Position numbers and translations under genes: made by a program. Shown here in pieces: positions 1 through 35,667 of a stretch of 35,667 bases of DNA. A model generated the notes under the pieces. That model worked only from the letters and a program-made list of their open reading frames with translations, had not been told where the DNA came from and ran no database searches. Source of the stretch: an uncultured Lachnospiraceae bacterium (GTDB lineage: Bacteria > Bacillota > Clostridia > Lachnospirales > Lachnospiraceae); contig CAMKEX010000011.1 in NCBI GenBank assembly GCA_946411695.1, positions 1 to 35,667 on the forward strand, given 5' to 3'. How positions within the stretch are numbered: the stretch's first letter is position 1; each line of letters begins with the position of its first letter.

Positions 1-47
1 TTGTCCAGAACAGAAAAAACGCTCTTACGAAGAATGCCATAACCAGG

Positions 48-55
48 CGGCTCTG
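48..55. repeat. Left target site duplication of the IS256 element
   Basis: CGGCTCTG here is repeated exactly at 2114-2121. The identity stops at both sides of the 8 bases, as expected for a target duplication. IS256-family elements are known to make 8-9 bp duplications. This fixes the left boundary of the element at base 56. Confidence 0.85.
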
Positions 56-80
56 GGATGTGTGAAAGTTTTTCTGTAAA
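56..80. repeat. Left terminal inverted repeat of the IS256 element
   Basis: This 25-base end matches the reverse complement of 2089-2113 at most positions, including TGTGAAA and TCTGTAAA. A further shared block, CCTTCTATGATA, follows inside both ends at different distances (about 83-94 on the left, 2061-2072 on the right). Confidence 0.8.
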
Positions 81-105
81 TTGCCTTCTATGATATGAAT
101 TACGT

Positions 106-145
106 GAGCCGACGAGCGGAAACATGCCTGGCGGCTCTTTTATTA
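106..145 (+). terminator. Terminator-like hairpin, plus strand
   Basis: GAGCCG at 106-111 pairs with CGGCTC at 132-137, with weaker pairs inside, and is followed by TTTTATTAT. The T-rich tail lies only on the plus-strand side, so it would stop transcription entering the IS from the left and insulate the RNA-like region further in. The stem is short, so strength is uncertain. Confidence 0.5.
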
Positions 146-175
146 TCTAATAGCAAACCTGCTAAAAGATGTCAA

Positions 176-181
176 TATAAT
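176..181 (+). promoter_or_regulatory. Possible -10 box ahead of the structured region
   Basis: A perfect TATAAT lies about 25 bases before the first strong hairpin (206-229) and after the terminator-like hairpin. No convincing -35 box is visible at 16-18 bases upstream. It is offered only because its position and strand fit the proposed plus-strand RNA. Confidence 0.3.
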
Positions 182-205
182 TGCGTCTTTCCCCGGATAT
201 ATAAA

Positions 206-731
206 AACCTGTTTCTGGACTGACAGGTTGCAATGAATCCGTACAGTGCGGAAAAGCAGGCTCTTTTTGGAGGAGGTATCGGGCCGGGCCATACAAGTGG
301 AGCGGCCTTCCTGCGTATAATCAGCGTGCGATAACGGGCTGGCATTTCCTTTCTGCAGGCTCCCCCCGTTATCGGCACGATCCCGGGACGCAGGAAGGGA
401 AGGCTGTCAGGGGGACCGTGGAATAAATCGCAGTCCGTGCGCTGAAAGCGTGCGGATACGAGAATTTATGCCGCGAAAGCCCCTTGACAGCCGCACAGCG
501 GAACGTACCTTATCCGGCTGAACATCTGGCTTACGGAAACCCTGGCTGCCGGCAGGTCTCGCTTCGCTCAGCTGATTCCGAACATGGGCGGCCTTCTCTA
601 AAAAAGGCCGTCCCCGGTTCGGATCAGCTGAGCGAAGCGATGCCGGCTTCATGTTTTCACTTGAAGCACTGCATATGGAGGGGCACTGACAGCTTGCATC
701 ATAAAATATGGAGAAGCTGTATCCTTCCCCT
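206..731 (+). ncRNA. Candidate large structured RNA carried in the IS256 element
   Basis: Seen: consecutive hairpins fill this stretch. They are 206/229 (7 bp), 238/252, 306/398 (11 bp, an 8x8 internal loop, then 14 bp with one bulge), 402/492 (13 bp, 4 bp and 6 bp segments, then about 10 bp capped by a GAA-type loop), 549/646 (6+18+6 bp plus an inner 7-bp stem), 646/667 and 679/731. Five G-U pairs (242-248, 410-484, 419-473, 438-452, 439-451) work only in plus-strand RNA; on the minus strand they would be A-C mismatches, and none favours the minus strand. No credible protein is encoded. Inference: a structured RNA of about 500-600 nt, transcribed towards the transposase gene. I do not recognise a known class. 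The exact ends are unknown and no clear 3' terminator is visible. An alternative is a structured 3' untranslated region of the transposase mRNA. Confidence 0.6.
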
Positions 732-778
732 GAAGATGGTCGCCCCGGCCCTGCAGCTGACATACAGAGAAGACGGAT

Positions 779-2035
779 CTATTCCGGCATCCGCCCTTCA
801 TACATGATCGCCATCTCCCCGTAGACCTTCCCCCAGTTGCGGATCGGCATTGTCCACTTTTTTGTCGCTTCGAACGTTGCAAGGTACAGGGCTTTGAGGA
901 GCGCCTGGTCGCTGGGGAAGACACTCCTCTGGCTGTTCAGCCTGCGATATGTGGCATTCAGGCTTTCCAGCGCGTTCGTGGTATATATAAGGACTCTGAC
1001 ATCTGATGAAAACTTGAAGATCGGTGTGATCGCGTCCCAGTTATTACGCCAGGATTTCATCGCGCGGGGGTATTTCTCTGACCACTTTTCCTCGACCCTG
1101 TCCCGGATCTCCGCAGCACGGTCCGCATCCGGCGCATTATAGATCTTTTTCAGGTCTGCCGCGAATGCCTTCCGGTCCTTGTCTGCCACATATTTCAGTG
1201 TGCTGCGTACCTGATGGACAAGGCATCTCTGGTATTCGGTTTTAGGAAAAGCTGTACCGATCGCTTCCTTGATGCCTGTCAGTCCGTCTGCGCAGATGAT
1301 CATGACATCCTTTACTCCGCGGTTTTTCAGCGTGTTCAGCACGGACAGCCAGAACTTTGAGCTCTCATTCTGGCCCACTTCGATGGTGAGGACCTCTTTG
1401 CGGCCTTCGAGACTGATCCCCAGGATGACATAGGCGGCAAGCTTGCGGATGAGCCCGTTATCACGCACCGAATAATGGATGGCATCGATGTACAGTATAG
1501 GATATATCTCGTCCAGGGGCCGGTTCTGCCATTCCTCGATCTGCGGGAGGATCTTGTCTGTGACATCAGAAATGAAGCCTTCCGAGGCTTCAAAACCATA
1601 GATGTCCATCAGCGTATCCGAGATCTGCCGGGTCGTCATTCCCTTGGCATACATGGAGATGATCTTCTGGTCGATATCAGAGATATCTTTCTGGCGCTTT
1701 TTTACAACCTTTGGCTCGAACGTGGAATTCCTGTCCTGAGGCACGTCGATCGTCATGCTCCCGAAACTGGTATTGACCTGTTTCTTTTTGGTCCCGTTGC
1801 GATAATCGGTCTGTTCAGAGCGGTCGATCCTTTCGGATTTTTCGTATCCGAGGTGATCATCCATCTCTGCTTCCATCATCTCTTTGATGGTTCCCCCGAG
1901 AAGGTCCTTGAGAGCATCCTGGATGTCCTGCGCTGATTCAATATCGTATTCCTGAAACAGCTGCTGGATGATAGCTCTCTTCCCATCTGTCATCTGTACA
2001 TGGTGAACGGGTTGTTTTTCTTTTCTTCTTGCCAT
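779..2035 (-). CDS. IS256-family transposase (DDE, MULE type)
   Basis: Seen: a 418-residue protein, full length for the family. The catalytic acids are the Asp of YIDAIHY (about 183), the Asp of ICADGL (about 249) and the Glu of NALESLN (about 356). The N-terminal region carries the family pattern LLGGTIKEMMEAEMDDHLGY. The start is preceded by AGGAGG eight bases upstream. Known: these enzymes move the element by a copy-out-paste-in route through a circular intermediate, acting at the terminal repeats. The gene is intact and lies between the IS ends, so it is probably active. Nothing else in the element encodes a protein. Confidence 0.95.
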   Translation of the reverse strand: MARRKEKQPVHHVQMTDGKRAIIQQLFQEYDIESAQDIQDALKDLLGGTIKEMMEAEMDDHLGYEKSERIDRSEQTDYRNGTKKKQVNTSFGSMTIDVPQDRNSTFEPKVVKKRQKDISDIDQKIISMYAKGMTTRQISDTLMDIYGFEASEGFISDVTDKILPQIEEWQNRPLDEIYPILYIDAIHYSVRDNGLIRKLAAYVILGISLEGRKEVLTIEVGQNESSKFWLSVLNTLKNRGVKDVMIICADGLTGIKEAIGTAFPKTEYQRCLVHQVRSTLKYVADKDRKAFAADLKKIYNAPDADRAAEIRDRVEEKWSEKYPRAMKSWRNNWDAITPIFKFSSDVRVLIYTTNALESLNATYRRLNSQRSVFPSDQALLKALYLATFEATKKWTMPIRNWGKVYGEMAIMYEGRMPE

Positions 2036-2088
2036 AATAAAGACCTCCTATGATCTACTGTATCATAGAAGGCCTTTAGATTTTTACT

Positions 2089-2113
2089 TTTACAGACTTT
2101 TTTTCACAGACTC
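2089..2113. repeat. Right terminal inverted repeat of the IS256 element
   Basis: Read on the minus strand it begins GAGTCTGTGAAA and contains GTCTGTAAA, aligned without gaps to bases 56-80. It lies just upstream of the transposase start. Confidence 0.8.
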
Positions 2114-2121
2114 CGGCTCTG
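2114..2121. repeat. Right target site duplication of the IS256 element
   Basis: CGGCTCTG, identical to 48-55, directly outside the right terminal repeat. Confidence 0.85.
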
Positions 2122-2194
2122 CAATCATGGCCGGCTGCTTGAATACTTTCTGCCTCCGGATAAGTACACCGATGGACAGATGTTATTGATTCTT

Positions 2195-2214
2195 GGTTCT
2201 TCCGCACTTATTAG
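2195..2214. repeat. Left terminal inverted repeat of the ISL3 element
   Basis: Perfect 20-bp inverted match to 3966-3985. Confidence 0.9.
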
Positions 2215-3894
2215 TTTTTTCTCTTTGTGTCGTACATGAGTTTGGCCTCTAACAGAAGCTTTCCACAACGACCATACATTGATTTTTTAACCGTTTTAAC
2301 CCTGCTGTTTTGCCCCTCGACAAATGCATTGCTTAGGGGGCTTGCAACCGCATTTTCGACCGCCCCTATGTCTTTTAAGAGTCCATTAGAAAATGAGCTT
2401 ATTTCTTTCAAGCCTGACTTATTATGACGCTCAATGAAGAGGTATAGTCGAGGAATACTCTTTTTATCGAAGATTTCTCGAAACTCACGTATACAAAGGT
2501 CGAGCTCTGGAAGGCTGCCATGCTGATTCCAAAGGCATTCTCGATGCGACGGAGTTAATTCAATTTTCATCCACAAATGATTGAATATGCCTTTGCGTGT
2601 AATATAGTCTGTCTTGGGAGTAGCATTTCCTTCTGAATCATACTTTGGAGAAGTCCTGCAATATTTCGAGATATCGAGACAGTTTTCATTTGCAATATCT
2701 GTTATAAAATGACGCAAGTCAGATAAAGTACACTGGCATCCGCCATCCTTTAATTGTTTTGCTATTGATGTTGCTGTCTGCCCTTCCTTGATACTATTGA
2801 TGATGAAATTCGTGTGAATGTCCAGAGAGCTGTGCTTCCTGCTCCTGCAAAGCAGATCAGGGTCTCCTTCGAGATACTTTTTGACTGTTTTTCGTTCCTT
2901 TCCGGTAATCCGTGATATTTCCCGGATGGACTCTCCGGTTTTGAAAAGGTTTTGAATTGTAATGATCAACTCTCTTCGCCGGTTCTCGGGTTCAGTAAGG
3001 CTCGTTGCCAAATTAGGATTTTTCTCCGAAGATGCTCTTTTTTTCGCCGTCTTCTGTGGACGGCACAGATACTGCCGGTGTGGTTTTTTCAGGAGCCTCT
3101 TCATTTTCTAACGGAACAGGATTGATGGCAGGGATTGTACGCCCAAGAACTTTATTTACAGCATCCATTAGATTTTGATGCAAATGAAATCGGTCTGCGA
3201 TCTGCATACAATCCGGAAGGACTTCCTCAATCGTTTTTGCGTAAGCGGAAGCTCTGTCACGAGTAACTGTCGTCACATGTTTGTTGTTCTGAAGCCATTC
3301 TTTTAATGATTTACCGTCGCGTCCGTTTAATACAGCGACCGGTTTATGAGTGGCTTCATCAACCACTATGGTTCCATATGTATGCCGCTTTTTGAACGCA
3401 AAATCATCAACACCTATTGCTGATCCGCATATTGGAGGTGGCTGTTGCTTATACTTCTTTATAAGCAGACGAATCACCGTATCACCGCTGATTTTAACAT
3501 TTACAGAGTTCAGAATACGGGCACTTGCTTCGCAGCTTGTCTCAGTTGCCAAAAGGCAGGCAAAATCTTCCAGCCGTTCTGTCATCTGGCTTCTATAACT
3601 CAGGAAGCCGTCGAAAGTTTCAGTTGACGCAAAAGAACCGCAGGCTGTACTGGTACATTGATAATCGTAAATCTGTGCGACAAGTGTAACCCGTTTTCCC
3701 AGAATCGGAAGATCCTGTACTTTACGCCGGTGAGTCCCGTGGTGCCTGACCAATGGAGCACCACATTTATGGCAGGTACTTTCCCGGCTTGTGGAATGCA
3801 TATGAATCACTATTTCATTGTCTGTTTCATCCACCCGTGTAATACTCAATTCGGGAGGATAAAAAGACTGTAAATTAAGATCTGCTGTAGACAT
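2211..3894 (-). pseudogene. ISL3-family transposase, frame broken at an A7 run
   Basis: Seen: the first part (start ATG at 3894, GAGGG upstream) has the N-terminal zinc finger with CHKCG and a later Cys pair, and the first two catalytic Asp residues (GVDDFAF and RDRASAY). It ends at a stop near 3013. The second part continues in another frame to 2211. It has a helix-turn-helix stretch and the last catalytic Glu (VEGQNSR). The frames cross at about 3037-3043, where the minus strand reads GCG followed by seven A. Removing one A joins them into one protein of about 560 residues, the normal ISL3 size. Inference: either a one-base insertion killed the gene, or slippage on the A run makes a little full-length enzyme. 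A standard -1 frameshift does not lead into the second frame. Confidence 0.85.
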
Positions 3895-3965
3895 ATCATG
3901 ACCCTCATAGGTTTTCAACTATATGTCTCATTATACATCAGATTGATTGGTAATTCTACGCAATA

Positions 3966-3985
3966 CTAATAAGTGCGGAAGAACC
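3966..3985. repeat. Right terminal inverted repeat of the ISL3 element
   Basis: Perfect 20-bp inverted match to 2195-2214, about 70 bp upstream of the transposase start. Confidence 0.9.
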
Positions 3986-4014
3986 AAATTTCCTTGACAA
4001 TCAACACCGTCTCC

Positions 4015-4039
4015 ACTTTGGACCACGGTGGTCCAAAGT
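4015..4039. repeat. 25-bp palindrome, copy 1
   Basis: Arms ACTTTGGACCA and TGGTCCAAAGT around CGG. It lies between the ISL3 right end and the 3' end of the methyltransferase gene. Seven further copies occur in this window. Confidence 0.9.
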
Positions 4040-4136
4040 TCAGTTTCCACGGATACGAAGTCCCCGGTGCATACTACAGTCAGAATCCTCTTGGCATCGC
4101 TCGTCAAGCTCCCTTCCTGTCGCTGTATACTAACAC

Positions 4137-4724
4137 TCATCCCAACTCAAATACCATGATCCGCTCTCTTGGATTAGCCCCCTCGAACAGATCCCGGCAG
4201 TCAATTTCATCCAGAAATGTCACCTCATCCAGAGTCATCAGATAAGCCATATAATCATCCTGAATGTAATAAAAGAACAGAAGGATCCTGCGCTGGTTTT
4301 CGTACCAGGATTCCCGGATCCTGCCCATTACACTCTTCAGAATCTCAACAGAGAACGGATTGAAAAAGAAAATCCGATCAGCCTCTTTGATCTCGAAAGC
4401 CTCTGCCTTCGTGTGGACAAACTCAACCTTGTTCCCGAAAACAGCATTCTCCTTGTTCTTGACCGCTGCCGCGTAGATCCTGTCGTCATATTCAATGCCT
4501 ACTGATTTACAGCGGCACTGGTAGGATAGAAAAAAACTTACCCGGCCTTTACCGCAGCCATAATCAAGAAGAACATTTTTCTTTCCGATGTAATCTGCTT
4601 CAGCCAGCCTTTCCAGTACAGAATATGGCGTTGGCTCATACGGGTACCGGTACTGATCCGAGTGGGAATCATCACGGCCGATGGTCCTGATGCCAAGCAG
4701 TCTGTCCCATTGCAACTCTGTCAT
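4137..4724 (-). CDS. Class I SAM-dependent methyltransferase
   Basis: Seen: a 195-residue protein with the glycine-rich SAM loop LLDYGCGKGRVSF at residues 52-64, the acidic end of the second strand (Glu78 in VGIEYD) and an NPF motif at 122-124 in the place of motif IV. The start is preceded by GGAGG seven bases upstream. Known: this Rossmann fold transfers a methyl group from S-adenosylmethionine. The NPF-type motif IV is seen in small methyltransferases acting on nucleic acids, proteins or small molecules, so the substrate cannot be read from it. It is the last gene of a five-gene minus-strand operon starting with the ProX-like gene. The fold is certain; the substrate is unknown. Confidence 0.85.
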   Translation of the reverse strand: MTELQWDRLLGIRTIGRDDSHSDQYRYPYEPTPYSVLERLAEADYIGKKNVLLDYGCGKGRVSFFLSYQCRCKSVGIEYDDRIYAAAVKNKENAVFGNKVEFVHTKAEAFEIKEADRIFFFNPFSVEILKSVMGRIRESWYENQRRILLFFYYIQDDYMAYLMTLDEVTFLDEIDCRDLFEGANPRERIMVFELG

Positions 4725-4769
4725 TCGATTGTCCTCCCGGATTTCGCGGTCTATTATTCGGATATCCGG

Positions 4770-5621
4770 TTAGCTGAATGGCAGCTCCTCATCCAGTTCT
4801 TCTACACTAATCCCCAACTGATCCGCCAGTTCCTGCCGTTCCTTCTCCCATCTCGACTCTTCCTCCGGACTGACAGAAAACATCTGATTCACAGCCTCCC
4901 GGAAGCGCTCCATCGTCTGATCATTAGCGATACGGTGTGCGTCTGCTGTGCCGATCAGCATCATTGGCGGCTTCAGATCCACATCGGTAAATATCTTCTC
5001 CACGTAATTGTAACCATACCCTGCCTGCTCGCCTGCGGCATCCAAAAGAATTTTGATCCCGGCAACGAATCCATCTCTGAAGAACCAAAGATAATCATCA
5101 TCCCAGAAAACCAGGTTGTCATCGTCGTCCTCGGTCAGATTCATTTCATGGAAACGACAGGCGGTCAGGGCAAGTTTCTCAGCAGTCTCGGCCTCCAGCT
5201 CAAAACGATTCACCAACGTAACGGTAACTTCCTCTTCCTGTTTCAGGTTGATAAATGCAAAATCCTTCGCGCCGCGCTCATACCGCGCCTCCATCTCCGC
5301 AATGCAAAAGCAGAAGATACGCTCCTCCAGCACATCGAAGGTGTAGTACTCATCCGGATCCCGCAGCTTCTCCTGCATGCGTTCCAGCTTCCTGCGATAT
5401 AGCTCATAGCCGGCTGTATCGTCACTTGTCAGGTAATACTGGCCAAAATCCCTGAAAAAATTATTCCGGCTCAATATCTGATAGGCCGAGCGGTAATCAT
5501 CCTCACTTTTAAACAGGTAGGCAAAAGCATCCAGGATCGTTTTGGTTACAATAGGGCTTAAATAACGGACGATTTCAGCTTCGTTCGGATCGTCCTCTCG
5601 GAAATATACTAATCGAAACAT
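4770..5621 (-). CDS. Hypothetical acidic protein with SSB-tail-like C-terminus
   Basis: I do not recognise this 283-residue protein. It is soluble, with no membrane segment, and predicted mostly helical. It is very acidic, with a run of Asp around residues 184-188 next to aromatic residues (FWDDDYLWFF). The C-terminus ends EELDEELPFS, which resembles the acidic D-D-x-(I/L)-P-F tip of single-stranded DNA binding proteins except for one extra residue. A GGGAGGG lies about 13 bases before the ATG. It is the fourth gene in the operon, 39 bp after the AlkZ-related gene and 45 bp before the methyltransferase gene. Real gene: likely. Function: unknown. Confidence 0.7.
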   Translation of the reverse strand: MFRLVYFREDDPNEAEIVRYLSPIVTKTILDAFAYLFKSEDDYRSAYQILSRNNFFRDFGQYYLTSDDTAGYELYRRKLERMQEKLRDPDEYYTFDVLEERIFCFCIAEMEARYERGAKDFAFINLKQEEEVTVTLVNRFELEAETAEKLALTACRFHEMNLTEDDDDNLVFWDDDYLWFFRDGFVAGIKILLDAAGEQAGYGYNYVEKIFTDVDLKPPMMLIGTADAHRIANDQTMERFREAVNQMFSVSPEEESRWEKERQELADQLGISVEELDEELPFS

Positions 5622-5660
5622 CTGACGTGCCCGTCCCTCCCTTCATCTTCTAGATTTTGT

Positions 5661-6431
5661 TTACTCTGCCTCAGGCTTTTTACCGATCAATCGCAAGATC
5701 TCCCGTTCCGGCGTATCCGGATACATCTCACGCACATGGTCATAAATCCGCTGCCAGGACTTTTCAGGGGATTCGCTGTAAGCTGCTGTCACCCTGTCAT
5801 ATCCCCATAGTGTTTCCGGCGGGAAGAGGATGGAGACCGGCATTCCGTACTCCTCCCCGCGTTTGTTTCTGCGCCGGGAAAATTCAGAGATGACCAGATA
5901 GGTCTGCATCTGCAGGTTTGTGATCACCCCTGCATAGTTCTTCTCGCCGTCTTTTCCGAAGCCTGCCGCCTTTTTCAGGTCTGTGGAGAGGATCCGTTCT
6001 TTTTTGAAGACCGTATCCCCGTCAGGATCCTCGTCGAGGAAGAAGTCCATGATCTTCTTTTCCCGCCTGCCGGCGAGGCCATCCTCCCAGCGGGCATCGA
6101 AGTTGTATCCCGCCCGGCGGCAGTTCACGAAGTACGGCAGCCATTCCAGGCTGATGAATCCCGTCTTTTTATCGAAGAACTTCCCATAAGCCACCTGCCC
6201 GCTGGCGGCGATGATCTCGCGCCACTCCCATGGATCTTCCTGCCGGTCTCCGGACCACCAGAATCGGGGAGAAGTGTGCTCCTCCGCGGAGAATCCCGGC
6301 ACCCCGTTTCCAAAGAGCGGCAGAAAGCCGATCTCATTGATCCAGTTCACAAGCTCCTGCCATGTGCGGATTCTGTAGGGATTCTCCCAGTCCAGCCCGC
6401 GCATGAACCACTCGCCATTTTCTACAGACAT
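5661..6431 (-). CDS. AlkZ-related winged-helix protein
   Basis: Seen: 256 residues beginning with a tryptophan-rich segment (WENPYRI, FWWSGDRQEDPWEW), then AYGKFFDKK and a central LQMQTYL stretch, ending EREILRLIGKKPEAE. From memory this matches a family common in Clostridia and annotated as AlkZ-related, after the winged-helix DNA glycosylases that unhook interstrand crosslinks. That recollection was not checked by a search, and no catalytic residue can be assigned from one sequence. The start follows the stop of the MBL gene by 3 bases, so the two are likely translated together. A 36-bp stretch like its 3' end recurs at 28317-28352. Confidence 0.65.
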   Translation of the reverse strand: MSVENGEWFMRGLDWENPYRIRTWQELVNWINEIGFLPLFGNGVPGFSAEEHTSPRFWWSGDRQEDPWEWREIIAASGQVAYGKFFDKKTGFISLEWLPYFVNCRRAGYNFDARWEDGLAGRREKKIMDFFLDEDPDGDTVFKKERILSTDLKKAAGFGKDGEKNYAGVITNLQMQTYLVISEFSRRRNKRGEEYGMPVSILFPPETLWGYDRVTAAYSESPEKSWQRIYDHVREMYPDTPEREILRLIGKKPEAE

Positions 6432-6434
6432 TTT

Positions 6435-7127
6435 TCAAATCCCCAACTCATCCAGAAAGTCCCGCTTTCGATAGACCGTCCAGTGCCCGTCGACGACAAG
6501 CTCCGTGTCGATCTCCCGGATCTTCCTGCCGAGCGCGTACAGCTTATCGTAATCCATCCTCCAGGAGGGGAACTCCCCCTGCTGCGCATCACCGATAAAC
6601 AGGACGCGGTCATCCGGTACAAGCACGAGCAGGGCATCCTCCGTGTGCGGCGACTCTGTGCGCAGAATGCGGGCGGTCACGCCGCCGAGGTCAATGTCCC
6701 GGTCGCCGCCGGGCAGCTCCTCGTCTGCCGGAACGATGACAAGCGGGACCCCGCCTGCATATTTCCTCATGACAGATGGGTCGCTTTTCAGAAAGTGCCT
6801 GCCCCAGCCCGGATCTGAAAGCAACTCTTTTCTCAGTTCCTCCAGCTTCCGGTTTGTCTCCGGAAGGGCGAGCGTATGCCCATGTACGGCGTGCATTCCG
6901 AAGGTGTGATCCCAATGCCAGTGGGTGATCACGGTCATATCCGGGAGTGGAAGGCCATTCGCTTCCAGCTCTTTATAAAAATCTTCCACATGGGAAGATG
7001 AGTGACCCGCGTCCACGGCGAGCGCAGAAGTTTCTCCCTTGATATAGCCCAGGTTGGGTCGGTCCTTTGGAGAGTCAAAAGGAAGGATCCAGACGTGTTC
7101 ACTGATTTTCTTCAGGCGCTGCTTCAT
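6435..7127 (-). CDS. MBL-fold metallo-hydrolase
   Basis: Seen: the metal-binding motif THWHWDH (HxHxDH), a conserved Asp in AVDAGHSS, the later Asp of FIGDAQQGE and the closing His of VVDGHWTV. These match the metallo-beta-lactamase fold, which binds two metal ions. The ATG at 7127 is chosen over an in-frame ATG at 7205. The longer form would overlap the 3' end of the ProX gene by 38 bases and add a stretch without family character. Known: such enzymes include glyoxalase II, lactonases, ribonucleases and phosphodiesterases, and the sequence does not decide between them. It is the second gene of the operon and ends 3 bases before the AlkZ-related start. Confidence 0.85.
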   Translation of the reverse strand: MKQRLKKISEHVWILPFDSPKDRPNLGYIKGETSALAVDAGHSSSHVEDFYKELEANGLPLPDMTVITHWHWDHTFGMHAVHGHTLALPETNRKLEELRKELLSDPGWGRHFLKSDPSVMRKYAGGVPLVIVPADEELPGGDRDIDLGGVTARILRTESPHTEDALLVLVPDDRVLFIGDAQQGEFPSWRMDYDKLYALGRKIREIDTELVVDGHWTVYRKRDFLDELGI

Positions 7128-7167
7128 ACCTGTCTTATCTCTTTTGAAAGTCTCTGATATATTGCTG

Positions 7168-7731
7168 TCAGTCTTCCCCCACAAGATGCACGATCCTGTA
7201 ATCATGTCCCGTCGCGGGAAGGAATTTTCCGGTCACATCAGCGGTACGGATCTTCAGGCTGCTCGTGCACACGCATGGATGACAGCCGATATACTCGTCC
7301 TGCAGGACGTCTTCATCAATTAGCAGCTGTACATCCTTTCCCCGGTCGTTCATCAGACCCATGATGCTGACCGCGCCAGGTTCGATATCCAGATATTTCA
7401 GCATGGCTTCCTCATCCGCAAAGGACAGGCGCGCAGAGCCGATCTGGGATGAAAGCTCCTTCGTCTTGAATTTCTTATCCCCCGGCATCATAAGTAGATA
7501 GAACTTCGTCTTCTGACGGTTACAAAGGAACAGGTTCTTGCAGATCACCACGCCCAGCACAGCGTCGATCTCGTAGCAGGCCTCCATGTTGTCCGCCCGC
7601 CCATGGTCTGTCCGCAGATACGGGATAGAAAGGGAATCGAGAAAATCGTATGTGCGGACTTCCCGCAGGAGCCGGCCTTCTGTATTCTCCGGCCTTCCAT
7701 TGTGTAAAACCATGATTGGCTTTTCCTTCAT
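7168..7731 (-). CDS. ProX-like YbaK-domain aminoacyl-tRNA deacylase
   Basis: Seen: 187 residues covering the full YbaK fold, with CKNLFLCNRQKTKFYLL and MMPGDKKF in the middle and the GAVSIMGLMND loop near residue 120, which is the typical ProX signature (GSVSPFGLMND type). Known: stand-alone ProX proteins remove wrongly attached alanine from tRNA-Pro in the cytoplasm. It is the first gene of the five-gene operon. Its start lies 36 bp downstream of the last palindrome of the array, and only a weak ribosome site (GATGATAAAAG) precedes it. Its partners here are not translation genes, so its role in this operon is unclear. Confidence 0.88.
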   Translation of the reverse strand: MKEKPIMVLHNGRPENTEGRLLREVRTYDFLDSLSIPYLRTDHGRADNMEACYEIDAVLGVVICKNLFLCNRQKTKFYLLMMPGDKKFKTKELSSQIGSARLSFADEEAMLKYLDIEPGAVSIMGLMNDRGKDVQLLIDEDVLQDEYIGCHPCVCTSSLKIRTADVTGKFLPATGHDYRIVHLVGED

Positions 7732-7766
7732 CTTTTATCATCATGACGAATCTTCTTGCCGCTTCC

Positions 7767-8101
7767 ACTTTGGACCACGATGGTCTAAAGTTCGATCAAC
7801 CTGCTGAATGAAGTAGATAGGACTCAGGGCATTACTGTGGCATGATTACTTTGAACCACGGTGGTCCAAAGTTCGGTCAGCCTGCAGAAGCAGGAGAGCG
7901 GCGCATTGCCGCGGTGTGGTTACTTTGGACCACGGTGGTCCAAAGTTCGGTCAGCTTGCAGAAGCAGGAAGAGAGCGGCGCATTGCCGCAGTGTGGTTAC
8001 TTTGGACCACGGTGGTCCAAAGTTCGTTCTCACCCTGCTGAAGCGGATTAGAGCCGGATATTCCCGCATCGTGGTCACTTTGGACCACGATGGTCCAAAG
8101 T
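7767..8101. repeat. Array of five 25-bp palindromes
   Basis: Copies lie at 7767-7791, 7848-7872, 7922-7946, 7999-8023 and 8077-8101, spaced 81, 74, 77 and 78 bp. Each has arms ACTTTGGACCA and TGGTCCAAAGT with at most one change. The DNA between them is also partly repeated (TCGGTCAGC, TGCAGAAGCAGG and a small palindrome GCGGC-N5-GCCGC), so the true unit is about 77 bp with two hairpins. The array fills the gap between the NUDIX-DUF429 gene and the ProX operon start. It may be a transcription control region or a multiplied REP-like element. Open frames in it that encode DHGGPKF-like peptides are not genes. Confidence 0.9.
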
Positions 8102-8195
8102 TCATCATCGGATTCGTTTGAACCAATTGGGCAGGAGCGCGATCAGGAGCGTGGTGGTGTTCAGATGGTAAAGCATTCCTGATTGTTTGCGTTGC

Positions 8196-9338
8196 TTACA
8201 GCGACGGGATGATCATCTGCATCAGGAGTCTATCTCTGTTCGGCTCCGGTTTCTCCGGAATTGTCCTTGTTTTACCTTGCTGATCCAGGCAGGCTGTCAA
8301 TGCCAGGCAGATTGCATCCGCCACATCATCTGCAGCGCATTTCACATGCGCCTGCTTCATCTCCTCTACAGTCCGAAGGATCAATTCCATAGTTGCATCC
8401 GGCAGGAATGATGCCATAACGGCTGTTCGTTCTGTCAGACCGAAAAAATCTTTTTTATTGCTCAGCAGCGGGCTTCCGGCCAGACAGGCAAAGCACACCT
8501 CCGGATGGCTTTCGCTGATCTTATCCTGATACTCCAAGTGCTTGATCATGAAGGAATCCAGCTGCCGGAGCTTCGGGATGATTGCAATCGACTGTTTTGA
8601 AAGGCTCTTTCCGAGGGCAGACCGATTCGCCTCCTTCTGTTTTTCTTCGCCATCTGCATACACAGCGGCCTTTGAGGGGATCGGGAATATACTGGAGCCT
8701 TTCCTGCCAAGAAGCTTCCGCGCCTCATTGTCCGGCCGCAGGTCATCGCAAGAATAGGGCAGACCGATCGCCATATCAATCAGGACACGGTCCGGGTCAG
8801 GATAAGCCGCAAGCAAGTCCTCCATTGTTTGATAGAACTCTATGCGAAGCTGCCCGTCCAGAATAACAGCAGCGATCCATCCGTCCCTGCAGCCGTCCAC
8901 ACCTATAAAGGTTCCTTCCGTAATGCAGGCCGGTTCCGGCAGATGGAACATCAGCGCCACATTGACGATATGCGCAATATTCTGATCTCCGGCGAACCGC
9001 TTCGGATTCGCAAAATCCTCTGTCAGCGGCAGCCACAGCAGCGGATTTTTTTCCGGAACTGGTGTCACCTCTTTATGCAGCTGGCCTACATACATTTCCA
9101 GTACAAAGTCCTGCTGATAATAGGTCAGATCCATGAAACGGCTAAGATGAATCTCGCTGCGACGAATGCCGGTCTCCTCATAGAGCTCACGATATGCCGC
9201 GTCGGCAGAATCTTCCCCCGGCTCCACCTTGCCGCCGACGAAATTGTAAAGATCCTTGTAGGGATCCTTCGTGCGCCTGCAGAACAGGATATGCTCTTTT
9301 CCCTTGTCGAAGACGACAATACAGTTTAATCTCTTCAT
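8196..9338 (-). CDS. NUDIX hydrolase - DUF429 fusion protein
   Basis: Seen: residues 1-130 are a NUDIX domain with a perfect box (G36, E42, R50, E51, E54, E55, G57). From about 142 a second domain begins with FIGVDGCRDGWIAAVIL and has VLIDMAIGLPYS, a patch of Arg and Lys near KLLGRKGS and a conserved Glu in SHPEVCF, which is the DUF429 pattern. Known: NUDIX enzymes cleave nucleoside diphosphates linked to another group, such as oxidised nucleotides. DUF429 has an RNase H-like fold of uncertain activity. GAAGG lies six bases before the ATG. The gene is separated from the next operon by the palindrome array. The fusion suggests nucleotide clean-up or nucleic-acid processing, but this is inference. 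Confidence 0.85.
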   Translation of the reverse strand: MKRLNCIVVFDKGKEHILFCRRTKDPYKDLYNFVGGKVEPGEDSADAAYRELYEETGIRRSEIHLSRFMDLTYYQQDFVLEMYVGQLHKEVTPVPEKNPLLWLPLTEDFANPKRFAGDQNIAHIVNVALMFHLPEPACITEGTFIGVDGCRDGWIAAVILDGQLRIEFYQTMEDLLAAYPDPDRVLIDMAIGLPYSCDDLRPDNEARKLLGRKGSSIFPIPSKAAVYADGEEKQKEANRSALGKSLSKQSIAIIPKLRQLDSFMIKHLEYQDKISESHPEVCFACLAGSPLLSNKKDFFGLTERTAVMASFLPDATMELILRTVEEMKQAHVKCAADDVADAICLALTACLDQQGKTRTIPEKPEPNRDRLLMQMIIPSL

Positions 9339-9368
9339 TTTAAGCCTTCATTTGCAATCAACAGTCTA

Positions 9369-9430
9369 TTATCCCTGCACGACCGCACTTTGTCTCATTT
9401 ATCCCTGCGTGGTACCATATTTTGTCTCAT
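9369..9430. repeat. Two-copy direct repeat of about 31 bp
   Basis: TTATCCCTGC and TTTGTCTCAT recur in the same order at 9369-9398 and 9399-9430, with a diverged middle. It lies just upstream of the NUDIX-DUF429 gene and downstream of the 9447-10022 gene, so it could hold paired regulator sites or be a decayed repeat. Confidence 0.55.
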
Positions 9431-9446
9431 CTATATAAAGGCTTCC

Positions 9447-10022
9447 TCAATCAAAAGGCAGCTCGTCGTCATTTACTTCGGCTGGCCATGACTCTGCATC
9501 GTCAACAATGCGTTCTGCCATTTCTTCCCAGGTGATTCCGTAAGGAGCGCCGCCTGATGTATATCCTGCGATAAAAAAGAACCGGTCATCCTGATCCAAG
9601 CTCTGCAGGTTCTGACGCCGGGCTTCCTGTTTTTTCTTCAGATGCCTCCTGCGGCGGTTTGCATTCTTCTGTTTTTGTATGGCAGCCTTCTCTTCCGGTG
9701 TTTTCTTCCGATGCTTTTCATTCAGGGTTTCCAGCGTAATTCCCTTTTCCATATCGTTTCGGATGCGATCTTCATACCGCTCTGACCGTTTCTGAACCAA
9801 AGCAGCGAATTCCTCGTAAGATGCCATCGGCGCAAGACCTTTTACAGACTGAAAGAGCTGTCTGCAGATTTCATCCGTCTCTTCCACATCCGGCATGCGG
9901 CCTTTTTCCAGATAGAAGCGGAGATATTTCACATAGGTTTTCTCCGCAATCCGCCCCTTTTGTTTCATTGTCAGGTCGCTGTATTTGCGGTCTTTGCGTT
10001 GTGGACGGTTATGCGATGACAT
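9447..10022 (-). CDS. Hypothetical basic, helical protein
   Basis: Not recognised. The protein has 191 residues from the chosen ATG at 10022, which is preceded by GGAGG five bases upstream. An in-frame TTG at 10034 would place the ribosome site inside the gene. The middle (about 100-145) is a very basic helix rich in Lys, Arg and Gln, likely to contact nucleic acid or form a coiled coil. The C-terminal 40 residues hold an aromatic patch (DDRFFFIAGYTSGG) and end NDDELPFD, another acidic tail resembling the tip of single-stranded DNA binding proteins. It stands alone between short gaps on the minus strand. Confidence 0.65.
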   Translation of the reverse strand: MSSHNRPQRKDRKYSDLTMKQKGRIAEKTYVKYLRFYLEKGRMPDVEETDEICRQLFQSVKGLAPMASYEEFAALVQKRSERYEDRIRNDMEKGITLETLNEKHRKKTPEEKAAIQKQKNANRRRRHLKKKQEARRQNLQSLDQDDRFFFIAGYTSGGAPYGITWEEMAERIVDDAESWPAEVNDDELPFD

Positions 10023-10164
10023 GGATTCCTCCAAAGCGTTATTGATCCGATCATCCGGTTTCCCAGTAGTGATGGTGGCCCTGTTTCTCCGACAGGGTGG
10101 CCCTAAAACTCCGTTAAAGTGAGCATTTCAGGCTGATATTTTAACCCAGCTGTACTGCACGTAC

Positions 10165-10884
10165 TCAGTCGATATCACCCATGAGTATTTTTGCCCTTCT
10201 TTCCAGATCCCCACCATAATCGTCCAAGGCAAGGGCGTATATATTCCCAGGATCTTCCCAGTCGAGGTCACTGATGGTTTTTTCTGAGGGAAGAAGCATA
10301 TCATATAACGGGCTCAGGCTGTTGAAAAGATTGTCAAGCTTTCTGATTTTCCATAACGCACAGCCTTCTACGTCTGGGCCCAGGACATTTACTACTTCCC
10401 TGATCTGATCCTGAAACTGGAGCATCCCATCGTGGATCGTCAAGAGCATGATCATGTGATCTTTTGTAAAGGGTACGGAATCCTCAATATTACTTTGGTC
10501 GCACAAGTTTATGGACGTGCTGCGCATAAGATCCCGTGCCGCTTTTTCATACTCGTCTCCTATATTGTCAAGTATACATGTATACAAGTTGTCTGCGTCA
10601 TTCCAATCAAGACTGCTCATTTTCTTCCCTGATGGTGTTATGGATGAATGCAACGGAGACAGTTGCTCAAGCAAGGTATCTATCATTGCTAATTTTCCCA
10701 GAGCCGATTCGGGATCTGTATTATCAAGATCACCTGTAATCTGTAGGAGACTGTCCTCAATTTGCCTCACTCCATCATAAACCATCAGTAACAGGGTCAT
10801 GTGCTCTATTGTAAAGGAAAGCTTCAATTCGCTGGAGGTGCAGGTATTAGTATTGGCATTCATTAATTCATTATCATTCTTCAT
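10165..10884 (-). CDS. Hypothetical protein with an internal duplication
   Basis: Not recognised. The ATG at 10884 is chosen because GGAGGT lies seven bases upstream; the frame also opens further out. Two halves of about 98 residues align along their length. The first runs from FTIEHMTLLLMVYDG to YEKAARDLM and the second from FTKDHMIMLLTIHDG to LERRAKILM. Both contain an L-S-P-L and an S-x-L-D-W motif. The protein is acidic and helical and has no signal peptide. The gene follows the membrane protein gene (10948-12198) after 63 bp in the same direction, so the two may work together. No function is assigned. Confidence 0.75.
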   Translation of the reverse strand: MKNDNELMNANTNTCTSSELKLSFTIEHMTLLLMVYDGVRQIEDSLLQITGDLDNTDPESALGKLAMIDTLLEQLSPLHSSITPSGKKMSSLDWNDADNLYTCILDNIGDEYEKAARDLMRSTSINLCDQSNIEDSVPFTKDHMIMLLTIHDGMLQFQDQIREVVNVLGPDVEGCALWKIRKLDNLFNSLSPLYDMLLPSEKTISDLDWEDPGNIYALALDDYGGDLERRAKILMGDID

Positions 10885-10947
10885 ATCATTTACCTCCACC
10901 TGTTTTTTACGAAACACGTATGTCTTCCGAACAACAGACCTCCTTCA

Positions 10948-12198
10948 CTAAACGTTTTGTCTTACCTGTTCTGGTCTCATTTGCTTCACTTGTTTAAGAA
11001 GTTTTCTTTCCAATTCATCATGTCCATCCATACAAGGATCATACTCATTTCCCATCCAAAACTGTAAATATTGTTTTGGATAGACAAGCATTTGATACTC
11101 CCCAAGATCAACACAGTAATAGTTCTGCCACTCTTCTATACACTTATCCTTCATTTTTAACAAAAGATCACCGTCAAATTCACCAGGATGATCACCAGTT
11201 AGAATAAGATAGTATTTTCTGAATAATTCAAGATGTTTTCCCGCCGCCTTATTCCACTTTTTTTCCTCTGTACTATCCACATGCTTCGGAAAATGCGGAA
11301 AAGTATCCCGTTGATATTTGTCTTGAACTCCTGACACTATTCGTTTTAGATCCGCAACTCCCAATGGTTTCCCATCCAAATTCTGATATTGTACTGTCTT
11401 CCCTCGCCTTTCTAATTCATTATCTGACAATGATATATATACACGGTTTCCTTTCTTCGTCTCGACTATTATATTTTTCTTTATCATTGCGCGATAACAT
11501 ATCTTTACTTCCTGTTCAGAATATCCAGCAAAATCCGTTTTGAAAAAATCTATTCTTTTTATGCTTTCCAAACTTTCAATATAATTCCCCAGTATTTTAA
11601 ATAGCTTTTTCTTTCGATATAATACAGGCTTCATTGGATCTGTATATTCCGATAGTTTGTGTTGTAATTGTTCATATGTATCCATACACGAATCATATAC
11701 TTCTCCAAACCATTCTCTCATATACTGGTTATGGTTTATGGATAAGTTGAATGCTTGTGGATCTATCTTGTTGTATCGTTTCCAGTTTCTAAGGCATAAT
11801 ATCTCCGCTTGAAACAGTTGTTCCACATCTCTGAAATTTTCCATTCCCCTGCCTATTATACTTTCGTAATTATCACTAAGTATTCCCAGACATGTTTCTG
11901 CCCTTTTTTCCCATTCCTCTTCGCGTATTTCCTCCAAGCGTTCACGAAGCATGGAAAGATCATCATCATATATAGCTCTGGCATTCTGGAAAACTTCAGA
12001 ACGAGATTGCTCAAGATCAGTAATAGTACTTTCAATGGTGGAAATTGAAGTGCTGTCCATTGCATGAAGTACCTTTTTTTCATCTTTCTCATAGCAATCA
12101 TTATGTGCATTTTCATGGATTGCATTATGGATTACTGTAATAAAACTAATCACGAAGAATAAAATGATTAGTATTAGAATCCAAGAGATTATGTTCAT
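10948..12198 (-). CDS. Membrane-anchored coiled-coil protein with internal repeat
   Basis: Not recognised. The ATG at 12198 is chosen because GAGGGAG lies just upstream and the protein then opens directly with a membrane helix (IISWILILIILFFVISFITV, residues 3-22). A helical, charged region follows (about 50-110), then a domain with basic stretches. Two segments resemble each other. One ends with EVYDSCMDTYEQLQHKL (about residue 170) and the other with NEYDPCMDGHDELERKL near the C-terminus; both follow a WKRY/WQNYY-type motif. The base composition is lower in GC than the neighbours, which suggests separate acquisition. It is followed by the duplicated-domain protein. One possible reading is a membrane-tethered sensor or effector pair. 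Confidence 0.7.
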   Translation of the reverse strand: MNIISWILILIILFFVISFITVIHNAIHENAHNDCYEKDEKKVLHAMDSTSISTIESTITDLEQSRSEVFQNARAIYDDDLSMLRERLEEIREEEWEKRAETCLGILSDNYESIIGRGMENFRDVEQLFQAEILCLRNWKRYNKIDPQAFNLSINHNQYMREWFGEVYDSCMDTYEQLQHKLSEYTDPMKPVLYRKKKLFKILGNYIESLESIKRIDFFKTDFAGYSEQEVKICYRAMIKKNIIVETKKGNRVYISLSDNELERRGKTVQYQNLDGKPLGVADLKRIVSGVQDKYQRDTFPHFPKHVDSTEEKKWNKAAGKHLELFRKYYLILTGDHPGEFDGDLLLKMKDKCIEEWQNYYCVDLGEYQMLVYPKQYLQFWMGNEYDPCMDGHDELERKLLKQVKQMRPEQVRQNV

Positions 12199-12421
12199 TT
12201 TTGATAACTCCCTCGGCAGTATACTGAAAATAGTATCTGCTGAATAAGTCAATTCTTTGAAAAAGGGAGACAACACGCAGTTTTTCAATCATGAGTAGAG
12301 TATTATTTGAAGTCAATGGTATCACGATCAATAATAATAGCGTCCGTTTAGCACATATACTTGTAAAAATGCCGATTCACGATTACCTGTCTGTCTCTCT
12401 CACGAACATATTGCTCACGTA

Positions 12422-12757
12422 CTATTTCCTTCTCTCCAGTCGCTCCAGCCTCCCTCTCTCTCTTTTTAGCTTCTTCTCTCGGAGTCGGGAGATATAATCC
12501 TTATCATGATGCATTATGTACTCGATAGCCGCGTTAATCCTGCCATCAGCACTCCCTCTAATCTTCTGGAAATGGTAAGGATCCGTCTCATGATGCTTGT
12601 GGCTGATCAGGAACGTGCGGTGGCCGTTCGCCATGCGTTCCAGGAGCGCCCAGAAGTGTCCTGTGTTCCTGGAACGGATGATCAAGGTGAAGTCCTTCAC
12701 ATCTACGATTTCAAAGTACGATGTATCGATTGATGAGATGTCGGCTGATGTAATCAT
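12422..12757 (-). CDS. Small hypothetical protein
   Basis: Not recognised. It has 111 residues from ATG 12757; a TTG at 12772 is also possible and neither has a clear ribosome site. The N-terminal half looks like a compact alpha-beta domain with VDVKDFTLIIRSRNTGHFW and LISHKHHETDPYHFQ. The C-terminal 25 residues are a strongly basic helix (repeated Arg, Lys, Glu, Leu). The length and clear domain pattern support a real gene, although the start is uncertain. Confidence 0.5.
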   Translation of the reverse strand: MITSADISSIDTSYFEIVDVKDFTLIIRSRNTGHFWALLERMANGHRTFLISHKHHETDPYHFQKIRGSADGRINAAIEYIMHHDKDYISRLREKKLKRERGRLERLERRK

Positions 12758-12844
12758 TGGGGGAGTCAACAACTATAAAATAAAAGTCCAAGGTTCATTC
12801 AAGCAGATGAATCGAATCGAGGTCAGGAGATTTCTACAACGTAA

Positions 12845-13855
12845 TCACTTTGGACCACTGTGGTCCAAAGTTTGGTTGTAATTTGCCGCGATCCCGTTGA
12901 TGTATGCCCGGTAGGATTCCCGAACATGGGCGGGGCTGATGATTTCGACCGAGGTGCCGAGGGCGGCGAGCCATCCGAAGAACTGGGGGCTCACCGTGAC
13001 ATTCACATGGGTATGAAAGTGCTGGTCATCCACCGGCATGATCATAACGTCCTTCCCGAAGCGGTCGATGATGACGCCGACAAGATCGCTGCCGCATTTT
13101 AAGTTGATACTCTCGTCCGTGCCGCTGAACATGCCAAAGGTTTTCTTGGAAAATGTGGCGAGGTCGAAGTCCTCAAAGTTCTTTCTGCCTGTCCGTATCA
13201 TGTCTACCTGACGCATGTACTTCATTTTGTCAACGCGGTAATGTCGGATGCTGTCTGAGGCATCTTCGTAGGCGACCAGATAATAGTTTTCGTCGTCCCA
13301 GGTCAGGCACCAGGGAGAAACTTCGTAGAGGTCGCCGTTTTTCTTGGGAACGAGCTGCTTCTTTACATTCCAGGCGCAGTACTGGAAGCGGATCTTTTTA
13401 TTTTCCGCGATAGAAGAGTGGATGATATCGACATTTGCATAGACTCTCTCATTGTCTGTCTTGGCCCGGTTGTGAACGTAGACCTGGCGTTGGAGCCTGG
13501 CGGCGTTTTCGACGCCTGCGAGCCCCTCCAGTTTTCTGATCAGCTGGTTCGTCTTGCTCCTTGTGATGAATTTGGAGGACTGTACTGCGTCCACGAGCAG
13601 CTTCAGTTCCGGAAGGCTGAAAATCCGTTCCTCCATGTAATAGCCATGCGTGTTTCCTTTGACCTGTTTGATCTTGAAGCCTGCATGGATGAGCGCATCG
13701 ACATTTGTATAGATGGTTCTCCTGTCACAGGTACATTGATATTCATCCTGCAGGATACGGATCAGGTCTCGGGAATTCAGGATATGCTGCCTGTCCGTGC
13801 GCGTCCATAGTATTTTCAGAAGACAAAGGAGTTTCTGCTTGTCATTATTCACCAT
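12845..13855 (-). CDS. HTH-WYL domain transcriptional regulator
   Basis: Seen: residues 1-60 form a winged helix-turn-helix (DRRTIYTNVDALIHAGF). A WYL domain follows around 155-230 with YEVSPWCLTWDDENYYLVAY and HYRVDKM, then a C-terminal extension with HTHVNVTVSPQFFGWLAALG. The ATG at 13855 has GGAGATG upstream; an ATG at 13933 has none. Known: WYL regulators bind ligands such as nucleic-acid pieces and often repress phage-defence genes. Odd: the last residues, TLDHSGPK, are encoded by the 25-bp palindrome, which reaches into the stop codon. Another copy lies just upstream of the gene. It may bind these palindromes, but that is only inference. Confidence 0.88.
   Translation of the reverse strand: MVNNDKQKLLCLLKILWTRTDRQHILNSRDLIRILQDEYQCTCDRRTIYTNVDALIHAGFKIKQVKGNTHGYYMEERIFSLPELKLLVDAVQSSKFITRSKTNQLIRKLEGLAGVENAARLQRQVYVHNRAKTDNERVYANVDIIHSSIAENKKIRFQYCAWNVKKQLVPKKNGDLYEVSPWCLTWDDENYYLVAYEDASDSIRHYRVDKMKYMRQVDMIRTGRKNFEDFDLATFSKKTFGMFSGTDESINLKCGSDLVGVIIDRFGKDVMIMPVDDQHFHTHVNVTVSPQFFGWLAALGTSVEIISPAHVRESYRAYINGIAANYNQTLDHSGPK
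12847..12871. repeat. 25-bp palindrome, copy 7
   Basis: Arms ACTTTGGACCA and TGGTCCAAAGT around CTG. It overlaps the last codons and stop of the WYL regulator gene. Confidence 0.9.
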
Positions 13856-13954
13856 GTCAGTACATCTCCTTTCCTTCGAATCGCTACAGCCTGTAATATT
13901 ATCTGCCTGGCTTCCTGTCCCGATAAAACGCACAACATATCAACATCAACCCCA

Positions 13955-13979
13955 ACTTTGGACCACGGTGGCCCAAAGT
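13955..13979. repeat. 25-bp palindrome, copy 8
   Basis: Same arms with one change (TGGCCCAAAGT). It lies 100 bp upstream of the WYL regulator start and 11 bp past the end of the next gene. Confidence 0.9.
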
Positions 13980-13989
13980 TGGGTCTGAT

Positions 13990-14409
13990 TCATTCATTGG
14001 TGCTTGTCCCGCCTGATGTACGCAAAAGATCTGCTTCCAGTTCTTCGAAATCATATTCCTGTCGGAGGCTGAAATCATTGAATGCGTTTTGATATCTGCC
14101 GCGATTTGCGTTGTGGCTCCTGCCCGAACTGCCACGCTTTTTCTGATCGAGCCAGACTTTTACAAAGGTGTGCATGCCGCGCTCTGTTTTGCGCCGGTCA
14201 GGATGCTTTTGAAACCAATCCTCCATGCGGCGCAGTTCTCCCGGGAGATCTGCATCAGGGTAAGAATTGCTCCACTCACGGAATTCCTTTTCTGATGGCC
14301 GCCATTCCTTTTCGGTGATGAGCGTGATGGACGGCAGATCTCTGTCCTGTAGGTTTCTGCTGTTTGAAGGTGTCTTACACATGGATATACTCTTTACCGG
14401 TTCTTTCAT
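13990..14409 (-). CDS. Phage replication-type C-terminal domain, stand-alone
   Basis: Seen: about 139 residues from ATG 14409, the first methionine outside the neighbouring DUF6465 gene. The frame is open further upstream, but that part would overlap DUF6465 by 170 bases. The segment DLPGELRRMEDWFQKHPDRR followed by KTERGMHTFVKVWL is like the small C-terminal domain of phage and plasmid replication proteins of the O or DnaD-like group, where it closes the protein. Here it stands without the usual N-terminal DNA-binding part. There is no clear ribosome site. It may be a remnant of a phage gene or a small protein reusing the domain. Confidence 0.55.
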   Translation of the reverse strand: MKEPVKSISMCKTPSNSRNLQDRDLPSITLITEKEWRPSEKEFREWSNSYPDADLPGELRRMEDWFQKHPDRRKTERGMHTFVKVWLDQKKRGSSGRSHNANRGRYQNAFNDFSLRQEYDFEELEADLLRTSGGTSTNE

Positions 14410-14437
14410 TTCGATCGGTACTATTCCCTCAATGCCG

Positions 14438-14992
14438 TTATTCCCAGATATCCACGTCACCCTTCTCATCTCCCCTTGTCCACCAAAGCTTGTTCTGGTC
14501 GACACGGACAAAAACTGCATCGGCGTCAGCCGGCACCTTATCTGCGATCTCTTCCACCGTAATGTTGCCGCCAAGCGGGGACTGGATAATGATGGCGAGA
14601 TTAGCAATCTTAGCTTTCTTCGCCGTCCTCTTCACGGTGTCCACTGCTTTGTCAGCCGCTTTCTTCATTTCCCGTCCGGCTTTACGAGCTGCCTTCTTTA
14701 CTTCGATTTCCGTGGGGACTGCGGCTTCCCGGGCAGATTCAATCTTATCTTTTGCTTCCTCCACCTTTTCTGCGGCGGCTTTCTTTACTTCTTCGATCTT
14801 GCTCGCAGCGTCAGTTTCAACATTGGCCTCACTTGTATCGGTAGGAATCAATCCTCTTTCCCTCGCCCACTTCCTCACAGTCTGCCAGGGGATTCCTACG
14901 GCCTTTGCGGCTTTGGAAATGCCGAGGTCAGGGACTTTGCCCAGTACTTCCTGGATCTGCTCTTCTGTATAGGTTTTCGTGTTTTTTGCCAT
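14438..14992 (-). CDS. DUF6465 family protein with N-terminal HTH
   Basis: Seen: residues 8-50 are a helix-turn-helix of the psq type (AAKAVGIPWQTVRKWARERG). Residues 60-120 are a long Ala/Lys/Glu helix with heptad character. The C-terminal domain has IIIQSPLGGNITVEEI and VFVRVDQNKLWWTRGDEKG, the pattern of DUF6465 as I remember it from Lachnospiraceae. GGAGGG lies five bases before the ATG. Function unknown; the order of parts suggests a DNA-binding protein with a rod-like linker. The gene is 29 bp upstream of the phage-like domain gene and could share its transcript. Confidence 0.75.
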   Translation of the reverse strand: MAKNTKTYTEEQIQEVLGKVPDLGISKAAKAVGIPWQTVRKWARERGLIPTDTSEANVETDAASKIEEVKKAAAEKVEEAKDKIESAREAAVPTEIEVKKAARKAGREMKKAADKAVDTVKRTAKKAKIANLAIIIQSPLGGNITVEEIADKVPADADAVFVRVDQNKLWWTRGDEKGDVDIWE

Positions 14993-15122
14993 GATTGCCC
15001 TCCTTATATGATTGGTTGATGCTTGTGATTGTGTTCAATTTGTCCTACACGGCTTTTCATCATGATGGGCTGCAGGGCTTACGAGTAGTAAAAACGCTCA
15101 CGCTCGCAGCACCATTTACAGC

Positions 15123-17318
15123 CTAACACATCCTCGGAAACTTCCGTATATACTCCTTCAGCTTGATGATCCTGTCCTCTGTGTCGATCCCATCCTCATT
15201 CTGCTGGATCGGGATCTCCTCCAGGACTTCTTCCGTCTCGTTGTCGCGGACGAGGTAGGCGTCATTGCGGCAGACGATGTGGACGTCCGGATAGACAAGG
15301 CGCTGGCCGTTCAGTTCCCGGGAGAGGTGTGCAGGGTCTGCTTCCTTCAGGAACGGCATGTAGGTGTTTGAGGACCAGGCTGTCTTTGTCTGCATGACGT
15401 AATACATGTACGGTTTTGTCTCGATATCGTCATTGCTGAGCTTGCCGTAGCTGCCCGGGCGGAAGACCGGGTATTTTACGTAGTAGTATCTCCAGGGATA
15501 GGTGTTCTGTTCCTCGCACTCGGCGAGGAAGGCGTCGGAGATCTCCCGCAGGGTCTCGTCGGAGAAGTTCTCCCTTTTTGCAAGCAGGCCATTCAGAACG
15601 GCGCCGGTGTTCTCAAATCCGTAGTTCGCGCTTTTGTGGAACAGGGCGTCCCAGGCGCTTTTCATGCGGCTCGAAGCGAACTGGTGGCGCCACCGCATCC
15701 GCCCCATCTGCCCGTAGTTTCCGACGGACATCATTGCGCAGTCGATGGCATCGAGGCTGCAGGCAAAGAGTGAGAAGAACCTGTCTGTATGGTCGAGGTG
15801 GTCGAGACCTATGACACTAATCTGCCCATAGAGGTTCGGATGGTCTTCCAGCTTGAACAGCGTGGCAGCTTGTTCCGGATGTTCTGCGAGGTACTGCTCT
15901 TTGGCTTTTTCCTCCGCGAGCTGATTTACGTTGAAGCTGTTCTCGATCTTTTCATCCGGTTTCCCTGTCAGGATGATCGCGTCTACCTGCCGCAGAATGG
16001 CAGGGATGCGGTTCCTGTCCGACCTGTCACTGATTTCATCTGCGGAATTCCGGATGAGGTTGTTGACGATCCGAAGCCTCCTCCGGAACTGTGCCTCAGT
16101 GACCTGCTGCGTATTGCGCAGATAGCAGACGACTGCGTACAACAGCACGATCCTGTTCAGGGGGAAGATCCTGGTCCGGCCGCTCTTGTCGGCATAGGAG
16201 CGCAGGCAGTCCTCAAAAATGTCAATTCTGTCGCTTGACTCCACAAGTATTTTTCCATCTTCATGGGTATGCGACATGACGGAGTGCAGGAAGACGGAAG
16301 GGTTTGGGTAGCCGGGAATGCTGCACCAGCAGTCAAAACAGGATTCCAGCATGGAAACATTTTCCATGACCTGTTCCCTGTCTCCGGCAAAGTATTCCTG
16401 CAGAAGTTCAAACTCATCCGTGCTTTTCCCCTGCGGGGATCGGTCATTCCCGTAGCAGATAATGTCGCAGATGAACTGGAAATACCTCAGGAAAAGGTCA
16501 TCGGTGATGAATTCGTCCGCGTTCCCCTGCCCGGATTCGCGGTAACGCCACAAAAGATCCGTCCACTCGATATCTATCTTAGAGATGATACGTCCGGCGG
16601 TATCCTCGTCCAACAGTCGGATGGAACGCTCCAGCTCGGCCTTGAAATGCTCGAACCTCGTAAGGGGCTTTCCCCGGGAATTCATCTTGATGTACAGCTC
16701 GTCGGTAAGGCCCATGTCCCTGATCGGCAAAAAGTAGAAGGTGACCGCGCCGGCTTTAAGCTTTTCCCACAGATCCCCGACGTTCCGGAACTTTGCATCG
16801 ATGGCATCAAGCATGACGAGCATGGAGTTGATCGTGGGATCCTTCTGCCAGTCAAGGGGGAACCAGGCCTGGTCTACGATTTCTTCTGAAAGGGGTATGG
16901 AGAAAGATGGAGTAAAGCCGACGAGATCCCCGCAGAAATACCTTGCGCTGTAGCGCGTCTCATAGCTGAAATTGCCGAGGAATGCGTAATCTTCCGCACT
17001 TATTCCGCCCTTTTTCGCCGCGTACCAGTGCAGAAGGAACAGGGTCGTCAGGCGCTGCTGTCCATCCAGGGGCGTCATGACGCCGTCCACATCTATATCC
17101 CCGTATACAAAATCGAGCGTGACAGGTGTATCCGTCACGGCACGGTACAAGGCGTCCAGGAAGCGACTCCGGATCCTCCCGACATCCGGGTCCTTCCTTC
17201 CCTGCGCATAGTCCCTCTGGATGATGGGGATGACGATCTTCTGCAGCTTTACGGATTCCTGCCCAACAGGGAAATCCGCCTCAAATATATCCATGAAGGA
17301 ATGCTTTGCCGTTCCCAT
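15123..17318 (-). CDS. DUF262 protein, GmrSD-like, without HNH domain
   Basis: Seen: 731 residues. The N-terminal DUF262 (ParB-like nuclease fold) domain shows PIIQRDYAQGR at 31-41 and DGQQRLTTL at 85-93, the two motifs that form the nucleotide pocket. The rest is helical, and I see no HNH or DUF1524 motif. Known: DUF262 proteins include GmrS/GmrD, which use nucleotide hydrolysis to cut DNA bearing modified (glucosylated hydroxymethyl) cytosine, and related anti-phage systems. Its start codon overlaps the stop of the upstream DUF262-HNH gene (TAATG), which implies coupled translation and a shared complex. Confidence 0.85.
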   Translation of the reverse strand: MGTAKHSFMDIFEADFPVGQESVKLQKIVIPIIQRDYAQGRKDPDVGRIRSRFLDALYRAVTDTPVTLDFVYGDIDVDGVMTPLDGQQRLTTLFLLHWYAAKKGGISAEDYAFLGNFSYETRYSARYFCGDLVGFTPSFSIPLSEEIVDQAWFPLDWQKDPTINSMLVMLDAIDAKFRNVGDLWEKLKAGAVTFYFLPIRDMGLTDELYIKMNSRGKPLTRFEHFKAELERSIRLLDEDTAGRIISKIDIEWTDLLWRYRESGQGNADEFITDDLFLRYFQFICDIICYGNDRSPQGKSTDEFELLQEYFAGDREQVMENVSMLESCFDCWCSIPGYPNPSVFLHSVMSHTHEDGKILVESSDRIDIFEDCLRSYADKSGRTRIFPLNRIVLLYAVVCYLRNTQQVTEAQFRRRLRIVNNLIRNSADEISDRSDRNRIPAILRQVDAIILTGKPDEKIENSFNVNQLAEEKAKEQYLAEHPEQAATLFKLEDHPNLYGQISVIGLDHLDHTDRFFSLFACSLDAIDCAMMSVGNYGQMGRMRWRHQFASSRMKSAWDALFHKSANYGFENTGAVLNGLLAKRENFSDETLREISDAFLAECEEQNTYPWRYYYVKYPVFRPGSYGKLSNDDIETKPYMYYVMQTKTAWSSNTYMPFLKEADPAHLSRELNGQRLVYPDVHIVCRNDAYLVRDNETEEVLEEIPIQQNEDGIDTEDRIIKLKEYIRKFPRMC

Positions 17319-19021
17319 TATGCCTGTGCCTCCATCACTTGTATAGGTTCCTGCAGGTACGGGGCCAGGGTTCGATTCATCGCCCGCAGGTATGCGGCGC
17401 GGTCAGCCTGCCCCCAGAAATGGAGCTGGTTCCCGGAAGAGGAGGAATAATATTTAAGGAACACCATCTTGGTGCAGTAGGGGATATACTGCCCGCTGCG
17501 GTCCATCTCAATGATCATGTTCCGCTTTACGTCAAATGCCGAATTGTTTAATGCCGCATTGTCCTCTACCCGTAAAAGGGCGAGGTTCCCGATAGAATGG
17601 ATATATTCCACACTCCCTTTTTCTGAAAGCAGGGTGAGGACTTCCTGCTGCAGCACATCGAACTCCGCGCGTTCCAGCCGGTTTTTATCAATGGCTTCCC
17701 GCATATCTTCAGCCAGGCCCAGGTCATCGGAAACGGCTTTTACGGACGGCAGGTGCAGTTCCAGCCACTCCTTCCACATCTCCTGCGTCCGCAGACCTTC
17801 CGACTGCTGCGCATGGATATGCTCCAGGCTCCAGGTGACGTCCTTTCCCCGGCTGCGCTTAAAATGGTCGAATGGGAACCACTGGGTGCTGTCCCCGTTC
17901 TGCCTGACCGATTCCACATTAAAGAGGAGCAGAAGAGTGCTGATCCTCCGGTAATCAAGCGGCTTGTCGTAACTGAGATCCGCATAGTTGCCTGCTATGG
18001 CGATGCTCTTTCGGATGCAGTCGTCCAGTTCTTCCCGGAAGGCGCGCTTTGTCCGTCCCTCCGAAAGCGCATAGATTTCCTGCAATGGCATGCTGCCGGA
18101 GGCGATCAGGTATCCGATTTTATGGTACAGCTCATGGTTTTCATGCCAGTCCTTGAGCGTCAGGAAGGTCCGCTGGATCCTCCTCCAGATGTCGTCGAGG
18201 GACATGTCTTCCCTGAGACTGTCGATCTGGAAAAAGGTAAAATATGGTTCCCTGCTGTCCGCAGGCTTCTTCGCAATCAGATCCAAAACAAGGTCGATCC
18301 GGGTCTGGTACCCGCCCGACTGGCTGTTCGTGAGGAAGTACCACAGGGAGCTGTCATGCAGTTCCTTTTCCATGTTGTCCCACTGCAGGGAGATCTCCTC
18401 CTGCTTCTCGCGGGTCATGGCATCTCCACGGTCGGCGCTCAGGAACATCGCCTTGACAAGCTCCGCACTGGTCAGGGAGATCTTTCCGATGTTCAGCCTC
18501 GTAAAGAGGGCGATTGCGTCCTCATCCTCCCCGACCTCGTACCAGATGATCTTCACATCCTCCTTGAGATATTCGAAGATCTTCATGACGCGGATCTGCA
18601 GGTCCTCTTCAAACCACTCCCGGATCGTCTCATAGGCATTTGCCATGAACCAGAAGTCTATGTTGTCCTCCCGGAGTTCCATGTCGATATTCCGGAGGAA
18701 CGCCTCTGATTTCTCCCGCGTCTCATAAACCAGTCGGAACGCCGGCTCCGGGAAGAAGGGATTTACACTGCACACATACTTGTAGATCAGGTACAGCGTT
18801 GTCAGGCGCTGCTGCCCGTCGATCAGCTCATAGGCATCCCCGCTGCCTCGCACGACCACGGGCTGCAGGCAGTAGTTCTTCTTCCCGTTCTGGTAGATGT
18901 CATCGAGCAGGCGGGAAACCTCGTCCTTTCCCCACCTGTAGCCTCGCTGATACGAAGGAACCAGAAACGTCCCCTTAATGTCGCCAACGAGTTTTGTTTC
19001 AAGTAAGATCTGGTTGGTCAT
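17318..19021 (-). CDS. DUF262 and DUF1524 (HNH) protein, GmrSD-like
   Basis: Seen: 567 residues. The N-terminal DUF262 domain has VPSYQRGYRW at 21-30 and DGQQRLTTL at 68-76. The C-terminal DUF1524 domain has the HNH core, with SLEHIHAQ near residue 400 and a later NLALL segment with NNSAFDVKR near 490. GAGGG lies six bases before the ATG. Known: in GmrSD-type enzymes the HNH part cuts the DNA and the DUF262 part senses or hydrolyses a nucleotide. It is upstream of a second DUF262 gene without HNH and overlaps it by one base, so this looks like a two-protein restriction system. Confidence 0.88.
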   Translation of the reverse strand: MTNQILLETKLVGDIKGTFLVPSYQRGYRWGKDEVSRLLDDIYQNGKKNYCLQPVVVRGSGDAYELIDGQQRLTTLYLIYKYVCSVNPFFPEPAFRLVYETREKSEAFLRNIDMELREDNIDFWFMANAYETIREWFEEDLQIRVMKIFEYLKEDVKIIWYEVGEDEDAIALFTRLNIGKISLTSAELVKAMFLSADRGDAMTREKQEEISLQWDNMEKELHDSSLWYFLTNSQSGGYQTRIDLVLDLIAKKPADSREPYFTFFQIDSLREDMSLDDIWRRIQRTFLTLKDWHENHELYHKIGYLIASGSMPLQEIYALSEGRTKRAFREELDDCIRKSIAIAGNYADLSYDKPLDYRRISTLLLLFNVESVRQNGDSTQWFPFDHFKRSRGKDVTWSLEHIHAQQSEGLRTQEMWKEWLELHLPSVKAVSDDLGLAEDMREAIDKNRLERAEFDVLQQEVLTLLSEKGSVEYIHSIGNLALLRVEDNAALNNSAFDVKRNMIIEMDRSGQYIPYCTKMVFLKYYSSSSGNQLHFWGQADRAAYLRAMNRTLAPYLQEPIQVMEAQA

Positions 19022-19156
19022 CGTGTTCCCTCTTCAAGCCTCCCCTGTCAGTAACTTCCTTCACAAACCTACCTGTATAGTTTAACACCAAGAGTTCCTT
19101 CATATGATGTTATAAAGCAAACCTGCGGTTCCATTATACGAAGAATACTTTGCATA

Positions 19157-19996
19157 TCACGATACATCGGAATGGAATATTGTTGATCCATATCTCCTGA
19201 CCAACTTATCAAACTCACCATCAATATAATCAGCGGCTTTATCTGTTATTCTTAAGTGCATTTTCTGAGTATGCTTCTGGCGAAGTTCTCTTATGGTAAT
19301 ATCCCGCCCTTCAGATGATGGATATGTATCTCCTCCCAAAGCGGCAAATACCTGATCCAGCTTTAACCCATACCGTCTGGCGCAATTCAGATTTTCATAC
19401 TCTTTTAAGACAAGGTAATTGCTAAAATAAGACATCCATTCGTGTTCTTCAACCCATTCTGGCTTTACAATATTATTCTCGTCGAATCCGGCTAACACAC
19501 CCCTTCCAGTTATTACTTGCTGGGCAACGCCATCGTCATCCTGAATGCCTGAAGCAACAAAAACCTTTGCATTTTCTTCTACACCGGATGGTCTTCTGAC
19601 ATAATTCAAAATATATATAGTCCTGCCGCCGTCTTTTACCTGCATTACTTCGTGAGGCACCATCTCATTTTGCTGGCCTTCGAATTTTATCCAGCAATTA
19701 TAACCCTTTGAAGATGTGCTTCTGTACCTGTGATTTTTTTCCGCCGATACATCCAGGCTACTATTGATTTCTTCTCGTTTTTTCTTTTCCGATTTCTCTT
19801 TAGCGTCTCTGAATATTTCTGCTTTTCTTAAAAACTCTCTCTGGCAGTCAGGATCATCGCATACCAAATACGTCTCAAAAGAAGTATAGGGAAATAGTTT
19901 TTCTCCGGCATCAAACTGAACATACACCTTTCCATTCTCTTCTCTTGTAATAGCTCCAGTGCCATAGCGAATATGTCTTACAGTTTTTCCGATCAT
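19157..19996 (-). CDS. Hypothetical protein with N-terminal Tudor-like domain
   Basis: Seen: residues 1-45 (GKTVRHIRYGTGAI, VYVQFDAGEKLFPY) resemble the small beta-barrel found at the end of PcrA-type helicases and at the start of many Clostridia proteins. A charged helix follows, then a domain with GYNCWIKFEG and a C-terminal basic segment. The ATG has GAGGT seven bases upstream. I do not recognise the remaining 230 residues. It lies between the McrBC block and the DUF262 pair, all in one direction, so it is probably part of the same defence region. Confidence 0.65.
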   Translation of the reverse strand: MIGKTVRHIRYGTGAITREENGKVYVQFDAGEKLFPYTSFETYLVCDDPDCQREFLRKAEIFRDAKEKSEKKKREEINSSLDVSAEKNHRYRSTSSKGYNCWIKFEGQQNEMVPHEVMQVKDGGRTIYILNYVRRPSGVEENAKVFVASGIQDDDGVAQQVITGRGVLAGFDENNIVKPEWVEEHEWMSYFSNYLVLKEYENLNCARRYGLKLDQVFAALGGDTYPSSEGRDITIRELRQKHTQKMHLRITDKAADYIDGEFDKLVRRYGSTIFHSDVS

Positions 19997-20140
19997 GTGT
20001 CTACCTCAAATTAAATCATTGATTGTGAGGAAAATGGTATAGTCTCCAGTATCCGATCTTTTGTCAGGTTATTAACAGCCTGACATCTTGGTATGGCAAA
20101 GTATACATAATCTTTTACCCGGTTCTCTATCTCAAATATG

Positions 20141-20479
20141 TCAACCTTCAGGCTCTTCCTCTGAGTGGAGTTCTGGATTAAATGCGCCTTCCTCTTCGAC
20201 GACATGCTCCACGATCCCGCCAAGCGCATCGATCAGGGTCCCTGGGGTGCAGCCAAGTCGGGCAGACACAAGGTCTGTAATCATGCACCATACCTGCGGG
20301 AGCTGTTCCTCATCGATGCCGCAGAGCAGCACCAAGATGTCCCTGAACTTCTCATACTGTTCGGCGGACCAGTCTTCCGGAATCAACACCTTTTCCAGTT
20401 TGATCTTCTCAGGAGCGAGGCCTTTCTCTTTTCTTTTGCGACTTCTCTCGAAATCCCAGTGAATGATATCTGCGCTCAT
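20141..20479 (-). CDS. Small hypothetical acidic protein
   Basis: Not recognised. The protein has 112 residues; the start is supported by GGGGAG four bases upstream. The N-terminus is basic (FERSRKRKEKG), the middle is helical with LPQVWCMITDLVSARLG, and the end is strongly acidic (EEEGAFNPELHSEEEPEG). Charge separation of this kind suggests a small adaptor or antitoxin-like protein, but nothing beyond composition supports that. Confidence 0.6.
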   Translation of the reverse strand: MSADIIHWDFERSRKRKEKGLAPEKIKLEKVLIPEDWSAEQYEKFRDILVLLCGIDEEQLPQVWCMITDLVSARLGCTPGTLIDALGGIVEHVVEEEGAFNPELHSEEEPEG

Positions 20480-20550
20480 AGACTCCCCTTTTTGATCTGT
20501 CCAGCATCGATATACCGTGAATCCATGAAACTCATAGTCCTCTCAAATAC

Positions 20551-20940
20551 CTATTTCTTCTGTAAATCTTTATCTGCAAGGGTTTTCCAGCGGTTTAGCA
20601 TCTCTGTTGCAAATGCTTCGATCTTATCTATTTCGATAACCTTAAAAGCAATGTTCCTATATCTCATTATCTCCATATCCGGATCAGCAATCACGAGTGG
20701 GACCATGGCTCGGAATTTGTTGATGCGTTGTCGATACGCAAGCCAGCAAATCTGATTTCTTCCCACTTTTCCGATTACTTCACCTGTCGTTTTCCCTGTC
20801 CCGGAATTGTATCCGATTGTGCTGTCATAGCCTATGGAAAGAAACATTTTCGACAATTCCATGTCCAACAGTTCCCGATCAAGAATGTTACTTTGTGTAA
20901 TCATTTGTATTTTCTGAATACAGGATGATGTCCGGTTCAT
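20551..20940 (-). CDS. Hypothetical protein
   Basis: Not recognised. It has up to 129 residues; ATGs at 20940 and 20904 are both possible and neither has a clear ribosome site. The sequence GTGKTTGEVIGKVG looks like a glycine loop but lacks the context of a real P-loop. It then has QICWLAYRQRINKFRAMVPL and a helical C-terminus. It shares the direction and lower GC content of its neighbours between McrBC and the DUF262 genes. It may be a small partner protein or a fragment. Confidence 0.45.
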   Translation of the reverse strand: MNRTSSCIQKIQMITQSNILDRELLDMELSKMFLSIGYDSTIGYNSGTGKTTGEVIGKVGRNQICWLAYRQRINKFRAMVPLVIADPDMEIMRYRNIAFKVIEIDKIEAFATEMLNRWKTLADKDLQKK

Positions 20941-21032
20941 ATTTTCATATCCCCATTTTTTATCTATTTTTCAAGGCCATCCTCTTCTACAAACGTTTCA
21001 GGCCTTGTGGCAGCTCCAGCCTGCAAAGGATT

Positions 21033-21521
21033 TCAGGAGACTTCCTCATCATAGACTTTGCTGTAGAACAGCACGCTGCCGATGAAGGATTCAAGGAAGT
21101 TTTCGTCACCTGTCATGAACTCCTCGACGCTGCAGGCAGATGCGGCAGTGAAGAATCCATTGTCATCGGAGCCGGTGATGGTGACAAGAACTTTGTCGTC
21201 TTCCTGGCGGATCTCCACCTCGCCGTACTCCTCTGTGGAGCTGTAGCCGATCGATCCGCCCTTCAGACGGTCGAGCTTCATCTGTTCGTAGGGAAGCGTA
21301 CCGTCGTCTTTCTGAGAACGCTGACGATCCAGCTTGACGAGAACAGGAATCTGGACCTGGTCTTCGGGCAGTCCAAGTTGCTTTGCCTGTGCGGAAATCT
21401 CATCGAGCGCAGCATCTGTATAGTCATCTGAGTAGCGGTAGCACCAGTCGATCAGTTCTGTGATGGTACCGTCCAGTCCGAGTTCGGAATTATAGATTTT
21501 CGTTATAGATATATCCATCAT
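21033..21521 (-). CDS. Hypothetical protein of the McrBC operon
   Basis: Not recognised. The start is taken at 21521, where GGAGAAGGAAAG precedes two ATG codons; an upstream start at 21578 would overlap mcrC. It has about 162 residues and is acidic, with an N-terminal helical part (LIDWCYRYSDDYTDAALDEI) and a beta-rich C-terminal part (GEVEIRQEDDKVLVTITG). It begins 46 bp after mcrC ends and on the same strand, so it is probably the last gene of that operon. It may be a dedicated regulator or immunity-like partner; this is inference from position only. Confidence 0.65.
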   Translation of the reverse strand: MMDISITKIYNSELGLDGTITELIDWCYRYSDDYTDAALDEISAQAKQLGLPEDQVQIPVLVKLDRQRSQKDDGTLPYEQMKLDRLKGGSIGYSSTEEYGEVEIRQEDDKVLVTITGSDDNGFFTAASACSVEEFMTGDENFLESFIGSVLFYSKVYDEEVS

Positions 21522-21567
21522 CTTTCCTTCTCCCTGCTTTAGTATATGGAAAACAATTATGGGTGTT

Positions 21568-22887
21568 CTATTTCTCATTCAAGAGCCTGCCCTTTAAATC
21601 GGACATGCTGTCTGAAACGTTTGCAACATCTACGAAGAACAAATGGACATTGACGCCATCCCTGCTGGAAAAACTTATGTTCTTATGATTTCTCATATCG
21701 GAGTTTACGGGATATAGCAGCCAGACATCTGGCGATTTCACTGGATTGCTCTGTGCGTATTTCTTTGAATATGCGTACATCTGGTACATGTCGGCCTGGG
21801 AAATCCCGTAATTCTTCTTTGGTTGATTAACCAGGCTTTTCCATTTTGCGTCAAGTACGATTCTGGAGCCATCCTGTTTCCTGATCACAATATCCGGTCG
21901 GAGTTCAAAGCGCCGGGGAGTGTCGAATAGGTAATACCCTTTGTCCTGGCTTGAGAATTCCCAGTCAAGATCTGACAAGGTTTTCCGTAACTGCTGTGTT
22001 ACGTAGGATTCAAACACCTTTTCCATTTGAAACAGCAGCGCTCTTGCCCTCGTACTTCCCGAAAAGGTTGTAAAGCTCCTGTTGAAGAGAAACACTTTAG
22101 ACCATTGCAGAATAATATCATAGTCCTTCGTGCTTCGGTCAATCACGACACGCGAAAGGTCCTTCTCGTAATTTGCAGAAGGATGAACCAGCTCAAAGAA
22201 AGGCAAAAGTTGCCGGATTTCCTTCTGATTCTCTGCCCGAGACGTGACAGTGTTGAGCTTTAGCAAAGTTGATTTGATCAGACGATTTTCCGGTCTGTCG
22301 AGCATATATTCATCATATCTCACAAAGAATCGTTCCCGATGGGCCGTATTCTGTCTGACCTGTTCGTTTATGAGCAGCTTTCCCTTGAAATACCGGAGAT
22401 TGTCCTGCAGCGGGATATATGCTGATTTCAAACCATGCTTTACCAGCGCACGTACCTCCTGGAGGTACAAATTGATAAAGATTTCATATAGCGGCATTCT
22501 GTCCAAATCAAGGCTGGCATCACTGAACACCTTGCTGGGAAAATCCTTCATGCTCCGGAGCATTTTCAGGAAAACCCGTTTTGTCTCTTTGTTTCCATCA
22601 TCTGTACTGCTTCCGAAATCTATCTTTGGCAGAATTTGAATCTGATAACCACTCTTTAGCTGAATCAGTCCAACATAATTGTTTACAGAAATAATATCGC
22701 CAACTTTTCGACGGTATCTAATCTTCAGAAAGTCCAAGGCATCTGCTGAATGCTCATCCGCCTCATAAACGTGGATAAACTCCTGCAGTTCCCGAAACAC
22801 TGCCTCCGGAAGATACGCATACTCAGATTGAAAATCCATATTACAGGAAATGTTGTCGAATTCCCTGACTTCCAGAAGCTTCTCCAT
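21568..22887 (-). CDS. mcrC: McrC-type nuclease subunit
   Basis: Seen: about 439 residues. The N-terminal part has the McrC pattern (VGLIQLKSGYQIQILPKI, LIKSTLLKLN). The C-terminal nuclease domain shows FELRPDIVI near residue 330 and VLDAKWK near 350, the D...DxK core of the PD-(D/E)xK fold. The ATG at 22887 starts one base after the mcrB stop (TGAAATG) and has AAAGGA seven bases upstream. A TTG at 22905 would overlap mcrB. Known: McrC joins the McrB GTPase ring, stimulates GTP hydrolysis and cuts DNA carrying methylated or hydroxymethylated cytosine. Confidence 0.92.
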   Translation of the reverse strand: MEKLLEVREFDNISCNMDFQSEYAYLPEAVFRELQEFIHVYEADEHSADALDFLKIRYRRKVGDIISVNNYVGLIQLKSGYQIQILPKIDFGSSTDDGNKETKRVFLKMLRSMKDFPSKVFSDASLDLDRMPLYEIFINLYLQEVRALVKHGLKSAYIPLQDNLRYFKGKLLINEQVRQNTAHRERFFVRYDEYMLDRPENRLIKSTLLKLNTVTSRAENQKEIRQLLPFFELVHPSANYEKDLSRVVIDRSTKDYDIILQWSKVFLFNRSFTTFSGSTRARALLFQMEKVFESYVTQQLRKTLSDLDWEFSSQDKGYYLFDTPRRFELRPDIVIRKQDGSRIVLDAKWKSLVNQPKKNYGISQADMYQMYAYSKKYAQSNPVKSPDVWLLYPVNSDMRNHKNISFSSRDGVNVHLFFVDVANVSDSMSDLKGRLLNEK

Positions 22888-22888
22888 T

Positions 22889-25249
22889 TCAGATTCCTTT
22901 TCCAATCATCTTGTAGCTTTCAATATTCGATAATGCCTTTTTCTGGATTACATACTTCCTTTTAGAAAGGTCCAGATCCGGATTCCCATTAAAGAGGTCC
23001 CGTTCATTTACAGGCAGTTTCAGGACAAATTTAAGATCATCGGGCTTTTCATTATCGCCCAGAACCAGTTGGATCTTTTCGTAGTCCTCATAAAAGTATT
23101 CTTGCAGAAGAGGAATGACATTTTTCTCGAAAATGCCTGAAAGGGTCTCTATCGATGGATCATTCATAAGTTTTATGAAAAATGCATGGCCGATTGTGTG
23201 CTCCCGATCAAACAGATACTCAATCCTTTCATTAATCACTTCAAGCATTCGTGCAATATCTACATTTCTCCCATCGATCACAACAGATCCTTTTAAAACG
23301 TTAGAGTCTGGCATCATTTCAACGAAGGAAAACCTTCTGCGAAGGGCTGTGTCCATCAGGGCAATTGATCTGTCCGCCGTGTTCATGGTTCCTAAAATAT
23401 ACACGTTGTCCGGAACAGAGAATGGTTCTCCTGAGTACGGCAGAACGGCACTCATTTCTTCCCTTGCGCCTTCCCGCTTGGTCTCCTCAATCAGAGTAAT
23501 TAGTTCGCCAAATATCTTTGAAATGTTGCCTCTGTTGATTTCATCAATAATCAAAACGCACCGGTTGCTTAACTCTTCAGATCCACCTTCATCAGCGGCT
23601 GATTGTATTCCGTCTGCTTCTTCAATCGCTTTTTCGGCAATTTCAACAATATCCGAAATGCTTATACCAGTAATTAACTGTGGCCCCCGGCGGCGACAAA
23701 TCGCCCTATCTCCAAGCAACGTGTCAAGTACGAAAGTGATTTCCTGGTCATTCCACTTGACTTTGCGCTCCCAGTATCCTTCCTCATTGGGCTGTTTTTC
23801 CTGATATCTTAGATTGTTATCGTCAGCAATGCCAATGTTATTGATTTTTCCATCTAGCCCTGCAAATGACAGAACAATATCGCCCTGTTTCATCCCCTGC
23901 AGGTCTGTGTACTTCGACTCATCATTGTGTTTATTATATATATCCTCAGCTCCTTCAAATCTAAGCACACCAGCTCTGAAACATGCATCTTGTCCGGTGA
24001 CTGTCGAATCTTCCTTAAGCCAGACAAGCCACGCCTTTGTGTCCTCATCGTATGGAATTCTTCCCTCCTGTCCTGCGTTTGCACGCTTGCAGATCCTTTT
24101 GAAGATTCCATCACTCATGACATACTGCAGTTCTCCATTTTGTCCGTTCGTTGCTTTCCCATTTCCAAGAACCGGACGGATTCCCTCGATGAATTCTTCA
24201 TATCCATACGACTGGTGGAATGTAGTGAAGGATATCCTGCCAGCCTTTTCCAATACCCGATAGCGGCGGAGAATCTCCTCAAATGGCTCCTTCTCAACCT
24301 CGGAAACATTCTTTCCTTCGCAGATGGCCACAGCGAAGATGACAGAGTGGTACGTTTTTCCTGTCCCTGGCGGCCCATAGAGTATCTGATTTCGATCATA
24401 CTGTACCATGTCCTCTCTATCCTCAACAAAAAATCCTTCTATTGCCAGCTTTGTGACTGCCCCGAGGACAGGTTCTCTAAGGTGATAGTAATAACACCCC
24501 ACCACTTTGTCGCCTGTCGCCTCTCTGGTAAACAGCACGGGCCAGTACCTGGGGGTTCCGTCTGCCTCAGAAGCATCGCATTTCGTCTCATTAACAATTA
24601 CTGAGCCAAGCTTTGAAAAACTGCTCAAGTAGTATCTAACAGGCTTTCCGTACTTCCGCATTAATTGCCTGCAGGAAGCGCTATTTCCGGGCATCCTGTA
24701 CAAGTCATATAGTGCCTCCACCCAATCTCTCCGCACCAGATTGGCGTTCTGAAATAGTTCAAATAGTTCTTCAGCCGAAAGTTCACGGTGGGGCTCCAGA
24801 GGTATTTCCTGGGTGGGTGAATACTGCACCTGACTGTCCCCGCGCATGTGCGCCAAAAGCAGCCTGTATTCAGTGCCTGAACTGTTCTTCTTACTATCGT
24901 CCTTCTGTATCTCTATCGCGTTATATGTTCCATTTCTTTTCAGGAATGCTTCTGCATCAGAGTCGAGACAAAACGCAGCTCCATCTGGATTATTTGAATT
25001 GGAAATAACCTTTGCCCTGTAATTGTTGTGGTCAAAGATTAGATCAATATCCTGAGAATAATCCTTTCCTTTCTGTATACCATCCCTGACACCGAAAAAC
25101 CTCTGTATTTCCTGCGGAAGGTCAACGCCGTCTGCCTGAAATAGAGAATCTTGTAAACGCAACCGAACCGATTTCTCAGCAGAAACAATCCATGACCGAT
25201 TACTTCCTTGTTTTTCGCCTGAGGAAGATTTATTGTTATTATTTGACAT
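22889..25249 (-). CDS. mcrB: McrB-type AAA+ GTPase with probable EVE-like insertion
   Basis: Seen: 786 residues. An N-terminal domain of about 280 residues of unknown type (probable DNA reader) is followed by Walker A GPPGTGKT near 292, Walker B LIIDEINRG near 565 and the McrB signature MNTADRS near 623, then an arginine-finger type DTALRRRF. Between Walker A and Walker B, around 405-500, lies AWLVWLKED...LQGMKQGDIVLSFAG, which resembles an EVE/PUA-like domain known to bind modified bases. GAGGA lies five bases before the ATG. Known: McrB forms GTP-driven rings and recognises modified cytosine. The second reader-like insertion suggests an altered target choice. It is second in an operon with the DUF2325 gene, mcrC and the 21033-21521 gene. 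Confidence 0.92.
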   Translation of the reverse strand: MSNNNNKSSSGEKQGSNRSWIVSAEKSVRLRLQDSLFQADGVDLPQEIQRFFGVRDGIQKGKDYSQDIDLIFDHNNYRAKVISNSNNPDGAAFCLDSDAEAFLKRNGTYNAIEIQKDDSKKNSSGTEYRLLLAHMRGDSQVQYSPTQEIPLEPHRELSAEELFELFQNANLVRRDWVEALYDLYRMPGNSASCRQLMRKYGKPVRYYLSSFSKLGSVIVNETKCDASEADGTPRYWPVLFTREATGDKVVGCYYYHLREPVLGAVTKLAIEGFFVEDREDMVQYDRNQILYGPPGTGKTYHSVIFAVAICEGKNVSEVEKEPFEEILRRYRVLEKAGRISFTTFHQSYGYEEFIEGIRPVLGNGKATNGQNGELQYVMSDGIFKRICKRANAGQEGRIPYDEDTKAWLVWLKEDSTVTGQDACFRAGVLRFEGAEDIYNKHNDESKYTDLQGMKQGDIVLSFAGLDGKINNIGIADDNNLRYQEKQPNEEGYWERKVKWNDQEITFVLDTLLGDRAICRRRGPQLITGISISDIVEIAEKAIEEADGIQSAADEGGSEELSNRCVLIIDEINRGNISKIFGELITLIEETKREGAREEMSAVLPYSGEPFSVPDNVYILGTMNTADRSIALMDTALRRRFSFVEMMPDSNVLKGSVVIDGRNVDIARMLEVINERIEYLFDREHTIGHAFFIKLMNDPSIETLSGIFEKNVIPLLQEYFYEDYEKIQLVLGDNEKPDDLKFVLKLPVNERDLFNGNPDLDLSKRKYVIQKKALSNIESYKMIGKGI

Positions 25250-25300
25250 AGAAATCCTCTATTCTTCGTATTACCATAAACTCCATACTATACAACCTCC

Positions 25301-28234
25301 TCACCCCATCCTCACGGTCTCGCTGTAGATCTGGCGGACGTTCTTTTCTATGTTGGTGCCATGAAGGTAGTACCAGTCCATTTCGCGCCGGCGCATGAGG
25401 CCGATGAACTTGTAATACAGGGCATGGCTCATAAAATCGGTGAAGAAGTAGATGTGGTCCATGCCCTCGATGGTGTCCAGGCCGAGGTTGTCGGAGGCGG
25501 CGACGAACTTCCATTTTGGGAAGCTCTTGCGGAGGCGCTTCTGCCAGTTTTCGTGGCCGCCGATGATCATGATCTTTTTGTCGGCGATGGCGCGTTTCAT
25601 ACGCTCCAGGAGGACTTGATCTTCCTCTTCCTCCACGTCGTCCTCGGTAATGTTGAAGATGTGATTCCGAAGGGCGGTGAGCTCCTTGCGGCTGGCCTCA
25701 TATTCCGCGCGGCTACTTTCGTAAGCATCGGCTTTTTCACGGGCTTCTTCGTAGAGTGTGCGCTGGCGGATGACAGCCTGTTCCCTGAGAAAAAGGACTT
25801 CGTCTTTTTCCTTCAGCTGCTTCTGCTGGGCGGCAATGATTTCCTGCAGCCTTGCGATCTCGGCATCTTTGTCTGCTGGATCCACAGCGGCGGAAGCGGA
25901 ATGGTCATAATCCCGGCTTTTGATTCCACGCAATGCTCTCTTTGTTTCTTTAGTGCCAGAAAAAGTGATTTCTCCAGCTTTCTGTGCCGTCTCTCTGTCC
26001 CCGGTCGCTTTTCTCCCAGGAACATTTCTTCCAGAAAGATTTCCTTCCGGTCCTTTCTTATTCGGAGAGCCTGCCTTCTCTTTCTTTGACCCGCTGGTTG
26101 CGATGACGGCATTCAGGGAACGCTCTGCATCTGCCATGTCCTTCCTTGCGGCTTCCTGGCTCTTGCCCATGTGGGTGTCGTGCAGCGACTTGCCGATATA
26201 GTGCTCCGGCTCGATGTTTGCAAACTCGATCAGCTCCTGCTCCCGCATCTGGTAGATGTCGGCTATAACTTCGCTAAGGTAGTTGATCATGGCAAGGAGT
26301 ACGACATGCCCGAAACCAGGCAAGTACCCCGGGTAATTCCTTTCCAGCATGAAAAGGGCATGGCTGAGCTCTCTGGGAAGGTTAAATTCCCTCGTCCCGT
26401 AGATGATGGTCTTGAAAATGTCCCTGCTGGACATCACCTGCTGTACCATGTCCTGCGCGAGCTGCAGGGCAACATAGCTCACATCCTTCTGGTATCTGGT
26501 TGGGTCAGCTGTCTCCGGGTAGGCAGCCCGGATCCAGCCCTCCCCTCCCGCCGACAGCTCCTCGACCAGCTGCGCCAGGGTCTTGTCTCCCTCTTTGCCG
26601 ATCACATGGGCATAGTAATTCTCGCTCTGTCTTTTGCGATCCTCATTCATCTCAATGATGTGGAGGTTGCAGGTCTCATCCAGCCGGATCCCCATCACTT
26701 CGCACATAATCGTGATCCGGCTGACGGCAGGATAAATAGACGGTTCATCCAGCCGCTGGACATATTCCGCATGGACGGCGTCTGTCACTTCATATGTGTT
26801 TGTCTGCAGGGCGTGGGGATTCAGGCGCGCCCGTCCAGGTGTGGCAGGAAATGCCGGAATCTGCCCGTCGGTGGAGCCCTGCGTCTGCGCCTCTTCTGGT
26901 TCAGGATCAGCGGCGCCTTTGCCGGCGAAATCTCTGCCGGCGGAGTTTTTTTCAGCAGCGTCTCTCGCTGTAAACTCTTTTTCAGCAGGATCCTGTGGTT
27001 GTGCCTCCTGGGAAACTGAAGGCTGTCTGTCTGCGGAATCCTCTGGCGGTTGGGAAGCCGGCAGTACGGTGGAGTCTTCTGTGGTGCTGCCCTGCAGCAT
27101 CGCGGGTTCTTCTTCCACGATGCTCCCGAACAGCCGGTTGACCTCGATCAGTTCCTCGACACCCTCTTCATTTCTCCCGACGCGGACATAACCTCCCTTT
27201 TGCGCCATCCTGCGGTACTCATAGTGCGCTTCGAGATCCGCCCGGGGGAAACAGTTCATGTTGCCTGGTGTGGCGGCAAGCTCTTTCTCTAACCGATCGC
27301 CCACCGTTCCGGACGTGCCTGTCGCGTGGAGTGTCGCATCCCTGCCCTTTTCGTCGCGCTCCGATTCGTCAAATAGCGTGAGCATGTCATATTCGTTGAC
27401 CGTGCTGTAGCGCTTTAGCCGGTTGTATTCCCGCTTGTAGTAGGTCTTGTAAAGGGCAAGCAGGAAATTCCTGCTGTACTCGCTCCCGAGCCGCATGCAG
27501 TCGACAATCAGGTTCAGGATCTTGTGGTCATAGGAATCCCGCGCGTCCATCTTCCTGTCATTGGGCGTCAGGAAGTTCCGGAAGGTCCCATCCCGGAAGT
27601 ACCACGGTCCGGCATTGTCCTCGTCTGCCGCAGGTCCTTGATCTACCTGTCCAGCATTTTTCTCTGAATCAGTCTGGCCCGCCCTGTCATCCCATTCCCG
27701 GTCCAGCCGCTCCTGTGCCGCCTGGGCGAGGGAAGGATCCTGGATCATCGGTTCATTGCGCAGGAAGTGGCTGGCGATCTCGGGAAAGCTTTTCTTCATG
27801 TCCTCCGTGATAAAGGATGTGATGAAGTTTGCGATCACGCCGTAATCATCCGCCGGCCTCGTGAGATCCATTGAGCCATTTGCTATCGCCCGTTTGACAT
27901 TCTCGTACATCTGGCGGTTCATCTGGTCATCCGTGACAGTCTGATCCGGCATCAATGCCCGCATGCGCCTGTCGGAATCCTCCGACACGTTGGCTCCCTG
28001 GCCTCCAAACATGGGCGTATCCATCAAACCGATGAACCGCTCCATGTCGTCCATGGACATTTTCCCGTCTTCCACGCCAGCCAGGTCCATCATCTCCATC
28101 AGAATCGGAAGGTTGAGCATGTTCGGCATGGAGCCGCCCCGCTCTGCCTCTTTCAAGAGCCTGGCAAGCTCTGCCGCTTCCCTGCTGGAGCCGTTAGATG
28201 ATGACCTTGATGAGCGTTTTCTTCTCTTTGCCAT
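25301..28234 (-). CDS. Large DUF2325 protein with coiled coil
   Basis: Seen: 977 residues. The start is Lys/Arg/Ser rich. A helical N-terminal part (about 20-400) is followed by a low-complexity linker rich in Ala, Glu, Pro and Gln (about 400-500), a second helical domain (about 510-720), another basic linker and a coiled coil (about 770-860). The C-terminal DUF2325 domain starts at KIMIIGGHENW near 886 and has DHIYFFTDFMSHALYYK. Known: DUF2325 is a short domain of unknown role in Firmicutes. The gene is first in the McrBC operon, 51 bp upstream of mcrB, with GAGGA ahead of its start. The design fits a scaffold or sensor feeding the McrBC nuclease; that is inference. Confidence 0.75.
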   Translation of the reverse strand: MAKRRKRSSRSSSNGSSREAAELARLLKEAERGGSMPNMLNLPILMEMMDLAGVEDGKMSMDDMERFIGLMDTPMFGGQGANVSEDSDRRMRALMPDQTVTDDQMNRQMYENVKRAIANGSMDLTRPADDYGVIANFITSFITEDMKKSFPEIASHFLRNEPMIQDPSLAQAAQERLDREWDDRAGQTDSEKNAGQVDQGPAADEDNAGPWYFRDGTFRNFLTPNDRKMDARDSYDHKILNLIVDCMRLGSEYSRNFLLALYKTYYKREYNRLKRYSTVNEYDMLTLFDESERDEKGRDATLHATGTSGTVGDRLEKELAATPGNMNCFPRADLEAHYEYRRMAQKGGYVRVGRNEEGVEELIEVNRLFGSIVEEEPAMLQGSTTEDSTVLPASQPPEDSADRQPSVSQEAQPQDPAEKEFTARDAAEKNSAGRDFAGKGAADPEPEEAQTQGSTDGQIPAFPATPGRARLNPHALQTNTYEVTDAVHAEYVQRLDEPSIYPAVSRITIMCEVMGIRLDETCNLHIIEMNEDRKRQSENYYAHVIGKEGDKTLAQLVEELSAGGEGWIRAAYPETADPTRYQKDVSYVALQLAQDMVQQVMSSRDIFKTIIYGTREFNLPRELSHALFMLERNYPGYLPGFGHVVLLAMINYLSEVIADIYQMREQELIEFANIEPEHYIGKSLHDTHMGKSQEAARKDMADAERSLNAVIATSGSKKEKAGSPNKKGPEGNLSGRNVPGRKATGDRETAQKAGEITFSGTKETKRALRGIKSRDYDHSASAAVDPADKDAEIARLQEIIAAQQKQLKEKDEVLFLREQAVIRQRTLYEEAREKADAYESSRAEYEASRKELTALRNHIFNITEDDVEEEEDQVLLERMKRAIADKKIMIIGGHENWQKRLRKSFPKWKFVAASDNLGLDTIEGMDHIYFFTDFMSHALYYKFIGLMRRREMDWYYLHGTNIEKNVRQIYSETVRMG

Positions 28235-28585
28235 ATTTGCCTATTCCTCTGCAAATGATGTGTTGCACACAGTAATGGAAATGCCATAGTCCGGCATAAG
28301 GTGAGCGGTTTATACCCAAGCTATCCGGCTTTCTGCCGGTCAAACGTAGAATCTCCCGTTCCTCATTTTCCCTCATTCTGGAAAGATTCAGGCCATCCAG
28401 CCGATTTACTCATAACAAATATCCAGAAGAATGCTTCCGCCGGAATCACTAATCGGCTATGTCCATCAGTCTTCTTGGGACAGGTATATTTTAATGTTTT
28501 GCGTTAGGCTATTGTGGTATTCGGTGTCAATATTGTATAGCTTCATTGTCTGTTTGTCGAGATTGCAGATGTTCCCGAACATTGA
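28235..28585. other. Gap between the McrBC operon and the hsdS shuffling cassette
   Basis: About 350 bp without a gene. It should contain the promoter of the minus-strand DUF2325-mcrBC operon, but I see no clear -35/-10 pair. It holds a short relic of the AlkZ-related gene (28317-28352). Short open frames here have no ribosome site and no family character. Confidence 0.5.
28317..28352 (-). pseudogene. Relic of an AlkZ-related gene 3' end
   Basis: This 36-bp stretch is alike at most positions to 5674-5709, the 3' end of the AlkZ-related gene, and encodes EREILRLTGRKP against EREILRLIGKKP there. The similarity stops on both sides. It is probably what remains of a second copy, or a coding end reused by recombination. 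The short length makes chance hard to rule out fully. Confidence 0.4.
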
Positions 28586-28601
28586 TTGAAATCAACTTTT
28601 T

Positions 28602-28618
28602 CTTGGGAACAGCGTAAG
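28602..28618 (+). repeat. hsdS border repeat A, inverted copy
   Basis: CTTGGGAACAGCGTAAG, the reverse complement of the four other copies (30583, 31144, 34962, 35616). It encodes WEQRK at the start of a recognition domain. Confidence 0.85.
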
Positions 28619-29077
28619 TTGTCGGAAGTCCTCACGAGTTATACCGATCCCGTTGAAATTCCGCATACAGGATATGAAAGATTGGGTATCCGTAGCCATG
28701 CCAAAGGAACGTTCCATAGCTATGTTCCAGCGGGACACGAACTGCAAACGGCACAGATGCATAAAGTCGCTTCGGACAAATTCATTGTCAACATTACTTT
28801 TGGATGGGAACATGCGGTTGCTGTAACCGATGAAAACGACGCTGGAAAGCTGGTTTCTCACCGTTTTCCGCAGTTTTCTCTATCAGAAGAATTAGACCCG
28901 AAGTTCCTGAAATATATTATCCTGGATGAGAATTTTCGACATCACCTATGGCTTGCTTCACCTGGCGGTGCTGGCCGAAATAGAGTGCTTAACTTAAACG
29001 AGATGCTACAGTATGAAATCCGCATTCCGAGCGTTCCGGAACAGCGACAAATTGCGGATGTTTTGATAAGACTTGAC

Positions 29078-29100
29078 AACCTTATCACCCTTCATCAGCG
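29078..29100 (+). repeat. hsdS border repeat B, inverted copy
   Basis: A 23-bp block encoding NLITLHQR, opposite in direction to copies at 30104, 30644, 34468 and 35083. Together with repeat A it frames a movable recognition cassette of about 500 bp. Confidence 0.85.
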
Positions 29101-29136
29101 TGAGCAACAGAAGATTAATAAAACGGGAGGTTAAAT

Positions 29137-30069
29137 ATGCTAAATCAGACAAAGAGTACAGATTTATTCTGTGATTATTATAAACAGTGGGTTCAAGTAT
29201 ATAAAGAAGGGGCGATCAGAAAGGTAACTCTTGACAAATACGCCATGACTCAATCATGGTTGGAAAAGTTAATTCCTGAAATAAAAATATGTGAGCTGAC
29301 ACGTATAACCTATCAACAGCTCTTGAACGACTATGCATTAACACACGAGCGTCAAACAACAATGGATTTTCATCATCAATTGAAAGGATCAATATTGGAT
29401 GCGGTTGACGAAGGACTTATAGAAAATGATCCTACACGAAAGGTGATTATTAAAGGGAAGCCTCCGGCGGAAAAAAAAACAAAATATTTAAATCAATTTG
29501 AGCTGCACACGCTGTTAGTGGGTCTTTTACTGGGACGCGAGGTAAGTTGGGATTGGTTTATATTACTTGTGGCGAAAACAGGTATGAGATTCTCAGAAGC
29601 CCTTGCTTTAACACCGAAGGATTTTGACTTCTCACATCAAACGCTATCTATTAGCAAAACATGGGACTATAAAGGGGAAGGTGGATTCCTGCCCACCAAA
29701 AACAAATCGTCGGTCAGAAAAATCCAGATAGATTGGCAGACCGTTGTTCAGTTTTCCGAACTCTTAAAGGAACTTCCTGAGGAGGAACCTATTTTTGTTA
29801 AACCTGGGAAAAAGGTATACAATTCAACAGTGAATGATATTTTGGCAAGGCACTGCAACGAGGTGAATATTCCTATTATCTCTGTCCATGGACTTAGACA
29901 CACACATGCATCGCTGCTGTTATTTGCAGGGGTTTCTATTGCAAGTGTAGCCAGGAGGCTTGGCCATGCCAGTATGACAACAACGCAAAAGACATATCTT
30001 CACATTATTCATGAGCTGGAAAATCAAGATGTGGATATCGTCATGCGTGCTCTGTCAAGCTTAAGCTGA
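29137..30069 (+). CDS. Tyrosine recombinase of the hsdS shuffling locus
   Basis: Seen: 310 residues. The N-terminal SAM-like DNA-binding domain (to about 105) precedes a catalytic domain with Arg near 150 (TGMRFSEAL), HGLRHTHAS near 251-259, LGHAS near 275 and the nucleophile Tyr in KTYLH near 286. This is the complete R-H-R-H-Y set. GGAGG lies just before the ATG, which follows the half-hsdS stop by two bases. The 3' end overlaps the convergent silent hsdS by nine bases. Known: recombinases in this position (for example CreX in pneumococcal type I loci) invert hsdS segments. It belongs to the phage integrase family, but its place between specificity cassettes points to inversion rather than phage integration. 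Confidence 0.9.
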   Translation: MLNQTKSTDLFCDYYKQWVQVYKEGAIRKVTLDKYAMTQSWLEKLIPEIKICELTRITYQQLLNDYALTHERQTTMDFHHQLKGSILDAVDEGLIENDPTRKVIIKGKPPAEKKTKYLNQFELHTLLVGLLLGREVSWDWFILLVAKTGMRFSEALALTPKDFDFSHQTLSISKTWDYKGEGGFLPTKNKSSVRKIQIDWQTVVQFSELLKELPEEEPIFVKPGKKVYNSTVNDILARHCNEVNIPIISVHGLRHTHASLLLFAGVSIASVARRLGHASMTTTQKTYLHIIHELENQDVDIVMRALSSLS

Positions 30070-30103
30070 TATGACAGCCTGATCATCTGTTATTTGTTGC
30101 TCA

Positions 30104-30126
30104 CGCTGATGAAGGGTGATGAGGTT
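30104..30126 (-). repeat. hsdS border repeat B, silent copy domain 2 end
   Basis: CGCTGATGAAGGGTGATGAG plus GTT, same direction as the copies in the expressed hsdS and inverted to 29078-29100. Confidence 0.85.
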
Positions 30127-30582
30127 ATCGAGCTGGCGGAAATAAGCTCCTATTTGAGCCTGTTCGGTTGTCGATTTTGGCATCAAAAGATCAACCTTGC
30201 CTATCTCATCTTTATTGATCTTCTGTGGTATTGCAGTTACCAAAGTTCGATCTTTCAATCCCTTTTTGAATCTCGGGGACTGGATTGCATTACAAAGAAA
30301 ATATGAGTCAATCCCCATAGGCTTGAGTAGAGCCAAACTGACGTAGAACGCCAGTTTTTCAGTGGTTTCTACGACGTTTGGGGTACCTACATCGCCGATT
30401 CTTGTCATCAGAACATCACCGTTCTGAGGGTATACTTTATAGTCCCTCTCGAAGGCCTCTTCTGAGATAAACTTCTGGGATGTGAGAGTTGCAATATTCT
30501 CCACAGAAAGGAACATCACACCGCTATCTGTATAATGCGGGGTTTGATGCACCCCATCGTACACACCTACGACCTCCGACAG

Positions 30583-30599
30583 CTTACGCTGTTCCCAAG
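30583..30599 (-). repeat. hsdS border repeat A, silent copy domain 2 start
   Basis: CTTACGCTGTTCCCAAG, identical to 31144, 34962 and 35616. Confidence 0.85.
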
Positions 30600-30643
30600 A
30601 AATAGTATAATTGGGGCTTTTTGTATTCTTGTAAATATGCTGT

Positions 30644-30666
30644 CGCTGATGAAGGGTGATAAGGTT
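30644..30666 (-). repeat. hsdS border repeat B, silent copy domain 1 end
   Basis: Same 23-bp block with one change (GATAAGG). Confidence 0.85.
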
Positions 30667-31143
30667 ATCAATTTGATGTAAGAAGTTACCAATTTTCTTC
30701 TGTTCCAGATAACCCGGCACTAAAAATGAGTATTCTCCGTACTCTTGAGCATTAACACCCGGTTGTCCGGAACGCTGCGAAGTAGTTTTAATATACTTCT
30801 CATACTGCAAGGATAGCGTGTTCTGGAATACAAATTCCGCGCTATACTCAGGCTTAATTCTTGCCCGGATAAGAAATCCGGCAAAGTACACAAGACCGTC
30901 AGATTCCCTATAAATAAAGGTTTTTCCAACACTTGCACCTGTTCTCGCGAACATCACATCTCCTTCTCGAAGACGATAATTATCCGCCATGGAAAGGTTT
31001 GTATCTGGAGAAGTCAGGTCATCATCTCTGAAGGCGCGCGACACATCGTCAATATCTGTAATACGTAAGTACTTATTCACGCCATCGAATTCTTTTGCTG
31101 CGGCGTTCAGGCCATATTCAAATGACGAGGCGATGTCCTTCAG

Positions 31144-31160
31144 CTTACGCTGTTCCCAAG
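31144..31160 (-). repeat. hsdS border repeat A, silent copy domain 1 start
   Basis: CTTACGCTGTTCCCAAG, directly at the point where the silent copy loses its normal N-terminus. The three silent copies share AAA after the repeat, whereas the two expressed copies continue CATCAGTAAA. Confidence 0.85.
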
Positions 31161-31194
31161 AAAAGCAAAAGAGCCAAGGAAATCCTTGGCTCTC
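31161..31194 (-). terminator. Rho-independent terminator after hsdR
   Basis: A stem of ten pairs (GAGCCAAGGA at 31171-31180 with TCCTTGGCTC at 31183-31192), extended by one pair on the outside. On the minus strand it is followed by TTTTGCTTTT. It ends the hsdS-hsdR transcript 27 bp after the hsdR stop and keeps the silent hsdS copy from being transcribed. Confidence 0.85.
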
Positions 31195-31220
31195 AATAGG
31201 CTCACGCTGTAAGCGATCAT

Positions 31221-34200
31221 TTATCCGGGCATTTCAATGTCATATCCGCCCTTAAGGATAAAGTCACGAAGAAGATTATCAACCTTGATATTCACTTTTG
31301 GCATCGGTAATTTAATCCCGGTTATTGCTTCAAAATAGGCTTTAGCACGGGATTTATCGACAGTTGCTTTCAGGGCATCGAATCTTCCGAACTCGTTAAT
31401 ATTGCTTTCTGTGACGTGCTGCGCCATCAGGTTGCGAAGCATCATTTCATTCAGGCCAAGTGCGTATGCAGCCAGTCTATGGATCTGATCGTCCTTGGCT
31501 TTGGACACATATTCCACAACATACTCTTTAAATGTCTTTCCGGGAACCACTTTAACATCTCCGCTCTGAATGTCGTGCAGGAATATGTTGGCAAATTTCT
31601 GTTCCTCCTGAGAGAGAGTGGCAAAGGTCTTGTGCAGCTCGTCTTCTGCCTTTTGCAGTTCTTCCGCGTCGGTTCCTTGTATATGGAGCAGCTTTAAGTA
31701 TTTCTCAAAGCGGGAGTTCATGTAATCAGAATCTATTTTATCCGTGTCGATTGTTGTAAGATACCCATCAATATCGTAAGGAACGTCTTCGCCGCCGGGT
31801 CCAGGCCCCTGGCTGAATAATTCCTTATAACGCCTGACGAGGATCAGATAGGTCGTTTCATCAAGCGCCATGGTGATTTCATGGACCTGTCCGTCTGCTT
31901 CATCGACAATTGAGTATCTTTGCTGATTCCATGAAAAGCCCTGGACTTTTGCCGCCTCAAGATATTCGTTAAACTGGCGGAAAAGATCTGCAAACTTCTT
32001 CCGTTCCGCTGCTTCAGGAGGAATACGTTCAAAATTTAAGACCCCTGCCTGCTCAAAAACATCTTTTATTTGCTCGAACAGATAATTCATATTGGAGAGG
32101 TTCTTGTATAGCCTTTGGGCAAATAATCCAAAGGGCCTGTCTCCTGAATACAGTTTTACAGCCGCTTCGATGTATTTTTCCATCGTATGTGGCTTTCTGT
32201 AATATTTTATTGTACCGAATGGCTTATCCGGCCCAAAAAGCCTGTTTGTCCGGGAGAAGGCCTGGATTATATTCTCGTATCGGAGAATCTTATCCATATA
32301 CAAAGTGTTGATCCATTTGGAATCAAAGCCGGTCAGCATTTGGTCTACAACGATTAAAAGGTCAATTTCCTTCTTCGGCTCTCTCTCAATACGTTCATAA
32401 GGCTTTTTGTGGGCAAGCCTGGCGGCAATGTCTTTTTTCATCTTAGCAAAAGAAGCCGCTGTATAGTCCTGGCCGTATCTTCGGTTATAGTCTGAAATCA
32501 ATTCGACCAGCCCTTCCTCTTTCACCCTCGCGCCGCCATTGTTATCTATACTTGGATCGAAAAGCGCTGTGACTTTTAATTCAGGTGCTGCAGACTTAAA
32601 CCGGTGATAGTACTCCAATGCCTCCGGGATGCTGCTGGTAGCAAAGATCGCATGGAACTTGCCGCCTTGTGAAAGAATCATCCAGTTGTCAACGATGTCC
32701 TGAACGACCATTGACTGGTGCTCTTCTGTACGATACTGGCTGAGCGGCAGATAATCTTCTATACCCTTCACATATGTCCCGTCATTCCCAGAATACCCGG
32801 CCATAGGAATGTTCTGCATATAATCTATGAAGACTTTCTTTCTGGCAGGATCTGACATAGCTTCCTGCACAGTGTCCGCTTTTGCCTTTTCCAGAGCCAC
32901 TACCTGTCTGACATCTTTGTCCTTGTAGGTAAGTATTTTATAAGGATCAAATCCAAGGACATTTTTATCTCTGATGCCATCTGCAATGCTGTATCTATGA
33001 AGCTCGTTTCCGAAAACCGTCGATGTTGTACTCATCTTCTTCTGGTTTTCTTCCTGAATAGGAGTTCCAGTAAATCCAAAAAAGATTGCTTTCGGAAAAG
33101 TCTGCTTTATTGTCAGAAGCATTTCACCAAAGGTTGACCTGTGTGCTTCGTCAATAATAAAAACGAGCCGCTTGGAATTCATAACATCAAGGTCGGCAGC
33201 CTTGAGTCCATCATTCTCCTCGCTGATATTGCTCATTTTCTGGATTGATGTGACAATCAGTGTGTCTGCAGGGTCCGTGCTTTTCAGCTTCCCTGCCAGT
33301 ACATGCGTGTCTTCTGTTTCCTGGACAGTATTTGCCTTTTGTTGCTCTGTCAGCCCTGCCCCTGCAAAATTCCTGTATTCCTTCAGCGACTGCGTTCCCA
33401 GTTCAATCCTGTCCATCAGAAAGACAACTTTGTCTGCATCCCTGGATGTCGCGATCAGTTGCGCGGATTTGAAGGAAGTCATCGTTTTTCCTGATCCTGT
33501 CGTATGCCAGATATAACCTCCCAGCTGATTTTTACCTTCCCATTTTGTCTTCGAGACCTTATCGGAGATAGCATTAGCAGCATAATACTGGTAGCTGCGC
33601 ATGACCTTTAAAACACCGTCAGAATCATCCGCGACAGTATAGAAACCAATCAACTGATGCGCCATCGGAATAGATAACAGAGTTGAACCAATTCGCTTCC
33701 AGTCATTGATGGGCTCATTATTGAAGTCTGCCCAGTGGAAGTAGAAATCAGGATTGAATTTTCCCTCCGGTCCGGGATTGGCAAAATACTTTGTCTCATC
33801 CGGATTCATCGCGACGAAGATCTGCACCAGCGAAAACAAGCCGGAAAAGATTCCCTCCCCTGCATATTTTTCAATCTGCGCTGTTGCCTGTGAAACAGGA
33901 ACTCCGCTTTTCTTCAATTCGATGTGGATCACCGGCATTCCGTTAATCAAAAGCATCATGTCCCCGCGGCGGTCATTCATGATCTTCGATTTGGTTGGGA
34001 ACTTGGGCTGTTGCGCAATTTGATACCTGCTCTGCCCAGCGGCAATCTCCCTGCGTTCATAGATTTTCAAGGACACTTCTTTCCCGAAATGTGCTTTGTC
34101 GGCGGGATTATCCCGCATTATAGAGACACTGCCACCATTGATGAAACCATTTAGACGAAGAGGAGTCTTCAACACGCCGATCTGTTCGATGATCTGCTGC

Positions 34201-34388
34201 ATCTCCCCATCTGTAAGCGGATAGTCATTCAATCTGTCTACACTGCGGTTGTTTTCAAACAGGATGTCAGCCCAATTGCGAATCAGTTCTGCTTCGGTGT
34301 AGTTCCTTAATACCTTGCTTTCCCACCCCTTTGTTTTGAGCAAGTCGATAAGAGCCTGTTCGAAATCGGATTCTTTGTTGAATACCAT
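31221..34388 (-). CDS. hsdR: Type I restriction enzyme, translocase and nuclease subunit
   Basis: Seen: 1055 residues, normal for HsdR. The N-terminal nuclease domain has GDMMLLINGMPVIHIELKKS around 139-160 (the D...ExK core). The motor has Walker A HTTGSGKTMTS near 296, the DEAH box IIDEAHRSTFG near 411, later motifs FGFTGTP and a motif VI-like IIQAFSRTNRLF. A C-terminal helical domain contacts the methylase complex. The start lies 22 bp after the hsdS stop with AAAGGA upstream. Known: HsdR with HsdM and HsdS pulls unmodified DNA through and cuts it far from the target site. It acts with whichever specificity gene version is currently expressed. Confidence 0.96.
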   Translation of the reverse strand: MVFNKESDFEQALIDLLKTKGWESKVLRNYTEAELIRNWADILFENNRSVDRLNDYPLTDGEMQQIIEQIGVLKTPLRLNGFINGGSVSIMRDNPADKAHFGKEVSLKIYERREIAAGQSRYQIAQQPKFPTKSKIMNDRRGDMMLLINGMPVIHIELKKSGVPVSQATAQIEKYAGEGIFSGLFSLVQIFVAMNPDETKYFANPGPEGKFNPDFYFHWADFNNEPINDWKRIGSTLLSIPMAHQLIGFYTVADDSDGVLKVMRSYQYYAANAISDKVSKTKWEGKNQLGGYIWHTTGSGKTMTSFKSAQLIATSRDADKVVFLMDRIELGTQSLKEYRNFAGAGLTEQQKANTVQETEDTHVLAGKLKSTDPADTLIVTSIQKMSNISEENDGLKAADLDVMNSKRLVFIIDEAHRSTFGEMLLTIKQTFPKAIFFGFTGTPIQEENQKKMSTTSTVFGNELHRYSIADGIRDKNVLGFDPYKILTYKDKDVRQVVALEKAKADTVQEAMSDPARKKVFIDYMQNIPMAGYSGNDGTYVKGIEDYLPLSQYRTEEHQSMVVQDIVDNWMILSQGGKFHAIFATSSIPEALEYYHRFKSAAPELKVTALFDPSIDNNGGARVKEEGLVELISDYNRRYGQDYTAASFAKMKKDIAARLAHKKPYERIEREPKKEIDLLIVVDQMLTGFDSKWINTLYMDKILRYENIIQAFSRTNRLFGPDKPFGTIKYYRKPHTMEKYIEAAVKLYSGDRPFGLFAQRLYKNLSNMNYLFEQIKDVFEQAGVLNFERIPPEAAERKKFADLFRQFNEYLEAAKVQGFSWNQQRYSIVDEADGQVHEITMALDETTYLILVRRYKELFSQGPGPGGEDVPYDIDGYLTTIDTDKIDSDYMNSRFEKYLKLLHIQGTDAEELQKAEDELHKTFATLSQEEQKFANIFLHDIQSGDVKVVPGKTFKEYVVEYVSKAKDDQIHRLAAYALGLNEMMLRNLMAQHVTESNINEFGRFDALKATVDKSRAKAYFEAITGIKLPMPKVNIKVDNLLRDFILKGGYDIEMPG

Positions 34389-34409
34389 ATTCTATGCGTC
34401 CTTTCCTGC

Positions 34410-35667
34410 CTAAACAAACATCTTTTCCAGCATGGAATTCTTTATGTTTTTCAGCTTTTCCAGCTTACGCTGATGAAGGGTGATGAGGTTATCGATGCGG
34501 CTGAAGCAAGAGCTGATCTGTACCTGTTCTTCGTGGCAAGGGAACGCTAAATTGATCTTCTCCAAGTCGGTGTTGTGGAGATGGACGACGGATTTTCCCT
34601 GTGCCATTTTAGCCATGTCATCATGTGGTTTCCCGTTGGAAATACTAATCGCTAAAAACGCCGAATCCAAGTCTTCCGGAGGCGTGATGATATTGAGGTC
34701 ACCACCAAGCAAAACCCCTGATTTTTCAACGACTGAGGCTATTGAAATGTCCTCCGCAGTCTCACCGGAAGCAGGCACTATAACCTCCCCACCACGACTG
34801 TAAACAGATCCTGGTTTTGCATCCGCAAAGGTGTCTACATCGGCTATTACAGTCTCGTATTTTGTATAGAGTCTGCCGTATAGGATGATAGGCGTTCCGG
34901 ACTCCTTCAAGTCACCTTTGGAATAGCCTGTTCCTTTCGAAAACTGAACCAGTTCACCAAGCTTACGCTGTTCCCAAGCATCAGTAAATCCCGAAAAACG
35001 AATTTCTGGTATGTAAGATCCATTTTGTGGGAACATTTTTTCGAGCATTGATTTTTTGACATTCACCATCTTGTCATACTTACGCTGATGAAGGGTGATG
35101 AGGTTGTCGAGCTGTATAAAGTACTGACCGATAGTTGCCTGCTCCGCAATGTCTGGCGGGTAGGATATATCTGTGTTTCGGATTGCATTTTTAGAAACCG
35201 AAGTCACCTTGATTCCTTGCATTAGAGGTAACAGCTGATCGTGATATGCACCAGAATTCATATAGTATCCAAGAAAACCAGGCGCGAATTTTTCGACTGG
35301 TCTAAGTGGAATAGTATGCAGTCCAGATATCGCCGTTTTTCCCTGTAATCCCGCTATTTCACTGCACTTTCCTACAGTTTCATCCTCCGCAGTATCAGCC
35401 ATAATGATATCGCCATCTACCAGAAAAGAGCTCTTGAATTTGTCGACGATACGCTGATCCGGAACATACGCTATCTGTTCAGATGAGACATCCAGATACT
35501 CACCAAATTTTATGAGGACATCTCCATAATGAACGTTCATAGCAGCACCGGACTCCGCTGATAATTCAGCTCTCGACAGGGTGTTATTCTGTAAAAATTC
35601 GAAGCAGTTTTCCAGCTTACGCTGTTCCCAAGCATCAGTAAACCTCCGGAAGCGGATAGCTGGTTTT
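34410..35667 (-). CDS. hsdS: Type I specificity subunit, expressed copy (partial, runs off the right edge)
   Basis: Seen: the frame is open from the window edge. Its first visible residues are AIRFRRFTDAWEQRKLENC, so only a short N-terminus is missing. There are at least 418 residues. Two recognition domains (35632 to 35083 and 34978 to 34468) are each opened by DAWEQRKL and closed by NLITLHQR. A helical spacer (MLEKMFPQNG) joins them, and the end reads KNSMLEKMFV. An internal ATG at 35540 is not the start. Known: each domain reads one half of a split DNA target and the two spacers set the gap. It lies 22 bp upstream of hsdR, so the operon order is hsdS then hsdR, with hsdM expected beyond the edge. 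Its domains can be exchanged with three silent ones. Confidence 0.93.
   Translation of the reverse strand, partial: KPAIRFRRFTDAWEQRKLENCFEFLQNNTLSRAELSAESGAAMNVHYGDVLIKFGEYLDVSSEQIAYVPDQRIVDKFKSSFLVDGDIIMADTAEDETVGKCSEIAGLQGKTAISGLHTIPLRPVEKFAPGFLGYYMNSGAYHDQLLPLMQGIKVTSVSKNAIRNTDISYPPDIAEQATIGQYFIQLDNLITLHQRKYDKMVNVKKSMLEKMFPQNGSYIPEIRFSGFTDAWEQRKLGELVQFSKGTGYSKGDLKESGTPIILYGRLYTKYETVIADVDTFADAKPGSVYSRGGEVIVPASGETAEDISIASVVEKSGVLLGGDLNIITPPEDLDSAFLAISISNGKPHDDMAKMAQGKSVVHLHNTDLEKINLAFPCHEEQVQISSCFSRIDNLITLHQRKLEKLKNIKNSMLEKMFV
34468..34490 (-). repeat. hsdS border repeat B, expressed copy domain 2 end
   Basis: Identical to 30104-30126 over 23 bp. Confidence 0.85.
34962..34978 (-). repeat. 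hsdS border repeat A, expressed copy domain 2 start
   Basis: CTTACGCTGTTCCCAAG followed by CATCAGTAAA, as at 35616. Confidence 0.85.
35083..35105 (-). repeat. hsdS border repeat B, expressed copy domain 1 end
   Basis: Same 23-bp block as 34468-34490, identical throughout. Confidence 0.85.
35616..35632 (-). repeat. hsdS border repeat A, expressed copy domain 1 start
   Basis: CTTACGCTGTTCCCAAG near the N-terminus of the expressed gene. Exchange at this site would replace the first recognition domain. Confidence 0.85.

What the first reader, a model, noticed from the sequence alone, without database searches (positions are those of the whole stretch)
56..2113. An IS256-family element that carries a structured RNA instead of being transposase-only
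The element is bounded to the base by a perfect 8-bp target duplication and aligned 25-bp ends, yet about 720 of its 2058 bp are non-coding and densely folded. IS256 elements normally contain little besides the transposase. Because the whole unit lies within one duplication, the RNA-like part most likely moved with the IS. IS110 and IS200/IS605 elements are known to carry functional RNAs, but I know of no such case for IS256.
Basis: partly seen in the sequence, partly recalled or inferred. Interest (0 to 1): 0.85.

Follow-up and report, generated by a model that had tools for sequence, protein, structure and literature searches.

The report
Insertion sequences carrying a plasmid hairpin
A small bacterial jumping gene carries, beside its transposase gene, a folded hairpin that is also carried by several unrelated families of jumping genes, by conjugative plasmids including the classic F plasmid, and by phages, and which probably works as single-stranded DNA rather than as RNA.

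Summary
Window 56-2113 is an IS256-family element with a perfect 8-bp target duplication and 723 strongly folding bases downstream of its transposase. The block is acquired: none of 80 fetched IS256 relatives (65 with their 3' end visible) contains its core.

The core (402-492, + strand) is a hairpin family with strong covariation and no Rfam match. It recurs downstream of transposase genes of unrelated insertion sequences (IS6-like, IS3, IS30, ISNCY, and a distant IS256 element of Geobacillus). It also occurs on 1,749 of 72,556 plasmid records, mostly conjugative, and on phage contigs. In the F plasmid leading region it scores 60 bits (E 7e-14), opposite to the leading genes, which I infer is the transferred strand. 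Four more sites in three plasmids agree; one plasmid is mixed.

So 'IS256 with its own RNA' is only partly right: several IS families share a folded module with conjugative plasmids and phages. I think it most likely acts as single-stranded DNA, as a site that starts second-strand synthesis; that function is inferred. An RNA role is not excluded. Ten literature searches listed no paper that I recognised as describing it; most were not opened.

The parts
48..55 (.). target-site duplication, left copy (CGGCTCTG)
   Evidence: identical to 2114-2121
2114..2121 (.). target-site duplication, right copy
56..105 (+). left end of the IS256 element (transposase 3' side)
   Evidence: a similar end is found in relatives (query 5-43)
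2056..2113 (-). right end of the IS256 element (transposase 5' side)
779..2035 (-). IS256-family transposase, 418 aa
   Evidence: PF00872; NF033543, 411 bits, cut-off 150
56..778 (+). strongly folded part of the element without a recognised gene
231..710 (+). stretch 86% identical to a block inside an IS3 element of another species of the genus (G011)
306..399 (+). upstream hairpin ('A'), shared in part with copies in G020 and G027
   Evidence: limits by eye
402..492 (+). core hairpin ('B'): the family found in IS elements, plasmids and phages
   Evidence: models R1 and R2; covariation; 90.9 bits with R1
493..505 (+). GCACAGCGGAACG, conserved tail of the type II form
   Evidence: alignment
548..647 (.). 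about 100-bp inverted repeat (large palindrome), shared with G011
   Evidence: 81% self-complementary

Best explanation
The element is an ordinary IS256-family insertion sequence that has acquired a folded module next to its transposase gene. The module's core hairpin belongs to a widespread family carried by mobile elements. I think it acts as folded single-stranded DNA: a single-strand initiation (ssi)-like site that a host factor recognises to start the complementary strand. On conjugative plasmids this would act on the entering strand. In insertion sequences that move through replication (copy-out/paste-in or cointegrate) it could help to copy the intermediate, or help an element that finds itself on single-stranded DNA. 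Shown: the IS limits, the acquired nature of the block, the conserved structure with covariation, the placement downstream of transposase genes in several IS families, and the strand relation in the few leading regions examined. Inferred: that the active form is DNA, that it primes synthesis, which strand is transferred, and any benefit to the IS.
For: Covariation: 25 of 31 pairs with compensatory changes and 92.4% of cells paired over 82 matches (78 distinct) from IS, plasmid and phage sources; 0 of 500 shuffles reach this (the alignment is fitted to the model). Plasmids: with the core as query (E up to 0.01), 1,749 of 72,556 PLSDB records, of which 1,359 are typed conjugative and 274 mobilizable (background shares in PLSDB not measured). 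F plasmid: NC_002483 54000-54069 on the strand opposite to the leading genes, 60.4 bits. The same strand relation holds at two sites of pBCJ2315 and in an Aeromonas and an E. coli plasmid. Two small mobilizable plasmids carry it about 300-375 nt upstream of mobV or mobC. Viral contigs: more coding sequence on the hairpin strand in 32 of 37, several of them near-identical; one has a rolling-circle initiator as neighbour. Replicative transposition is documented for IS256 (PMC7780238, passages), IS6 (PMC7986276, passages) and IS30 (PMC9333248, abstract in the listing); for IS3 it is recalled, for ISNCY not checked. Frpo/ssi are known folded single-strand promoters and priming sites of leading regions (passages of PMC11541004, PMC7736820, PMC9849209).
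Against: No match above background (best 16.5 bits) in phiX174, G4, M13, ColE1, pAMbeta1 or R100 80-94 kb, so it belongs to no characterised ssi class tested here. The F site is not one of the two published Frpo sites, which lie upstream of ygeA and ssb. A further conjugative plasmid, pSN0726-36, is mixed: the nearest genes on one side share the hairpin strand and those on the other side do not; a Burkholderia and an Arsenophonus record were not informative. Some carriers are tailed, presumably double-stranded, phages (terminase, portal). In many IS loci the hairpin closely follows the transposase stop, as a 3'-UTR RNA also would. In the window it lies opposite to the transposase, whereas 38 of 41 loci with an assigned transposase have it on the same strand (the other two exceptions, L176 and L213, are weak matches). 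IS6-like elements without the hairpin carry another folded block in the same slot that was not found on plasmids or phages. The invariant G.T (G.U) pair fits RNA as well as DNA.
Confidence: 0.5

Rival explanations
1. The module is a structured RNA: a 3'-UTR or separate non-coding RNA of mobile elements that controls transposase expression, protects the mRNA or binds a protein.
For: In the 27 IS6-like loci the hairpin lies within about 24 nt of the transposase stop on the coding strand; in four of them the ORF runs 12 nt into it. The longer type I form (helix P0, B, C, D) is conserved in a MAFFT alignment of 24 sequences that was not fitted to a model, with the structure predicted from that alignment: 98.3% of cells paired and 14 of 49 pairs compensatory; the best of 300 shuffles reached 93.2% and 13. 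An intrinsic-terminator-like hairpin follows before the right end (by eye).
Against: In the leading regions examined the hairpin lies antisense to the neighbouring genes. In the window it is antisense to the transposase and no good promoter was found on its strand (one weak match, 2.2 expected by chance on both strands of 2.3 kb). No Rfam family matches.
Confidence: 0.27
2. The hairpin is a palindromic hitchhiker (REP- or MITE-like) without benefit to its carriers, spread by recombination between mobile elements.
For: It turns up in many kinds of mobile element. The G011 IS3 block lies beside a remnant resembling an IS256 end, which suggests exchange between elements. Long palindromes recombine easily (general knowledge).
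Against: Conserved core and mismatch positions over 82 matches with compensating stems, a constant place after the stop codon in IS6-like elements, and 21 of 21 assessed IS6-like places filled with one of two folded blocks argue for selection.
Confidence: 0.13
3. It is a recognition site for a recombinase or relaxase acting on folded DNA (like attC or oriT hairpins), so that blocks are exchanged as cassettes.
For: Relatives of this IS carry different passengers in the same place, and the block is shared by an IS256 and an IS3 element.
Against: I saw no junction with defined ends or a duplication for the block itself in the IS3 loci compared by eye, and noticed no recombinase gene common to the carriers; neither was searched systematically.
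Confidence: 0.07
4. The block is ordinary chromosomal sequence trapped by the IS, or a chance fold.
For: 0 of 80 relatives have the core.
Against: Fold z-scores of -7.1 and -9.5, covariation and recurrence in other mobile elements.
Confidence: 0.03

Closest known systems
Frpo / ssi single-strand promoters and initiation sites of conjugative plasmids (Masai and Arai 1997, recalled and seen only as a reference; PMC11541004, PMC9849209 and PMC7736820, passages seen)
   Same: Hairpin of the leading region on the inferred transferred strand; found in the F plasmid leading region itself.
   Different: Not at the two published Frpo sites of F; the model gave only one hit above background in the F stretch searched; -35/-10 layout not demonstrated; also inside IS elements and phages.
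Primosome assembly sites and minus-strand origins (phiX174, G4, M13, ColE1, pAMbeta1)
   Same: Folded single-stranded DNA that starts complementary-strand synthesis is the proposed role.
   Different: No match above background in these records.
IS256 family of insertion sequences
   Same: Transposase, ends and target duplication.
   Different: Extra folded block whose core was not found in 80 relatives.
Transporter IS (tIS) with passenger genes (PMC7986276, passage)
   Same: Cargo between transposase and one end.
   Different: The cargo here is a folded module without a recognised gene.
IS110 bridge RNA and IS200/IS605 guide RNA (recalled)
   Same: A structured non-coding part inside an IS.
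   Different: No guide-like match to target sites was sought; other transposase class; core shared with plasmids and phages.
Mobile/repeat sequence candidate motif MRSC-65-2 (PMC11109978, passage)
   Same: Covarying stem, in some instances near transposases, possibly active as DNA.

Membership tests
IS256 family | IS256-type (Mutator-like) DDE transposase above the curated cut-off | tested here: met
   NF033543 411 bits, cut-off 150; PF00872
IS256 family | terminal inverted repeats and 8-9-bp target duplication | tested here: met
single-strand initiation (ssi) / Frpo elements | lies on the transferred strand in leading regions | tested here: met
   5 of 5 sites in the 4 plasmids where I recognised leading-region genes are opposite to those genes; a fifth conjugative plasmid is mixed. 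The strand of transfer is inferred from the genes, not measured
single-strand initiation (ssi) / Frpo elements | sequence or structure match to a characterised ssi, PAS or minus-strand origin | tested here: not met
   phiX174, G4, M13, ColE1, pAMbeta1 and R100 80-94 kb at background; the F hit is at 54.0 kb, not at Frpo1 or Frpo2 as placed by PMC9849209. Other mapped ssi sites of F were not available for comparison
single-strand initiation (ssi) / Frpo elements | primes synthesis or transcription on single-stranded DNA | not testable with these tools
   needs a bench assay
single-strand initiation (ssi) / Frpo elements | -35 and -10 boxes in the stem | tested here: inconclusive
   no convincing pair of boxes seen by eye in the conserved stem; no formal scan of the folded form
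Rfam structured RNA families | match to any of 4,227 models | tested here: not met
   (whole window, gathering): none; (10 and 7 loci, permissive): only hits far below gathering scores, nearly all microRNA models on palindromes
IS110-type bridge RNA | loops complementary to donor and target | not tested
   no copy series with known targets for this element

The most novel reading that the evidence does not exclude
Several families of replicatively transposing insertion sequences carry, in a slot after the transposase gene, a single-stranded-DNA initiation site of the kind used by conjugative plasmids and phages, and use it to have their transposition or transfer intermediate copied.
Probability: 0.3. 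Interest if true: 0.9.

Novelty: new variant of a known kind. Interest (0 to 1): 0.74.

Why it matters
If true, insertion sequences bring their own second-strand start site. That would make the replication step of copy-out transposition testable from a new side and would link IS biology with plasmid entry. Independently of function, the hairpin family is found in Bacillota and Pseudomonadota (with a short match in one actinobacterial plasmid), in the F plasmid leading region and on phages, and matches no Rfam family, so it deserves a name and an assay.

Tried and rejected
A conserved module proper to the IS256 lineage of the window: rejected, 0 of 80 relatives carry the core (15 of the 80 do not show their 3' end). 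Long 3' parts of other relatives as homologues of the block: rejected, they share with it only the terminal end of the element. Known RNA family: none. tRNA or tmRNA: none. Primosome assembly site or G4/M13-type origin by sequence: rejected. Type III block on plasmids or phages: no match; one IMG/VR contig holds an exact 22-base piece. Paper searches (two returned no paper) listed nothing that I recognised as describing such a module in IS elements; I looked at passages of eight papers (PMC8040213, PMC11109978, PMC11541004, PMC7736820, PMC9849209, PMC5703833, PMC7780238, PMC7986276), none read whole. Target duplications of the (Para)Geobacillus element: found in 1 of 5 copies.

Rows dropped before counts: L155 (partial match) and L154 (125-nt hairpin) were left out of A5, as were two opposite-strand palindrome echoes. 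A6 was made from 81 loci; it left out the training loci and L181-L184, L187, L188 and L221, and keeps one echo (L177 +). Genome searches with the models scored only 11-69 candidates per genome, so their counts are lower bounds; the order and phylum samples share genomes with the family sample. A5 and A6 are fitted to the model, so their pair counts lean towards it; one search uses an alignment that is not.

Full report
The element. CGGCTCTG flanks 56-2113. The transposase 779-2035 (- strand) is an IS256-family protein by Pfam and NCBIfam. The 723 bases downstream of it, up to the left end, fold strongly with RNA parameters (-314.7 kcal/mol, no shuffles run) and with DNA parameters (-164.7, z -9.5, 0 of 20 shuffles). 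The genome search found one such transposase and one such block.

Is the block part of this IS lineage? 80 relatives of the transposase were fetched from GTDB genomes (319 stretches encoded a relative; the best 80 were kept). Of these, 65 show a 3' end, and 59 of the 65 have 130-187 nt after the stop codon. The two closest, L051 (87%, part of the stretch unread) and L052 (84%), have 173 and 166. The exceptions are L125 (96), L064 (216), L056 (808), L053 (959), L059 (1,026) and L127 (1,209, doubtful). By eye L053, L056 and L059 hold passenger genes between a hairpin after the stop and a conserved end with an outward promoter. None of the 80 loci contains the core hairpin of the window. The block is therefore an acquisition, though one that lies inside this transposed copy.

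The core hairpin. Blast of the block in 99 genomes gave matches in 11, some of them only to the IS ends. Pieces of the core at 70-100% identity lie in other species of the genus, several next to transposases of other families. A covariance model of four sequences (R1) found 15 of 62 genomes of the genus. A second model of 17 sequences (R2) found 23 of 397 family genomes (E up to 0.01), 16 of 295 order genomes and 3 of 299 phylum genomes (E up to 0.001), each count including the window's own genome. The structure is P1 (about 13 pairs), an AC/AAAG internal loop, P2 CGTGG/CCGCG with a nearly invariant T.G pair, an A.G mismatch, P3 ATA/TAT of variable length, and a variable tip. Over A5 (17 sequences) 19 of 31 pairs, and over A6 (82 matches, 78 distinct) 25 of 31 pairs, show changes on both sides; no shuffle of 500 reaches the observed values. 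The T.G pair is kept in 76 of 78 distinct rows.

Where it lies in insertion sequences. Of 65 oriented cellular loci, 38 have a transposase on the same strand within about 450 nt upstream: 27 IS6-like, 5 IS3, 5 IS30, 1 ISNCY. Three have one on the opposite strand: the window (IS256), and the weak matches L176 and L213. In the other 24 I assigned none with the seven reference proteins used; in a few of these the contig begins just before the hairpin. The distance from the stop to the hairpin is -12 to about 24 nt in IS6-like loci, 15 in ISNCY, 31-271 in IS3 and 175-447 in IS30. The IS6-like protein is below the IS6 cut-off but by eye has the zinc ribbon and long N-terminus described for IS6 clade i (PMC7986276, passage). 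Five copies show 8-bp duplications by eye. Among the 30 loci, 21 distinct places show the end of the IS6-like gene: 12 have the hairpin and 9 have a different folded block, 'type III', recognised by eye; none has neither. In the genus, of 22 IS3 loci, 2 have the hairpin, 2 have another long block, 14 go straight from stop to terminator and inverted repeat, and 4 could not be judged (by eye). So the place after the transposase stop is a slot that may be empty or filled.

The longer form. In 24 of 27 IS loci tested the hairpin is followed within 170 nt by a [CA]GGCGAG motif (1.1 expected from shuffles), as in 6 of 23 other cellular loci (0.4 expected) and 10 of 41 viral and plasmid sites (2.6 expected, at varying distances). 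An alignment not fitted to a model supports an outer helix P0 and the B hairpin (98.3% of cells paired, 14 of 49 pairs compensatory).

An independent IS256 case. One viral contig (L305) and a Parageobacillus plasmid (L331) hold an IS256-family element whose transposase is 27-28% identical to the window's and which carries the hairpin within 12 nt of its stop, on the transposase strand. Three more Geobacillus and Parageobacillus plasmid records hold the same 1.55-kb element with the hairpin. One of the five copies (L336) has a perfect 9-bp duplication; the other four show none.

Beyond insertion sequences. With the core alone, 1,749 of 72,556 plasmid records match, 1,359 typed conjugative, 274 mobilizable and 116 non-mobilizable. 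37 IMG/VR contigs match exact patterns (27, 10). They include phages with a rolling-circle initiator, with terminase and with portal genes. In INPHARED one record of 50,697, an inovirus, matches the type I query, and only in the part after the hairpin. In the F plasmid the hairpin scores 60.4 bits at 54000-54069 on the strand opposite to the leading genes, overlapping the end of a small hypothetical gene. In pBCJ2315 two sites, in an Aeromonas plasmid one and in an E. coli plasmid one show the same relation. The conjugative plasmid pSN0726-36 is mixed. According to PMC11541004 (passages) leading-region genes are oriented for transcription from the entering strand, so the hairpin would be on that strand. 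Controls without a hit above background: phiX174, G4, M13, ColE1, pAMbeta1, lambda 1-2000 and R100 80-94 kb.

Interpretation. A hairpin that sits on the inferred transferred strand of plasmids, upstream of mobilisation genes of two small plasmids, on phages, and inside IS families that transpose through replication is best explained as a folded single-stranded-DNA site that starts complementary-strand synthesis. For IS256-type elements the figure-eight intermediate is converted to a circle by DNA replication (PMC7780238, passages), and IS6 cointegrates presumably form by replication (PMC7986276, passages), so such a site could serve the IS itself. This step is inference. The RNA reading remains open because of the position close after the stop codon and the good RNA fold. 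The window copy is unusual in lying antisense to the transposase.

Verdict.

Noticed in passing
L053, L056, L059 (also L065-L067, L070), 3' side of the transposase: Rumen-type relatives of this IS256 element carry, by eye, different passenger genes in one slot after a hairpin that follows the stop codon; in L053, L056 and L059 a conserved end with an outward promoter (TTGACx-N17-TATAxT) closes it.
   Followed up: partly
L230, L232, L235, L236, L240, L241, L244, L249, L256, just after the transposase stop: A second, unrelated folded block ('type III', about 200 nt, with a repeated TGTTCTT motif and a long stem) fills the same slot in IS6-like elements that lack the hairpin; no match on plasmids or phages.
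   Followed up: partly
window 2211-3918 (- strand): Two adjoining reading frames right of the element; the one at 3013-3918 matches the ISL3 transposase and the other may be the rest of the same gene out of frame.
   Followed up: no
L206 / G011:C157: An IS3 element with the window-like block also holds a remnant resembling the IS256 left end beside it, which hints at exchange between the two elements.
   Followed up: partly
L003 around 1501-1716: The hairpins lie between long inverted ends with repeated GCCCACTT-type units, like an IS21-type non-autonomous element (by eye).
   Followed up: no
window 548-647: A near-perfect palindrome of about 100 bp at the transposase side of the block, shared with G011.
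   Followed up: no
window 147-175 (- strand): TTGACA-17-TATTAG facing out of the left end, by eye; it may drive the transposase when the element is circular.
   Followed up: no
L163, L175, L188, L214, L223: The hairpin lies near genes that by eye look like plasmid mobilisation or replication genes (L163, L175, L188); in L214 and L223 its stem extends well beyond 20 bp.
   Followed up: no
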